Of a stretch of 64,000 bases of DNA, positions 1 to 64,000 are shown one piece after another. Positions within the stretch are counted from its first letter, which is position 1. The number at the start of each line of letters is the position of its first letter. Origin of the DNA: Shewanella pealeana ATCC 700345 (GTDB taxonomy: Bacteria > Pseudomonadota > Gammaproteobacteria > Enterobacterales > Shewanellaceae). The notes beneath the pieces are model-generated. The model did no database searches. It had not been told where the DNA came from and was given only the letters and a program-made list of their open reading frames with translations. The DNA lies in assembly GCF_000018285.1 (NCBI RefSeq), contig NC_009901.1, positions 1,425,001 to 1,489,000 of the forward strand, given 5' to 3'. A program made the translations under genes and the position numbers.

Positions 1-1411
1 TCTCGTGGATCGCGAGATAAGTTTCTAGCAACGTTGAGTTGTCTATTTGGTCTTTTTTAATGGTGAGATACTTCTCTTTAAGCCAAGATTTCTTAGACTC
101 ATTGCTATTTTTTAATCCGTCCAGCATGGTGACTTTACTCGAAAACACTATCTGACTCTGCTCATAGCCTAAGGTCTGACTACACCACTGTATGGCTTGA
201 TTAAACTCATTTTCAACGCTCATGGCATTGAGTAGCCATGCGTAATGATACGCGGCATAAAAATGGCTGAAACATTCCTTGCTATGTAGGTTTTTTAGGA
301 TATTAATCGCCGAGCGAAAGAAGCCCAGCTCAAGTGATATATGCGCCTTAATTAGCTCTATCTCATCCTGAATAGATGCATCTTTTGACTCCATTAGTAG
401 CCTGAAGTGATGCTTGGCTTCCTCGATAAGATTGGCCTTATTAGGGCTGGTTTGGCAAGCATATAGCAACACTCTTATAAGGGTGAGTTTGGCAAACTCA
501 TTATTGCGATAGGTGTCTTTGTTTATCTCCAGATACAGGCGATAGCGATTTAGCGCCTGTTGGTAGTCCTCAACCGATAGACACAAGTTGACTATGATGA
601 GCTCTCGCTCTGAGTTGCCGGGCACCAGTTGGCTAGCTATTTCTAGATGCGAAATAGCGGCAGGCGTATCGTGGCTTTTCAGTTTTAGATAGGCGGCCTC
701 GGTTCTAATTCGTGTATCGTTAGGCGATGACATGAGTAGCTGGTTGATGATCTTTTCCGCTTCATCGGTTTGACCTAGATTGGCTAAGGAATTTGCTAAG
801 CCGACCTTAGCCCAGTCGAGCTCTTTCTTTGCAAGTGTCGATTCGTAAACCTGTTTAGCCTGTTCATGGCGCTGTAACATGGTGAGAAAAGAGGCGCGAA
901 ACCTTTTAACCACGAAGTAATACTCAGGATGAAACGGGGCGAGATCATCACATAGCTGCAAACCTTTCTGAGCATCTAAGGTGCGCTCTGCTGCGTAGAG
1001 GCCTGACAATTTTTGTCTGCGCCTAATGGCTACCGAGATCCGCTCTTTTAGAGAAACAGCATTGAAAGGTTTTAATAAGTACTCATCGGGCTTGAGCTCT
1101 ATGATAGGTCTAACCGTTGCCGCTGAATTATCTCCAGTAACGAGGATAAAAACGGCTTCGTCAGACAATAGATTCAGATGCTTAAACTCTTCAAACAACT
1201 GCTTGCCATTCATACCTGTACCAAAGTTATAGTCGCAGATAATTACGTCGAACGGCTTATTGGATACAAGTTCGAGGGCTATCTTGGCCGACTTGCAGGT
1301 CTGCACGCTGTTTTCTAAAAAGCCTAGCTTCACCAGCATACTCTTTATGGTAAAGAGGAAGGTCGGTGCGTCATCTACGACTAGCACTTTTAATGATTGA
1401 AAAGATTGCAT
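1..1411 (-). CDS. response regulator with TPR-like C-terminal region (partial, runs off left edge)
   Basis: The reading frame opens with ATG at 1411 (MQSFQSLKVLVVDDAP) and stays open to base 1, giving at least 470 residues; the stop lies outside the window. Residues 1-120 form a receiver domain: acidic pair D13-D14, phospho-acceptor D60 in ICDYNFGTG, and K114 in YLLKPF. The rest is helical with TPR-like spacing (for example LGQTDEAEKIINQLLMSSPN and the ALNRYRLYLEINKD stretch). There is no DNA-binding output domain in the visible part, so it probably signals through protein contacts. It lies 71 bp downstream of the hybrid kinase gene on the same strand, so the two probably form one operon and the kinase Hpt domain may phosphorylate this receiver (inference). 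The partner of the TPR region is unknown. Confidence 0.85.
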   Translation of the reverse strand, partial: MQSFQSLKVLVVDDAPTFLFTIKSMLVKLGFLENSVQTCKSAKIALELVSNKPFDVIICDYNFGTGMNGKQLFEEFKHLNLLSDEAVFILVTGDNSAATVRPIIELKPDEYLLKPFNAVSLKERISVAIRRRQKLSGLYAAERTLDAQKGLQLCDDLAPFHPEYYFVVKRFRASFLTMLQRHEQAKQVYESTLAKKELDWAKVGLANSLANLGQTDEAEKIINQLLMSSPNDTRIRTEAAYLKLKSHDTPAAISHLEIASQLVPGNSERELIIVNLCLSVEDYQQALNRYRLYLEINKDTYRNNEFAKLTLIRVLLYACQTSPNKANLIEEAKHHFRLLMESKDASIQDEIELIKAHISLELGFFRSAINILKNLHSKECFSHFYAAYHYAWLLNAMSVENEFNQAIQWCSQTLGYEQSQIVFSSKVTMLDGLKNSNESKKSWLKEKYLTIKKDQIDNSTLLETYLAIHE

Positions 1412-1482
1412 AAAGGGTATTGTCCAAAAAACGAAAGTGTTGATGAGCGGGCTTAATCACTAAGCCTGCGAGCATCAAATAA

Positions 1483-3723
1483 TCATAAATATTGTTTACT
1501 GAGCCAGTTGTTAATCGCTGTGATGATGCAGTCAATCTCATCGACGAGTCGCTTAGTTGCCAACGAGGCATTAGCAGCCGACACGGTTTCACAGGCGTAG
1601 GCGAGGGAGGCTAACTCATGGAGATTGAGTGCATTCGCGGCCCCTTTGATACGATGACAGATTGCCGCAAGTGGTATCGCTTGTTCTACAAGCTGTGCTT
1701 TATCTGCAATGAGCGAGTCTCTAACAACGGCTGAAAACTCAAGTTGCTCTTCTATCTCATATTCATTTAACCAGTCGAGTTTATCCTGACCAGCATCTGT
1801 TGGTTGCAATCGGCAATAGCGCCCTAATAGCGTGCTAAGTGTATAGAAGGAGTAGGGCTTATAGATGAGCTCATCCATGCCTACACATTGGGCTTTTTCG
1901 GCGACTAAGCGCGAGTCTTCTGCGGTGCAACCTATTATAGGTAAAGCTTTAAACTCGCTTTTAGCTCTAAGCTTGCGCACTAAGTCATAGCCATTTAGGT
2001 TAGGCATATGGCAGTCGGTAATAAGCAAGGTTATGGCTCCTAAGTGATGAGTTAAGTAATCGAGTGCCTCCAGGCCATCATTCACTGTCACCACCTCTAA
2101 GCCTAACTTTTTAAGTTGTTTCTGAAACAGGAAACGGTTGATGGGATCGTCATCGGCGACTAACACTTTTCCTGCATACTTTAGATTTGTAGGCGTATTG
2201 TGCTGCTCGAGCTCATTTGGTAAACAAAGCGCGTTTAACAATAGATCCGGGTAGATATTGCTCGACAGATTAAACTCATCAAGGGGGAGTCCACATGCAC
2301 CTTGTTGATGTAAGTTCACTCCCCACTGCATGAGCCAGCCTGTTAGCTTGTCATTTTGAGTTTGGACGTCGGGCACGATAGCCTGTGTTAAAGGGTGAAA
2401 TACAGCGGGTAGGCTCACACAAACTTGAGTACCTTGACCGTGTTGGCTCTGCACCTTTATCTCTCCACCCATTAGCTGCACTAAATGCTCAACGATAGAC
2501 ATGCCTAATCCACTGCCGCCATAGTTTCTGTTAATGCTTGGGTCACCTTGTACAAAGGGTTGAAATAGCGTGAGCAATTGCGCCGACGTCATGCCGCAGC
2601 CGCTGTCTTCAATCGACAGGTACAGCTGTTGCTCAGTATTCGATACCGAAACCTTGACTAAGCCCTGTTGGGTGAACTTGATGGCATTACTCACCAAGTT
2701 GTTGACCAGTTGGCTGAGTCTGAGCCAATCGAGCTTTGCATGACAGAGCCTTGTGGGTTGCCAGTCGACAATAAACTCGAGCCCTTTGACTCGAGCGCCG
2801 GCTTCGAGTGTTCTGAGCATAGAGCCGAGTTCATCAAAGATATTGCCTTGATAAATATCGAGCAGTAACTGATCCGCCTCCATTTTGGAGAAGTCTAAGA
2901 TATCGTTAACTAAGGCTTTTAAGCGCTCGGCAGAGGCCTGAGCATTTTTCATTAACTCTTGATTTTGCGTCGATTTAAGCTCAGGTTTTAGTAGCTCCAT
3001 TAAACCTATCATTGCAGCGAGAGGCGTTCTCAGCTCATGGCTGATAATCCCTAAAAATGACTCTCTTGCCTTTAATGCGTCGACAGCCTGTTGCTGAGAA
3101 AGCTTGAGTTCTTGCTTGCGCTGCTTTAATTCGGTGAAGTCGGCAAACACTGTGATGTGGTATTCATGACCATCATTATGACGGATGACTTCACGGGAGA
3201 TGCGGTAATATTTATCTGCTATCGCGTACTCATCACTCTGGCTATTGCCGACACTGATAATTGAGTCGGGATTGGTCGCTGAGCCGCTCTGTACGCAGGT
3301 GTTATAGGCCTTGTTGGCTAACATTGGTTTGCCGTTGGCGTCAGAGATCAACACCATGCCGGGAAAATTATCCAGTACGGCCATTAACCACTGCATCTGA
3401 TCATGACTGGCTTGGCCACTGGCAAGGGCTTGTGATAAAAACACTTTACGTTTTTTACTCCGCAAGAAGTTAAGCGCTAGCACTAGAGAAATAAGCGTAA
3501 ATAAGATCAACTGGAAAAACCTTGATAGGGTTTCGTCGTACTTAAGTTGGCTAGTGAGTGCGATAGACTCTTGACCTGCCGTAACGGTGGGCGCTGTAAC
3601 CAGTGTTTTTGGCTGTAGCTGCTCTTGTGGTTTGAGTTCAAAAGAATGTGCTAATAGCGAGCTTGATAAGCCAGTGAATAGCAACAGAAAGACAACAGGT
3701 TTAGCCATTTGTTGAGCGGTCAT
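1483..3723 (-). CDS. hybrid sensor histidine kinase (HisKA-HATPase-REC-Hpt)
   Basis: 746 residues. Residues 1-25 look like a signal peptide ending in LLAHS, and one membrane helix follows at about 70-87. A PAS-like region covers about 108-200 (AVLDNFPGMVLISDANGKP). The HisKA box has H229 in SHELRTPLAAM; the ATPase has the N box NNLVSNAIKF and G boxes DSGCGM and GGSGLGMS. A receiver begins at about 519 (VLVADDDPINR) with acceptor D570, and an Hpt domain carries H690 in CHRIKGAANAL. The periplasmic part is only about 45 residues, so sensing may occur through the PAS region or another protein. This is a full phosphorelay in one chain. The downstream receiver-TPR gene is the likely final target. 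The signal is unknown and the gene is not barA, which lies separately at 5564-8335. Confidence 0.92.
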   Translation of the reverse strand: MTAQQMAKPVVFLLLFTGLSSSLLAHSFELKPQEQLQPKTLVTAPTVTAGQESIALTSQLKYDETLSRFFQLILFTLISLVLALNFLRSKKRKVFLSQALASGQASHDQMQWLMAVLDNFPGMVLISDANGKPMLANKAYNTCVQSGSATNPDSIISVGNSQSDEYAIADKYYRISREVIRHNDGHEYHITVFADFTELKQRKQELKLSQQQAVDALKARESFLGIISHELRTPLAAMIGLMELLKPELKSTQNQELMKNAQASAERLKALVNDILDFSKMEADQLLLDIYQGNIFDELGSMLRTLEAGARVKGLEFIVDWQPTRLCHAKLDWLRLSQLVNNLVSNAIKFTQQGLVKVSVSNTEQQLYLSIEDSGCGMTSAQLLTLFQPFVQGDPSINRNYGGSGLGMSIVEHLVQLMGGEIKVQSQHGQGTQVCVSLPAVFHPLTQAIVPDVQTQNDKLTGWLMQWGVNLHQQGACGLPLDEFNLSSNIYPDLLLNALCLPNELEQHNTPTNLKYAGKVLVADDDPINRFLFQKQLKKLGLEVVTVNDGLEALDYLTHHLGAITLLITDCHMPNLNGYDLVRKLRAKSEFKALPIIGCTAEDSRLVAEKAQCVGMDELIYKPYSFYTLSTLLGRYCRLQPTDAGQDKLDWLNEYEIEEQLEFSAVVRDSLIADKAQLVEQAIPLAAICHRIKGAANALNLHELASLAYACETVSAANASLATKRLVDEIDCIITAINNWLSKQYL

Positions 3724-3900
3724 TGAAAAAGGTTGCGCATAATAGTCTAAAACGAGTTTTTGACCAATTTATTTTTATGGCTATTTTTTGTTTAGCCAAA
3801 TTCAGGGCGATTTATCGCTAACTTCGTATTGACGTTTGTCGATTTTGCCATAGGTCAAAAGCCGATAATATTGAGCTAGAACACTATCCCATTTATGCTT

Positions 3901-3909
3901 TGGTATAAT
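3901..3909 (+). promoter_or_regulatory. extended -10 promoter of the LysR gene
   Basis: TGGTATAAT is a perfect extended -10 element; TATAAT spans 3904-3909. No good -35 is visible, as is usual for extended -10 promoters. Transcription would start near 3916, which places the true LysR start at the ATG at 3958 rather than at an upstream in-frame codon. Confidence 0.6.
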
Positions 3910-3957
3910 ATTACGGCTAGCTTTAGCTCACTTTTTTTAGTAGCAGGATATATATTG

Positions 3958-4860
3958 ATGAGTACCAACTTTGGATTGGAATTGCAGCTGATCTATCAAT
4001 TTGTGCATCTGGTGAATGCAGGCAGTTTTTCTCAAGCTGCTAAAGAGCTAGATATGCCAATAGCGACAGTTAGCCGTAAGTTGACCAAGTTGGAAACTGT
4101 GTTAGATAAACAGCTGCTGATGCGCAATACCCGTAAGCTTAGGCTAACCGAGGAGGGCATAGCACTGTTTCAGCAATATCAGTCGATTATCTCTCAGTTT
4201 GATAGCATTAGCGGGCTCAGTGTGGATAAGCCTGAGGGCACGCTACGCATAGCAGCACCAGTATCGATTGTCTCGATGATTTTTATTAAGACGCTCAATG
4301 AGTTCTGCGAGCAGTATCCCGATATTCAGCTACATATTGCACAAAACAATAACGTGATTGACTTGATTGATGAGGGCGTGGATGTCGCCATCGTCGGCGG
4401 TACTCAGCCAGATTCTTCTTGGATCTCTAGCTCCTTGGGCGTACTGAATTACGGCTTATTTGCTTCACCTGAGTATATCAACAAGGCGCCGGTATTAACG
4501 CATCCTGGTGAGTTGGAAAACCACGATTTGATTAAGGTGTGGCCTCTGTATAACTGGTCGCTTAAGCACCCATCTGGGGAGTCATTTTACTACGATGGTA
4601 AGGCTAAGCTGACCTTAAGTGACTTGCATGGTGCGGTTGAGGCTACGGTTGACGATGGTGGCATTCTCTATGGCCCCGAGCTTTTCGTTAAGAAAGAGCT
4701 TAAATCGGGCGCGTTACAAGCCTTGCTGCCTCAGTGGATTGGAGAGAAGAGACGCATTTCAATTTTGTATCATCAGCGCAGTCATCAGCCATTAAAGGTG
4801 AAACTGTTCATCGAGTTTATGCAGTCAAAGGCTGGTAGTCTGTTTTCGATGACAAGTTAA
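3958..4860 (+). CDS. LysR-family transcriptional regulator
   Basis: 300 residues from ATG 3958. An in-frame start exists at 3895 but lies upstream of the extended -10 promoter at 3901, and an AGGA precedes 3958, so the short form is preferred. The N-terminal winged helix-turn-helix reads FVHLVNAGSFSQAAKELDMP followed by ATVSRKLTKLE, the standard LysR pattern. From about residue 90 there is a periplasmic-binding-protein-like effector domain (GTLRIAAPVS). The overall layout resembles the CrgA/YafC subgroup. The gene stands alone: the hybrid kinase is divergent upstream and yjaG converges downstream, so the target is not revealed by context. No ligand can be assigned. Confidence 0.9.
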   Translation: MSTNFGLELQLIYQFVHLVNAGSFSQAAKELDMPIATVSRKLTKLETVLDKQLLMRNTRKLRLTEEGIALFQQYQSIISQFDSISGLSVDKPEGTLRIAAPVSIVSMIFIKTLNEFCEQYPDIQLHIAQNNNVIDLIDEGVDVAIVGGTQPDSSWISSSLGVLNYGLFASPEYINKAPVLTHPGELENHDLIKVWPLYNWSLKHPSGESFYYDGKAKLTLSDLHGAVEATVDDGGILYGPELFVKKELKSGALQALLPQWIGEKRRISILYHQRSHQPLKVKLFIEFMQSKAGSLFSMTS

Positions 4861-4881
4861 CGGGCTTAAACCTGTTACAAA

Positions 4882-4914
4882 AAAGCGCACAAGGTGATTA
4901 ACCTTATGCGCTTT
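4882..4914. terminator. bidirectional terminator between LysR gene and yjaG
   Basis: A 14-bp stem with one mismatch (AAAGCGCACAAGGT / ACCTTATGCGCTTT) and a 5-nt loop, with A residues on the left and T residues on the right. It lies between two convergent genes and can serve both. Confidence 0.7.
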
Positions 4915-4956
4915 AGAGTGATCGTGCTTCAGACATTTAAGTATGGCTGATTAGAC

Positions 4957-5562
4957 TTATCGGCTCGCTTCGATACCAATATTTGATACACCGATCTCAA
5001 CGATTTCTTTACGCAAACCTTTAATGAAGTCGGCCTTCATTGATGGGTTTTCCTCGATGATTTGTAAAAGAGATTCTTGCATCTCTTTCTCTTCCTGCAT
5101 CACTTCGTGGCCGAAGATATAGTCATCGAGCTCGTCTTCGTTTTTGAACTCCTGCTCACAGGTTGCTTCGATGTAGTTAGCAACTGTGGATGAAGATAGT
5201 TTACTAATGTTAGTAATATCTTCTTCGACTTTGCTCTGTAGCGCACTGATAAGTGAGGTTAATGCAACTGCGGCATCCATAGCTGGATACACACCGTAAA
5301 CATCAAAGTCGCTTGGTTCAGGGGTATTGTCTTCAAGGCGTTCAAGGTAGATATCTATGTTCAGCTTGAGCTTGTTATCGTACATCGATTGCCAAAGTAG
5401 ATTAAGCAAGGTGTCGAGTACTTTTGGATCGCCAAATTCGCACACTTCAGAAAAAAGCTGATAGTTAGGTAGCATGCGTTGGCATAGGGCAACCGCAAAA
5501 AGCTTTTTCTGGGGTAACTCTAATGCTTTTAAACGTTTAAAAAATCCCTGTTTGTTTGTCAT
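4957..5562 (-). CDS. yjaG: YjaG family protein (DUF416)
   Basis: 201 residues. Its layout matches Escherichia coli YjaG as I know it: an N-terminal LCERM-like segment (here LCQRMLPNY), the diagnostic DFDVYGVYPAMDAAVAL segment (E. coli has DFDLYGVYPAIDACVAL) and the C-terminal FIKGLRKEIVEIGVSNIGIE. YjaG is a small acidic cytoplasmic protein of unknown function. The start at 5562 is one base after the barA stop (5564-5566), so the two are almost certainly cotranscribed and may be translationally coupled. There are no membrane segments or catalytic motifs. The family call is firm, but no activity can be stated. Confidence 0.88.
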   Translation of the reverse strand: MTNKQGFFKRLKALELPQKKLFAVALCQRMLPNYQLFSEVCEFGDPKVLDTLLNLLWQSMYDNKLKLNIDIYLERLEDNTPEPSDFDVYGVYPAMDAAVALTSLISALQSKVEEDITNISKLSSSTVANYIEATCEQEFKNEDELDDYIFGHEVMQEEKEMQESLLQIIEENPSMKADFIKGLRKEIVEIGVSNIGIEASR

Positions 5563-5563
5563 C

Positions 5564-8335
5564 TTATATATCCACTGATAGCTGGGAGATCACTTGATTA
5601 GCGGCAGATTCTACCTTAGTTAGCTCGTCAAGTAACTCTAGTATTTCCGGTTCTACATCTTCCACCGATACGCCGCGCTTTAAGCTCGACTCAATTTCTT
5701 GGCAAAGTGATTGGGTCGTTGGTACCCCGCAGTAACAGCTGGCACCATGAAGCTTATGGATGCTGGCAAGCATTTTGTCATTATCTGAATTCGAGAGTGC
5801 TAACTCTATGTGCTCAACAGTCTCAGGTAGCGACTTTAACAACATCTTTAGCATATCCAGTGCTAAGTCTGGCTTGTTATTCGCTTGGGTCAAACAAAGT
5901 TCCCAATTAAGTGTGCGCTGTTCGAAATGGGTAAACTTAGGTTTGGTCTTCCAGCGAGTAATGACGCCTTTAAGGGCTGCTTCATCGATAGGCTTTGGCA
6001 AGTAACCATCCATGCCGCTGGAGGTGATCCTTTCTCTTTCTTCGGCGATAGCATGAGCGGTGACCGCAATAATGGGGGTGTTACGGTTTGCCGAGTTGGC
6101 TCGGATCTGTTTGGTCGCCGTAATTCCATCTGTGCCGGGCATCTGAATATCCATAAAGATTAAGTCGTAGCTGCGCTCTTTTGCGAGCTTTACGGCTAGC
6201 TCTCCAGTATCTGCAACCTGTACCTGTGTCACTAATTCTTTTAGTAAGGTATCAATCAGTTTTAGATTAGCCGGATTATCATCGACAGCAAGTACGCTTA
6301 AGTTCTCCTGTTTTATAGGGGCGGATAGAGGTGTTAATGCTATTAAGTTATCGTTTAAAACCGAGGAGTGTGGATCCAATAGTGAGCTCGATAATAACTT
6401 TTCGCCGACGGGCATCGAAAGCTGTTTATCTATATAAGGCCGAATCTGGGAGAAAACATCCTCTTGTTCGATACAATCGGAGATAAGCAGTAGGTAATCG
6501 ATCTTTGACTTTGCCAGCTTCAGTGCATTCGCTGGCTGTGAGGTTGTAGTGACAGCGCGGCAGCTCATTAGGCCGAAATCAAAGACATGATTAGATTGAG
6601 TAAGGACAAATTCTAATTGTTTGATATTTTTTGCAATAGTGACTTTTAGGCCCCAGCGCAGCAACATACGTTCAATCGCATGCTGTGTAAGGCCGTTAGG
6701 CTCAAATAGCATGATACTTTTGCCTTCAAGCGTCGACAGCGGCAAAGTGTCATTGATTGAATATTGGCTAATATTAAGCGGTAGCGAGAACCAGAATGTA
6801 GAGCCTTGGTTAGGTTCTGAATAACAGCCTATTTGGCCGCCCATGCGGTTAACTAATCGTTTGGTGATCACCAGCCCTAATCCTGTACCACCGAAACGAC
6901 GTGATATCGAGGAGTCTGCTTGACCAAAGGCCTGGAATAGAGAGGATTGTTGCTGCTCATCGACCCCTATGCCTGTATCTATGATCTCACAACGTATATG
7001 TACCTTTCCGTCTTTGACCTCTTCAAGCTGTAGCTTTAATTGCACGCTGCCTTTATCGGTAAATTTAATCGCATTACCCACTAGGTTGGTAATGATTTGG
7101 CTAAAGCGCATGGCGTCGCCAGAGACATCCTCTGGAATACGAGCGTCGACATCGATGACCAAGGCTAACTCTTTCTCCCGTGCGCTGCTCGACAGCATGG
7201 TTACCGTTTCTTCTATGGTTTCACGCAGCGAGAAGGGGATATTTTCTAGCACCATCTTACCCGCTTCCAACTTAGAAAAATCGAGAATGTCGTTAATGAT
7301 ACTCAGTAGGTTGGTAGCGCTGCGCTCTATGGTGCGAATATAGTCTTGTTGACTCGAGTGAAGTGGGGTTTTTAGTAGCTGTTTGGCAAAGCCAATCACA
7401 CCGTTAAGGGGGGTTCTCAGTTCGTGTGACATATTCGCCAAGAACTCAGACTTGATACGACTCGCTTCTTGAGCGCGTTTCTTTGCCATATCCAGTTCGA
7501 CGTTTTGGATCTCTATCTGTTCCAGTGTTTCACGCAAATCAGAAGTGGCCTGATCGATGTTTTGCTGCATCTCATCGTGGTACTCAGACAAAGAGCCTGC
7601 CATGGCGTTAATACCGCGCTTAAGCAGATCCAGCTCACCAATCAAGTTACCCGTTAACCGGGTATCGAGTTTTCCTTCTCGAATTTTGGCCACCACGCGA
7701 ACCATGTCGGTAATAGGCTGGGTCACGTTTTTAAGTAGGCGGAAGGTGAAGAAGAGGTTTAGCTGCACACCAATTAATACAATAATAAAGGCGGCTACGG
7801 CAGCTCTGTGCTGCTGCAGTAGTGCATTTTCCTTATTAATAAGGATGGCGATATAGCCAATTTTTGCGATGTCAGGATTAGCTTGTGGATCCCTATCTAA
7901 GTCTTGAACTGGAATATTACTGCTCTTAAAAATGGGAGAGCGCAAAATCATACTGTCGCCGACTTGTTCAAGTTCGGTGCGTAGCATCGAGTCTAAGGGT
8001 TTGTCGAAGCGCATGACTTCGTGATTTTTATAATGATGAGAGGTGATGACAACCCGGTTATTAGCATCGAAGATAGCGATAAACTGTACTAATGATGCCT
8101 TATTCAATTGTGCAGAGGTGATTAGTCTCTTGGTGGTTTCGAAATCTTTGCTTTCAAGCCCCACCTCGGAGGCAATTGCCAAGGGCTCGATGATATTACT
8201 TGCTTGTTCTATGAGCGTATCTTCAAGTTCATAGAATCTATTTATGGTAAAATAGCCACCCAATAAGATACCCACTAAAATTGTAGGGGCTAACGCCAAT
8301 ACCAGAACCCACGAACGAAGGCTGTACTTGGTCAT
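5564..8335 (-). CDS. barA: BarA two-component hybrid sensor kinase
   Basis: 923 residues from MTKYSLRSWVLVLALAPT, which matches the start of E. coli BarA; an in-frame ATG at 8353 would add six residues. Membrane helices lie at about 10-27 and 178-200 and flank a periplasmic sensor of about 150 residues, followed by HAMP. HisKA has its histidine near 304 (NMSHELRTPLNGVIGFA); the HATPase has DTGIGV and GGTGLGL. Next comes a degenerate receiver (SIMLFEPNGLTQHAIERMLL) lacking the usual acidic pair, a true receiver (LAVDDNPANLKL, FMDIQMPGTDG) and a C-terminal Hpt with its histidine near 860 (IHKLHGAS). BarA feeds the UvrY/GacA regulator, which controls small RNAs that sequester CsrA; csrA is also in this window. 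yjaG follows directly. Confidence 0.97.
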   Translation of the reverse strand: MTKYSLRSWVLVLALAPTILVGILLGGYFTINRFYELEDTLIEQASNIIEPLAIASEVGLESKDFETTKRLITSAQLNKASLVQFIAIFDANNRVVITSHHYKNHEVMRFDKPLDSMLRTELEQVGDSMILRSPIFKSSNIPVQDLDRDPQANPDIAKIGYIAILINKENALLQQHRAAVAAFIIVLIGVQLNLFFTFRLLKNVTQPITDMVRVVAKIREGKLDTRLTGNLIGELDLLKRGINAMAGSLSEYHDEMQQNIDQATSDLRETLEQIEIQNVELDMAKKRAQEASRIKSEFLANMSHELRTPLNGVIGFAKQLLKTPLHSSQQDYIRTIERSATNLLSIINDILDFSKLEAGKMVLENIPFSLRETIEETVTMLSSSAREKELALVIDVDARIPEDVSGDAMRFSQIITNLVGNAIKFTDKGSVQLKLQLEEVKDGKVHIRCEIIDTGIGVDEQQQSSLFQAFGQADSSISRRFGGTGLGLVITKRLVNRMGGQIGCYSEPNQGSTFWFSLPLNISQYSINDTLPLSTLEGKSIMLFEPNGLTQHAIERMLLRWGLKVTIAKNIKQLEFVLTQSNHVFDFGLMSCRAVTTTSQPANALKLAKSKIDYLLLISDCIEQEDVFSQIRPYIDKQLSMPVGEKLLSSSLLDPHSSVLNDNLIALTPLSAPIKQENLSVLAVDDNPANLKLIDTLLKELVTQVQVADTGELAVKLAKERSYDLIFMDIQMPGTDGITATKQIRANSANRNTPIIAVTAHAIAEERERITSSGMDGYLPKPIDEAALKGVITRWKTKPKFTHFEQRTLNWELCLTQANNKPDLALDMLKMLLKSLPETVEHIELALSNSDNDKMLASIHKLHGASCYCGVPTTQSLCQEIESSLKRGVSVEDVEPEILELLDELTKVESAANQVISQLSVDI

Positions 8336-8450
8336 ATTCTTGGCATCATTCATTCTTTGTATGGGTTACCATTTAATATAATGTGAGTTATCGATAGACT
8401 GCCAGATATTAACCTGTTTTGGCCAGTTTTTTATCTATTTAGAGAGCAAA

Positions 8451-9788
8451 ATGGCACAATTTTTTAAAGCAAAACCAAATAGATCTAAGCAATTATCGTC
8501 GAAGTTATCGTTAAAGGTAACGCAGCTGGATCACCTCGGGGCTGGCATTGCTCATCACGACGGTAAGATTGTTTTCATCAATGGCGCCTTGCCAGATGAG
8601 ACGGTATCGGTGCAGTTAACTGAGCAGAAGAAGAAATTTTCTCGAGGCAAGTTACTCAAAATAGAGAAGCGCTCTACCGAGCGTGTCACTCCGCCGTGTC
8701 CACACTTTGATAAATGTGGTGGTTGCGACCTGCAGCACCTCGACATTGAGGCTCAGCGCAAACATAAGGCTAATACGCTCGTCGACTTAGTGAATAAATT
8801 TGCTCAAACCCAGGCCAGTGAAGTCTGCGCTCCACTCAGCGGTGACGCTTGGCATTACCGCCGCCGTGCGCGCCTAGCGACCTGGTTCGATAAGAATACT
8901 AAGCACATTAGTTTGGGCTTTAGGGCGAGTAGCAGCAGCGATGTGGTGGAGATCCAGTCTTGTGCGGTATTAGCTGAGCCCTTATCGGCCTTAATTCCAG
9001 ACTTGGCTTTTATGCTTAATCAGTTAAGCGGTAAAAAAGCCTTAGGCCACGTTGAGCTGACTCAAGCCGATAACGGCAATTTTGTTGTGCTACGTGTGAC
9101 TAAGGTTCTGTCAGATAAAGATAAGGCTCGATTAGTTGAATTTGCGAATAAGCATGAGGTTATTGTGCTGCTGCAAGATGATGATGCTCAGTGCGAACAC
9201 CTAAATGGCGCGGGTGAGCAACCATTTTATGCCTTATCGGGCAGTGACATTAAGCTTAACTTCTCCCCGGGTAACTTTATTCAAGTAAATGGTCCGGTAA
9301 ACCAAGCTATGGTGAGCCAGGCTGTTGAATGGTTGTCGCCAAAAGCGGGTGAGCGAGTGCTAGATCTTTTCTGTGGTATTGGTAACTTCAGTTTGCCACT
9401 TGCCAAAGATGGCGCCGAAGTGATTGGTGTCGAAGGGGTTGTGGCTATGGTCGAGCAGGCAAGAGTTAATGCCAAGCAGAGCGGTTTAGATAAAGTTGCT
9501 TTCTATCATGCCGACTTGAGTGCCGATCTGTCAAAAGAGCCATGGCTAGGCAAGGTCGATAAGATGTTAATCGATCCCGCTCGTGCGGGGGCTTATGAGA
9601 GCATGCAATCACTGAAAAAGCTAAAACCTAAAGCCTTAGTCTATGTTTCTTGTAATCCTGCGAGTCTTGCCCGCGACAGTGAAGTGATATTAAAGCAAGG
9701 TTACCAGCTTAAAAAAATTGGTTTAATCGATATGTTCCCACAGACACATCACTTAGAGTCGATGGCGTTGTTTGAGTTAGGAAATTAA
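8451..9788 (+). CDS. rlmD: 23S rRNA (uracil-1939-C5)-methyltransferase RlmD
   Basis: 445 residues. An N-terminal TRAM-like beta barrel (about 15-75) precedes iron-sulfur ligands C83, C89 and C92 in [11 protein letters not shown], with a fourth cysteine near 172 (IQSCAVL). The SAM fold has [16 protein letters not shown], and the catalytic nucleophile is C401 in [12 protein letters not shown]. These are RlmD (RumA) hallmarks; the enzyme methylates U1939 of 23S rRNA using SAM. It is divergent from barA across about 115 bp and sits upstream of relA, an order known from Shewanella and enterics. The start ATG 8451 follows the purine-rich GAGAGCAAA. Length matches the family. Confidence 0.95.
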
Positions 9789-9901
9789 GCCAAAAGACAC
9801 AAACAGATACATTTAATGAAACCTTTTGCTTAAATATAACTCATACACTTCAAACTCAGGCGTTATAAGCGTTTTTAGTCGCAATTGTCAGCTTTTGTAC
9901 A

Positions 9902-9932
9902 TTGACAATAACTGCTGAATGACGAATATAGT
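9902..9932 (+). promoter_or_regulatory. candidate relA promoter
   Basis: A perfect -35 TTGACA (9902-9907) is followed by AATATA at 17-bp spacing or TATAGT (9927-9932) at 19-bp spacing. It lies about 75 bp before the relA start in a 216-bp gap. The exact -10 is uncertain. Confidence 0.4.
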
Positions 9933-10004
9933 GGGTATAAATTAAAAAGATATGGTTAAGCGGCTGTTAACCTCTATCTTGGGTATGTAAAGGAATTAAA
10001 TACG

Positions 10005-12212
10005 ATGGTATCTGTTCGTGAAGCACATTTTAGCGACCCTGATTTTCAACTTGAAGAATGGGTGCAACGTTATATTAGTGATGCTTCGGAAGCTCAAATT
10101 CTTTTGGCCTTAATTGAGCGGGTCGAACTGCTCGTGGGACAAAAGAAAGACGCGAACGTTACTGTCTTAAAACGTGCGCGCGAGATGATAGAAATTCTTG
10201 CGCCGCTGAATATGGATATTGAAACACTGCAGGCCGCCATCTTGTTTGTGGTGTTTGATGCTGGGCTCATTACTCAAGAAGATATTGAAGAAGAGTTTGG
10301 CGCTAAGCTAGCCGTGTTGGTGTCGAGTGTTGAGACCATGAACGCTATTGGCGCCCTGAAAGTTGATAATCAGACTCGTAGCGGCGAGCCGCAGATCGAT
10401 AATATTCGTAAGATGTTATTGGCGATGGTGGAAGATGTGCGCGCGGTGGTGATTAAACTTGCCGAACGCATCTGTTTACTTCGTGAGATTAAAAATGCCG
10501 ATGAGGAGGTAAAAGTCCTTGTCGCCCGCGAGATTGCCGATATCTATGCGCCACTGGCTAACCGTCTTGGTATTGGTCAGCTTAAGTGGGAACTAGAGGA
10601 TATCTCATTCCGTTACCTGCACCCGCAAACTTATAAAGATATCGCCAAGCAGCTCGATGGTAAGCGCCTCGATAGAGAAACCTTTATCGATGACTTCGTC
10701 AGCCAGTTGCAGGCGCGACTCGATAAAGATCTGATCCGCGCAAAGGTCTACGGCCGCCCTAAACATATCTACAGTATCTGGAAGAAGATGAAGGGCAAAC
10801 AGCTCAAATTTGATGAGCTGTTTGACGTGCGGGCCGTGCGTATCGTGACTGACCGCCTACAAGATTGTTACGGCGCATTAGGCGTAGTGCATACACTTTG
10901 GCACCATATTCCACGTGAATTTGATGACTACGTTGCAAACCCTAAGCCAAACGGTTACCAGTCTATTCATACCGTGGTGGTTGGGCCTGAAGATAAAACA
11001 GTCGAAATTCAAATTCGCACCGAGCAGATGCATGAAGATGCTGAGCTTGGGGTTGCGGCGCACTGGAAATATAAAGAAGGTAGCGCCAGCGGTAAACAAA
11101 GCGGTTATGAAGAAAAGATTAATTGGCTGCGCAAAATCTTGCAGTGGCAAGAAGATGTGGCCGAAAGCGGTAACTTAGTCGATGAAGTTCGTAGTCAGGT
11201 ATTTGAAGACCGTGTCTATGTGTTTACTCCAAGCGGCGAAGTGGTTGATTTGCCATTAGGCTCAACGGTACTGGATTTTGCTTATTACATTCACTCTCAT
11301 GTGGGTCATAAGTGTATCGGTGCCAAAGTTGATGGCCGCATCGTGCAATTTACTTATCAGGTTGAGACGGGCGAGCGCATAGAGATCATTACCTCTAAGC
11401 ATCCTAATCCTAAGCGAGATTGGTTAAATCCCAACTTGGGCTATATTCGTACTTCTCGTGCAAGGTCAAAAATTCTGCACTGGTTTAAACAGCAAGATAG
11501 AGATAAAAATATCATTGCTGGGCGTGAGATGCTTGAAACCGAATTAACCAAGAGTCAGTTGCATATTAAAGATGCGCAATCTGCGGTTGAGCGATTTAAT
11601 CTAGTTAGTATGGACGATCTGCTCGCGGGGATTGGTGGTGGTGATATTCGCCTTAACCAAGTGGTAAATCATGTTCAGAGTCGCCTGCGGACTAAAGAGC
11701 TCAGTGATGAAGAGGTGGTTGAAGATTTAGTCAAGAAGAGCCAAAGCAAGTCGGTTAAAAAGGCCAAAGGCCAAGTTGAGGTTAGCGGCGTTGGTAACTT
11801 GATGAGCCATATCGCTAAATGTTGTCAGCCCGTACCAGGCGATGAAATTTTTGGCTTTATTACTAAAGGCCGCGGTATTTCAGTACACAGAGCCGATTGT
11901 GACCAAGTTAAAGAGTTAGTTCGGGCCTCACCAGAGCGTTCAGTTGAAGTGGTGTGGGGCGAGAACTATTCCGGTGGCTATAAAATTCGCTTAAGTATTT
12001 TGGCTAATGACCGCTCAGGACTGCTGCGAGACTTAACCTCAGTGCTAGCGGCAGAGAAAACCCACGTGATGGCGATGAGTTCGACCTCTGATGTGAAAAC
12101 ACAAACCGCCACCATAGAGTTAGAGCTTGAACTATATAATCTAGAGGGTTTATCAAAAGTGTTATCCAAGATAAATCAGGTTGATGGGGTCATGCAGGCC
12201 AGAAGACTGTAA
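10005..12212 (+). CDS. relA: GTP pyrophosphokinase RelA
   Basis: 735 residues; ATG 10005 is preceded by AAAGGA. The domain order is the full RelA set: a hydrolase-like region in which the HD metal site is not conserved (ILFVVFDAGLIT, residues about 78-89), the synthetase (about 230-380, RAVRIVTDRLQDCYGALGVV and NGYQSIHT), TGS (about 405-465, VYVFTPSGEVVDLPLG), helical and zinc-finger regions (MSHIAKCCQPVPGD), and a C-terminal ACT domain (LSILANDRSGLLRDL). It binds stalled ribosomes carrying uncharged tRNA and makes (p)ppGpp from GTP/GDP and ATP. The missing HD pair separates it from SpoT. It lies just upstream of mazG, as in E. coli. Confidence 0.97.
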   Translation: MVSVREAHFSDPDFQLEEWVQRYISDASEAQILLALIERVELLVGQKKDANVTVLKRAREMIEILAPLNMDIETLQAAILFVVFDAGLITQEDIEEEFGAKLAVLVSSVETMNAIGALKVDNQTRSGEPQIDNIRKMLLAMVEDVRAVVIKLAERICLLREIKNADEEVKVLVAREIADIYAPLANRLGIGQLKWELEDISFRYLHPQTYKDIAKQLDGKRLDRETFIDDFVSQLQARLDKDLIRAKVYGRPKHIYSIWKKMKGKQLKFDELFDVRAVRIVTDRLQDCYGALGVVHTLWHHIPREFDDYVANPKPNGYQSIHTVVVGPEDKTVEIQIRTEQMHEDAELGVAAHWKYKEGSASGKQSGYEEKINWLRKILQWQEDVAESGNLVDEVRSQVFEDRVYVFTPSGEVVDLPLGSTVLDFAYYIHSHVGHKCIGAKVDGRIVQFTYQVETGERIEIITSKHPNPKRDWLNPNLGYIRTSRARSKILHWFKQQDRDKNIIAGREMLETELTKSQLHIKDAQSAVERFNLVSMDDLLAGIGGGDIRLNQVVNHVQSRLRTKELSDEEVVEDLVKKSQSKSVKKAKGQVEVSGVGNLMSHIAKCCQPVPGDEIFGFITKGRGISVHRADCDQVKELVRASPERSVEVVWGENYSGGYKIRLSILANDRSGLLRDLTSVLAAEKTHVMAMSSTSDVKTQTATIELELELYNLEGLSKVLSKINQVDGVMQARRL

Positions 12213-12222
12213 CTTAAAGATA

Positions 12223-12249
12223 ACGGCAACCATAAGGTTGCCGTTTTTA
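12223..12249 (+). terminator. relA terminator
   Basis: A 9-bp perfect stem ACGGCAACC / GGTTGCCGT with loop ATAA, followed by a T run. It begins 11 bp after the relA stop, so mazG probably has its own promoter or depends on read-through. Confidence 0.8.
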
Positions 12250-12310
12250 TATGTAATTATTAATCGTGACTTTAGCGTGACAGCGTTAAAGCACTGTATA
12301 GGAAAGTGGA

Positions 12311-13114
12311 ATGACTCAACTAGTTGGCGATACCCGCCCTCTACTTAATATTATGCAAAAGCTGCGCGACCCAGAAACAGGTTGCCCTTGGGACAAGGCA
12401 CAAGACTTTCAAACAATCGTGCCATTTACTATAGAAGAAGCCTATGAGGTCGCCGATACCATAGAGCGCATGGCGCTCGATGAACTGCCTGATGAACTCG
12501 GTGACTTGCTGTTTCAGGTGGTTTTTTATTGTCAGCTGGGTAAAGAGCAGGGGCTTTTCGATTTCGATACAGTGGTTAACCGTATTTGTGACAAGCTCAC
12601 CCGTCGCCATCCCCATGTATTTGAAGGCTTAGCGGCCACTAGCACGGCAGAGATAAAGCATAATTGGGAGCAACTGAAAGCAGATGAACGCAGTCAGCGC
12701 GCGTTAAACTCTGTTCTTGATGATATTCCATTGGCGCTACCAGCGTTATCACGCTCGATAAAAATCCAGAAACGAGTGGCTCGGGTTGGATTTGACTGGG
12801 CAGAACTTGATCCTGTAGTCGCAAAAATCCATGAAGAGATCGATGAAGTGCTTTATGAAGTGAAGCAAGACACGGTGGATGCAGACAAAGTAAAAGATGA
12901 GATGGGGGACTTATTGTTCGCCGTGGTGAATCTTGCTAGGCACTTAGGTGTAGAGCCAGAACAGGCATTAAGGCAAGCAAATCAAAAGTTTGAAAGGCGC
13001 TTTCGTGGCGTTGAAGCCTATGCGCAAGCCGACGGTCGATTGATGACCGAACACACATTAACAGAGCTTGATGGCTACTGGGATAAGGTTAAACAGGATG
13101 AAGCAAATAAATAA
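12311..13114 (+). CDS. mazG: nucleoside triphosphate pyrophosphohydrolase MazG
   Basis: 267 residues, close to the 263 of E. coli MazG. Two tandem MazG helical domains are visible. The N-terminal half has MQKLRDPETGCPWDKAQDF and EEAYEVAD followed by DELGDLLFQVVFY; the C-terminal half has EEIDEVLYE and DEMGDLLFAVVNLARH. The paired EExxE and ExxD motifs bind Mg2+ in each domain. The enzyme hydrolyses NTPs and dNTPs to monophosphates and is linked to lowering of ppGpp in starved cells, which fits its place after relA. The start ATG 12311 follows AGGAAAGTGG. It runs in the same direction as pyrG but is separated by a promoter. Confidence 0.95.
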   Translation: MTQLVGDTRPLLNIMQKLRDPETGCPWDKAQDFQTIVPFTIEEAYEVADTIERMALDELPDELGDLLFQVVFYCQLGKEQGLFDFDTVVNRICDKLTRRHPHVFEGLAATSTAEIKHNWEQLKADERSQRALNSVLDDIPLALPALSRSIKIQKRVARVGFDWAELDPVVAKIHEEIDEVLYEVKQDTVDADKVKDEMGDLLFAVVNLARHLGVEPEQALRQANQKFERRFRGVEAYAQADGRLMTEHTLTELDGYWDKVKQDEANK

Positions 13115-13138
13115 CTTAGCTTTTAAGTTAATTGTAGT

Positions 13139-14870
<1,732 letters not shown>

Positions 14871-14880
14871 TTACGACAAC

Positions 14881-14910
14881 GCCGCTTCCATTTAATGGGA
14901 GCGGCTTTTT
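14881..14910 (+). terminator. pyrG terminator
   Basis: Stem GCCGCTTCCA / TGGGAGCGGC (one mismatch) followed by six T residues. It starts 10 bp after the pyrG stop. Confidence 0.85.
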
Positions 14911-14982
14911 TGTTTCTAGCGATGTAATAACTGCACAGAATTTCGTTTTACTTTTATCTTTAAATTTATCTTTAAAACTTAA

Positions 14983-16290
<1,308 letters not shown>

Positions 16291-16310
16291 ATCGCTATAA
16301 ACTTTAAAAA

Positions 16311-16333
16311 GGCCACCACTCGGTGGCCTTTTT
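16311..16333 (+). terminator. eno terminator
   Basis: A perfect 7-bp GC stem GGCCACC / GGTGGCC with loop ACTC, flanked by A residues on the left and TTTTTT on the right. Confidence 0.88.
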
Positions 16334-16380
16334 TGTTGTACTATCTGTCTAATATTCTCAATTTCTTTCTACTTTGAATC

Positions 16381-16677
16381 ATGAAACGGCTTCTTTTTGT
16401 ATTAATTGCTCTACTTGCCATGCTTCAGTATCGCCTTTGGTTGGGGGATAAGAGCCTAGCTGACTCTTTTCATCTGCAGGAGCAGATAAAGTTGCAGCAG
16501 CAAAGTAATGCGCAATTGGTTGCTCGAAACCAAGTCTTAAGAGAAGAGATCAGTGATCTTCGTAGTGGTACCGAAGCATTAGAAGAGCGTGCTCGCAACG
16601 AGCTGGGCATGGTCAAAGAGGGCGAAACCTTCTTTCGCGTCGTTGGAGGCGAACGTGGGGGCGTACCTGAGAACTGA
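16381..16677 (+). CDS. ftsB: cell division protein FtsB
   Basis: 98 residues. The single N-terminal membrane helix (RLLFVLIALLAMLQYRLWLG, about 3-22) is followed by a coiled coil (about 28-75, with LQEQIKLQQQ and LREEISDLRSG) and a short C-terminal region with RNELGMVKEGETFFRVV, the FtsB/DivIC signature. FtsB forms a complex with FtsL and FtsQ at the septum and helps activate FtsWI. It lies between eno and ispD, the conserved position. Length is close to the E. coli protein (103). Confidence 0.95.
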   Translation: MKRLLFVLIALLAMLQYRLWLGDKSLADSFHLQEQIKLQQQSNAQLVARNQVLREEISDLRSGTEALEERARNELGMVKEGETFFRVVGGERGGVPEN

Positions 16678-16728
16678 TTTTAGCTTAACCAATCTTAGAA
16701 AGATGCCGCTATTACATGGAGCTCTATC

Positions 16729-17424
16729 ATGAGCCAAACACCCAAGCACATAATCTCGATAGTCCCCGCTGCTGGTATAGGCAGTCGTATGGGCGCAGAA
16801 ATTCCAAAGCAATATTTACAACTTAATGAACAAAGCATTTTAGGGCATACGCTGGACTGCTTATTATCGCATCCTAGTATCGAAAAGGTGATCGTGGCGC
16901 TTAACCCTGAAGATGAGTTCTTTGCGCGCTTGCCTCAAGCTCAGCATGCCAAACTACAGGCTGTAATTGGTGGTAAAGAGCGCGCAGACTCAGTGCTGTC
17001 GGCTTTAACTGTGGCACCAACGGATGCCTGGGCGCTAGTGCATGATGCGGCGCGTCCGTGCTTAAACCATCAAGACATAGATAAGTTAATCGAGTCAGCA
17101 TCTAGCTTTCCACAAGGCGCTATTCTAGGAGCCCCTGTGCGTGACACCATGAAGCGTAGTAATGCACAGGGCTTAATTACCGAAACGGTTTGCCGCGAAA
17201 AGCTGTGGCATGCACTCACACCGCAGTTTTTTCCTGTGCAGAATCTAAAGCAAAATCTCAGTAATGCTTTAGCCGCAGGCGCATTAATTACCGATGAGGC
17301 TTCGGCTATGGAGTGGGCTGGTGTTGCTCCAGGCATTGTTGCTGGTCGCGCCGACAATATTAAGGTGACCCATCCAGACGATCTGCAGCTAGCCTCGCTA
17401 TTTCTTAAAAGTGCAGCTCAATAG
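16729..17424 (+). CDS. ispD: 2-C-methyl-D-erythritol 4-phosphate cytidylyltransferase IspD
   Basis: 231 residues. The nucleotide-binding start IVPAAGIGSRMGAEIPKQYL carries the conserved G-x-G-x-R-M and K-Q-Y residues. VHDAARPCL and TDEASAMEWAG are further IspD signatures. It transfers CMP from CTP to MEP, the third step of the MEP isoprenoid pathway. ATG 16729 follows GGAGCTCTATC. It is encoded 52 bp after ftsB and 52 bp before ispF, in the usual ftsB-ispD-ispF-truD-surE run. Nothing unusual is seen. Confidence 0.96.
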   Translation: MSQTPKHIISIVPAAGIGSRMGAEIPKQYLQLNEQSILGHTLDCLLSHPSIEKVIVALNPEDEFFARLPQAQHAKLQAVIGGKERADSVLSALTVAPTDAWALVHDAARPCLNHQDIDKLIESASSFPQGAILGAPVRDTMKRSNAQGLITETVCREKLWHALTPQFFPVQNLKQNLSNALAAGALITDEASAMEWAGVAPGIVAGRADNIKVTHPDDLQLASLFLKSAAQ

Positions 17425-17476
17425 GCTAACTTAGAAACTAATTCGCTAAGAATTTAATAGATAAATAGGAACACCG

Positions 17477-17956
17477 ATGAAAATTAGAATTGGTCATGGC
17501 TTTGATGTTCACAAGTTTGGTGGCGAGCCACCACTTATTCTCGGTGGCATCACGGTGCCTTATGAGGTCGGTTTAATCGCACACTCTGATGGTGATGTGG
17601 TTTTGCATGCTATCTCGGATGCGATTCTTGGCGCGATGGCGCTTGGAGATATCGGTAAGCATTTTCCCGATACTGACCCCGACTTTAAGGGCGCCGATAG
17701 CCGAGTGCTATTGAGGCACTGCTATAAATTAGCGATGGATATGGGCTATAGCTTATCAAACCTTGATGTGACCGTAATTGCTCAAGCGCCTAAAATGGCG
17801 CCGCATATCGAAGCCATTCGCGCTGTGCTAGCCGAAGATTTGGCATCGGAGATTTGCGATATTAATGTTAAAGCGACCACCACCGAAAAATTAGGTTTTA
17901 CCGGCAGAAAAGAAGGCATTGCAGTAGAAGCTGTGGTGTTGATGATTAAATCATAA
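17477..17956 (+). CDS. ispF: 2-C-methyl-D-erythritol 2,4-cyclodiphosphate synthase IspF
   Basis: 159 residues, normal length. [11 protein letters not shown] carries the zinc-binding Asp and His; [19 protein letters not shown] and [11 protein letters not shown] are the family signatures; [17 protein letters not shown] is the nucleotide/substrate segment. It cyclises CDP-ME 2-phosphate with release of CMP. ATG 17477 follows AGGAACACCG. The last codons and stop (17944-17959) match the unit of a 16-bp tandem array that continues into the gap before truD. Confidence 0.96.
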
Positions 17957-18038
17957 TAAAGCTAAGCCATAACAAAGCTAAGTTATAAAAAGATTAAGTC
18001 ATAAAAAGATTAAGTCATAAAAAGATTAAGTCATAGTA
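17944..18038 (+). repeat. 16-bp tandem array growing from the ispF stop codon
   Basis: Six units with a 16-bp period (one of 15): GATTAAATCATAATAA, AGCTAAGCCATAACAA, AGCTAAGTTATAAAA, two identical copies of AGATTAAGTCATAAAA, and AGATTAAGTCATAGTA. The first contains the end of ispF (Ile-Lys-Ser-stop). Copies become more alike toward the 3' side, which fits recent slippage expansion. No protein or hairpin is evident. Confidence 0.85.
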
Positions 18039-18054
18039 AGAAGATAAACAGATT

Positions 18055-19119
18055 ATGAGCGAACTACATTATTTATACGGCAAGCCGACATCGACAGCCG
18101 ACCTGCGCACCCACAATAGTGACTTTCAGGTACAAGAAATTCTACCATTTGCCCCTACGGGTGAAGGTGAGCACCATTTACTGCATATTCGCAAAGAGGG
18201 ACTCAACACAGTTGAAGTGGCTAAAATGCTATCTGGCTTTGCTCATGTGCACCCGAAAGAGGTGACCTACGCAGGGCAAAAAGATAAGCACGCGATCACC
18301 GAGCAATGGTTTGGCGTACGTATTCCCGGAAAGGAAACACCAAACTGGGAGCAACTAAATAGCGAACAGATCACTGTACTTAGCTCCTCTAGACACAGTA
18401 AGAAGCTACGTATTGGTGCGTTGGCTGGTAATCGTTTTACCTTAACCTTGCGCAATGTCTCTGATATGAGTGATGTGGTTGCGCGCATTGAGAAGATTGG
18501 TGAGCAGGGTGTTCCAAACTACTTTGGTGAGCAGCGCTTTGGCCATGACGGCAAAAACCTTATATTTGGTCGTCAGATGTTTACAGGCCGTAAAGTGAAA
18601 GACAGAAACAAACGTAGTATGTATCTTTCTGCTGTGCGCTCAAATCTATTCAATATGGCTGTATCCACGCGTTTAGCCCAACATGGTACAGGCACTCTTA
18701 CTGGCGACTGTGTCATGCTTGCTGGGAGCAAGAGTTATTTTGTGGCTGAGCAGTGGGATGAAACTTTAGTCGAGCGTTTAGCTAAAAAAGACATACAACT
18801 GTCGGCGCCATTATGGGGACGTGGTTTACCGCTTGCACAAGCTGAGGCTGCCGAGTGTGAGGCGCAAGCGCTTGAATCACTTGCAACTGATAAAGATGGT
18901 TTAGAGCATGCGGGGCTTAGCCAAGAAAGACGCGCATTGTTACTTGAGCCACAACATCTGCAATATGAAGTAGACGAAGATACCATTATTCTAAAATTTG
19001 CATTACCATCAGGTTCTTATGCTACATCGGTACTACGAGAGTTATTTGTTTACCAGGATGTTCAGGAAGTCGCTCGAAAGCAGATGCTAGCCGCACAAAA
19101 TAGCGGCGAGGCACAATGA
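18055..19119 (+). CDS. truD: tRNA pseudouridine(13) synthase TruD
   Basis: 354 residues. The catalytic region [17 protein letters not shown] contains the TruD aspartate, and NYFGEQRFG is the second family signature; the C-terminal [17 protein letters not shown] is also typical. It makes pseudouridine at position 13 of tRNA-Glu. The first residues follow the usual NSDFQVQEI pattern. The TGA stop overlaps the surE start (ATGATG), indicating translational coupling. The 16-bp array just upstream may shift its promoter or ribosome access, but no clear site was seen there. Confidence 0.95.
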
Positions 19120-19868
19120 TGAAGATCCTTATCAGTAATGATGATGGAGTGAATGCGATAGGCATTGTTGCTCTGACTCGGTCTTTGAGCCAAATAGCAG
19201 AAACACTCACTGTCGGGCCTGATAGAAACTGCTCTGGTGCGAGTAACTCGTTAACCTTGACCAACCCGCTTCGACTCAATACCTTAGACAATGGTTTTAT
19301 CTCGGTAAGTGGTACACCGACCGACTGCGTTCATTTAGCCATACGAGAATTATATCAAGATGAGCCTGATATGGTGGTATCAGGTATTAATGCTGGGGCG
19401 AATATGGGCGATGATACCTTGTATTCAGGCACCGTAGCGGCGGCGATGGAAGGACGCTTTCTTGGTTTTCCTGCGATAGCTATTTCTTTGGTTGGCCATG
19501 AGCATTACGAAACTGCGGCTCATTATGCGTTAAAAATCGTTAAAGCCTTGCAGGATAACCCTGTTGCTCAGGATAAGATCTTGAACATCAATGTACCTGA
19601 CTTGCCATTGTCTGAAGTGAAAGGGATGAAAATCACTCGTCTCGGTGCAAGGCATAGAGCCGAAGGCATGGTGAGAACTCAAGATCCTGCCGGAAAAGAG
19701 ATTTTTTGGTTAGGACCACCGGGTGATGAACAAGACGCCAGTGATGGCACTGATTTTCACGCTGTCGCTAATGGTTATGTGTCTATCACTCCACTAACTG
19801 TTGATTTAACCGCTTTTGAGCAACTCAAGGCTCTGGATAATTGGTTAGCTAACATCAGTGAAAAATAG
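19116..19868 (+). CDS. surE: 5'/3'-nucleotidase SurE
   Basis: 250 residues if the first ATG at 19116 is used; the canonical [10 protein letters not shown] starts at 19119. The metal site is NDDG plus the downstream Ser/Asn (GASNSLTL and [25 protein letters not shown]), the full SurE signature. It removes phosphate from nucleoside monophosphates and is linked to stationary-phase survival; pcm follows as in E. coli. The end is odd: the last 20 codons (from [21 protein letters not shown]) are repeated three more times downstream as a tandem array, each with its own stop, so the current tail may not be the ancestral one. Confidence 0.96.
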
Positions 19869-20256
19869 TGATTATTCGTGGTTAATAGTGGTTTACAGTA
19901 GTTAGCCACTCGTCCGTTATATATCACGTGACGCTGAACTTAACCGCTTTTGAACAACTCAAGGCACTGGATAATTGGTTAGCTAACATCAGTGAACAAT
20001 ACTGATTATTCGTGGTTAATAGTGGTTTACAGTAGTTAGCCACTCGTCCGTTATATATCACGTGACGGTGAACTTAACCGCTTTTGAACAACTCAAGGCA
20101 CTGGATAATTGGTTAGCTAACATCAGTGAACAATACTGATTAATAGTGGTTTACAGTGGTTAGCCACTCGTCTGTTATGCATCTCGTGACGGCGGACCTA
20201 ACTGCTTTTGAACGGCTCAAGGCATTGGATAAGTGGTTAGCTAAGATCAGCGTTTA
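19807..20256 (+). repeat. tandem array of the surE 3' end (four copies, about 134 bp)
   Basis: The surE tail starting TAACCGCTTTTGA at 19807 recurs at 19941, 20075 and 20199 (spacing 134, 134, 124; the last unit lost 10 bp). Copies 2 and 3 still encode [21 protein letters not shown] plus stop in the surE frame; copy 4 encodes [19 protein letters not shown] plus stop. The linker (TTTACAGTAGTTAGCCACTC and beyond) is also repeated and partly resembles surE just upstream of the tail. No separate start codon or ribosome site serves copies 2-4, so they look like duplicated gene ends rather than genes. Confidence 0.92.
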
Positions 20257-20345
20257 ACTGTCGAGTGAAAACCTTTATAGATTGCCCTATAGAAACGGGC
20301 AATCGAAGCGTTAACAAATTTATTGAAATATTGGAAAAGAGATTT

Positions 20346-20981
20346 ATGAACCCTGTCGCCTCAACATCAGCATTGAACCTTGCAAGAAGTCTGTATGAGG
20401 CTGGGATCCGTAATGAAGCTGTATTGCGTGCGGTCGCAAATACTCCGAGGGAGCAGTTTCTTGAACCTGCACTTGGTCATAAAGCTTATGAGAATACTGC
20501 GCTGCCGATAGGGCAAGGTCAGACTATTTCTCAGCCTTATATCGTTGCCAGAATGACTGAAATTATCTTGCAGAATAAGCCAAGTAAAGTGCTTGAGATA
20601 GGTACGGGATCAGGCTATCAAGCTGCGGTTTTAGCACAGCTAGTTCCACAACTTTGCACGGTGGAACGAATTAAAAGTTTACAGATCCAGGCCAGACAGA
20701 GGCTTAAAAAGCTCGATTTACATAATGTCGCTTTCAAATATGGCGATGGTTGGCAAGGATGGCCAAGTAAAGGCCCTTACGACGCGATTATGGTGACTGC
20801 AGCTGCAAGTTCAGTTCCTGAAGCCTTAGTGGCGCAATTAGCTGACGGTGGTGTATTAGTCATTCCTGTTGGCGAGTTATCGCAACAGCTGTTGAAGCTT
20901 ACCCGAGTTGGCAATCAGTTTACCTCCGAGGTGATTGAGAATGTGCGCTTTGTGCCGCTAGTGAGTGGCGAGCTGGCATAG
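20346..20981 (+). CDS. pcm: protein-L-isoaspartate O-methyltransferase Pcm
   Basis: 211 residues from ATG 20346 ([16 protein letters not shown]), preceded by GGAAAAGAG. A GTG at 20265 would add 27 residues without family support. Signatures are [22 protein letters not shown] (substrate loop), [16 protein letters not shown] (SAM motif I), GDGWQGWP and the C-terminal [11 protein letters not shown], all closely matching E. coli Pcm. It methylates isoaspartyl residues to start repair of aged proteins. surE-pcm-nlpD-rpoS is a conserved stationary-phase cluster. Here the surE tail array separates surE from pcm, so any coupling between them is lost. Confidence 0.96.
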
Positions 20982-21068
20982 GCATTTTTACACGGGCTTA
21001 TCGAGCCAGCAATCAAGTAATAATTAAATAGTGTCGACAACAGGGTAATTTGGGGTGAAGAGTTAACA

Positions 21069-21959
21069 ATGAGGTTCGTTTACTATTATTGTGTCTACGT
21101 GGTGCTGCTTTCTGGCTGTAGTTTTCAGGCAGATAGACCTGCACCTGTAGAATCTATTAACGGTCCCCAAACTCCGTCGATCACCAAAGGATCGATTACA
21201 GGAAGTCGTTATATCGTAAAAAATGGTGATACTCTCTACTCTATCGCCTGGGGAGCAAATAAAGATTTTGTTGATATTGCAAAGCAAAATCGTCTGCCAA
21301 AGCCTTATACCATCTACCCTGGACAAGTATTGAGTCTTAGCTCTAAAAGATATGTTACAAATAGCCAAAGCGCCAAAAAAACGACGAATTCAAGCATTAA
21401 AACCACTGCCGTTAATAGTAATAATACACAAAAACAAGTGGTTAGTGCTAAACCATCTACCGTCTCCAGCCAGAATCAAGGGTCAAAAAAACAACTTGAT
21501 CCTGTCGCCAAGCCTGCGTACTCTGTAACAAGTAGTCAACAAGATGCTAACCGAATTATCCACAAGCCTGTCGAGCTTCCAAAGAAAGTAAGCCGCTGGT
21601 CATGGCCTGTGAAAGGTAAGGTGATTGGAACTTTCTCCGCCAAAGAGCAGGGAAATAAAGGGATAAAGATCGCAGGTAACCGAGGTGATGTGATTCGAGC
21701 TGCTGCAAGTGGTCGAGTCGTTTACGCTGGTAGTGCACTTCGGGGGTACGGTAACTTAGTTATCATTAAGCATAGTGATGATTATCTAAGTGCTTATGCT
21801 CATGCTGATAAGATCTCAGTTAAGGAAAAGCAACTTGTTAGTGTTGGACAGACAGTTGCGACAATGGGTAGTACTGGTACAAATCGGGTCATGTTACATT
21901 TTGAGATCCGATATCATGGAAAGTCAGTTAATCCTGTTAAATTTTTGCCTAAACAATAG
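21069..21959 (+). CDS. nlpD: murein hydrolase activator NlpD
   Basis: 296 residues. The signal peptide ends in a lipobox (VVLLSGC, Cys at 16), so this is a lipoprotein. A LysM peptidoglycan-binding domain follows (YIVKNGDTLYSIAW to YPGQVLSL, about 48-93), then a low-complexity Ser/Lys/Thr/Gln linker, then a degenerate M23/LytM domain (about 175-295; GRVVYAGSALRGYGNLVIIK, SAYAHADK, HFEIRYHGKSVNPV). The zinc-binding set is incomplete, as is usual for NlpD, which activates amidase AmiC at the septum rather than cutting itself. The rpoS promoter often lies inside nlpD; rpoS starts 76 bp on. Confidence 0.95.
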   Translation: MRFVYYYCVYVVLLSGCSFQADRPAPVESINGPQTPSITKGSITGSRYIVKNGDTLYSIAWGANKDFVDIAKQNRLPKPYTIYPGQVLSLSSKRYVTNSQSAKKTTNSSIKTTAVNSNNTQKQVVSAKPSTVSSQNQGSKKQLDPVAKPAYSVTSSQQDANRIIHKPVELPKKVSRWSWPVKGKVIGTFSAKEQGNKGIKIAGNRGDVIRAAASGRVVYAGSALRGYGNLVIIKHSDDYLSAYAHADKISVKEKQLVSVGQTVATMGSTGTNRVMLHFEIRYHGKSVNPVKFLPKQ

Positions 21960-22035
21960 TTGTTGGGCCGCCATTTTGGCAAATCGGAGGATAGTGAAGT
22001 GCAGTAATTTAATGTGAAAATTTGGGAGAAATATT

Positions 22036-23004
22036 ATGGGCAGATTAAATAGTGCCGTTGTTGCAGAGCAGCCAAAAAATGACTCTGTAAAAGATTCATC
22101 GAATACTCTTACTAAACAGGATGTGAAAGAAGCTGAATTAGAGCAGCAAGTGCAAGATGATTTACAAAAAAACTTAGATGCCACACAGCTGTATCTAGGT
22201 GAGATTGGATTTTCCCCTCTCCTCAGTGCCGAGGAAGAAGTGTATTTTTCACGTAAGTCCCTTAAAGGGTGTGAAAAATCTCGTAACCGTATGATTGAAA
22301 GTAACCTCAGATTAGTCGTAAAAATTGCACGTCGATATAATAATCGTGGCTTAGCGTTACTCGATCTTATCGAAGAGGGCAATTTAGGCCTTATCCGTGC
22401 AGTAGAGAAGTTCGATCCTGAGCGTGGCTTTAGATTTTCAACCTATGCAACATGGTGGATTAGACAGACGATTGAGCGAGCAATTATGAATCAGACTCGT
22501 ACCATTCGTTTACCCATCCATGTGGTAAAAGAGCTGAATGTTTATCTGCGTACCGCAAGAGAGCTAGCGCATAAATTAGATCACGAGCCTACGGCAGAAG
22601 AGATTGCAGATAAGCTAGATTTACCTAGTGCGGATGTAAGCCGTATGCTAAAGCTTAATGAAAGAATCACCTCTGTTGACACCCCCTTAGGTGGCGAAAG
22701 TGATAAAGCATTACTAGATGTGCTTGCCGATGATGATAACGTAGGGCCTGACTATAAGGTGCAGGACGAAGACATGTCCAAGTCTGTAGTCAAATGGTTA
22801 GATGAGCTTAATACCAAGCAAAGAGAAGTGTTAGCGCGCCGATTTGGTTTATTGGGCTACGAGCCATCTACGCTTGAAAACGTAGGTAAAGAAATTGGCT
22901 TAACCCGTGAAAGAGTTCGTCAAATTCAAGTCGAGGCTCTCAAGCGTCTGAAAGATTTACTGGGGGCACAAGGCCTTTCTGTTGAAGCCATTTTTAAAGC
23001 ATAA
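22036..23004 (+). CDS. rpoS: RNA polymerase sigma factor RpoS
   Basis: 322 residues. Region 1.2 ([21 protein letters not shown]), region 2 ([28 protein letters not shown] and [19 protein letters not shown]), region 3 ([20 protein letters not shown]) and region 4 ([20 protein letters not shown] followed by [10 protein letters not shown]) are all present. It is the general stress and stationary-phase sigma factor. The ATG 22036 follows GGGAGAAATATT. Its place after nlpD and opposite mutS is standard. The N-terminal 50 residues are charged and less conserved, as usual. Confidence 0.97.
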
Positions 23005-23046
23005 AATTAAAGCATAAAATACTGTCTCGTTCTGAGATAAATAAAA

Positions 23047-23077
23047 AGCGCAGTTGAAATCAACTGCGCTTTTTTTG
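23047..23077. terminator. bidirectional terminator between rpoS and mutS
   Basis: A perfect 10-bp stem AGCGCAGTTG / CAACTGCGCT with loop AAAT, A run on the left and T run on the right. It serves both convergent genes. Confidence 0.9.
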
Positions 23078-23116
23078 TGCCTATTGTCTAGTGCCCTAGA
23101 GGCTTAATCTTAAATG

Positions 23117-25696
23117 CTATAAAGCCAATTTTTTAAGATTATATAAGTAGTCCAGTGCTTGTCTTGGGGTCAACTCATCTGGGTTTAGCTTTTGTAGTGC
23201 TTCTACAGCTGGGGATGGAGCACTAGGCACAAAGCTCATGTTTTGCTGGGTACCTTGTTGTTCGGTATTTTGTTGTACATCGTGATCGCGGCTCTCAAGT
23301 TGATGTAACTTGTGTTTCGCTGCGCTGATGACACAATTTGGCACTCCTGCAAGTGCTGCTACCTGAAGGCCATAACTGCGGCTTGCTGCTCCCTCTTGAA
23401 CGGCATGCATAAATACTATGCTGTCACCATGTTCGACGGCATCAAGGTGCACATTTTCCACATTGCTAAGCTGTTCAGGTAGTTGTGTTAGCTCAAAGTA
23501 ATGAGTGGCAAACAGTGTCATTGCCTGTAACTGTTTAGCCAAATACTCGGCAGCAGACCATGCCAGAGATAGGCCGTCATAGGTCGAGGTTCCTCGGCCA
23601 ATCTCATCCATTAAAACTAAGCTGTTTGGCGTAGCGTTATGCAAGATGTTAGCGGTTTCAGTCATCTCAACCATAAAGGTTGAACGACCCGAGGCCAAGT
23701 CATCTGATGCACCAATACGGGTAAATATTCTGTCTACAGGGCCAATGACGGCCTGCTCTGCAGGGACATAACAACCGATATGAGCCATAAGGGTGATCAA
23801 GGCTACTTGACGCATATAGGTAGACTTACCGCCCATATTCGGACCTGTGACGATCAGCATCTTACGCTGGGCGTTTAAAGTTACCGGGTTGGCGATAAAT
23901 GGACTCTGGCTTACTTGTTCTACTACAGGGTGACGACCCGCCTCAATGTGAATACCTGATATGCTCGATAGTTCTGGGCAATGGTAATTAAGGCTCTCGG
24001 CTCGTTCGGCAAAGTTACATAATACATCTAGTTCGGCCGATGCTTGGGCGAAGTCTTGTAGTTCATGCAGCTTAGGCAATATAAGATCGAATAGCTGTTC
24101 CCATAACTGTTTCTCTAGCGCTAGGGCTCTGCCTTGGCTAGATAGCACTTTTTCCTCATGCTCTTTTAGCTCGGGAATGATATAGCGTTCGGTATTTTTC
24201 AGGGTTTGTCTGCGCTGATAGCTCAGTGGCACAAGATCAGACTCACGACGACTGACCTCGATATAGTAGCCATGGACTCGGTTGTAGCCGACTTTTAGTG
24301 TTGAAATTCCGGTTTGCTCTTTCTCTCGGGCTTCCAGTTCATGCAAGTAATCTGTGGCGCCTTCGCTCAACTTACGCCATTGATCTAGCTCTTCATTGTA
24401 GCCCTCGCGGATCACACCACCATCGCGAATAAGCATGGGTGGATTATCGACAACCGCACGCGAGAGTAGATCAACCTCCTCAGGGAACACACCAATCACT
24501 TGCGATAGGTATTTAAGGTGCGGCGCACTGGCGGCGCTTAGTGTTTGTTGTAGCTGAGGCAGTAAGGTCAGAGCTTGACGTAGGCGTGCAAAGTCTCTTG
24601 GGCGAGCATTACGCAGTGCAATACGTGCCGTAATGCGCTCTACATCTCCTAGGGCTTTCAGATCTTCTGATAGCGTCTCAAAGTCGCCAGTCATCATCAG
24701 TTCTGCTATCGATGCTTGTCTTGCTCGAATAATGTCATGATCGCGAAGAGGCTGGTGGATCCAGCGTTGCAGCATTCGGCTTCCCATAGGTGTAACGGTA
24801 TTGTCTAGCACTGAAGCTAGGGTGTTTTCGCGGCCGCCCTGCAGGTTTACCGTAAGCTCTAAATTACGGCGGGTCGCGGCATCGAGCACTATGCTGTCTG
24901 ACTGATTGAAGCGCACGATCGAGTTGATATGCGGCAGTGCTGTACGTTGGGTGTCTTTGACATACTGCATCAAGCAACCCGCAGCCTGTAAAGAAAGCCT
25001 CGCGTCTTCGATACCGAAGCCTTTTAGATCTTTAGTGCCAAATTGATTAAGCAGCATACGCTGACAGGTATCGTAATCGAACTCCCACTCGGGCCTGCGT
25101 CTTGTGCCATTCATACCCGCGATAAGACTCATCTGCGAGAAGTCTTCGCTATAGAGTAACTCGGCAGGGTTAGTACGTTGTAACTCAGCCTCTAAGGCTT
25201 CGGTATTGGCAAGCTCGGTGACAACAAAGCGTCCAGATGCGACATCTAAGGTTGCATAACCGTAACCCGTTTTGCCTTGGTAAAGCGCAGCAAGCAGGTT
25301 GTCTTGTCTCTCTTGCAGTAAGGCTTCGTCTGTTAATGTACCAGGGGTTACAATTCGTACGACCTTACGCTCAACCGGACCTTTTGAGGTCGCAGGATCG
25401 CCAACTTGCTCGCAAATCGCTACCGATACACGTAGCTGAACGAGCTTAGCTAAATAGCCTTCGACAGCGTGATAGGGGAGGCCTGCCATGGGGATCGGGT
25501 CTCCGCCACTTTTACCACGGGCCGTTAACGAGATCCCAAGTAGCTCAGATGCTTTTTTTGCATCTTCATAAAAGAGCTCATAAAAATCGCCCATGCGATA
25601 AAAGAGCAACATATCGGGATGCTGGGCTTTTAAGGTCAAATATTGACGCATCATAGGAGTGTGTTTTTCTAAGCTTTGGGGATCAATAGCGGTCAT
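23117..25696 (-). CDS. mutS: DNA mismatch repair protein MutS
   Basis: 859 residues. The mismatch-binding Phe-x-Glu lies in [15 protein letters not shown] (about 33-47). The connector and lever domains follow, then the ATPase with Walker [14 protein letters not shown], the Walker [13 protein letters not shown] and the family signature [14 protein letters not shown]. The C-terminal tail (about 800-859) ends in [19 protein letters not shown], the tetramer-forming helix region. It recognises mispairs and recruits MutL. It is transcribed toward rpoS and away from recA. Length and motifs are normal. Confidence 0.97.
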
Positions 25697-25888
25697 CGAT
25701 TTGTTTTGCCTGTCATTTACTGTGGCACCTTAAAGTGCCTTACACAATATTGGCTCTAATATTAACAATATTTTGCCCGGTTTAGGCGGAATTCTTACTG
25801 TGTTTCAGTAAAAAATTACTGTAGATAAATCCTCTTATCCTAGAAGTGTATGATTTATAGATATTTATAAAATATTTTTACACAGTAC

Positions 25889-25916
25889 TTGATACTGTAT
25901 GATTGTACAGTATACT
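25889..25916 (+). promoter_or_regulatory. recA SOS promoter with LexA box
   Basis: -35 TTGATA (25889-25894), 16-bp spacer, -10 TATACT (25911-25916). The spacer is a perfect LexA box, CTGTATGATTGTACAG (25895-25910; CTGT-N8-ACAG). The layout is nearly the same as the E. coli recA operator-promoter, so LexA would block the promoter directly. The rest of the 320-bp gap from mutS shows no gene; cinA, often found here in relatives, is absent. Confidence 0.92.
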
Positions 25917-26016
25917 AGTTTCATATTGAGGCTCTAGCCAAGGCAAATCGAGTCATCACCCAAATAATAAATCAGTACCGCAAACGTGTTTGCGCTGTGA
26001 TCCAGAGGATATAGGA

Positions 26017-27084
26017 ATGAAGATAGATCCAAATAAAGAGAAAGCATTGAACGCTGTACTTGGACAGATTGAGAAGCAGTTTGGTAAAGGCTCAATCATG
26101 AAGTTAGGTGAAGACCGTTCAATGGACGTAGAGACCATTTCTACTGGCTCATTAGCTTTGGACGTAGCTTTAGGCGCTGGCGGCTTACCTATGGGACGTA
26201 TCGTTGAGATCTATGGTCCAGAATCTTCAGGTAAAACTACCTTAACATTAGAAGTTATCGCTGCCGCTCAAAAGCAGGGTAAGACCTGTGCCTTTATCGA
26301 TGCTGAGCATGCTCTTGACCCTATCTACGCTAAAAAGCTAGGTGTTGATATCGATAACTTATTATGTTCACAGCCAGATACTGGTGAGCAGGCGCTTGAA
26401 ATCTGTGATGCACTAACTCGAAGCGGCGCCGTTGACGTTATCGTCGTCGACTCGGTTGCAGCATTGACACCAAAAGCGGAAATCGAAGGTGAAATCGGTG
26501 ACTCTCACATGGGCCTTGCGGCGCGTATGATGAGCCAAGCAATGCGTAAGCTTGCTGGTAACCTAAAGCAGTCAAATACACTTCTTATCTTCATTAACCA
26601 AATCCGTATGAAGATTGGTGTAATGTTCGGTAACCCAGAAACAACTACGGGTGGTAACGCACTTAAGTTCTATGCTTCTGTTCGTCTAGATATCCGCCGT
26701 ACAGGTGCGATTAAAGATCGAGAAGAGGTTATTGGTAACGAAACCCGCGTAAAAGTGGTTAAGAACAAGATTGCCGCACCATTTAAACAAGCTGAATTCC
26801 AAATCCTTTACGGTCAAGGCATCAACAGCACGGGTGAGTTGGTTGACCTTGGTGTACAGCACAAGTTAATTGAAAAGGCAGGTGCTTGGTACAGCTACAA
26901 AGGTGACAAGATCGGTCAAGGCCGTGCAAATGCCGGTAAGTATCTAATCGAAAACCCAGCAATTTCAGATGAAATTGAAACAACACTGCGCGCTATGCTT
27001 CTTGGCAACGGTGAGAAGGTGAGTGCAGATTCAGCTGACACCGCTGGCGATAACATCGATTTAGAGACTGGCGAAGTATTTTAA
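26017..27084 (+). CDS. recA: recombinase RecA
   Basis: 355 residues from ATG 26017 ([16 protein letters not shown]), preceded by AGAGGATATAGGA; an upstream in-frame start at 25990 is rejected. Walker A is GPESSGKTT, Walker B is [12 protein letters not shown], loop L1 is [20 protein letters not shown] and loop L2 is [21 protein letters not shown] followed by [11 protein letters not shown]. It forms filaments on single-stranded DNA, drives strand exchange and triggers LexA self-cleavage. Regulation by its LexA box is clear. The usual partner gene recX is not found downstream; a 431-bp gap with a long hairpin lies there. Confidence 0.98.
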
Positions 27085-27515
27085 GCTAGATAACAGATAA
27101 CTCAGTCTGTTGTCTGTGTCGCGGTTGCACTATGACTAATATAAGATGTACAACTTATATTAGTTAGCGCGCCGCGACTCTTCTCATAAGGAGCCTACAG
27201 CTCTCGTAAATAGACCTCTGTTCTTGTTAAGAAGCCAAGATCAAACCTTTCCGCTTATTCTTCCCTGTCAAACTTTCGTTATAGGATCATTGTTGTTAAA
27301 TGCCGTTGCAAGACTCATTTTCATCAGTTTCCGCCTGTAGTACGACTGTCTTTGAAAAGCTCCAATCGTGTTTTAACCTGTTAATTTCAGCTCCTCACGC
27401 AGTTTTGTATTAACAGGGCTGGTTGTTAGTCATGACTCTGCTTATAATGCTATCCATAAAAATTTATCACTCAGCTCTTTAGGGCTATTTGCACAATCTA
27501 ATTCAGGACGGTTTC
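27085..27515. other. recA-alaS gap with long imperfect hairpin; no recX
   Basis: The gap holds no open frame that resembles recX. A nested inverted repeat at 27118-27178 (GTCGCGG ... CCGCGAC outside, ACTAATATAAG / CTTATATTAGT inside, 8-nt loop) may end recA transcription, although no T run follows. A possible alaS -10 TATAAT is at 27443-27448 with a weak -35 (TTGTTA, short spacing). The remainder shows nothing I can name. Confidence 0.6.
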
Positions 27516-30143
27516 ATGTATCAAACCACTGCAGCACTGCGAAGTGCTTTTTTGGAATATTTCCGCACAAATGGTCACCAGGTAGTAGATAGCAGCTCTC
27601 TCGTTCCAGCGAACGATCCAACGCTACTATTTACTAATGCGGGTATGAACCAGTTTAAAGATGTGTTTTTGGGTGCAGATAAACGTAGCTATTCTCGTGC
27701 AACGTCTTCACAGCGCTGTGTTCGCGCGGGTGGTAAGCACAACGACTTAGATAACGTGGGCTACACAGCACGTCACCACACTTTCTTTGAAATGTTAGGT
27801 AACTTTAGCTTTGGTGATTATTTTAAAGAAGAAGCAATTCATTTCGCATGGACTTTCCTGACCGAAGAGTTGAAGCTACCGAAAGAACGCCTTTGTGTCA
27901 CCATCTATGACACAGACGACGAAGCATTTGAAATTTGGAATAAGAAAATTGGCGTAGCGGCGGAAAATATTATCCGTATTGGCGACAATAAAGGTGCTGC
28001 ATATGCGTCAGATAACTTCTGGCAAATGGGTGACACAGGTCCTTGTGGCCCATGTTCTGAAATCTTCTATGATCACGGTGATCATATCTGGGGCGGACGT
28101 CCTGGTACACCAGAAGAAGATGGCGACCGTTTCATCGAGATCTGGAACATCGTATTTATGCAGTATAACCGTCAAGCTGACGGTGAGATGAAGCCACTAC
28201 CAAAGCCATCTGTTGATACCGGTATGGGTATTGAGCGTATTGCTGCCATTATGCAGGGCGTACATTCAAACTACGAAATTGATATTTTCCAAGCTTTGAT
28301 CAAGAAGGCTGCAGCTATTCTTGGTGTAACGGATCTTGAGAACAAGTCATTACGTGTTATTGCCGATCACATTCGTTCATGTGCCTTCTTAATTGCCGAC
28401 GGTGTTATGCCATCAAATGAAGGCCGTGGTTATGTGCTTCGTCGTATAATTCGTCGTGCCGTTCGTCATGGTAACAAGCTAGGTGCTACTGAAAGTTTCT
28501 TCTACAAGCTGGTTCCAACATTAATTGAAGTGATGGGCGCCGATGCTGCAAAAGGCTTGCAAGAGACTCAAGCTATTGTTGAAAAGTCACTAAAAGCTGA
28601 AGAAGAACAATTCGCACGTACACTTGAACGTGGTCTAGGCATTTTAGATGCGGCGCTAAATGAGCTAGCAACTAATGTGTTAGATGGCGAAACAGCATTC
28701 AAGCTTTACGATACTTATGGCTTCCCAGTAGATTTAACTGCTGACGTTTGTCGTGAGCGTGATATCACGGTTGATGAAGCAGGATTTGAAGTTGCTATGG
28801 CAGCGCAGCGTAGCCGTGCACAAGCAGCTGGTCAATTCGAGACTGACTATAACGAAGGTCTTATAATTGATGAACAAAGCGGCTTTACTGGTTACACCGA
28901 TCTAAATAATCAAGCGACAGTGACAGCAATCTTTAAAGCGGGTGAGTCAGTTGATAGCATTGTTGCTGGTGATGACGTGGTTATCGTACTCGATAACACA
29001 CCGTTTTATGGTGAGTCAGGTGGTCAATGTGGCGATGAAGGTGTATTGATTGCCGATGGAATCGAGTTCACTGTGACTGATACACAAAAGTATGGTCAAG
29101 CGATTGGTCATATCGGTCGCGTAGCGACTGGTACAGTTAAAGTTGGCCAAGTGGTTACAGCGAATGTTGATAAGAAGCTTCGTCATAGAACCGAGCTAAA
29201 CCATTCAGTGACACACCTTTTACATGCAGCGCTTCGCCAAGTGTTAGGTACACACGTATCTCAGAAAGGTTCTTTGGTTGACCCAGAGCGTCTACGTTTC
29301 GACTTCTCTCATTTCGAAGGTGTTAAAGCTCACGAGCTTAAAGAAGTTGAAGAGCTAGTGAATACCCAAATTCGTCGTAACCACGAATTGACCGCTGAAG
29401 TGATGGATATAGAAACGGCCAAAGAAAAAGGTGCTATGGCACTGTTTGGTGAGAAGTATGATTCAGAAGTGCGTGTTGTGACTATGGGCGACTTCTCTAT
29501 CGAGCTTTGTGGGGGTACTCACGTTGGGCGTACTGGTGATATCGGTTTGTTCAAGATCACTTCAGAGGGCGGTATCGCTGCCGGCATACGTCGTATTGAA
29601 GCGGTAACAGGCGCAGCTGCGATGGCTTATGTTGCTAAGCAGCAAGCACAACTTGAAGAAGCGGCTGCATTACTGAAGGGCGATAGTGCTTCTGTGGTTG
29701 CTAAGCTTAAAGCACAGCTTGATAAGACTAAGTTACTTGAAAAAGAGCTATCTCAACTAAAAGACAAGTTGGCAGCTGCGACTAGCGCCGATCTTGCTGG
29801 CGAAGCTGTTGACGTGAATGGCGTTAAGGTTCTCGTTAAGAAACTTGAGGGTGTTGATGCTGGGGCTCTTCGTGGTCTACAGGATGAGCTCAAGCAAAAG
29901 CTGCAGTCAGGTATCGTAGTGCTAGCGATTGCCGGCGAAGATAAAGTTAATATGATCGTTGGTGTGACTAAAGATCTTACTGGTAAGGTTAAAGCGGGTG
30001 AGCTTGTAGCCTCTATAGCAGTACAAGTTGGCGGTAAAGGCGGTGGACGTCCTGATATGGCTCAAGCCGGTGGTAGCCAGCCTGAGAACCTAGACGCTGC
30101 TTTAGAGCAAGTTATTCCATGGATCTCTGCTAAGCTTGCATAA
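27516..30143 (+). CDS. alaS: alanyl-tRNA synthetase
   Basis: 875 residues from ATG 27516 ([16 protein letters not shown]), which follows CAGGACGG; a TTG at 27489 is rejected. The class II catalytic core has [20 protein letters not shown] and [17 protein letters not shown]. The editing domain carries zinc-type motifs [12 protein letters not shown] and the later CGGTH. The C-terminal oligomerisation (C-Ala) region is [20 protein letters not shown] onward with the glycine-rich [13 protein letters not shown]. It charges tRNA-Ala and clears mischarged Ser and Gly. The alaS-csrA order is conserved, but the aspartate kinase gene often placed between them in Shewanella is missing here. Confidence 0.97.
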
Positions 30144-30171
30144 TTGCTAGCGATAACGAGATATTAAGAAG

Positions 30172-30193
30172 CGCCCTTTAAGGGCGTTTTTTT
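30172..30193 (+). terminator. alaS terminator
   Basis: Stem CGCCCT / AGGGCG with loop TTA, followed by seven T residues. Confidence 0.85.
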
Positions 30194-30612
30194 ATGGCAT
30201 AAACAAAAATACTCTAGAGGGCAGGGGGAGTGGATTGAGGCTTTAGTTAACTTTATTACTATTCATCCAATGCTTTTACTGGCTAAAAGAGCAAGCGAAT
30301 GAGCAAATAGCTATTTATATAAATGTTGAATTGTTTGGTTAAAGTATCAGCAATGTGGCCTTTGGTTTGGGGAATGTGCGCTTTCATGTTAGTTTAATGT
30401 CAATGCTTGATAGTCGTACGACCGAGCAAAGATTAATCTTAATATGGCTAAAAAGGTTTCAGGTAGATAACTGTGATTTATTACTGAAAAAGCTGTAATT
30501 ATTTGACGCTTTTCTAATAGAAGACTGTTAATTTGTACTAAGCTAACCTTATAATACAGATATAACGGAATTATGCCGTATAAGCAGAACTAGGAACTAA
30601 AGGAGCAATGTA
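30194..30612. other. csrA upstream region with candidate promoter and CsrA-type GGA motifs
   Basis: No gene is seen in this 419-bp gap. A TATAAT lies at 30550-30555 with a weak -35 TTAATT (30528-30533, 16-bp spacer); a second candidate is TTGACG at 30503-30508 with TGTTAA 17 bp on. The leader has two GGA motifs (30593-30595 and 30602-30604), the second inside the AAAGGAG ribosome site, the pattern used by CsrA to block its own translation. A start-stop pair ATGTAA (30608-30613) overlaps the csrA ATG. Confidence 0.45.
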
Positions 30613-30810
30613 ATGCTGATATTGACTCGTCGTGTTGGTGAAACACTGATGATTGGTGACGAAGTAACTGTCACTGTATTAGGCGTTAAAGGTAACCAAG
30701 TAAGAATTGGTGTAAATGCACCTAAAGAAGTCTCTGTACATCGTGAAGAGATTTACCAACGCATTCAGTCTGAAAAGTCAGGTACCCCATCTGAAGGCGG
30801 TAACTTTTGA
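30613..30810 (+). CDS. csrA: carbon storage regulator CsrA
   Basis: 65 residues. [25 protein letters not shown] is the first RNA-binding strand and core; R44 in [10 protein letters not shown] is the second contact. It is an RNA-binding dimer that binds GGA motifs in leaders and blocks or stabilises mRNAs; BarA-UvrY small RNAs titrate it. Length is close to the 61 residues of E. coli. AAAGGAG sits 7 bases before ATG. The 3' half and the terminator are repeated three more times downstream as decaying copies, so csrA expression ends at a stack of terminators. Confidence 0.97.
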
Positions 30811-30838
30811 TCTGAATGGATCACTTAAGAATTTTAGA

Positions 30839-30862
30839 AGCCAGTTTTTAACTGGCTTTTTT
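30839..30862 (+). terminator. csrA terminator (array copy 1)
   Basis: A perfect 8-bp stem AGCCAGTT / AACTGGCT with loop TTT, followed by six T residues; this is the terminator of the intact csrA. Confidence 0.88.
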
Positions 30863-31061
30863 ATTTTCTGGCTTCTAGCTTCAAGGCTCTGTAGCTCACA
30901 GAGTTTAGACTTATATAAATGTACTACTCCAAAAGAAGTCTTCTTTAGTACAGGCTAGAGGCATTTACCCGCGCATTCTGTCTGAGAAAACAGCTCACCA
31001 GTCGATAATGGCTATTTTGATCTGAATGAGATCAGTTTGAGGCTATTGGTAAATATGTAGA

Positions 31062-31084
31062 AGCCAGTTAATAACTGGCTTTTT
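31062..31084 (+). terminator. duplicated csrA terminator (array copy 2)
   Basis: The same 8-bp stem with loop AAT, followed by TTTT. It is intact although the coding part before it has decayed. Confidence 0.8.
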
Positions 31085-31288
31085 ATTTTCTGGCTTCTGG
31101 CTTCTAGCTTCTAGGCTCTGTAGCTCACAGAGTTTAGACTTATGTAAATGTACTACTCTCAAAGAAGTCTTCTTTGTACAGGCTAAAGACATTTACTGCG
31201 CATTCAGTCTGAGAAAACAGCTCTCTAGTCGATAATGGTAATTTTGATCTGAATAAGACCAGTTTGAGGCTATTGGTAAATATGTAGA

Positions 31289-31312
31289 AGCCAGTTAATA
31301 ACTGGCTTTTTT
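31289..31312 (+). terminator. duplicated csrA terminator (array copy 3)
   Basis: The same 8-bp stem with loop AAT and six T residues. The fourth copy (about 31533-31557) has lost stem pairing. Confidence 0.8.
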
Positions 31313-31681
31313 ATTTTCAGGATTTGAAGCTTTGGGGAGAGGGCGCTAGGAGCTAAGTTAGTTTGACTCACTTTGCTCAAGTGAGTGTAAATGCGTCCAC
31401 TCCCAAGAAGGCGTCCTGTTCTGGGGAAAGGAATTAAGCCGCGTATTTAGCCTGAAAAATCAGCTAAGCCCGCAGGTGGCAGTAATTTTGATCTGAATGA
31501 GATCAGTTTTAGCCTTAATAGGTAAATAGCTGAAGCCAGTTTATAGCTAGGTTTTTTATATTTAGGGCTTATGAATTCCAAATGAAATGTCGAAATAAAC
31601 GCCTTTGAGCCGTAACTTAGACTGTTATACAGACAAGCTGCTTAAAAACAGCTCAAATGGAAATGGTTTCTTAAAAAGGGT

Positions 31682-31717
31682 TTGACTTATTTTCGGCAGA
31701 CAGTAATATGTGCGCCA
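31682..31717 (+). promoter_or_regulatory. tRNA cluster promoter with stringent-type discriminator
   Basis: -35 TTGACT (31682-31687), 16-bp spacer, -10 TAATAT (31704-31709), then a G/C-rich discriminator GTGCGCC. Such discriminators mark promoters repressed by ppGpp in enterics. It lies just before the first tRNA-Ser. Confidence 0.7.
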
Positions 31718-31723
31718 AGAAAC

Positions 31724-31815
31724 GGAGAGGTGGCCGAGTGGCCGAAGGCGCTCCCCTGCTAAGGGAGTATGGGCTTTAACTCCCATCGAGGGTTCGAATC
31801 CCTCCTTCTCCGCCA
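31724..31815 (+). tRNA. tRNA-Ser(GCT)
   Basis: 92 nt with encoded CCA. Acceptor stem GGAGAGG / CTTCTCC, anticodon loop CTGCTAA (GCT), long class II variable arm (TATGGGCTTTAACTCCCATC) and T arm GGGTTCGAATCCC. It reads AGY serine codons. First gene of the cluster. Confidence 0.95.
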
Positions 31816-31836
31816 TTTCTTACAATAGACAACGAT

Positions 31837-31913
31837 GCGGATGTAGCTCAGCTGGATAGAGTACCTGGCTACGAACCAGGCGGTCGGAGGTTCGAATCCT
31901 CCCATCCGCACCA
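31837..31913 (+). tRNA. tRNA-Arg(ACG) copy 1
   Basis: 77 nt with CCA. Acceptor GCGGATG / CATCCGC, D arm GCTCAGCTGGATAGAGT, anticodon loop CTACGAA (ACG, wobble A to be converted to inosine), T arm GGAGGTTCGAATCCTCC. It closely resembles E. coli tRNA-Arg(ACG). Confidence 0.96.
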
Positions 31914-31943
31914 TTTCTATTGTCGTGATAAATGTTTTAGTGA

Positions 31944-32020
31944 GCGGATGTAGCTCAGCTGGATAGAGTACCTGGCTACGAACCAGGCGGTCGGAGGTTC
32001 GAATCCTCCCATCCGCACCA
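31944..32020 (+). tRNA. tRNA-Arg(ACG) copy 2
   Basis: Identical over 77 nt to copy 1, including the GCGGATG acceptor. Confidence 0.96.
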
Positions 32021-32052
32021 TTAAATCATTTATAGCAGTAAGCATTCTATAT

Positions 32053-32129
32053 GCGGATGTAGCTCAGCTGGATAGAGTACCTGGCTACGAACCAGGCGGT
32101 CGGAGGTTCGAATCCTCCCATCCGCACCA
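32053..32129 (+). tRNA. tRNA-Arg(ACG) copy 3
   Basis: Identical over 77 nt to copy 1. It is flanked by CATTCTAT and ATAGAATG, which could pair and extend the acceptor stem in the precursor. Confidence 0.96.
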
Positions 32130-32159
32130 TAGAATGAAAGAATTTAAGATTTTATATGA

Positions 32160-32236
32160 GCGGATGTAGCTCAGCTGGATAGAGTACCTGGCTACGAACC
32201 AGGCGGTCGGAGGTTCGAATCCTCCCATCCGCACCA
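32160..32236 (+). tRNA. tRNA-Arg(ACG) copy 4 (first of duplicated block)
   Basis: Identical over 77 nt to copy 1. Flanks TTTTATATG and CATATAAAA are complementary. It starts the block repeated at 32524. Confidence 0.96.
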
Positions 32237-32269
32237 TATAAAACGATTGATTTAAGTAGTACCAATTTT

Positions 32270-32346
32270 GCGCGTGTAGCTCAGCTGGATAGAGTACCTG
32301 GCTACGAACCAGGCGGTCGGAGGTTCGAATCCTCCCACGCGCACCA
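32270..32346 (+). tRNA. tRNA-Arg(ACG) copy 5, variant acceptor stem
   Basis: Same body and ACG anticodon, but the acceptor stem is GCGCGTG / CACGCGC in place of GCGGATG / CATCCGC. Both sides changed together, so pairing is kept. Confidence 0.95.
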
Positions 32347-32355
32347 TGTATTGAC

Positions 32356-32447
32356 GGAGAGGTGGCCGAGTGGCCGAAGGCGCTCCCCTGCTAAGGGAGT
32401 ATGGGCTTTAACTCCCATCGAGGGTTCGAATCCCTCCTTCTCCGCCA
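32356..32447 (+). tRNA. tRNA-Ser(GCT) copy 2
   Basis: Identical over 92 nt to the first tRNA-Ser of the cluster. It ends the first duplicated block and is followed by a terminator. Confidence 0.95.
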
Positions 32448-32460
32448 TCATTCGAACAAA

Positions 32461-32485
32461 AACCGCAACACTGTTGCGGTTTTTT
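32461..32485 (+). terminator. terminator inside the tRNA cluster
   Basis: Perfect 9-bp stem AACCGCAAC / GTTGCGGTT with loop ACT and a T run. It would separate the last three tRNAs unless read through or served by another promoter. Confidence 0.82.
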
Positions 32486-32523
32486 GTCCTCAGAATGATT
32501 GTGATGTTTTAAGTTTTATATGA

Positions 32524-32600
32524 GCGGATGTAGCTCAGCTGGATAGAGTACCTGGCTACGAACCAGGCGGTCGGAGGTTCGAATCCTCCCATCCGCACCA
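32524..32600 (+). tRNA. tRNA-Arg(ACG) copy 6 (first of second block)
   Basis: Identical over 77 nt to copy 1, again flanked by TTTTATATG and CATATAAAA. It is 364 bp after copy 4. Confidence 0.96.
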
Positions 32601-32635
32601 TATAAAACAGATTAGATTTAGATTGTACCGAGTTT

Positions 32636-32712
32636 GCGCGTGTAGCTCAGCTGGATAGAGTACCTGGCTACGAACCAGGCGGTCGGAGGTTCGAATCCTC
32701 CCACGCGCACCA
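32636..32712 (+). tRNA. tRNA-Arg(ACG) copy 7, variant acceptor stem
   Basis: Same sequence as the variant at 32270 (GCGCGTG / CACGCGC acceptor), 366 bp after it. Confidence 0.95.
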
Positions 32713-32721
32713 TGTTTTGCC

Positions 32722-32813
32722 GGAGAGGTGGCCGAGTGGCCGAAGGCGCTCCCCTGCTAAGGGAGTATGGGCTTTAACTCCCATCGAGGGTTCGAATCCC
32801 TCCTTCTCCGCCA
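32722..32813 (+). tRNA. tRNA-Ser(GCT) copy 3
   Basis: Identical over 92 nt to the other two tRNA-Ser(GCT) genes, 366 bp after the second. Last gene of the cluster. Confidence 0.95.
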
Positions 32814-32829
32814 TTCATACCATACAAAA

Positions 32830-32854
32830 AAACCGCACCTAGTGCGGTTTTTTT
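32830..32854 (+). terminator. tRNA cluster terminator
   Basis: Stem AAACCGCAC / GTGCGGTTT with loop CTA, followed by T residues. Confidence 0.85.
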
Positions 32855-33024
32855 GTATCTGTAATTTAATAAGCTCTTCAACTCTTCAACTCCTAGCCCC
32901 CGTATTAGCGTAATATTACAGCCTAGATTAGGCTTTAAATAAGACTATAAGCATCTGCTGAGCCGCACAGCATTAGTTATTTATTATCAAGTTTGCTCGT
33001 CACATCCGTAGCCTTGAAATAGAG

Positions 33025-33452
33025 AATACCAATCAGTATAAAGATTTGGTCGCTCAGCGAGAGTTTAGCGGTTCTGAGACAAGGTCATTAAATGCTCCTC
33101 GGTAACTGCTCCTGCGTTACTCTACCTCCTATATTCATATAGTCGTGCTTAAATGACATTCACCACATCAGACCTCCAAGGATGGAGGAAATGTCTTATG
33201 TATGTCGGGAACATACAAGACCATGTGGTTTGCAACGAGTGAAAGGCATAGTTGAACTCGGGTTAATCTCCCTCTTGCTTCATAAGAGTCACAGCATCAG
33301 AGCCGCTAAAACTCGCCATTCTGGAGCGTTTTTGGCTGCCTACTTCTGTGTTGAACAGCTTCAGAAGGGAGCAACCATTCTTTCAGCTATTCGCCTTGAA
33401 TTAGTTTGCTAAAACGCTCTGAGTAGATCAACTTCTTAGACTGATTGGTATT
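33025..33452. mobile_element. MITE-like element with AATACCAATCAGT terminal repeats
   Basis: The ends are perfect 13-bp inverted repeats, AATACCAATCAGT (33025-33037) and ACTGATTGGTATT (33440-33452). Similarity continues inward (GTATAAAGATTTGGTCGCTCAGCG against GTCTAAGAAGTTGATCTACTCAGAGCG read from the right end). The 428-bp body has no transposase; a 76-codon open frame (33182-33412) shows no recognisable domain. I infer a non-autonomous element. A solitary copy of the end sequence is found at 60317-60332. The gap on its left (32855-33024) holds nothing recognisable. Confidence 0.65.
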
Positions 33453-33871
33453 ACTCTCGTTGCTTGAAATTTGCGCAGAAAACTAACAGTGAAAATTGCA
33501 TAAAATTTCATTTAGGTTTATTTCTGCTCTATCTGTTCTTTTTTCTGAATTCATTTTCCCGTAAATACGCTGTTAAATTTGGGAAAGTTGCTGTTAAAGC
33601 TCGTATATTGTCGGATGTTCAATTTTATCGTTGATTTTATGTGGATTTATTAGTCGCTGGTAATTAATAATTGTTTTTATGGTATGACCAATTTACAACG
33701 GGTTCGCTACTTTGTTATAAATTAGTTATTGTTTAAGTCGGCGCTAGCCCTTAGATAGTAAACATGTACCTGAAATGAATGGAATAAATTGCATAATGTG
33801 TGAATGAATAGTGAATATTTATTTTTAAAGGTTCAATACTGTTCACAACTTCATACCAATGAGAGGAAGAG
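33453..33871. promoter_or_regulatory. oadGAB upstream region with candidate ARG box
   Basis: A+T-rich gap without a gene. At 33810-33827 AGTGAATATTTATTTTTA matches the ArgR box (W-N-TGAAT-WWWW-ATTCA-N-W) except for the CA, and TGTGAATGAATA lies directly before it. It ends about 45 bp before the oadG start. No clear -35/-10 pair stands out. Confidence 0.35.
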
Positions 33872-34117
33872 ATGGCTTCAATATCTGAGCAGTTATATGA
33901 CGCATTGGGGATCATGATACTAGGCATGTCACTAGTATTTGTTTTTCTAAGTATTCTTATTGTTGCGATGAAATTGGTTGCTCGACAGTTTGGACCTACG
34001 CCGCCATGCGCGAGTTCGTTAACAGAGAGTCAGCCGCAATCGAGTCAATCCGCAGTGAGCCCATTAATGGCGGCGGTTATTACTGCTGCAATTCATCAGC
34101 ACCGTAAAAAAGCATAA
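33872..34117 (+). CDS. oadG: oxaloacetate decarboxylase gamma subunit OadG
   Basis: 81 residues with one membrane helix (about 14-37, [20 protein letters not shown]), the typical OadG fold, and a hydrophilic C-terminal tail ending [10 protein letters not shown]; tails of this subunit often bind zinc through histidines. It joins the alpha and beta subunits of the Na+-pumping decarboxylase at the inner membrane. The family is short and poorly conserved, so the call rests on size, topology and its place 20 bp before oadA. ATG 33872 follows GAGAGGAAGAG. Confidence 0.92.
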
Positions 34118-34137
34118 TAAAAGTAGGGAGTTTTTGT

Positions 34138-35949
34138 ATGAGCAAGCCATTGGCTTTAACTGATGTTGTCTTAAGAGATGCACACCAATCTATTCTCGCT
34201 ACTCGTTTGCGTACCGAAGATATGTTACCTATTGCGCCACTACTGGATAAGGTGGGCCTTTGGTCTATAGAGTCATGGGGCGGTGCCACTTTTGACTCTT
34301 GTATTCGTTATTTAGGTGAAGATCCTTGGGAGAGGATCCGTGAACTCAAGAAGGTTATGCCTAATACACCTCAACAGATGTTATTGCGCGGACAAAACCT
34401 CCTAGGTTACCGTCACTATGCAGATGACCTAGTACATCGTTTTGTTGAGCGAGCCCATACCAATGGTGTCGATGTATTCCGTGTCTTCGATGCGATGAAC
34501 GATGTGCGCAACCTAGAAACTGCGGTTAAAGCTGTTGTCGAAGTCGGCGGCCATGCTCAAGGCACACTATCTTATACTACTAGCCCAGTGCATAACTTGA
34601 CCACTTGGATCTATATGGCAAAGCGTATCGAAGATATGGGTTGCCATTCTCTGTGTATTAAAGACATGGCTGGGCTATTAAAGCCATTTGAAGCATTTGA
34701 GCTTATTAGCCAAATTAAGTCGCAAACCGATCTGGTTTTATCTCTGCACTGTCATGCCACTACAGGCCTAAGTACGGCAACCTATCAAAAAGCCATTGAA
34801 GCTGGCATCGATGTCCTCGATACGGCTATCTCTTCAATGAGTCAGACCTATGGACACAGTGCAACTGAAACCTTGGTTGCTATGGTTGAAGGCACTGATA
34901 GAGCAACGGGTTACGATATGGCGTTGCTTGAAGAGATCGCGGCTTACTTTAGAATCATACGTAAGAAGTATGCGGCTTTCGAAGGTGAGCTAAAGGGGAT
35001 CGACTCACGTATCCTGCGTGCTCAAGTGCCTGGTGGAATGCTGACTAATATGGAAAGCCAGCTCAAAGAGCAGGGCGCCGCTGACAAGTTAGATCTTGTA
35101 CTTGAGGAGATCCCTCGAGTACGAGAAGACTTAGGTTTCTTGCCTTTAGTCACGCCAACCTCACAAATCGTTGGTACTCAGTCTGTTATCAACGTACTAA
35201 CAGGTGAGCGTTATAAATCAATGACTAAAGAAACTGAAGGGGTATTAAAAGGTGAATACGGTGCAACACCTGCCCCTGTTAATGCCGAACTTCAGCAGCG
35301 TGTATTGGCTGGCAAAGAAGCGATTACCTGCCGCCCGGCAGACTTGCTTGAGTCTGAATTAGATAAATTGCGCATCGAGTTAAAAGAGAAAGCCGCTGCC
35401 GATGGCATAACGCTTGCTGAAGAGCTCGATGATGACGTTCTGACATACGCATTATTCCCACAGATCGGTCTTAAATTCCTTAGTAATCGTAATAACCCTG
35501 ATGTGTTTGAGCCAAAGCCTGAGGTGGCGGCTAAAGCACTGGAGGAAGCTAAGAAGGCTGAGATTGCAGCGGCCAATAAGCAAGGGCCAGAAACTTATAC
35601 TGTTACTGTTCAAGGCCAAAGCTTTGTGGTTGAAGTCGCAGAAGGGGGGGATATCAGTCAGATCACCCCAAGCGAGAATGTAGTGCCGTTTACTGCACCA
35701 GTTCAAGCTGCGCCAGTTGTGGATCTATCTGCAGTTAAGCATGAGCAGAATGCGCCGCTTTCGGGCAATATCTTTAAAGTACACGTCTCGCCTGGCGATA
35801 GCGTCAAAGAGGGGGATGTTGTGATCATTCTAGAAGCGATGAAGATGGAAACCGAAGTTCGTGCAGAGGCCGATGGGGTGATCTCAAAGGTTTGGGTTAA
35901 AGAAGGTGACGCTGTCGCAGTGGGTAGTCAATTGTTGGCATTAGCTTAG
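34138..35949 (+). CDS. oadA: oxaloacetate decarboxylase alpha subunit OadA
   Basis: 603 residues. The N-terminal carboxyltransferase (about 5-280) has [22 protein letters not shown] with the metal-binding aspartate, FDAMNDVRN, and [10 protein letters not shown] with metal-binding histidines. The conserved PYC/OADA region follows to about 470, then a linker rich in Ala and Pro, then the C-terminal biotinyl domain with the biotinylated lysine in EAMKMETEV. It transfers CO2 from oxaloacetate to biotin, making pyruvate. In Shewanella it links C4-dicarboxylate and pyruvate metabolism to Na+ export. It lies inside oadGAB. Confidence 0.96.
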
Positions 35950-35957
35950 GGGTCATC

Positions 35958-37088
35958 ATGGAAGGATTAATCGCGTTTTGGTCTGAATCTGGCATTGCTA
36001 ACTTTACCTCGGGCCAATTGCTAATGATGGGCGTGGGTTGCCTGTTGTTATATTTAGCAATCGCAAAGAAGTTTGAACCATTATTGCTGTTACCCATAGG
36101 CTTTGGTGCCATATTAGCAAACATTCCCAATGGTGGATTTACCGAGGAAGGCGGCCTGCTGTATTTTGCCTACCACGTGGGTATTGAAACAGGAGTGTTT
36201 CCGCTGCTTATCTTTATGGGAGTGGGCGCGTTAACAGACTTTGGCGCGCTTATCGCTAATCCTAAGATGTTGCTACTTGGCGCAGCGGCCCAGTTTGGTA
36301 TTTTTGCCACCTTAATCGGCGCGATTGCACTTAACTGGGTACCGGGTTTTGAGTTCTCCATGACAGATGCGGCGGCGATTGCCATCATTGGTGGCGCGGA
36401 TGGACCAACGGCTATCTTCTTAGCATCTAAACTGGCACCGGATCTACTCGGGGCAATTGCGGTTGCAGCCTATTCATATATGGCTTTGGTACCACTGATC
36501 CAGCCGCCAATCATGCGTCTGCTGACGACCGAGTCTGAGCGTAAAATCAAGATGGAGCAGCTGCGAGAGGTAAGCAAGAAGGAGAAGATTATCTTCCCTC
36601 TGATGGTGCTTGGCTTAACTATCTTGTTCCTGCCAGCTGCGACGCCACTGGTTGGTATGTTCTGCCTAGGTAACTTGATGCGCGAATCGGGCGTAGTCGA
36701 TAGATTATCGAGTACCGCGCAGAATGAGTTGATCAATATAGTGACCATTTTCTTAGGCCTTGCTGTGGGCTCTAAATTATCTGCCGAGCAGTTTCTGCAG
36801 ATGGAGACCTTAGGGATCTTAGTACTGGGCGCTGTTGCTTTCTCGATTGGTACTGCGGCGGGTGTGTTAATGGCCAAACTGATGAGTAAGCTCTCTGGCG
36901 GTAAGATTAACCCTCTGCTAGGGGCGGCAGGTGTCTCTGCAGTTCCTATGGCGGCGCGAGTAGTGAACAAGGTCGGTCTCGAGGCTAATAATCAGAACTT
37001 CCTGTTGATGCATGCAATGGGGCCAAACGTGGCCGGAGTACTAGGTAGTGCTGTTGCTGCTGGTGTGTTGTTAGCTGTACTTGGTTAG
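35958..37088 (+). CDS. oadB: oxaloacetate decarboxylase beta subunit OadB (Na+ pump)
   Basis: 376 residues with about nine membrane helices. The core motif [21 protein letters not shown] holds the aspartate needed for Na+ coupling and carboxybiotin decarboxylation; the C-terminal region [19 protein letters not shown] and [18 protein letters not shown] are also OadB signatures. It drives Na+ out using decarboxylation of carboxybiotin on OadA. It starts eight bases after the oadA stop, preceded by GGGGTCATC. A terminator follows, closing the operon. Confidence 0.96.
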
Positions 37089-37103
37089 TCGATGCCTTTT
37101 GAA

Positions 37104-37139
37104 AAATCCCGTATTCAGTATTTGATGCGGGATTTTTTA
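37104..37139 (+). terminator. oadGAB terminator
   Basis: Stem AAATCCCG / CGGGATTT with a 16-nt partly pairing loop, followed by TTTTTTAT. Confidence 0.75.
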
Positions 37140-37228
37140 TTAATTGAGCAATGATAAATTGTTGCTGTTAATTTAATCTGTTCTGGCATAGTCTAATTTA
37201 GTCACTTTATTAACCAGATTATGAGCTT

Positions 37229-38170
37229 ATGCGTCGCCTTCCGCCATTAAACCCTTTGAGAGCCTTCGAGTCTGCCGCTAGACATGAGCATTTCTCTCGT
37301 GCTGCAGATGAACTCTGCGTCACCCATAGCGCGATTAGTCATCAAGTGAAGACTTTAGAAGATGCCTTAGGGATTAGGTTGTTTGAGAAGCAAGGCCGTA
37401 ACGCAAAATTGACTCAGTCTGGAGCAAATCTATTACCAGCAATTCAAGAAGCATTCGATATCATAGGTCAAGCCTGTGAAAAGGCGATTGAGCCAGGACT
37501 CAGTGGTCGCTTGGTCATTTCCGCTCCCCCCGAACTCTCCTCTAAGTGGCTTATTAAACAGATTGGCGATTTTGCCATTCGTTATCCTTCAATCGACGTC
37601 AGTCTATTCGTGCACTCTAGTGACGAGACTAACATTAACCCACAGGCCGATCTTTCGATTATCTATGGTGCAGGAGATGCCGATTGGAATCGCTATTGGG
37701 TCACTCCGATTAAAAGAATGGAGTTTTTCCCTGTCTGCAGCCCCAAGCTGCTCGAATCGGAAAATAATCTGGGGGGCGCGGCTAAGAAAGAGGATTGTCG
37801 CTCTCTAGACTTGAGTGTGCAGCGCCTATTACACGACGATCAAGATGGTAAAACTTGGGCTACTTGGCTTGGAGCTCATGCGCCGCATATCTTAAATACA
37901 CCGCAAAACTTAAACTTTGCCCATGCTGGTCTGTCTCTAGAAGCGGCAATCGCTGGATATGGGGTTGCTATCGGTGATAATTTTACCGCCAGTACTGAGC
38001 TAGAGAGTGGTAAGTTGGTTAGGCCTTTTGAGCACAGTGTTCCTTCATTGGGTAACTATTATTTGGTTGCAGAGAAACGAAAAAAAGGCGATGTAAAACT
38101 CATGACTTTTATTGATTGGCTGCTGGCTCAAATCAATACTAAATTCAGCACCGTTAGCCTCCAGGATTAG
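37229..38170 (+). CDS. LysR-family regulator, GcvA-like
   Basis: 313 residues. The start MRRLPPLNPLRAFESAARHE and the helix-turn-helix SRAADELCVTHSAISHQVKTLE are those of the GcvA subgroup. The effector domain follows (LVISAPPELSSKWLIKQIGDF; ADLSIIYGAGDADW). It is encoded in the same direction as the agmatine operon, 231 bp upstream of it, with paired inverted repeats in the gap. It may control that operon (inference from position). No ligand is evident. Confidence 0.9.
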   Translation: MRRLPPLNPLRAFESAARHEHFSRAADELCVTHSAISHQVKTLEDALGIRLFEKQGRNAKLTQSGANLLPAIQEAFDIIGQACEKAIEPGLSGRLVISAPPELSSKWLIKQIGDFAIRYPSIDVSLFVHSSDETNINPQADLSIIYGAGDADWNRYWVTPIKRMEFFPVCSPKLLESENNLGGAAKKEDCRSLDLSVQRLLHDDQDGKTWATWLGAHAPHILNTPQNLNFAHAGLSLEAAIAGYGVAIGDNFTASTELESGKLVRPFEHSVPSLGNYYLVAEKRKKGDVKLMTFIDWLLAQINTKFSTVSLQD

Positions 38171-38236
38171 TCGTTTAGTCAGTTGAATGCTAACTCCTCC
38201 CATCAATAAATCCCGTTATTTCCAATCGCAAAATAC

Positions 38237-38319
38237 GGTTAGTTTTTCTCTGAACTTTTGCAGTAGAGAAGCTAGAACTTGTATTATTTGTGAGAAAAAC
38301 TAACCAATCTATACAAGTT
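38237..38319 (+). promoter_or_regulatory. interleaved inverted repeats ahead of the agmatine operon
   Basis: Repeat 1 is a perfect 14-bp inverted repeat, GGTTAGTTTTTCTC (38237-38250) and GAGAAAAACTAACC (38292-38305). Repeat 2 is AACTTGTA (38276-38283) and TACAAGTT (38312-38319). The arms interleave, so if transcribed the two hairpins would exclude each other unless they formed a pseudoknot. They could also be paired operator half-sites for the upstream LysR protein. A weak T-rich stretch (CTATTTTTATC) follows repeat 2. Confidence 0.55.
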
Positions 38320-38401
38320 TTCTCAGTAGACCCTCTATTTTTATCTCGTTAGGTTTGGATATATCAAATCAAAACAAATTAGAAGAAACGAGGTTAGGTC
38401 T

Positions 38402-39508
38402 ATGTCACGAACATTAAACTCCACTCCTAGAGAAGACGGCTTTCGAATGCCTGGGGAATTTGAACCTAAAAAAGGTTGTTGGTTAGGCTGGCCCGAGCGC
38501 AGCGATGTTTGGCGCAATGGGGCTAAACCTGCGCAGAAAGTTTGGGTTGAGATCTGTACTGCCATCGCATCGAGTGAGCTGGTGACGGTATGTGTGTCTC
38601 AGGCTCAGTATGAGAATGCACGCAACATGTTGCCTGAAACGGTTCGAGTCGTGGAGATGAGTACCAATGATGCTTGGTTTAGGGATTCAGCTTGCGCCTT
38701 TCTCGTTAATGATACGGGGGAGGTCAGAGGTACTGATTGGGAGTTTAACGCTTACGGTGGCTTAAATGGTGGGCTTTATTTTCCATGGGATAAAGATGAG
38801 AAAATCGCGCAGAAAATTCTTGAAATAGAAAACCTTGATCGTTACCGCTCAACGCTTATTGCTGAGATGGGGGGGATCCAATGTGATGGTCAAGGAACCT
38901 TATTGACCACAGAGCAATGCCTACTCAACGTAAACCGAAATGCACATCTTGGTAAGGCAGAGGTTGAGCAGCAGCTTCGAGACTATATGGGAGTTGAAAA
39001 GATTATTTGGTTACCTCGTGGTTGTAAGTTTGATGAGACAGATGGTCATATTGATGATCTTGCTTGTTGGGTCGCTCCTGGAGAACTCTTGTTGCAGTGG
39101 ACTGATGATAGCAGCGATCCACAATACGAAATCTATCAAGAAGCCTATGAGATCTTAAGTCGAAGCACTGATGCTCGGGGCCGAAAAATTATCATACATA
39201 AAATCCCCCAACCTAAGGCACTGGAGTGGACAGAGGAAGAGGCTTCTGGGCTGGATGTTGCACTGGGAACTCATAGCCGGGTAGCAGGTACTAAAATTTG
39301 CGCCTCTTATATCAATTACTACATAGGTAACTCAGTCATCATGGTCCCCGCTTATGACGACCCTATGGATGAGACCGCCCAAGCCATACTACGCAAGCTT
39401 TTTCCTAATCATAAAGTTATCGGCATTCAAAATGCCCGTGAAATTCTGCTGGGGGGAGGCAATGTCGCCTGTATTACTCAGCCACAGTACGCAGGTATTA
39501 CCGCATAG
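38402..39508 (+). CDS. aguA: agmatine deiminase AguA
   Basis: 368 residues, family length. MPGEFEPKKGCWLGWPERSDVW is the substrate-binding start of the porphyromonas-type peptidyl-arginine deiminase family; KFDETDGHIDDLACW carries the catalytic His and Asp; LGGGNVACITQPQ holds the nucleophilic Cys. It converts agmatine to N-carbamoylputrescine and ammonia. The second enzyme of the route is two genes downstream. ATG 38402 is preceded by GAGGTTAGGTCT. Na+-independent cytoplasmic enzyme; no signal peptide. Confidence 0.95.
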   Translation: MSRTLNSTPREDGFRMPGEFEPKKGCWLGWPERSDVWRNGAKPAQKVWVEICTAIASSELVTVCVSQAQYENARNMLPETVRVVEMSTNDAWFRDSACAFLVNDTGEVRGTDWEFNAYGGLNGGLYFPWDKDEKIAQKILEIENLDRYRSTLIAEMGGIQCDGQGTLLTTEQCLLNVNRNAHLGKAEVEQQLRDYMGVEKIIWLPRGCKFDETDGHIDDLACWVAPGELLLQWTDDSSDPQYEIYQEAYEILSRSTDARGRKIIIHKIPQPKALEWTEEEASGLDVALGTHSRVAGTKICASYINYYIGNSVIMVPAYDDPMDETAQAILRKLFPNHKVIGIQNAREILLGGGNVACITQPQYAGITA

Positions 39509-39552
39509 AGCATACAGCAGAGATCAGAAACTATCAGCACAGGGAAGATAAG

Positions 39553-40638
39553 ATGAATAACCAATCTAGCATGTTGTTAGCGACATTAGCGCTGTTCACC
39601 AGCTCGGTATCGGCGCAGAGTACTCTTAATATTTATAACTGGTCAGATTATATCAGCGAGGCGGCAATAGCCTCATTTGAAGCCAAAACAGGGATTAAAG
39701 TGAATTACGATGTTTATGATTCTCAGGAGCTTGCTGAAACCAAATTGCTACTGGGTAAAACTGGCTACGACCTAGTGGTGTCATCAGGTTCATTCTTACA
39801 GCGGCAGATTAAGGTAGGAGTATTTCAGCCTTTAGATAAGAGTCGTTTAAAGAACTATTATCACCTCGATCCTAAGGTCCTCAATATCGTTCAATCTTTT
39901 GATGAAGATAATCAGTATGCGGTTCCGTACATGTGGGGCACAACAGGTATTGGTTATAACATAGATAAGGCGGCTCAAATATTAGGAGAGCAGCCCTTAA
40001 ATACATGGGAACTCCTGTTTCAAGCCGAAACGGTTTCAAAGTTTAGTGAGTGTGGTGTCGCCATGGTTGATGCCCCAAGCGAAGTCGTCAGTGCCATGTT
40101 GAAGTATCTAGGCAAAAATCCTAACTCGCAGAATTTAGACGATCTAAAGTTGGTTGAGGAGCGGCTTCTTGCGATACGCCCCTATATTACCTATTTTCAC
40201 AGCTCTTCTTACGTTACCGACCTTGCAAGTGGCAATATCTGCTTAGCTATGGGCTGGAGTGGTGATGTATTTATGGCTGCGAATAGAGCCCTTGAGGCTA
40301 ACAATGGGGTAAATGTTGACTATGTGATCCCAAAAGAGGGCGCACAAGGTTGGGCGGACACGTTTAATATCACTAATGACTCTAAAAATGTTGATGCAGC
40401 TTATGCCTTTTTGGACCATATCTTAGAGCCTAAGGTCATCGCTGAGATCTCTAATTACGTCTGGTATGCCAATGCCAACGCTGACTCGCAGCAGTATGTC
40501 GATACCGCTATTACCTCTCATCCAGGTATTTATCCGGATGAAAACACCTTGAGTAACTTGTTTGCTGATGAGGGGCGTAGCTTGAAGTTTGAACGTGCGA
40601 TGAATCGTATGTGGACTCGTGTCAAGACGGGCCAATAA
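39553..40638 (+). CDS. periplasmic polyamine-binding protein (PotF/PotD-like)
   Basis: 361 residues. A signal peptide covers residues 1-21 (ends SVSAQS). The mature start TLNIYNWSDYISEAAIASFEAKTGIKV is the PotD/PotF signature, with later matches YDLVVSSGSFLQRQIK, YAVPYMWGTTGIGYN and LAMGWSGDVFMA. It would bind putrescine, spermidine or agmatine in the periplasm. It lies between the two agmatine enzymes, 44 bp after aguA, but no ABC permease or ATPase gene is nearby. It may serve a transporter encoded elsewhere or act as a sensor (inference). Confidence 0.92.
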   Translation: MNNQSSMLLATLALFTSSVSAQSTLNIYNWSDYISEAAIASFEAKTGIKVNYDVYDSQELAETKLLLGKTGYDLVVSSGSFLQRQIKVGVFQPLDKSRLKNYYHLDPKVLNIVQSFDEDNQYAVPYMWGTTGIGYNIDKAAQILGEQPLNTWELLFQAETVSKFSECGVAMVDAPSEVVSAMLKYLGKNPNSQNLDDLKLVEERLLAIRPYITYFHSSSYVTDLASGNICLAMGWSGDVFMAANRALEANNGVNVDYVIPKEGAQGWADTFNITNDSKNVDAAYAFLDHILEPKVIAEISNYVWYANANADSQQYVDTAITSHPGIYPDENTLSNLFADEGRSLKFERAMNRMWTRVKTGQ

Positions 40639-40720
40639 GCGCTCAAATTCACTGCGAGAGGGCTTCAGCATGAGTCTCTCTTAGCTCCCCCCTATTTTAG
40701 GCATTTAAAAGAGGCTTTGT

Positions 40721-41593
40721 ATGTCCAAACTTGTCAAATTTGCAGCTATTCAACTCTCTATCAACTGGGATTTAGAACTTAATCTTTCAGAGGCAACTAA
40801 AAGAGTTAAAGAGGCAGCAGCTAATGGTGCTCAAGTCATTTTGCTTCAAGAGTTATTCGCTGCACCTTACTTTTGCAAGCAACAAAGTGCAAAGTATTTT
40901 GAATTAGCTGCCGAGATCGCAGAAAGCAGCTTAATACAAAAAATGAGTGAGTTGGCCAAGTCCCTGCAAGTCGTCTTGCCTATCAGCTATTTCGAAAAGT
41001 CTGGCAATAACTTCTTTAATTCACTGGTAATGATAGATGCAGATGGCACGATTTTAGATAACTATCGTAAGTCCCATATTCCCGATGGCCCAGGTTATAG
41101 TGAGAAGTACTACTTCAGCCCGGGAGACACAGGCTTTAAGGTATGGGACACCCGCTGCGGTCGCTTTGGAGCGGGGATCTGTTGGGATCAATGGTTTCCT
41201 GAGTTAGCACGCTGTTTGACTCTGGCAGGGGCTGAGGCAATATTCTACCCAACGGCTATTGGATCAGAGCCTCAAGCGCCAAGCTTAGATTCTAAAGGAC
41301 ATTGGCAGCGAACAATGCAAGGTCATGCTGCCGCAAATTTAATACCCGTTATTGTGGCCAATCGTACTGGTGTTGAAACCGATGACGGAGTTGAAACTCG
41401 GTTTTATGGTTCCTCTTTTATCACCGATCACACGGGAGAGTTATTAGCTGAAGCTAGCCGAAATAATGAGGAGGTTATTTATGCAGAAATCGATCTTCAC
41501 GCGACTCACCTTGCCCGCTATAGTTGGGGAGTATTTAGAGATAGGCGGCCAGATCTATACTCACCACTATTAACATTGACAGGTAAAAGTTAG
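40721..41593 (+). CDS. aguB: N-carbamoylputrescine amidase AguB
   Basis: 290 residues of the carbon-nitrogen hydrolase (nitrilase) superfamily. The catalytic triad is visible: Glu in VILLQELFAAPYF, Lys in YRKSHIPDGPGYSEKYYFS and Cys in GAGICWDQWFPE. The segment YPTAIGSEPQ and RTGVETDDG match AguB rather than other nitrilases. It cleaves N-carbamoylputrescine to putrescine, CO2 and ammonia, completing the agmatine route begun by AguA. ATG 40721 follows AAAAGAGGC. It is the last gene of the set. Confidence 0.94.
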   Translation: MSKLVKFAAIQLSINWDLELNLSEATKRVKEAAANGAQVILLQELFAAPYFCKQQSAKYFELAAEIAESSLIQKMSELAKSLQVVLPISYFEKSGNNFFNSLVMIDADGTILDNYRKSHIPDGPGYSEKYYFSPGDTGFKVWDTRCGRFGAGICWDQWFPELARCLTLAGAEAIFYPTAIGSEPQAPSLDSKGHWQRTMQGHAAANLIPVIVANRTGVETDDGVETRFYGSSFITDHTGELLAEASRNNEEVIYAEIDLHATHLARYSWGVFRDRRPDLYSPLLTLTGKS

Positions 41594-41712
41594 CAGTAAC
41601 ATTGATAGGCAATGGGCTTAACTAGAACGTTTATTAAGCCTTTAGTCAGTTGTGTACGCTAATTTAACTCAATCAGCTTCGGCACGGTTTGATTACACAG
41701 AAGCTGGTTTTA

Positions 41713-41898
41713 CTAATTGCGAATATTTTGGCCTGCTGTGAGCCAAAGTAGAAAAGCGAGTGCAAAAATAACGGTTAGGCTAATGCCGATGATATAGAGA
41801 AAACCAGTCTTACCTTGCTTTAAGGGGACGCCGTTATAGTTAAGAAAAAGCGCCCATACCAGTGAAAGCAATATTGGTAGAATGAATAGTTTTGTCAT
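41713..41898 (-). CDS. small two-helix membrane protein
   Basis: 61 residues with two membrane helices (about 3-21 and 33-56) joined by a short polar loop NYNGVPLKQGKTG, then a brief tail. A good AGGAG lies nine bases before the ATG, and hydrophobic helix spacing supports a real protein. I do not recognise the family. It follows the symporter gene on the same strand (102 bp after a terminator) and converges with aguB. It could be independent of both. No catalytic residues are seen. Confidence 0.6.
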   Translation of the reverse strand: MTKLFILPILLSLVWALFLNYNGVPLKQGKTGFLYIIGISLTVIFALAFLLWLTAGQNIRN

Positions 41899-41955
41899 AT
41901 CCAGCCGCTCCTAAAATAACCTAGTTACCCAGTATAATATTGAAAAGTATAAATT

Positions 41956-41981
41956 AAAAAGGCCGCAATTGCGGCCTTTTT
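41956..41981. terminator. symporter terminator (bidirectional)
   Basis: A near-perfect palindrome: AAAAAGGCCGC / GCGGCCTTTTT with loop AATT. It lies right after the symporter stop on the minus strand. Confidence 0.88.
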
Positions 41982-42000
41982 ATTCAGTAAATGTCTGAGT

Positions 42001-43251
42001 TTAGCTCTTGGCCTGCTCTAGCGAGCCATTCTCTGGAGTGTAAAACTGCGTTTCATCCAGCTGGCCTTCAGACTTACCAATCACCACAGCGGTCATCATA
42101 TCGCCGGTGACATTGGTGGCGGTGCGGATCATATCGATAATGCGATCGACTGCAGCGATAAAGGCGATGCCTTCAAGTGGCAAACCAACAACGCCCAAGG
42201 TGACTGTGAGCATAACCATGGCGCTGCCAGGTACGCCAGCGGTACCAACGGAGGCAACGGTCGCGGTTACGGCAATCAACATATAGTCAGTCATATCAAG
42301 TGGAATACCGTAGATTTGCGCAATGAAAATAGCCGCAATCGCTGGGTAAATACCGCCACAGCCATCCATGTTCATGGTGGCACCTAATGGCAGGACGAAA
42401 GAGCCATAACGCTTAGAGACACCCATAGACTCGGTGCAACGTGTGCTTGCTGGCAAAGTACCAAAACTTGAAGCCGTGGTGAAAGCCACTATTTGTGCTG
42501 GTATCGCTTTACGGAAAAATTGTACTGGACTCAGCTTGGCGACAAACTTAACCAAACCACCGTAGACGAAAATAATATGGATAAGTGCAGCAAGATAAAT
42601 AGCACCAATAAACTTACCTAAAGGCAGTAACATCGATAAGCCGTATTCGCCAACTACCCAAGCCATTAAACCAAACACACCAATTGGGGTGAGTTGCAGT
42701 ACCATGCGAGTAAGTTGGAACATCACTTCAGCGCCTGCTTCAATCGTACGCTTTAGCGGGGCTGCTTTTTCGCCGACTTTATTAATCGCAATACCGATAA
42801 GTGCAGCGAAGACGATGATCTGTAACACCTTACCTTCGGCAAGCGAAGCAAATGGGTTAACCGGGATCATATCCAATAAAACTTGAGCAAAACCCGGAAC
42901 ATTGCGTTCACGAACCTCAGTAGCAACCAGCTCCATCGAACCGCCCATATCAATCACAGAACCAATGGTTAATCCAATGAGAGAGGCTATAGTGCCAGTA
43001 AGCATGAACATGCCTAAGGTTTTAAAGCTCAGTCTTTTTAAACTGACTTCAGAGCCTAAAGAGGTGATGCTGACAACGATGGCGCAGAAAATGAGTGGCG
43101 CAACTAACATCTTAATTGCGCTGATAAATAGATCGCCAAGTGGCTTTAATACAGTTGCCGACTCACCGAAAATGACACCAACACCGGCGCCCAATATAAA
43201 GGCTGCTAGTACCTTCTGCCAAAATGGGATGTTTTTAATCGCTTGCCACAT
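42001..43251 (-). CDS. dicarboxylate/amino acid:cation symporter (DAACS family)
   Basis: 416 residues with about eight membrane helices and two re-entrant loops. The substrate and ion-binding signatures are TTASSFGTLPASTRC (first hairpin), the LGATMNMDGCGG segment (helix 7) and VGTAGVPGSAMVMLTV (second hairpin). These place it with GltP/GltT/DctA-type carriers for glutamate, aspartate or C4-dicarboxylates, driven by Na+ or H+. The exact substrate cannot be read. A candidate ARG box lies 43 bp upstream. It is a single-gene unit with its own terminator. Confidence 0.92.
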   Translation of the reverse strand: MWQAIKNIPFWQKVLAAFILGAGVGVIFGESATVLKPLGDLFISAIKMLVAPLIFCAIVVSITSLGSEVSLKRLSFKTLGMFMLTGTIASLIGLTIGSVIDMGGSMELVATEVRERNVPGFAQVLLDMIPVNPFASLAEGKVLQIIVFAALIGIAINKVGEKAAPLKRTIEAGAEVMFQLTRMVLQLTPIGVFGLMAWVVGEYGLSMLLPLGKFIGAIYLAALIHIIFVYGGLVKFVAKLSPVQFFRKAIPAQIVAFTTASSFGTLPASTRCTESMGVSKRYGSFVLPLGATMNMDGCGGIYPAIAAIFIAQIYGIPLDMTDYMLIAVTATVASVGTAGVPGSAMVMLTVTLGVVGLPLEGIAFIAAVDRIIDMIRTATNVTGDMMTAVVIGKSEGQLDETQFYTPENGSLEQAKS

Positions 43252-43293
43252 TATCGAATTCCAATTATTTAATTTTTATCAAGTTACTCTACG

Positions 43294-43311
43294 GGTGAAT
43301 CTTTGTTCACT
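43294..43311 (-). promoter_or_regulatory. candidate ARG box ahead of the symporter
   Basis: GGTGAATCTTTGTTCACT carries the core TGAATCTTTGTTCA, which differs from the ArgR consensus TGAAT-WWWW-ATTCA at two positions. It lies 43 bp upstream of the symporter start. A similar site precedes oadGAB. Confidence 0.4.
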
Positions 43312-43491
43312 CCAGTATTAGTTTCAGGCAATAACTGTTTAAATTTACATTTAGTTACCCAATTGCCGTTCATTCTATAGATAGCGCTACTTGCAGAACA
43401 AACCGATTTAGTTATAACTTATTGTGATAAGTAAGCTTGTTTTAATAACTTTAAATCTTAACCGTGTTGCAACATTGTGGATTTTTTTACG

Positions 43492-43504
43492 TTTACAGTG
43501 TAAA
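43492..43504. promoter_or_regulatory. short palindrome TTTACA-G-TGTAAA
   Basis: A perfect 6-bp inverted repeat with a single central base in the gap between the symporter and the M16 gene. It resembles a half-spaced TyrR-type motif but the spacing is wrong; the protein that would bind is unknown. Confidence 0.25.
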
Positions 43505-43587
43505 AATGTCTGTTAATTCACAGGTTAAGGAACTTACCTCAGAATTAGACTGTCGATTAAGTTCGAGGTCTTTAAGTGTTAATTGTT

Positions 43588-43692
43588 ATGGAAAACGACA
43601 TGTTTAATAGCAATTTAATTAAAATTTCAATGCTGGTTGTTTTATCTGTAGTAGGTAATACTAGCTGCATTAATAAACAGCATGGCATCTGA
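43588..43692 (+). pseudogene. short lipoprotein-like ORF ending at a repeat element
   Basis: 34 codons, ATG 43588 to TGA 43690-43692. MFNSNLIKISMLVVLSVVGN followed by TSC looks like a lipoprotein signal, then ends after eight residues exactly where the MITE-like element begins. The downstream part of any parent gene is not found after the element. I read it as a truncated gene start; it could also be chance. No clear ribosome site is seen. Confidence 0.35.
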
Positions 43693-43961
43693 TATATCCA
43701 AGCTACCTCAAGATGCTCGTTTCAGAGCTCCCGTAGGATAGTTGAACAAGGCAGTGATTGAGGATAATGGTTATTCCCTTACCGATATCACTAACGCAGT
43801 GCAGGTATTCTACGGGAACTCCCGTAGGGCACGGCGAGAAGCAACATTTTTCTGTGTTATGAAATATTGAATTAGAATAACTAGTCCTACAATTTCATGC
43901 CTTGAACTCTGTCACTTCTCGACATGCTGAATCCTGCATCTTGAAGTTGTTTGGGTATATA
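43692..43961. mobile_element. MITE-like element with TATAT...CAAGATGC ends
   Basis: About 270 bp. The left end ATATATCCAAGCTACCTC then AAGATGC and the right end GCATCTTGAAGTTG then TTTGGGTATATA are imperfect inverted repeats (about 18 of 25 bases). This TATA-CCAAG-CAACTTCAAGATGC type of end is common in Vibrio and Shewanella intergenic repeats (family knowledge). The body has no transposase; it contains GAGGATAATGGTTATTCCC and an inverted CCCGTAG/CTACGGG pair. Confidence 0.6.
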
Positions 43962-43993
43962 AAATACCGCCTGTTGGAAAAAGGAGAAAGTCA

Positions 43994-46831
43994 TTGAAAA
44001 AATGGATATTAGCCGCAGCAGTTAGTGCTGCATTAATGGGTTGCGCAGGACAGCAACAGGCCGAAACCTCTTTACCTGAAGGGGTGACTCTATTAGAGAC
44101 GGTAAGTTTCAGCGGCGAGCAAGTTGGGATCCCTTACCGGAAATACCAGCTGGCCAATGGCTTGACGGTGATCTTGCATGAAGATCACTCCGATCCTTTA
44201 GTACATGTGGATGTGACTTACCATGTAGGCTCAGGCCGTGAGCTCGAAGGCCGCAGCGGTTTTGCTCACCTATTCGAGCATATGATGTTTCAAGGCTCAC
44301 AGAACGTCGGTGATGAGCAGCACTTCAAGATGGTCACCGAGGCGGGGGGCACGTTAAACGGCACGACTAATACCGATCGAACCAACTATTTTGAAACGGT
44401 ACCTAATAATCAGCTTGAGAAAATGCTCTGGCTAGAGTCGGACCGCATGGGCTTCTTCCTACCGGCATTAACCGAAGAGAAGTTCGAAGTACAGCGTGAG
44501 ACAGTTAAGAATGAGCGCGCACAACGGGTCGATAACCGCCCTTATGGCCGTATGGGAGAGCGTTTCAATCAAGCATTCTATCCTCAGGGGCACCCATACT
44601 CTTGGCCTGTTATTGGCTGGCCTGAAGACTTAAACCGTGCCGATGTTGAAGATGTGAAGCATTTCTTCCAGCGTTGGTATGGCCCTAATAACGCCACTCT
44701 TACCATAGGCGGCGATTTTGATGAGATGCAAGTCCTGGCGTGGGTGAATAAGTATTTCGGCGAGATCCCATCGGGGCCTAAAGTCGATGCACCGAAAAAA
44801 GAATTAGTGACCCTTGATGAGACGCTTTACCTGTCGATGGAAGACAGAGTCCATTTGCCACTGCTTAGAATCGGTATGCCAACGGTTTATGCCCGCCATG
44901 AAGATGAAGCGGCACTGGATCTACTCTCTAATATTTTAGGTGGTGGTAAAACATCACTGTTTTATAAAAATCTCGTTAAAGATGGCTTGGCCGTCCAGGC
45001 TGGCGTGAATCACCCATGCCAAGAGCTGGCTTGTCAGTTCTCTATGTATGCATTGGCTAACCCTGCACGAGGCGGTAACTTGGCCGAAGTCGAGCAGGCG
45101 ATGCGTGACTCGATTAAAGAGTTTGAAAAGCGTGGCGTGACCGATGACGATCTTGAGAAAGTAAAAGTAAACTTTGAGGCGGGCACCATATTTGGTCTGC
45201 AAAGCGTACAAGGCAAGGTTGCAAGCTTAGCCTTCAACGAGACCTTTTCTAATAATCCCAACATGATTGGATTTGATCTGTCTCGTTATGCCAATGTCAC
45301 TAAAGAAGATGTGATGCGAGTCTTTAATAAGTACATCAAAGATAAGCCTATGGTGGTGATGAGCATTGTGCCTCAAGGACAAACTCAGCTTATTGCTAAG
45401 GCTGATAACTTTGTTGCACCTGCAGAAAAAGTCGCTAGCGTTGCGGTAGAGGAGTTAACGCTTACGCCGCAGGTAGTTTCATCATTCGATAGAAGTGTTA
45501 TCCCTGCGGCGGGTCCAGCTCCTGTGCTGACCATGCCTGAACTTTGGAAAGGGAAACTTGCTAACGATATCGAAGTGATAGGTACGCAAACTAGCGAGAC
45601 GCCGACGGTTGAGATTGTGGTTTATCTTAATGGCGGTCATCGACTACTCGATGTTAGCCAAGCGGGCCTTGCAGGTATGACTGCGGCGATGATGAATGAG
45701 TCGAGCCTAAAGCGTAGCTCTGAAGAGTTAACTCAGGCGTTAGAGATGCTGGGAAGTAACGTAAGCTTTAGTGCCAGTGGCTATCAAAGCCAGCTGAAGA
45801 TCTCGTCACTTACTGCAAACCTCGATAAGACGATGGCGATTGTGCAGGAGAAGTTATTTGATCCGGGCTTTAAGCCTGCTGACTTTGAGCGAGTCAAACA
45901 GCAAAAACTTCAGCACTTGCAGCGTGAGTTGACCGAGCCAAACTATTTGGCAAACACGGCATTTAGTGGCTTACTTTATGGCGATAAGAGTCCATTTGGG
46001 GTTAGCAGTGGTGGCTCTCTAGAGACTGTCTCGGCAATCACTCTAGATGATGTTAAAGCCTTCTATAAGCAGCAGTACACAGCGGGAAATGCACAAGTTG
46101 TGGCTGTGGGTAACCTGAATGAAACGCAAATGTTAGCTAAACTTTCGACTCTTGCAAGTTGGAATGGAGCGGCGACACCATTGCCTGAGCTTGCCGAGTT
46201 ACCAGAGTTTCAAGGTGGCAAAGTCTTTATTGTAGATAAGCCTGATGCGGCGCAATCGGTTATCAAGATAGGTAAGCGAGCATTACCGTTTGATGCCACA
46301 GGCGAGTACTTTGAGTCATACTTGATGAACTATCCGCTAGGTGGTGCGTTCAACAGCCGTATCAACCTTAACCTGCGCGAAGACAAAGGTTACACCTATG
46401 GGGCGAGGAGTTATTTCTCCGGTGGGCCTGAGCAAGGTTACTATCAAGCAACAGCAAGTGTGCGCAGCGATGTAACCACAAAGGCATTAATCGAGTTCAT
46501 AAAAGAGATTAATACGTTCCAAGAGTCAGGAATGACAGATAAAGAGCTAGACTTTATGAAAAGCTCTATCTCTCAGTCAAAGGCACTTGATTATGAAACG
46601 CCATATCAAAAGGCGGGGTTGATGCGTAATATTCAACGCTATAATTTGGATGATAACTATAGTGAAAAACAAAGCGAAATCACCAATAGTATCGGTCGTA
46701 ATGAGTTGAATAAATTGGCTAAAGAGCAGTTGAATATTGATGACATGGTGATCTTAGTTGTAGGGGATCGCGCTAAAATAGAGTCTGAATTATCAACACT
46801 TGGTTATCCAATTGAAATTTTACAGTTGTAA
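43994..46831 (+). CDS. M16 family zinc metalloprotease, lipoprotein
   Basis: 945 residues from TTG 43994, with AAAAGGAG well placed before it. Signal peptide with lipobox AALMGC (Cys 17), so it is anchored to a membrane, probably facing the periplasm. The first M16 half has the inverted zinc motif H92-L-F-E95-H96 (GFAHLFEHMMFQG) and the distal glutamate in RETVKNER. The second half (from about 500) is the M16 partner domain without HxxEH, carrying LNLREDKGYTYGARSYFS, the R-Y substrate pair. It degrades peptides in a closed chamber; the natural substrate is unknown. gshA follows 176 bp downstream. Confidence 0.93.
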   Translation: MKKWILAAAVSAALMGCAGQQQAETSLPEGVTLLETVSFSGEQVGIPYRKYQLANGLTVILHEDHSDPLVHVDVTYHVGSGRELEGRSGFAHLFEHMMFQGSQNVGDEQHFKMVTEAGGTLNGTTNTDRTNYFETVPNNQLEKMLWLESDRMGFFLPALTEEKFEVQRETVKNERAQRVDNRPYGRMGERFNQAFYPQGHPYSWPVIGWPEDLNRADVEDVKHFFQRWYGPNNATLTIGGDFDEMQVLAWVNKYFGEIPSGPKVDAPKKELVTLDETLYLSMEDRVHLPLLRIGMPTVYARHEDEAALDLLSNILGGGKTSLFYKNLVKDGLAVQAGVNHPCQELACQFSMYALANPARGGNLAEVEQAMRDSIKEFEKRGVTDDDLEKVKVNFEAGTIFGLQSVQGKVASLAFNETFSNNPNMIGFDLSRYANVTKEDVMRVFNKYIKDKPMVVMSIVPQGQTQLIAKADNFVAPAEKVASVAVEELTLTPQVVSSFDRSVIPAAGPAPVLTMPELWKGKLANDIEVIGTQTSETPTVEIVVYLNGGHRLLDVSQAGLAGMTAAMMNESSLKRSSEELTQALEMLGSNVSFSASGYQSQLKISSLTANLDKTMAIVQEKLFDPGFKPADFERVKQQKLQHLQRELTEPNYLANTAFSGLLYGDKSPFGVSSGGSLETVSAITLDDVKAFYKQQYTAGNAQVVAVGNLNETQMLAKLSTLASWNGAATPLPELAELPEFQGGKVFIVDKPDAAQSVIKIGKRALPFDATGEYFESYLMNYPLGGAFNSRINLNLREDKGYTYGARSYFSGGPEQGYYQATASVRSDVTTKALIEFIKEINTFQESGMTDKELDFMKSSISQSKALDYETPYQKAGLMRNIQRYNLDDNYSEKQSEITNSIGRNELNKLAKEQLNIDDMVILVVGDRAKIESELSTLGYPIEILQL

Positions 46832-46858
46832 AAGACCTCGGTAGGCCATATATCCGAA

Positions 46859-46886
46859 AGATGGTGCCATGGATATGGCACCATCT
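46859..46886 (+). terminator. hairpin after the M16 protease gene
   Basis: Perfect 12-bp stem AGATGGTGCCAT / ATGGCACCATCT with loop GGAT. The following CATCGTTTATT has only a weak T run, so this may be a transcript-stabilising hairpin rather than a strict terminator. Confidence 0.55.
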
Positions 46887-47007
46887 CATCGTTTATTAGG
46901 CAGGTGGTTGATAAACGCTAATTTGGTACGACTTGAAATTTAAGTAAGTTATAGCGGGTCTACCAGACAAGTTATAAGGTTAGAGTCACGCACTAGAGAA
47001 TAATGTA

Positions 47008-48576
47008 TTGAAATCTTTCAATGAATTAGTTGGTAAGTTGTCGGATCCGGCAAGTCGGCAAGCGCTAAAATCGATGCAGCGAGGCATTGAGCGTGAAGCG
47101 TTAAGAATTGAAAAGTCGGGTCACTTGGCATTGGATAAACATCCTAAAGCACTGGGCTCGGCATTAACGCATTCGCGGATCACTACAGATTATAGTGAAT
47201 CTCTACTTGAGTTTATTACGCCTGTTTTTGCTGATATCGATGAATTAGTTGAAGATCTCACTCTGACTCATGCTTATAGTGTGCGTCACCTCAACGGCCA
47301 ACGCTTATGGCCTGTGAGTATGCCTTGTTATCTTGGCGATGGTGCTGATATTCCTATCGCCGATTATGGTAGCTCTAATTCAGGTCAAATGAAGAGTCTG
47401 TATCGTAAAGGTCTAACTTATCGATATGGCGCTCAGATGCAGATTATCTCAGGGGTGCACTTTAATTTCTCTGTATCAGATAAGCTTTGGCACAGATTGT
47501 ATGAGCTTTCAGATAAGTCATTAAGTTTAGATGATTTTATTTCGGATTCCTATTTTGGACTTATCCGTAACTACCGTCGTCTAGTCTGGGTATTACCTTA
47601 CCTGTTTGGTGCGTCACCAGCGCTGTGCAGCACCTTTATTCAAGACCCAAAGACCAGTAATTTCCCGTTTGAAGTGATTGGCGATGGTACCTTGTTTATG
47701 CCTTACGCAACGTCATTGCGTATGAGTGATTTAGGCTATACCAATCAAGAGCAAGATAACTTAAATATTAGTTACAACAGTCTCACCGATTATTTAACGG
47801 GCATGCAAGCCGCGATAAATATGCCGTCGGCAAACTTTGCAAAAATTGGCGTTAAAGTTGATGGTGAATACCGTCAGTTGAACGACAATATCTTACAGAT
47901 AGAAAACGAATTTTACTCTCCAATTCGCGCCAAACGAGTGGCTAAGGGCTCTGAAAAGCCATCTGAGTCGCTAGCACGCGCAGGGGTTGAGTATATTGAA
48001 GTTAGAGCGTTAGACGTTAACCCATACAGCGCCGTAGGCATTGAAAAGTCGCAGATCCGCTTCTTAGATCTCTTCCTATTGAACTGTTTACTGCAACCAT
48101 CGGCACCGTCAGATGCAACTGAAGAGGCTGAAATTGCCGAAAACTTGCAAGCAGTTGTTCTAGAAGGGCGTAAGCCAGGCTTGCTGCTAAAGCGCTCTGG
48201 TCAAGAGTTAAGCTTAACTCATTGGCTTGAGTCGTTATTTGGTAATCTAAAGCAGATAGCCCAACTGCTAGACGATGAAGGTCAAGATGACTATCAAGTG
48301 GCACTCGCTAAATGGCATAAAGCAGTCGAAAATCCTAATGAAACTCTGTCGGGTAAAATCATGGCAGGGCTAAAGGATGAGCAGGTTGATCATAGTGAGT
48401 GGGTGATGGAGCTTGCAGAGCAGTATCATCAGCAGTTAAAAGCTTACCCGCTAACAGAGAATGTAGACAAACGATATCAGCAAGATGCTGTCGAGTCGCT
48501 AGAGAAACAGGCGTATCTAGAGTCGCAACCTAGCGTCAGCTTCGATCAGTTTTTAGTCGATTACTTTAAGGTTTAG
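47008..48576 (+). CDS. gshA: glutamate-cysteine ligase GshA
   Basis: 522 residues from TTG 47008, close to the 518 of E. coli GshA (type 1). Signatures are RGIEREALRI, TTDYSESLLEFITP, the ATP/Mg region QMQIISGVHFNFSVSD, and YIEVRALDVNPYSAVGI. It joins glutamate and cysteine, the first and rate-limiting step of glutathione synthesis, in the cytoplasm. The TTG start with weak ribosome site suggests modest translation. A lipoprotein gene begins two bases after its stop, so the two are cotranscribed. Confidence 0.96.
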   Translation: MKSFNELVGKLSDPASRQALKSMQRGIEREALRIEKSGHLALDKHPKALGSALTHSRITTDYSESLLEFITPVFADIDELVEDLTLTHAYSVRHLNGQRLWPVSMPCYLGDGADIPIADYGSSNSGQMKSLYRKGLTYRYGAQMQIISGVHFNFSVSDKLWHRLYELSDKSLSLDDFISDSYFGLIRNYRRLVWVLPYLFGASPALCSTFIQDPKTSNFPFEVIGDGTLFMPYATSLRMSDLGYTNQEQDNLNISYNSLTDYLTGMQAAINMPSANFAKIGVKVDGEYRQLNDNILQIENEFYSPIRAKRVAKGSEKPSESLARAGVEYIEVRALDVNPYSAVGIEKSQIRFLDLFLLNCLLQPSAPSDATEEAEIAENLQAVVLEGRKPGLLLKRSGQELSLTHWLESLFGNLKQIAQLLDDEGQDDYQVALAKWHKAVENPNETLSGKIMAGLKDEQVDHSEWVMELAEQYHQQLKAYPLTENVDKRYQQDAVESLEKQAYLESQPSVSFDQFLVDYFKV

Positions 48577-48578
48577 TT

Positions 48579-49019
48579 TTGGCGATAAAGGGCTTCAAAA
48601 GCGTATTAGGCATAGCTGCATTATTATTGATTGTATCGGGTTGTGCTTCACAATCCGATACCGCTAATCAGTGTGGCATTGTTGCGACTTATATGGAGCC
48701 CGACCGTGAGGCCGATACTTATCGAGTGGTAGTGACCCATCTCGATGGAAAACCGGTAATTTCTCAGCCTAACTACCGTTTGAGTGTGGGAGAACATACC
48801 TTTACGGTTGCCGAGTTGATTGATGCGCCGAGCTTAATGGTCAAGCTTGCTGCTCGCACGCCTAAACAACTCAAGGTGAATATTGCCTATAACCAGCGCT
48901 ACCATATAGGCGCTAAACTGAATACCGACAAGGTATACAGAGGCAATGACAGTAATTTTTGGCAGCCTGAAGTGTGGCAACAAGAAGCCCACGATTGCGA
49001 ATTAATCCCTGAGCTATAG
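48579..49019 (+). CDS. hypothetical lipoprotein after gshA
   Basis: 146 residues from TTG 48579, two bases after the gshA stop. Signal peptide with lipobox LIVSGC (Cys 22). The mature part is mainly beta strands by eye (TYRVVVTHLDGKPV; YRLSVGEHTFTVAE; NIAYNQRYHIGAKL) and contains two further cysteines (QCGIV, HDCEL) that could pair. I do not recognise a characterised family. Coupling to gshA suggests a shared stress condition but no function can be assigned. Confidence 0.75.
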   Translation: MAIKGFKSVLGIAALLLIVSGCASQSDTANQCGIVATYMEPDREADTYRVVVTHLDGKPVISQPNYRLSVGEHTFTVAELIDAPSLMVKLAARTPKQLKVNIAYNQRYHIGAKLNTDKVYRGNDSNFWQPEVWQQEAHDCELIPEL

Positions 49020-49142
49020 CCACGCTAGTCTATCTTTTCTCTAGTTGATTTATAACACATTTCCCTAAACGCTTAATTGCATCTTTTGCCTATCAATGTG
49101 ACACTAGCGCTTTGCTTTTACTGTCTATTGGTATTGTTTTTT

Positions 49143-49760
49143 ATGAAATGGCCTGCATTATTTGCGACTGTTATTATGGCTACTCTGTTGACCGGGTGCG
49201 CCACTCCTCCACCAAAAGATCCTGAGAACCTCTGCTCTATCTATACCGAAAATCGTTCCTGGTATAGCGCGGCTAAAAATACCCGTGAGAAGTGGGGGGT
49301 TCCGGTTCACGTCCCATTGGCCATGATGTACCAAGAAAGCTCCTTTAAACACAATGCTGCGCCTCCTATGGAGTACTTCCTCGGTTTCATTCCTATTGGT
49401 CGTGCCAGCGATGCCTATGGTTATGCTCAGGCTAAGACGATGACCTGGGATGATTACGTTAAGGAAACCGGTAACTCTTGGTCGAGTCGTAGCAATTTCG
49501 ACGATGCCATGGATTTTATGGGCTGGTTTATTTACAAGAGCCACAAGATTAATGGCGTATCTAAGTGGGATGCCCGTAATCAATATCTTAATTATCACGA
49601 AGGCTGGGGGGGCTACAAGCGTAAAACCTATAACCAAAAAGCCTGGTTAATTAAGGTGGCAGGTAAGGTGGATTCACGTTCTAAGCGCTATGCGGCTCAA
49701 TACAGACAGTGTCAGGAAGACCTAGATTCCTCTTGGCTATGGCGACTGTTTTTTGGCTAG
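49143..49760 (+). CDS. SLT-like lipoprotein, putative lytic transglycosylase
   Basis: 205 residues from ATG 49143 (MKWPALFATVIMATLLTGCA), preferred over an upstream TTG at 49077 because it gives a clean lipoprotein signal (Cys 19). LAMMYQESSFKHNA carries the Glu-Ser-Ser-Phe motif of the SLT fold with likely catalytic E65; AYGYAQAKTMTWDDY and YLNYHEGWGGYKR fit the same fold. It would sit in the periplasm on a lipid anchor and may cut peptidoglycan. The domain is compact and lacks the usual binding modules, so activity is uncertain. Confidence 0.8.
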   Translation: MKWPALFATVIMATLLTGCATPPPKDPENLCSIYTENRSWYSAAKNTREKWGVPVHVPLAMMYQESSFKHNAAPPMEYFLGFIPIGRASDAYGYAQAKTMTWDDYVKETGNSWSSRSNFDDAMDFMGWFIYKSHKINGVSKWDARNQYLNYHEGWGGYKRKTYNQKAWLIKVAGKVDSRSKRYAAQYRQCQEDLDSSWLWRLFFG

Positions 49761-49775
49761 ATAAATTTTCAATTA

Positions 49776-49800
49776 GGCCTCTACATCTGTAGGGGCTTTT
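49776..49800 (+). terminator. terminator after the SLT-like lipoprotein gene
   Basis: Stem GCCTCTACA / TGTAGGGGC (one mismatch) with loop TC, followed by TTTTTG. Confidence 0.78.
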
Positions 49801-50235
49801 TGTTTTCAGGCTTTTTAACTCTCCGCTCTAATCGCTAACCAATGTACTGATTTCTACTTCATTTCATATCTATTCAATAATCATATCTTTGTAGAAGTTG
49901 TAGCGAAAGGGGGAGCAGTGCTAAGTGTGTTTTTCCTCTTGAATACTTCTCATGATTAGCTAAACATTCAAAATGCCGTCGTTTTCTGCCGGTATATCGG
50001 CTTTGCTCAGTCAATAGCTAATTTAAAAGCTAAGTTATTAACGGTTTTTTAATGATGGGAATAGCCCCGTGTTCGTCACAGTCCATAGCGTAACGGGCTT
50101 AAGGGGAGAACCTGATTAAACCGTTTAATTAATCATGTGTAATTTTACTGGTTTGTTATACATATGTATGAATAAGTTATTTGCAGTTGAGGCAAACCTT
50201 AGGGATAATTGCGCCACAGGCTTGGGGGAAGCCTG
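49801..50235. other. intergenic stretch before purE
   Basis: 435 bp with no convincing gene and no recognised riboswitch. No PurR-type palindrome (ACGCAAACGTTTGCGT) is found here or near the purE promoter. Short open frames lack ribosome sites. Confidence 0.5.
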
Positions 50236-50265
50236 TTTACTAAGTGCGCTAAATTTCAGTATAAT
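50236..50265 (+). promoter_or_regulatory. purE promoter
   Basis: -35 TTTACT (50236-50241), 18-bp spacer, consensus -10 TATAAT (50260-50265). Initiation near 50272 leaves a leader of about 37 nt before ATG 50309, ruling out longer N-terminal forms of PurE. Confidence 0.65.
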
Positions 50266-50308
50266 GCGCGCAAATATAATAATGTACCGCCCTACTCAAG
50301 GACTTAAA

Positions 50309-50812
50309 ATGAGCAAACCATTTGTTGCAGTATTAATGGGATCTGATTCAGATCTGCCTACAATGCAAGCCACCCTCGATGTGCTTCGAACTTTCGAAAT
50401 CAACTTTGAAGCAAAAGTCACTTCAGCGCACCGTACGCCTGCTGCTACGCATGCCTACGTAACTGATGCTGAAGCGCGTGGTTGTAAAGTCTTTATTTGT
50501 GCTGCAGGTCTTGCTGCACACTTAGCTGGTGCTGTAGCGGGTATTACTACTCGTCCAGTAATCGGTGTTCCAATTGATTGTGGTCCACTACAAGGCCACG
50601 ATGCACTTTTATCAACCGTAATGATGCCTGGCGGCGTTCCAGTAGCAACTGTTGCTATCGGTAGTGCTGGCGCTAAAAATGCGGGTTACCTTGCTGCGCA
50701 AATGTTAGCTGTAGGTGATGATGCACTTGCTGTAGCCGTTAAAGAAGAGCGTGCTAAGTCTGCTGAAGCTGTTCAAGCTAAAGACGCAGCTCTACAAGCT
50801 AAACTAGCTTAA
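50309..50812 (+). CDS. purE: 5-(carboxyamino)imidazole ribonucleotide mutase PurE
   Basis: 167 residues from ATG 50309 ([19 protein letters not shown]), the canonical class I start with the substrate-binding [17 protein letters not shown] and the [14 protein letters not shown] segment, [14 protein letters not shown] are the other signatures. It converts N5-CAIR to CAIR in purine synthesis. ATG is preceded by CAAGGAC. purK, often next to purE, is not found here, and the gene ends in its own terminator, so it is a single-gene unit. Confidence 0.96.
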
Positions 50813-50840
50813 TTTAACAGGCACTTAGCCTGTCAATATC

Positions 50841-50876
50841 AAATGCTGCCTAGATACTTTCTAGGTGGCATTTTTT
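50841..50876 (+). terminator. purE terminator
   Basis: A 14-bp stem AAATGCTGCCTAGA / TCTAGGTGGCATTT (two G-T pairs) with a 5-nt loop and a T run. Confidence 0.82.
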
Positions 50877-50961
50877 ATGCCTGTTAAACTTGTATAACTA
50901 GACAATAGTCTGCCTAGGATGCAGACTCAATAAGCGAAAAAATTAAGCTAAGGAAGATACC

Positions 50962-51579
50962 GTGGAGCAACCCTTGCCCTCAGATGATAAATCTAGTGAG
51001 GTCGATTCTGATCAAGCCTTGATGTTGCAATACGCCGCAGGCAGCACTCGAGCTTTTGAGCTACTTTACAATAAGCACAAAGGTTCGCTATATCGCTATT
51101 TCGTTCGGCAAATTTATGATCAACAGTTAGCAGAAGACCTCTATCAGGAAACTTGGAGTCGAGTGATAAAGGCGGCCAGCAGTTATGAAACCAGCGCGAA
51201 ATTTACCACTTGGCTATATCGTATCGCTCATAACCTCATTATTGACCATGTTAGGGCACTTAAGCCGGTGAATAACTTCAGTGAAGTATTCGAGGCAGAG
51301 CAAGACGTTGAGACACAGCTAAGTAACGATGATTTTAACCCTGAAGGGCAAATGTTAGACAATCAAAAAGCAATCTTGCTTAAAGGCTGTGTTGCTAACT
51401 TACCTCAAGTGCAGAAAGAGGCGTTTGTGCTAAACGTCGAGATGGGTTTTACCGCTGCGATTATTGCCGATATTGCTGGAGCGACATTAGAAGCAACAAA
51501 GAGCCGTATTCGTTATGCCTATAAGGGGCTTAAAGATTGCGTAGACTTAAAATGGCAAGGAGCTGAGCATGACAGATAA
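50962..51579 (+). CDS. ECF-type RNA polymerase sigma factor
   Basis: 205 residues from GTG 50962, preceded by AAGGAAGATACC. Region 2 has YAAGSTRAFELLYNKHKGSLYRYF and LAEDLYQETWSRVIKAA with TKFTTWLYRIAHNLIIDH-like residues (AKFTTWLYRIAHNLIIDHVR); region 4 is LPQVQKEAFVLNVEMGFTAA with the helix-turn-helix IIADIAGATLEATKSRIRYA. There are no regions 1 or 3, so it is a group IV (ECF) sigma. The downstream overlapping membrane protein gene is probably its regulator. The inducing stress is unknown. Confidence 0.92.
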   Translation: MEQPLPSDDKSSEVDSDQALMLQYAAGSTRAFELLYNKHKGSLYRYFVRQIYDQQLAEDLYQETWSRVIKAASSYETSAKFTTWLYRIAHNLIIDHVRALKPVNNFSEVFEAEQDVETQLSNDDFNPEGQMLDNQKAILLKGCVANLPQVQKEAFVLNVEMGFTAAIIADIAGATLEATKSRIRYAYKGLKDCVDLKWQGAEHDR

Positions 51580-52135
51580 AGAGCATGAAGCAGTTGAGGC
51601 TGAAATTAAGTCGCTTTATCAACAAATCGATAAAGAGCAGCCTTCGAGTCAGCTAGATGAACAGATCTTAACTATGGCCCGTAGTCGTACAGCTAAGCCT
51701 CAGCAGAGCCAGTCTTTTTGGCGTAAATACCGCTGGCCTTTATCTTCAGCCGCCTCCGTTTTCGTGGTGGTAACCCTGTTTGTGATCAACCCTGCTATGA
51801 AAAGTGGCGATGTATTAGAGCAAGGTGAGCCAGTGATGATGTCATCTCCGCCTAAGCCACAGATGATGCGCTCTATGGATAGCCCTAACCAAGTGGCAGA
51901 ACATTTGGATGAGCAGACTCCTCAGACAGTGCAGGGCAATGAGTCTAAGTCTGCAGATCCCGATTTAACTGCACAACTGGATAATATTGAGCAGTTACTT
52001 CGAGATAAGGACATTACAGAGGCTAATCGCTTACTAAAATTATTGGCCGAGCAGCAGCCGCAGCTATTGGAGCCGAGCCATCCACTGAATGCAAGGTATA
52101 TAGCATTGAAAAAGGCGCTGATGTCAGGGCATTAA
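51569..52135 (+). CDS. single-pass membrane protein, candidate anti-sigma factor
   Basis: 188 residues overlapping the sigma gene by 11 bases, hence coupled. An N-terminal cytoplasmic helical part (1-54, acidic, EIKSLYQQIDKEQ) is followed by one membrane helix (about 56-74, LSSAASVFVVVTLFVINPA) and a periplasmic tail rich in Gln and Met with a helical end (LDNIEQLLRDKDITEANRLL). There is no His-Cys-Cys zinc motif, so it is not a standard ZAS anti-sigma. Function is inferred from position and topology; it could also be a co-expressed sensor. Confidence 0.75.
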   Translation: MTDKEHEAVEAEIKSLYQQIDKEQPSSQLDEQILTMARSRTAKPQQSQSFWRKYRWPLSSAASVFVVVTLFVINPAMKSGDVLEQGEPVMMSSPPKPQMMRSMDSPNQVAEHLDEQTPQTVQGNESKSADPDLTAQLDNIEQLLRDKDITEANRLLKLLAEQQPQLLEPSHPLNARYIALKKALMSGH

Positions 52136-52175
52136 CAAGCCGCACAGATGGCACTGAGTGACGCTAACAATATCT

Positions 52176-52201
52176 AAGCCCGCATTTGCGGGCTTTTTTT
52201 T
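52176..52201 (+). terminator. sigma operon terminator
   Basis: Perfect 8-bp stem AAGCCCGC / GCGGGCTT with loop ATTT and a run of T residues. Confidence 0.88.
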
Positions 52202-52294
52202 GGGTTATATTTTACTAAAAGTTTTGCTTAGAGAGTACCACTTAAGGCTCTTTTGATTAGTGCTCTTGGCTATAGCATCTAGCAACCGCTTTTA

Positions 52295-52711
52295 TTAGAG
52301 CGATTTAAACCAATCCCAAATACCAAGGGAGGTCCCCTCTAAAATATCGATACCAAGCATAGACTTTAATAGGTAGAGAAGTAGCAATCCAAAAGCGAGT
52401 GATATCAAGATAAATGCCAGCACGCTGAGTAAAAACAAGACCAATGAAAGCTGCTTTTCCTTGCGAGTGTAAGCGCGATTGTTACGACCAAGCAGGAATA
52501 CATAGAAAAAACGCCAACCCAGAAAAGGCAGATAGAAACTACCACGACTATCTATCATATGTTTTTGCCATCTGTTGTTGGTTAATGCTCGCCTTAGGTA
52601 GAGTAGCTGAGGTTCTGAAAAACTATCGGCATGGCTCTTAGGCATATTGCTAAGGGCTCGGTTAACACTTGAATCATCTTTAAGAGACGGGCGAAGATAG
52701 TCTTTTGGCAT
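52295..52711 (-). CDS. membrane protein of unknown function
   Basis: 138 residues. The N-terminal half is soluble and basic (FSEPQLLYLRRALTNNRWQKH). An aromatic segment FYLPFLGWRFFYVFLLGRN and a strongly hydrophobic stretch (about 87-118, LSLVLFLLSVLAFILISLAF) form the membrane part. I do not recognise the family; the FLGWRFFYVFLLGRNNR segment is reminiscent of small proteins found next to electron-transport or tail-anchored proteins but this is not secure. It converges with the sigma operon and is divergent from the Tricorn-like gene. Confidence 0.7.
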   Translation of the reverse strand: MPKDYLRPSLKDDSSVNRALSNMPKSHADSFSEPQLLYLRRALTNNRWQKHMIDSRGSFYLPFLGWRFFYVFLLGRNNRAYTRKEKQLSLVLFLLSVLAFILISLAFGLLLLYLLKSMLGIDILEGTSLGIWDWFKSL

Positions 52712-52929
52712 TCATTCCTCATGATCATTCATTTTGCGCATGATGGTTAAAAGTTAAGCATAGCAGTTATAGAACTTGGACTATTTTAGTTATTTTGTCT
52801 TATGTCGATGAAACACATTTGCTAATAATTATTTGGGACTCTTTTGCTGCTGCTTTGTGAAAAGTTTGCTACCTTGTTGCCTTGAAATTAATTCTTTTAA
52901 GAACAATAACAATAGGATTGGTAGCTCAG

Positions 52930-55900
52930 ATGAAACTCCGTCACTCTCTCGCATGCTGCATGCTTGCCTTAGGCACCATTAGTATTTCCCCCTCTTTTGC
53001 CGCTGAGTCCACTGTAAAGCCAGGTTACTTTCGTGCGCCAGCTTTGAATCAACAGACTTTAGTCTTTACCGCAGAAGGCGATCTTTGGACCCAATCTTTA
53101 GGGGACGCTCAAGCGAAACGCCTGACAAGCCTACCTGCACAAGAATTGGGTGCGACAATCTCCCCCAATGGCAAGTCAGTGGCTTATGTCGCCAACTATG
53201 AAGGCTCGACAGAAGTTTACGTTATCCCTATCGCTGGTGGGCAAGCAAAGCGGGTGAGTTTTGAAAATAGCCGGGTTCGGGTTCAAGGCTGGACCGCCGA
53301 TGGCAAGGTACTTTACTCAACCGACAATGCATTTGGTCCGGCGAACTACTGGGTGCTTAGAACCGTCGAACCCGATACTTTGATAACGGTAGACTTACCG
53401 TTAGCCGATGCGATCGAAGGCGCGATAGATGACAAGGGAGAATACCTTTACTTCACTCGATTTGGTCTACAGACCACTGGCGATAACGCCAAGGTTTATC
53501 GCGGCGGCGCTAAAGGCGAGCTGTGGAAGTTCAAGTTAGCCAGTAAGCAAGAAGCCACGCCACTGACTCAAACTCATCAAGGTTCTGTTAGGCAGCCAAT
53601 GCTTTGGCAATCAAGGCTGTATTTTATTAGCGATAGTGACGGCAATGACAACATCTGGTCTATGGCGACCGATGGTAGTGATGCTAAGCAGCATACCCAT
53701 TACACTGACTGGCAGGTTCGCGGCGCAAGACTAAATCAAGGTCGTATCGTTTTTCAACAGGGAGCTGACATCAAGCTATTTGATATCGCCTCTGGCAAAG
53801 AGCAAACCCTTGATATTGAGCTTATCTCCGATTTTGCACAAAAGCGTGAGCATTGGGTTAAAGAGCCGATGAAGTACGCGACTTCGACCACGTTAGCGCC
53901 CAAAGGCGACAAGGTGGTGATCACCGCACGTAGCCATGTGGCAATTGCGGGCACCGATGGTCAACGCTTAGTTGAAATTGCACTGCCTAAACACAGCCGA
54001 GTTCGCAGTGCGGTAATGAGTCAAGATGGCGCTTGGGTTTACGGTATTAGTGATGCCTCTGGTGAGCAAGAGGTATGGCAGTTTGCCGCCGATGGCAGTG
54101 AAGAGTCTAAGCAGCTGACTAAAGACGCTAAAACCTTAAGGCTTAACCTACACCTATCCCCCGATGGTCGCTATCTTGCCCATGATGACTATGACGGCAA
54201 TGTTTGGATGCTCGATCTTAAAAAGGGGAGTAACAAGAAGATCATCACCCAAGGCGAAGGTCTAGGCCCTTATGCCGATATTGTCTGGTCGGCAGACAGC
54301 CGTTTTATTGCTTTAACTAAAGCAGAGATGGGCAAAGCGCGACCACAAATCGTACTGTATTCGCTAAATAAAAATCGTGCAGAGTCTTTGACCAGCGATA
54401 AGTATGAGTCCTTTTCGCCAAGCTTTAGTGCCGATGGTGATTGGTTATACTTCCTGTCTAATCGAAAGTTTGTTTCTACCCCGAGCTCACCTTGGGGAGA
54501 CAGAAACTTAGGCCCTATGTTTGATAAGCGCACCCAAGTTTTTGCTATTGCCCTCAATGACGATGCGCGTTTTGCTTTTCAAAAGCCTAATGAGCTGATG
54601 TCTGAACCTCAAAAAGCCGATGACAATGAGGTAGAGACAGAGGTCGAGTGGGGCGGTCTATCTAGTCGTCTATGGCAGGTGCCTATTGCCGCAGGCAATT
54701 ATGACTCTCTACAGATGGCGAAAGATAAGTTCTATCTACTCGATACGTCGACCAGTGGTAAGTCGACGCTTAAAGTGGTGAAATTCGATGTGCTAAGCCC
54801 TAAGGTTGAGACTTTTTCCAAGGATGTTGGCGAGTATCAACTATCTCAAGATGGCGAAAAATTGTTTATCCGTAAGCAGTCTAAGCAGGGTAGCGAAATG
54901 CTGATTGTCGATGCGGGTGACAAGTTGCCTAAAGAACTTAACCACGCCAAAGTACAAACCAATCTGTGGCAACTCGCCATCGAACCTGCAGCGGAGTGGC
55001 AGCAGATGTTTGAAGATGCCTGGTTGATGCATAGAGACTCTTTCTATGACAAAAATATGCGCGGTCTTGACTGGCAAGCAACTAAGGCTAAGTACCAACC
55101 TTTGGTCGATAGGCTCACGGACCGACATGAGTTAAATGATCTCTTTATGCAGATGATGGGCGAGCTAGATTCACTTCATTCGCAGGTGCGTGGTGGCGAT
55201 GCGCCTAAAGATCCGAGCAAAGCTAAATCGGCAAGCCTAGGGGCGCGACTCGAACAAACCAAGGCTGGCGTCGTTATTGAGCATATCTATCAGGGCGACC
55301 CAGAACTACCTGCACAGGCGGCGCCATTAATGCAGATGGGCGTTAACGCAAAGGTGGGAGACCTGATCGTCGCTATTAATGCTAAAAAGCTCAGTAATAT
55401 TGCCGATGTGACTAAACTTTTGCGCAACCAAGCAGGCAAGCAGGTTTTGCTCACCCTTAAACGCGGCAGTAAAACCCACCAGACCATAGTTAAACCCGTC
55501 ACGGCGTCTAAAAATGCCAAGCTCAGATATGTTGATTGGGTGCGTCACAATAGTGATGAAGTCAGTGAAAGTAGTGACGCTAAGATAGGTTATCTGCACC
55601 TATACGCTATGGGAAGCGGAGATATCGCCAGCTTTGCGCGCGAGTTTTATGCCAATGTCGACAAAGAGGGTTTGATTATCGATGTGCGCCGTAATCGCGG
55701 CGGTAATATCGATAGCTGGATCATCGAAAAGTTACTGCGCCGCACCTGGGCATTTTGGGCACCAACTCATGGTACCCCATCGGGTAATATGCAGCAGACC
55801 TTTAGGGGCCAGCTGGTGGTGTTGACCGATCAGTTGACCTATTCAGATGGCGAAACTTTCTCGGCAGGGGTAAAGGCGTTAGGGATTGCGCCCTTGATAG

Positions 55901-56208
55901 GTAAGCAAACCGCGGGTGCAGGTGTCTGGTTGTCTGGCCGTAACTCTTTGACTGACAACGGCATGGCACGGGTTGCTGAGTATCCGCAATATGCTATGGA
56001 TGGTAGTTGGATTATCGAAGGCCGTGGCGTCAGCCCAGACATTGAAGTGGATAACTTACCCTATGCGACATTTACAGGCCACGATGCGCAGTTAGAAAAA
56101 GCGATCAGCTACTTGAAGGGGGCGCTACAGGAGCAACCCGTTCACGAGTTAACGCCCAAGCCAATGCCTACAAAGGGCATGGCTGAAGACGTATATAAGG
56201 CGTTTTAA
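52930..56208 (+). CDS. Tricorn-like protease with beta-propellers, PDZ and S41 domain
   Basis: 1092 residues from ATG 52930 (MKLRHSLACCMLALG), giving a signal peptide ending SFAAES; a TTG at 52882 is less likely. Residues about 30-640 are WD/TolB-like beta-propeller repeats (ISPNGKSVAYVANYEGSTE; LSPDGRYLAHDDYDGNVWM). A Tricorn core helix region (DAWLMHRDSFYDKNMRGLDW, catalytic His candidate) precedes a PDZ domain (about 735-830), then the S41 catalytic domain with LTYSDGETFSAGVKALG (nucleophile Ser in the YSDGE segment) and KQTAGAGVWLSG. It is a secreted or periplasmic peptidase that likely trims peptides. It stands alone. Confidence 0.93.
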   Translation: MKLRHSLACCMLALGTISISPSFAAESTVKPGYFRAPALNQQTLVFTAEGDLWTQSLGDAQAKRLTSLPAQELGATISPNGKSVAYVANYEGSTEVYVIPIAGGQAKRVSFENSRVRVQGWTADGKVLYSTDNAFGPANYWVLRTVEPDTLITVDLPLADAIEGAIDDKGEYLYFTRFGLQTTGDNAKVYRGGAKGELWKFKLASKQEATPLTQTHQGSVRQPMLWQSRLYFISDSDGNDNIWSMATDGSDAKQHTHYTDWQVRGARLNQGRIVFQQGADIKLFDIASGKEQTLDIELISDFAQKREHWVKEPMKYATSTTLAPKGDKVVITARSHVAIAGTDGQRLVEIALPKHSRVRSAVMSQDGAWVYGISDASGEQEVWQFAADGSEESKQLTKDAKTLRLNLHLSPDGRYLAHDDYDGNVWMLDLKKGSNKKIITQGEGLGPYADIVWSADSRFIALTKAEMGKARPQIVLYSLNKNRAESLTSDKYESFSPSFSADGDWLYFLSNRKFVSTPSSPWGDRNLGPMFDKRTQVFAIALNDDARFAFQKPNELMSEPQKADDNEVETEVEWGGLSSRLWQVPIAAGNYDSLQMAKDKFYLLDTSTSGKSTLKVVKFDVLSPKVETFSKDVGEYQLSQDGEKLFIRKQSKQGSEMLIVDAGDKLPKELNHAKVQTNLWQLAIEPAAEWQQMFEDAWLMHRDSFYDKNMRGLDWQATKAKYQPLVDRLTDRHELNDLFMQMMGELDSLHSQVRGGDAPKDPSKAKSASLGARLEQTKAGVVIEHIYQGDPELPAQAAPLMQMGVNAKVGDLIVAINAKKLSNIADVTKLLRNQAGKQVLLTLKRGSKTHQTIVKPVTASKNAKLRYVDWVRHNSDEVSESSDAKIGYLHLYAMGSGDIASFAREFYANVDKEGLIIDVRRNRGGNIDSWIIEKLLRRTWAFWAPTHGTPSGNMQQTFRGQLVVLTDQLTYSDGETFSAGVKALGIAPLIGKQTAGAGVWLSGRNSLTDNGMARVAEYPQYAMDGSWIIEGRGVSPDIEVDNLPYATFTGHDAQLEKAISYLKGALQEQPVHELTPKPMPTKGMAEDVYKAF

Positions 56209-56459
56209 TCGTAAGTAACGCCAATCTCCACTTTGTCGAGGTTGGCGTTAAATAGCAGTTTTAGGGCGTTATTAGCTAAGCAGTTCCCAGGTTAATAACG
56301 CCTATTTTCTTATAAATTAATTTGATAAAAGTATTGAATGTTAACTGTTTAAGACACTAAACTGATTAAAAACTAGCTGCATTATTTGAGAGTGAACAGG
56401 CTTTATGTGCTTGTTCATTTCGGCCAGATGCGAGCTTGTCGGTGACTAAAGGAATGAGT

Positions 56460-57605
56460 ATGACTGAAGAAAAGGGTGTGACTGCGGACGAGGACGTTAC
56501 AAAAGGTGAGCAGAGTAACGAGCCCGAAAAAGCCGAGAACAACAAGAATACTAAAATTCGCAAAGCCACTAATATCATCTTAATCGTCGTCAGTTTCCTC
56601 TTCGTTTTTCATCTTATCGCCGACCGATTTATCCCCTCAACCGATCTCGGTCGCATACGTGGCTATGTGGTTCCTATTGCCCCTCAGGTCTCTGGCGAGA
56701 TTGTTGATATCTTAGTTGAGCCTAACACCTTAATAAAACAAGGTGATGTACTCGCCAAGATTAATCCACAAGATTATGAAATTGCGCTGCAACAAGCGGA
56801 GCAATCACTCAAAAAGGCCGGACAAAATGTCGGTGCTCAAACGGCTAATGTTGCCGCCGCTCAAGCTAAGGTCACCAATGCTCAGGCTAATCTAACCAAT
56901 GCCCAAGTTCAGTCTAAGCGTATTTTTGCCATGGTTGATAAAGCGGTTATGTCACAAGCTGATGCCGATAATGCCCGCGCCGAGCTGACAAAAGCAGAAG
57001 CTGGCGTTGCTAGTGCTAAGGCCGATCTAGCCAAAGCCAAGGAACGTTTAGGCGCCGAAGGCGAGAATAATACTAATGTAAAATCGGCCCTATTGAGTCT
57101 AGAAAAAGCCCAGCTGGATCTAACCCGAACTTCTATTACGGCACCGACCAATGGCGTAGCCTCAAACTTTCGATTAAAAGAGGGGATTTACGCCAGTGCA
57201 GGCCAGCCAGTCATGACTTTTATCTCGTCGGAAGATGTGTGGATTGAGGCTTACTTTAGAGAAAACAGCTTAGGCAATATGCAGCCAGGTGACAAAGTTG
57301 AGTTTGCCCTCGATTATGCCCCAGGAAAGGTCTTTCAAGCGACAGTTGGCAGCATAGATTACGGTATCGACTGGGGACAGAGTGAGCAGACGGGCAAGTT
57401 GGCACAAGTGTCAGGCCAAACAGGCTGGTTGCGTCAGGCCCAGCGCTTTCCTGTCACGATCGTATTACCTGCAAAAGAAGCTATGGGCTTAAGGCGCGTG
57501 GGTGGGCAGGTTGATGTAATTGTCTACACCAGTGACAGCAGTATCATTAATCTATTTGGTAAATTCTGGATCCGCCTCGTGAGCTGGTTCTCTTATGTCA
57601 GATAG
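56460..57605 (+). CDS. HlyD-family membrane fusion protein (efflux adaptor)
   Basis: 381 residues from ATG 56460, six bases after AAAGGA; further in-frame starts at 56454 and 56436 are less likely. One membrane helix (about 37-57, NIILIVVSFLFVFHLIADRF) is followed by a biotinyl-lipoyl half (YVVPIAPQVSGEIVDILVE and GDVLAKINPQDYEIALQQA), a long Ala/Gln-rich coiled coil (about 115-215), the second lipoyl half (ITAPTNGVASNFRLKEG) and a beta-barrel (DKVEFALDYAPGKVF). This is the EmrA/AaeA type of periplasmic adaptor. The next gene overlaps it by 11 bases. Confidence 0.93.
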   Translation: MTEEKGVTADEDVTKGEQSNEPEKAENNKNTKIRKATNIILIVVSFLFVFHLIADRFIPSTDLGRIRGYVVPIAPQVSGEIVDILVEPNTLIKQGDVLAKINPQDYEIALQQAEQSLKKAGQNVGAQTANVAAAQAKVTNAQANLTNAQVQSKRIFAMVDKAVMSQADADNARAELTKAEAGVASAKADLAKAKERLGAEGENNTNVKSALLSLEKAQLDLTRTSITAPTNGVASNFRLKEGIYASAGQPVMTFISSEDVWIEAYFRENSLGNMQPGDKVEFALDYAPGKVFQATVGSIDYGIDWGQSEQTGKLAQVSGQTGWLRQAQRFPVTIVLPAKEAMGLRRVGGQVDVIVYTSDSSIINLFGKFWIRLVSWFSYVR

Positions 57606-58665
57606 TCATCAACACCAGCGCTCATTTGCTTCAGCAAATAGGGGACATGCGACTGAAGAGGCCATTTATACTCGTAGAGTATTGCGTTTCACCCTTGGGA
57701 TAGGCCTTGCTGTTGCTGTGTCAGCCATTTGGGCCTGGCCGTTGGCCTTTATTGTGCCGGTATTTGTGGCTAAGTTTTTGGTTGATAGGCAAGAGCCCAC
57801 AATACAGACAGTGTATGAGCTGCTTATCTCGATGATTTGTACCATAGGCTTAGCTTGGTTGGTGAGCTTTGGCCCGACTCATTACCCTATGGTGTTATTG
57901 CCATTGCTTGCCATGATGATGCTATGGGGCTATTACCTGTTTAGCGATCCTAAGTGGAATTTCTTTGCCACCATTTTTATTGTGGCGACTCTGCTGCTGC
58001 CCTACCTGAGTCTATTGCAGCCCGGTGCAGCGATAATGGTGGGCGTGGGATTGAGCTTTTCAGGCGTAGTTGCAGTCGCTATTTTCGCATTGCTACACGC
58101 CTTGCTTCCTGATCTGTCACCGAAGAAAGAGCAGTTAGCCGATGCCCAGCAGAGCCATGATGAGCGAACCCATGAGGCATTTCGTGCGCTAATTATCGCT
58201 TTCCCTGTGATCTGTTTTTTCTATTTTCTAGAGATCTCAGGTGCACTGCTGACCATGATCTTTATTGCTATTTTGTCTTTGCAGGCTGCGGGGGCAAAAA
58301 GTATCAAGGTGAGCCTGTTTCTATTGGTGACTAATGGGATTGGTGGCGCGTTAGCCGTTGTGTTTTATAACTTACTCACCATAGTGCCCGAGATCCAATT
58401 TTATATTGGCATGTCGATGTTAGCTGCCTTGTTCTTTGGCCAAAAAATCTATGCCGACCCGGCAAAAGCCCCTCTCTATGCGGGGATCTTATCTGCATTA
58501 CTTGTGGTTGTGGGCTCTACAGCATCGTCGACCGATAAAGATGTGACAGTGAATTTTTACCTGAGGATCTTGCAGCTATTTTTAGTGGGTGTTTACATGA
58601 TTTTTGCCTCTTTCTTTTTAGAGTCCAGAGACTGGAAGTTCTTAAAGAAGCGTAACAGCTTATAA
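57595..58665 (+). CDS. DUF2955 membrane protein, inner-membrane partner of the HlyD adaptor
   Basis: 356 residues overlapping the adaptor gene by 11 bases, so the two are coupled. About ten membrane helices in two clusters, with a soluble loop near residue 180-200 (SPKKEQLADAQQSHDERTHE). The fold resembles FUSC/AaeB-type proteins, which pump aromatic acids or related compounds with an AaeA-like adaptor. I assign it to DUF2955 from size, layout and context. The substrate is unknown, no outer-membrane factor is adjacent and no regulator gene is near. Confidence 0.82.
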   Translation: MSDSHQHQRSFASANRGHATEEAIYTRRVLRFTLGIGLAVAVSAIWAWPLAFIVPVFVAKFLVDRQEPTIQTVYELLISMICTIGLAWLVSFGPTHYPMVLLPLLAMMMLWGYYLFSDPKWNFFATIFIVATLLLPYLSLLQPGAAIMVGVGLSFSGVVAVAIFALLHALLPDLSPKKEQLADAQQSHDERTHEAFRALIIAFPVICFFYFLEISGALLTMIFIAILSLQAAGAKSIKVSLFLLVTNGIGGALAVVFYNLLTIVPEIQFYIGMSMLAALFFGQKIYADPAKAPLYAGILSALLVVVGSTASSTDKDVTVNFYLRILQLFLVGVYMIFASFFLESRDWKFLKKRNSL

Positions 58666-58956
58666 GTCATTGTGGTGTCAGCAAAGGGCAATTAATTAGT
58701 TGTGATAAGTAATAGTATGGACACCATATTTACAGCAAGTGCAGTTAGTAGCGCGGCTGTTTATAAACAAGCTTGATTAATTGAGCATGCGCCTCTGAGA
58801 TAAAGCTTGATAAAGGATTGGTTAAGCAAGATTGTGATATATAACTGAATCAATAACTTGATTCGTATGCTATATGTTCAATGGCGCAGAATCTTAATGA
58901 ACGGATACGACAAAGAGTGCATCGACCACTCATCATTTATCGATAAGGATGAAACT

Positions 58957-59541
58957 ATGTTTCGACTAAATAAACTTAAGCTTGCAGTAGTGGCTTTACC
59001 TGTATTACTAGTTGGTTGTGCGACAGGTGATACCCCAGAAGCTAAGAAGATGCATGCCAGAGAAGAGACACAAGCAGCGCTACAGGAGATCTATACCGAG
59101 CATCCAGCGGCTAAGACGGCTGTTTCAAGTTCGGTTGGCTATGTTGTTTGTACTGGTAGTAATAGTTATCTGTTTGCCTTATCGACTGGTGGTGGCATTT
59201 GTGTGCTGCATGAAGGCAGCAAGCTTTCTTACTACCGCTTTGCAACCGGTGGTGTTGGCGCGGGTATTGGTTGGAAGCAGATGGCGTTTGTACAGGCGTT
59301 TACTCAGCGTGATGCATTGACTCGTTTTAAAGAGTCGGGATATGAGGGCCAAGCTCAGGCTGAAGCGAGCGCCGAATATGAAGGCAGTGGTGAGCAAGCA
59401 TCGGCAAACCAGTCAGTTGATGTGTCTGGTGTGAAGACCTATCAAGTTAACTTGATGGGCGCGGCAGCTCAGGCAACCGTACAGGGCTACAAGTATTGGC
59501 AAACTGACTTTAGCGATGATTTCGTTGAAAACGATGGCTAA
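58957..59541 (+). CDS. SYLF-like (Ysc84-like) lipoprotein
   Basis: 194 residues from ATG 58957, eight bases after AAGGAT; earlier in-frame starts lack the lipoprotein signal at the N-terminus. Lipobox VLLVGC (Cys 20). The mature part has SSVGYVVCTGSNSYLFALSTGGGICVL, YRFATGGVGAGIGWKQMAFVQAF and a small-residue stretch (GQAQAEASAEYEGSGEQAS), the layout of SYLF domains, which bind membrane lipids in other proteins. It stands alone and ends in a very long palindromic terminator. Function is unknown. Confidence 0.8.
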   Translation: MFRLNKLKLAVVALPVLLVGCATGDTPEAKKMHAREETQAALQEIYTEHPAAKTAVSSSVGYVVCTGSNSYLFALSTGGGICVLHEGSKLSYYRFATGGVGAGIGWKQMAFVQAFTQRDALTRFKESGYEGQAQAEASAEYEGSGEQASANQSVDVSGVKTYQVNLMGAAAQATVQGYKYWQTDFSDDFVENDG

Positions 59542-59551
59542 CACTTAATTT

Positions 59552-59601
59552 ATCAGGCACAAAAAAAGCTAGGTTATCACCTAGCTTTTTTTGTGCCTGA
59601 T
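59552..59601. terminator. bidirectional terminator with 23-bp perfect stem
   Basis: ATCAGGCACAAAAAAAGCTA then GGT, loop TATC, and the perfect reverse complement. The A7 and T7 runs sit inside the stem, so it can end transcription from both the SYLF gene and the OsmC gene. Confidence 0.92.
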
Positions 59602-59620
59602 AGAGCCGCTCTAACAGCGC

Positions 59621-60064
59621 TTATTTGATTTCAAATATTGTCTCAGGGCTTAAGCTATTAGCAATAAAACAATTACTGTGAGACTTTTCATGGATTTTGG
59701 CGATAACGTCTTGATCAACTTCGGTAGCAAACTCAACCATTGGGCTCAAGACTATTTTACTGACAAAGATTTTTCCGGCTGCATTCTTACCAAGTTCTGC
59801 ATAGGCTTTATCTTGATATGAGATTATAGGCAGACGCTTTAGATGCGCAATAGTTAGGAAGGTTAACATATGGCAGGAGCTTAGCGCAGCGAGTAGACTT
59901 TCTTCTGGGTTAACATGAACGGCATTGCCGCTATATTCAGGGGCGGATGAGCCCTGGACTTGCTGACCGCTGCCAAATGTGATTTGGTGATCTCGGCAGA
60001 AGCTTTGTGGTTCTACAACTGGCTCTGCAGATGTATGCCAACTGAGATTAATATTAAAACTCAT
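59621..60064 (-). CDS. OsmC/Ohr family protein
   Basis: 147 residues. The two redox cysteines are C64 in LAALSSCHMLTFL and C132 in SHSNCFIANS, the spacing of the OsmC/Ohr peroxidase family. NPEESLLAALSSCHM is the family signature. Members reduce organic hydroperoxides with thiol partners in the cytoplasm; whether this is OsmC, Ohr or a YhfA-like member cannot be settled, although the short C-terminus fits the broader OsmC group. It converges with the SYLF lipoprotein gene through the shared terminator. Confidence 0.9.
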   Translation of the reverse strand: MSFNINLSWHTSAEPVVEPQSFCRDHQITFGSGQQVQGSSAPEYSGNAVHVNPEESLLAALSSCHMLTFLTIAHLKRLPIISYQDKAYAELGKNAAGKIFVSKIVLSPMVEFATEVDQDVIAKIHEKSHSNCFIANSLSPETIFEIK

Positions 60065-60316
60065 ACTGATAACTCTTTTAATAGATGAATATACAAATGC
60101 TTGCCTATCGACTAGGGAAAAGTATTTAAACTAACCCTTTGAGTCAATAAGTTGCAACTGCAAAAACTACAGGGAGTGTACTCGTAGAAAGGAGATGCTA
60201 GTTTGATTTTAATCAACAGGGTGAATTTACGTTGATATGGCCTGAGAACAATAGGATTTTAGAGAAAGAGTAAGTTTGTCCTTACTGTCTTCGAGTGAGT
60301 TGCAAAATTTAGTCAG

Positions 60317-60332
60317 GGTTATACTGATTGGT
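60317..60332. repeat. solitary MITE end sequence
   Basis: TTATACTGATTGGTAT is the reverse complement of the left end of the 33025 element (ATACCAATCAGTATAA). No partner end is found nearby. It lies just after the stop of the unknown gene at 60341 and may be a remnant. Confidence 0.45.
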
Positions 60333-60340
60333 ATTATTTA

Positions 60341-60868
60341 TCATGAGCGTTTTGGCTTGTCTCTACAGTAGGTTTGCATACTTGCTAACTGTAGTTGCTG
60401 GGACTTAGCGTTTACCGTCGCCGCTCGAGCATCGTCATTGTTTGATAGATAGTAAGCCGTTATAGGGGAGAGCCCATTGCCGTTTCCTGTGGCAACCCCT
60501 GCCATGTCTGCATAAATCTGGTACTGAAGCTTGGCTTTTTTATATTCCACATACCCTTCGACTTTCTCCCCTTGGTTAGGCTGCTTTGGCTGTGCGGGGA
60601 GTGTTTGTGGGGGATTGGCGTCTAGAGCTTGCTCGCTAAGAGCTGTAGACTTAGCGCTAAGGGTCACGGTATCGATTTGTACCACGGCGGCACCATTTGA
60701 TTGAAGAGTTTGCTGGCTGTTAAATGGTGAACTTGAACTTGAACTTTTCTGGACTTGGTTAAGGTTATTTGCCTGTGCCGTGTTGCCTACTTGCTGTGGG
60801 CTATGATTTGAAACAAGTGGACTTAAAACAGGCGTATTTAAAGCAGGCGAATTTGAAACAAGCATCAT
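60341..60868 (-). CDS. hypothetical protein with conserved C-terminal segment
   Basis: 175 residues. The first 100 are low complexity (Ser, Gln, Asn, Pro; run of six Ser). The last 75 look structured: VEGYVEYKKAKLQYQIYADM, then AGVATGNGNGLSPITAYYLS and NNDDARAATVNAKSQQLQLA. The charged, then Ala/Gly-rich helix suggests a conserved short domain, but I do not recognise a characterised family. No signal peptide. It is a lone gene; a solitary repeat end lies just beyond its stop, and the last residues (CRDKPKRS) may be frayed. Confidence 0.65.
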   Translation of the reverse strand: MMLVSNSPALNTPVLSPLVSNHSPQQVGNTAQANNLNQVQKSSSSSSPFNSQQTLQSNGAAVVQIDTVTLSAKSTALSEQALDANPPQTLPAQPKQPNQGEKVEGYVEYKKAKLQYQIYADMAGVATGNGNGLSPITAYYLSNNDDARAATVNAKSQQLQLASMQTYCRDKPKRS

Positions 60869-61117
60869 CTTTCCATGTCAGTCTTATTTATAATTATGAC
60901 CTTAGCGTTTAATAGCTGTACATAAGCTGAACCAGATTTTAAATGCTTCTTTAGAATTGGTATTAGAGCAAAAAATGCCTTTTGCCCTAACTTAAACGTA
61001 AGGCAAAAGGCTTATCGATGCTGTGAGCCAGAGAACTAGAACTAGAGAGCCGTGTCCGTTTGTTTTCTGATTAACTCTATGCAGGTTGACGCTATTGTCA
61101 GTAGCGTCCAACTATCA

Positions 61118-61444
61118 TCAATTAAACCCAACTAGAATCGAGCTAAATACAGTACTTAATGCCATAGAGTAAGGCAGAAACTTAGCACGATAGCTCAACA
61201 TTAGAATAACCAACAAGCCTGCAAAAGAAAGCAAACCAAAGAATAGGATGCTGCCGTAAGCGGCACCTAGGTTGGCGATACATCCCCAATAAGTGCCTGC
61301 TACCGCAAGCCATCCTGCAATATATAAAACTTTAGCCTGTGTTGGACTCGGAGCCTTGCCAAAAGTGTCTCGATAGTGAGAGAACATAGCTAACGCTAAT
61401 AAGCCAAATGCGAGGTAGCTAAATCCTAATAGACTTAAGATCAC
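61118..61444 (-). CDS. DUF3325 membrane protein of iron-uptake operon
   Basis: 108 residues with three or four membrane helices (LLGFSYLAFGLLALAMFSHY; VLYIAGWLAVAGTYWGCIAN; GSILFFGLLSFAGLLVILML). It matches DUF3325 by size and by its place after a PepSY-type protein and a DUF3649 protein, a trio usually linked to siderophore or haem uptake. It starts three bases after the end of the PepSY gene, so it is cotranscribed. No catalytic residues are visible; a helper role in the membrane complex is likely (inference). Confidence 0.82.
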   Translation of the reverse strand: MILSLLGFSYLAFGLLALAMFSHYRDTFGKAPSPTQAKVLYIAGWLAVAGTYWGCIANLGAAYGSILFFGLLSFAGLLVILMLSYRAKFLPYSMALSTVFSSILVGFN

Positions 61445-61447
61445 GCT

Positions 61448-63091
61448 CTATACTCCTTCTTTCGTCGCAGATGAGGTGTTGACTCTCATCCGATTGTTTT
61501 CACTGCGTGTATTCACGGTTCTTTTTGGTATGACACCTTGTTTGCTACCAAGTTTCGTTCGCGCAAAAATAAGCGAGAGCCCGAAAAATACGCACATTAA
61601 ATCAAAGCCCACTAAAGCCCACTGTTTCTGCGCAATGTTAGTTAATAAATCACTATTTGAGGTCAATGCGTTTAAGACTGGAATGGCGATTAAGGCTATT
61701 GCCGTCACTGTCATAACAAGGCGCCAGGCGGTGAGCGTACGGTTGATACAGGCTAATAACGCGACACAAGCAAGTGCGATAAAGAAGCTATTAACTTCCC
61801 ACTGCGCGCGATTAACCAGATCGACAGGTAACAGACGGTTGGCGTAGAAGAAGGCCGCAGTGGCTAAAGGCAAACCTGTGATGAAAGTCAGGTTTAGTCC
61901 TTCTACTAGGCGTAAGCCCAAACTGGCTTTCACACCTTGTTTAATCTGCTTTTGTTGTTTCTGGCGAACTTTCACTGCCCAGAGTAATGTTCCCGTTGTA
62001 ATCATGGCGCAGCCTAAGATGCCACTAATGAAGAATAGTGCGCGCAGCACAGGCTCTGCGAAGCGTCCGGTATGCAAGGCAATTAAGGTATCATGAGTAT
62101 TATGCGCGCCCGACTCAGGCTCTATGCCTGGGCTGAGCAACTCAGCATTGGTACCGTTAAAGGTAATCGCCGTTCTTCTGTCAGTAACCGCTTCTCCGGT
62201 CTCTTTATAGAAATTAACCCGGCTATTTTGATCGCTTGGGTTATTAACAACGACCTGTTTGAGCGGGGCTTGACCCCAGATATCTCTGACCTCGGGTAAT
62301 AGCGTACTCAAGGATACCGTTTGTGCCTCAATGCCTATAGGGCTAACCTGTACTCTGCTTGGCCTTAACTCCTTACTAAAGGCTTTAAAGTCGCCATCAT
62401 AGGCCGTAATAACACCCCATGGCATATACATCACCATCAGCGTTACAAGACCTGTGTAAGTGATCATCAGGTGATAAGGCAGGGCAATCACTGAGCTGAC
62501 ATTATGGGCGTCTAACCATGAGCGACTGCCTTTGTTACGTCTAAAGCTGAAAAAATCCTTAAAAATACGCTTATGGATCACTATGCCGCTAATCAGTGCT
62601 AAGAGCATAAACATGGTACAAAAGCCGACTATCCAACGAGCGACTTTAGCGGGAATGTAGTGCAGGTCAAAGTGCAAACGATAGAAAAAATGTCCACCTT
62701 TCGATTCGCGTACCTCCGTGACCAACTCTTCGGAATCAGTTCTGGCAATATGCTCAATAAACTTACCCCGACGCTGACCCTCTTCAGGCTGTGTTTGCCA
62801 GCTGTAGCTCATATAGGGCTTACGGTCGGTAGGGAAGTTAACTCGCCAGTCTCGCGCATCGGGAGCATGTTCTTCTAAATAGCGCTGAGCACGCTCAAGT
62901 TCATTGGTTACCTTCGTAGCGTCATACTGCTGGAACACGTTTTTATGCAGCTCTGGCTTGCTCCACAACGTCATCTCATAACGGTAGTAACTGAGTGTGC
63001 CAGCAAAAAATACCAGCAATAATATCCAACATACGAGTAAGCCAACCCAAGTGTGCAACCAAGTCATGCTGCGAAAAAAAGTCTCTTTCAT
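61448..63091 (-). CDS. PepSY-associated membrane protein (iron-regulated type)
   Basis: 547 residues. An N-terminal helix (about 8-35, MTWLHTWVGLLVCWILLLVF) starts the PepSY_TM fold, with conserved His in WLHTWVG and HFDLHYIP. A large periplasmic loop follows (35-135), then helices at about 140-165, 205-230, 340-365 and a C-terminal set of four. The motif ALHTGRFAEPVLRALFFISG is typical. Members transfer electrons or reduce ferric siderophores in some systems. It lies between DUF3649 and DUF3325 genes. A candidate Fur site lies upstream of the operon. Confidence 0.88.
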   Translation of the reverse strand: MKETFFRSMTWLHTWVGLLVCWILLLVFFAGTLSYYRYEMTLWSKPELHKNVFQQYDATKVTNELERAQRYLEEHAPDARDWRVNFPTDRKPYMSYSWQTQPEEGQRRGKFIEHIARTDSEELVTEVRESKGGHFFYRLHFDLHYIPAKVARWIVGFCTMFMLLALISGIVIHKRIFKDFFSFRRNKGSRSWLDAHNVSSVIALPYHLMITYTGLVTLMVMYMPWGVITAYDGDFKAFSKELRPSRVQVSPIGIEAQTVSLSTLLPEVRDIWGQAPLKQVVVNNPSDQNSRVNFYKETGEAVTDRRTAITFNGTNAELLSPGIEPESGAHNTHDTLIALHTGRFAEPVLRALFFISGILGCAMITTGTLLWAVKVRQKQQKQIKQGVKASLGLRLVEGLNLTFITGLPLATAAFFYANRLLPVDLVNRAQWEVNSFFIALACVALLACINRTLTAWRLVMTVTAIALIAIPVLNALTSNSDLLTNIAQKQWALVGFDLMCVFFGLSLIFARTKLGSKQGVIPKRTVNTRSENNRMRVNTSSATKEGV

Positions 63092-63094
63092 TGT

Positions 63095-63406
63095 TTAACC
63101 TATTGCCAGAGTAAGCAGGTAGAAAAGCCCACTAAGTAACACAAGATCGCTTAATGCACGCCAATGGCTCTGTACACTAAAGGCCCATATAGCCGCACAG
63201 GCGTAGACTGCGAATGACAACATCATTGCCGTTAGTACGTTGTCTATCGGGGAAAAGGGCAGTGTTAAGGCGAGAACACTCGAAACCGTGGCGGCTAAAA
63301 GATAGCCTGCAAAAATAGCAGAAAAGGCGCGGTAGCCAATCTTCACTCTGTCTGAATTCAGAGTTAGATGTAAGTTTGTTTTTGTTGTTTGCACTTCGGC
63401 GTACAC
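63095..63406 (-). CDS. DUF3649 membrane protein of iron-uptake operon
   Basis: 103 residues from GTG 63406 (or GTG 63394). Three membrane helices follow a hydrophilic start: YRAFSAIFAGYLLAATVSSV, VLTAMMLSFAVYACAAIWAF and LSDLVLLSGLFYLLTLAIG. DUF3649 proteins (the family core includes R-A-x-A-G-Y and S-x-A-Y) begin PepSY/DUF3325 iron operons. It is three bases before the PepSY gene, so all three are one unit. Role is likely assembly or electron transfer for ferric uptake (inference). Confidence 0.8.
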   Translation of the reverse strand: MYAEVQTTKTNLHLTLNSDRVKIGYRAFSAIFAGYLLAATVSSVLALTLPFSPIDNVLTAMMLSFAVYACAAIWAFSVQSHWRALSDLVLLSGLFYLLTLAIG

Positions 63407-63471
63407 CTATTTGACGTAAGTTTGAAAAGCACATGAGAAAGTGATGACATTCTACATCAAACGATGTAACT

Positions 63472-63490
63472 GATAACTGTTTTCATTCGT
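63472..63490 (-). promoter_or_regulatory. candidate Fur box
   Basis: GATAACTGTTTTCATTCGT on the plus strand; its complement matches the 19-bp Fur consensus GATAATGATAATCATTATC at 12 positions, including the TTATC end. It lies 66 bp upstream of the DUF3649-PepSY-DUF3325 operon, which is of an iron-linked type. Confidence 0.45.
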
Positions 63491-63992
63491 GTTTACTTTG
63501 TCAGCTTGCAAACTTGGGATATAGCTCGCAAATATTTAAGCGTTAAAACGCGCTCCAAGAAACGTTAAACGGACCAAGGTTTGCCTATTGTGACTGCATG
63601 GAAATGTGAATGATTTTGCGCGTAAGTGACTGATGCGAGGTAAACATCAAAATAAAATTAAATTTATTTGAGCAAAGAGTGATAAAAATCAAGCCAAAGC
63701 AAATTTTTTTGTCTAAATTAGTAGAGGTATAACGAGGTTAGATTGCTGTTTGCTAATACTCAGTATCCTTACGAATGCCACCATTAGCTTATGTTTTAAC
63801 CATAGTTATTCGGTCGCTTGATTAAAATTATCAATATAACAAAATGTGTACTTCCCCTATATAGACTGGGCTGCAGCGAATTATTAGGATAATTTCTTCA
63901 AGAATTTGTATAAATTATTTTTAATAAAGCTTGTAATTTAAAGCGAAAGCCTCAAATGTATTAGGTAGAAGTCATTGTAAAAAGGAAAACCT
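63491..63992. other. intergenic region before the right-edge gene
   Basis: 502 bp, very A+T-rich, without a gene. It holds an FNR-like site (listed separately). No inverted repeat element or small open frame with a ribosome site was seen. Confidence 0.5.
63679..63692 (+). promoter_or_regulatory. candidate FNR/EtrA site
   Basis: GTGATAAAAATCAA matches the FNR consensus TTGAT-N4-ATCAA at nine of ten fixed bases. A -10-like TAAATT at 63714-63719 would place the site centre near -41.5, the class II activator position. The gene starting at 63993 would be the target. Confidence 0.45.
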
Positions 63993-64000
63993 ATGAAAAT
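63993..64000 (+). CDS. start of a gene cut by the right edge
   Basis: ATGAAAAT begins at 63993, seven bases after AAAGGAAAA, a strong ribosome site. Only two complete codons (Met-Lys) are in the window, so the product cannot be identified. The Lys after Met is common in signal peptides but proves nothing. Confidence 0.5.

Follow-up and report, generated by a model that had tools for sequence, protein, structure and literature searches.

We find that surE and csrA of Shewanella pealeana share a single phenomenon, in which an intact gene is followed by tandem copies of its own 3' tail together with a spacer and, at csrA, a terminator, and that such tail copies are concentrated in one Shewanella clade. 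The differences between the tail copies and their genes are mainly synonymous. On the sequence comparisons presented here, these arrays probably began as tandem duplications of gene tails, which then underwent unequal exchange as well as gene conversion with the gene itself.

The window, that is, the whole 64,000-bp stretch analysed here, covers positions 1425001-1489000 of the single-contig, 5,174,581-bp S. pealeana genome, and Tandem Repeats Finder (TRF) places arrays at 17944-18035 (16 bp x 5.8), 19806-20250 (134 bp x 3.4) and 30866-31318 (227 bp x 2.0) (Table 1). An earlier note on this DNA had described repeats running from the 3' ends of ispF, surE and csrA into the gaps behind them, with each gene left whole; TRF and a repeat search confirm these repeats, and all three genes score above their TIGR cut-offs. 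The further suggestion that one phenomenon operates at all three genes holds for surE and csrA and fails for ispF, where a minisatellite overlaps 13 bases of the gene, stop codon counted. A short motif of the same kind lies behind ispF in L001-L004 with differing copy numbers (by eye), and we therefore place the ispF array in a class other than the tail arrays. The 366-bp duplication reported among the tRNA genes is likewise present, with blocks 32236-32448 and 32602-32814 offset by this distance in the repeat search; it repeats whole tRNA genes, and is an ordinary duplication separate from the tail arrays.

Table 1. Features of the ispF, surE, csrA and tRNA regions, in window coordinates.
Feature	Position	Strand	Description and basis
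ispF	17477..17956	+	Intact; TIGR00151 above cut-off
16-bp minisatellite, 5.8 copies	17944..18035	+	TRF; overlaps last 13 bases of ispF, stop counted (17944-17956), remainder in gap
surE	19116..19868	+	Intact; repeated tail derives from last 63 bp; TIGR00087 above cut-off
surE unit 1	19806..19939	+	Last 63 bp of surE itself plus 71-bp spacer from the gap; TRF, repeat search
surE unit 2	19940..20073	+	Tail copy plus spacer; 96% identity to unit 1; repeat search
surE unit 3	20074..20198	+	Tail copy plus spacer, shortened by deletion; repeat search and genome search
surE tail copy 4	20199..20250	+	85% identity, without spacer; repeat search and relatives
csrA	30613..30810	+	Intact; TIGR00202 above cut-off
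csrA terminator-like hairpin and T run	30838..30867	+	Sequence; repeated copies in repeat search
Two 227-bp csrA units	30866..31318	+	Diverged csrA tail (best at ~30929-30988 and 31143-31215) plus terminator; TRF, local alignments
Decayed third csrA-type unit	31319..31569	+	Terminator-like end; remains at 31482-31569 in repeat search; genome search
Ten tRNA genes (Ser, Arg)	31724..32813	+	366-bp block duplication of whole genes

Three tail copies lie downstream of surE, the successive starts being 134, 134 and 124 bp apart. The csrA copies are diverged, with a best local score of 52 compared to a maximum of 23 over 20 shuffles, and terminator-like hairpins repeat along with the csrA units in the repeat search. 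A search of the entire 5,174,581-bp genome returns four matches to the surE unit, all at surE, and four to the csrA unit, every one at csrA, which rules out a dispersed repeat family of the REP-like or MITE kind.

The spacing between surE and pcm is at most 10 bp in 47/61 Shewanella loci, and the larger gap is found in the 14 closest relatives (L001-L014), none of which, as read by eye, shows a surE-tail array like that of the window. L009 carries a decayed surE-tail copy followed by sequence resembling the 3' flank of the window's last copy, and a short repeat peculiar to L004 surrounds the stop there (both by eye). Copies of the csrA tail scoring at least 36 are found behind csrA in 7 of the 14 closest loci (L001, L002, L003, L004, L005, L007 and L009) and at that score in none of L006, L008 and L010-L014, with a decayed remnant visible by eye in L008. 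A search of 117 Shewanella genomes finds multiple csrA-tail matches (2 to 8, at E <=1e-6) in 8, or in 9 with S. pealeana added by hand, its copies being too diverged for the query used; one genome is without any match. Selection for tail-terminator units as small RNAs, or for termination or mRNA stability, would be compatible with the hairpins that recur in the csrA units and with arrays that last across many species, but we consider it quite improbable given that copy number and sequence are free to vary, that the surE units sit between genes that abut in most of the Shewanella loci just described, and that Rfam matches in the window are to tRNA only, with 0 matches to covariance models (RtT or other) at E up to 1 in 30500-31720. 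Copying from mRNA 3' ends by reverse transcription, a candidate since units often end near terminators, is not favoured, as the csrA units continue past the terminator and the surE units are without a clear one (by eye).

In a genome-wide scan, the final 200 bp of every gene were aligned with the gap behind it and the initial 200 bp with the gap ahead of it, using at most 700 bp of gaps with a minimum length of 60 bp and a match threshold of score >=46; genes were called by a simple, home-made codon-usage caller, and those at stretch ends were skipped. Sixty stretches of S. pealeana give matches in 5/619 3' gaps and 2/627 5' gaps, and the window alone gives 2/34 and 0/34. The corresponding counts are 4/171 and 0/191 in the relative G053, where one of the four is csrA in a stretch picked for csrA, and, for two other Shewanella, 1/197 and 0/203 in G085 and 0/206 and 0/204 in G042. 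Pooling S. pealeana and G053, with the window and the picked csrA case excluded, yields 8/789 3' versus 2/818 5' gaps (one-sided Fisher p = 0.048), a comparison in which both 5' matches are counted, though the one in L096 (nagB by eye) is probably a start called too early. The same 8/789 compares with 1/403 3' gaps in G085 and G042 (p = 0.14 with every match kept), the single match there being a transposase-like gene of G085, and the contrast reaches p = 0.037 once this match is dropped. That gene (L207:13043-14032, below the cut-off to REP-associated transposase) has its 3' part repeated ~280 bp downstream. Shuffled gaps give 0.0 expected matches at score >=36 (first 40 stretches and the window), and the 80 relatives' loci give 1/793 3' and 0/791 5' gaps; these loci contain the same genes and hence are not independent, and csrA was skipped wherever it stood last in a locus, as it often did. 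We conclude that gene-tail copying is genuine, at ~1% of 3' gaps, with a modest 3' excess and a modest clade contrast in the scan. The proposal in the earlier note of a process copying gene ends in place genome-wide is thus borne out as to recurrence, with an excess of limited size. That note would have abandoned the idea had there been no 3' excess or had each case belonged to a separate known repeat family; for surE and csrA we find neither.

Inspection of individual loci yields further cases. A trpG/pabA-type gene of S. pealeana has a 144-bp array of 4.2 copies spanning its 3' end (L126:2437-3061), which was missed by the main scan because genes at stretch ends were skipped. A mirror case at a 5' end is an RND efflux-pump gene whose start is copied twice upstream (L164:15070 and upstream, S. 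pealeana, by eye), and a tRNA counterpart consists of decayed repeat units behind a tRNA-Met gene, all of which contain a terminator-like hairpin (L120:19194-19748, S. pealeana). In G053, an ssnA-type gene has near-identical 136-bp tail units with a strong hairpin in every spacer (L182:3694-4109), and a 155-bp tandem array with many short palindromes begins 6 bp behind a called gene (L183:2240-2524). Array genes do not differ from others in the strength of the hairpins behind their stop codons (11 vs 813 genes, p = 0.30), and loss of the hairpin-nuclease subunit SbcD is ruled out by matches over the cut-off in 26/26 genomes. Tail arrays may also break draft assemblies, as csrA-tail matches are split over contigs C3 and C19 in G077 and peptidase-tail matches over C11 and C26 in G004.

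Four other gene families permit a closer comparison of copies with genes. A peptidase gene, whose best named match is the Xaa-Pro dipeptidase PepQ at a score far below the PepQ cut-off, has 18 tail copies in 11/14 close genomes, each unit comprising ~120 bp of tail and a hairpin-bearing spacer (matches are 165 bp apart in G096); genus-wide, 80 of 114 genomes have a match and 13 of those 80 more than one. An SDR gene has 12 tail copies in 8/14 genomes, and a radical-SAM gene has a clear array in 1/14 and weak matches in two; the fourth family is purD. Fifteen of the 18 peptidase copies are nearest their own genome's gene, the other three being nearer another genome's gene, and 9/12 SDR copies are nearest their own. 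Six genomes have in common an older peptidase copy type with a ~12-bp insertion (by eye), so that some copies are probably older than the six species; taken with the 15/18, this suggests continued homogenisation.

Where an integrative element has inserted, the gene is left whole and a tail that differs from its own by synonymous changes stands behind it. Scars of elements whose attachment sites are gene 3' ends, and which carry their own version of the tail, would thus be expected to look much like these arrays, and most peptidase copies do start at one position in the gene, the more distant G111 included. We nevertheless regard this origin as very improbable, since the first peptidase copies lie only ~6-100 bp behind the gene, the peptidase gaps that were read contain short spacers and neither an integrase nor an element, and the units are gene-specific.

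Third codon positions account for 240/354 mismatches between a gene tail and its own copies over the four families (peptidase 136/174, SDR 56/110, purD 28/42, radical-SAM 20/28), in a count that includes non-independent copies within arrays and ignores gapped positions. Free decay predicts a third, and decay combined with synonymous change in the gene ~44% by a rough estimate; much of the difference therefore seems to stem from working alleles. Such alleles might be scars of gene replacement, if a fragment from a related strain replaced the gene by homology on one side and an illegitimate join downstream, leaving the old tail behind the new one, with the array growing later; illegitimate joining and duplication are discussed in the context of transformation (PMC3784515). 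The third-position bias would fit such an origin, as would the three peptidase copies nearer another genome's gene and the single radical-SAM copy of G053, which is 14% off its gene with 14/20 mismatches at third positions and has a comparable copy in none of the others of the 14-genome set. The purD gene of S. pealeana points the same way: it ends in ARENNED, but ARENGEG, the ending in 11/13 relatives (the other two relatives end in ARENS), is found in two of the three copies behind it. We find this explanation unlikely, however, as the peptidase and SDR copies are mostly nearest their own gene, the unit starts are identical across many species, and the G053 radical-SAM copy is no nearer to relatives than the gene is and so is not simply the native tail. 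Behind purD in G059 (L249), a series of ~seven short purD-tail units alternates irregularly between two kinds, A and B (by eye).

Exchange with the living gene would be expected to leave the tail of that gene out of step with its body. In the peptidase, the last three 120-bp segments match the rest of the gene on the nearest genome in 4/14 cases each, compared to 7-12 in the other 16 segments, with mean identity in the last three unchanged and the loss of agreement over the nearest relative confined to the last ~180 bp. The G088 peptidase gives an individual case: G077 is the nearest genome for the gene body and for the downstream copy but not for the gene tail, from which we infer that this tail has been exchanged. 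The SDR gene shows a weaker tail drop (6, 7 and 6 of 14 vs 7-10), and agreement in the purD tail is low (5, 4, 6) but equally low elsewhere in the gene and thus not tail-specific. No tail drop in nearest-genome agreement is found for the radical-SAM gene (12/14), for surE, truD, pcm, nlpD, rpoS and recA (12-13/15) or for ispF (9/15 vs 5-9 elsewhere in the gene). The contrast is blurred when rank correlation is used, with the last segment also low in surE (0.36) and truD (0.31).

We favour tandem duplication with subsequent exchange because the units are local, the csrA-tail copy number ranges from 2 to 8 among relatives and the copies resemble their own gene; the case is weakened by the modest 3' excess (p = 0.048) and clade contrast (p = 0.14) and by a tail-only disagreement that is clear in one gene only. 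By this mechanism, a segment from ~50-140 bp inside the gene to beyond the stop codon, and often beyond the terminator, would be duplicated in tandem, presumably by replication slippage or template switching, leaving the gene whole and the extra copy as a promoterless tail. Unequal exchange would then raise and lower the copy number, and gene conversion, both from copy to copy and between copies and the tail of the gene, would keep the array similar to the gene within a species, a form of concerted evolution. Conversion could also replace the tail of the living gene, including with alleles typical of other species, such divergent alleles probably being brought in from outside the cell. Copies of 5' ends may be rarer through removal by selection: a copied tail would be silent, while a copied head would carry a start codon and might part the promoter from the gene, so that the 3' excess may reflect selection. 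Older tail copies (L267, L268, L270, L271, L273, L276 and the csrA and purD arrays) contain small insertions, absent from the gene, that make short perfect hairpins, as quasipalindrome correction would give (by eye). These insertions hint at template switching and resemble hairpin-associated template-switch mutation as presented in PMC8794818, a process that alone leaves the long tandem units unexplained.

The earlier note knew of no named element behaving in this way, a view that must be revised in light of the 178-bp repeats of E. coli tyrT/tyrV. The last 19 bases of tyrV occur in three exact copies at 178-bp spacing in the E. coli sequence, in a region annotated rttR/tpr, and this is the closest precedent, since there as at surE and csrA an intact gene has its 3' tail repeated downstream in tandem. 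The E. coli case involves a tRNA gene, a 19-base tail and one locus, whereas the Shewanella arrays involve protein genes, tails of ~50-140 bases, many loci and species, and apparent exchange with the gene. The pilS/pilE system of Neisseria (PMC3899283) is similar in that partial gene copies exchange sequence with a whole gene, as the Shewanella copies appear to do, but the exchange described there alters the protein for antigenic variation; the Shewanella arrays follow housekeeping genes, and with 240/354 differences at third codon positions they do not behave as silent cassettes that change the protein. Titles and abstracts, in a search covering few subscription journals, include nothing that seems to describe such tail arrays. 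To the picture in the earlier note, the present analysis adds the concentration in one Shewanella clade, together with signs that the copies exchange sequence with the living gene.

If this reading is correct, short partial duplications in bacteria may persist across species, homogenised with their gene, rather than simply decay, and the end of a gene would be uncoupled from its body and able to evolve out of step with it. Gene trees, gene-end annotation and recombination estimates could be misled as a result. We raise with considerable doubt the broader idea that tail renewal continues in this clade, in which case the arrays would form a standing pool of alternative 3' ends, most of them synonymous, from which the tails of housekeeping genes would be overwritten again and again, even between species, making gene ends a separate evolutionary compartment. 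The clade would offer natural replicates of differing copy number, in which ideas on how sequence near 3' ends is duplicated and converted could be tested.
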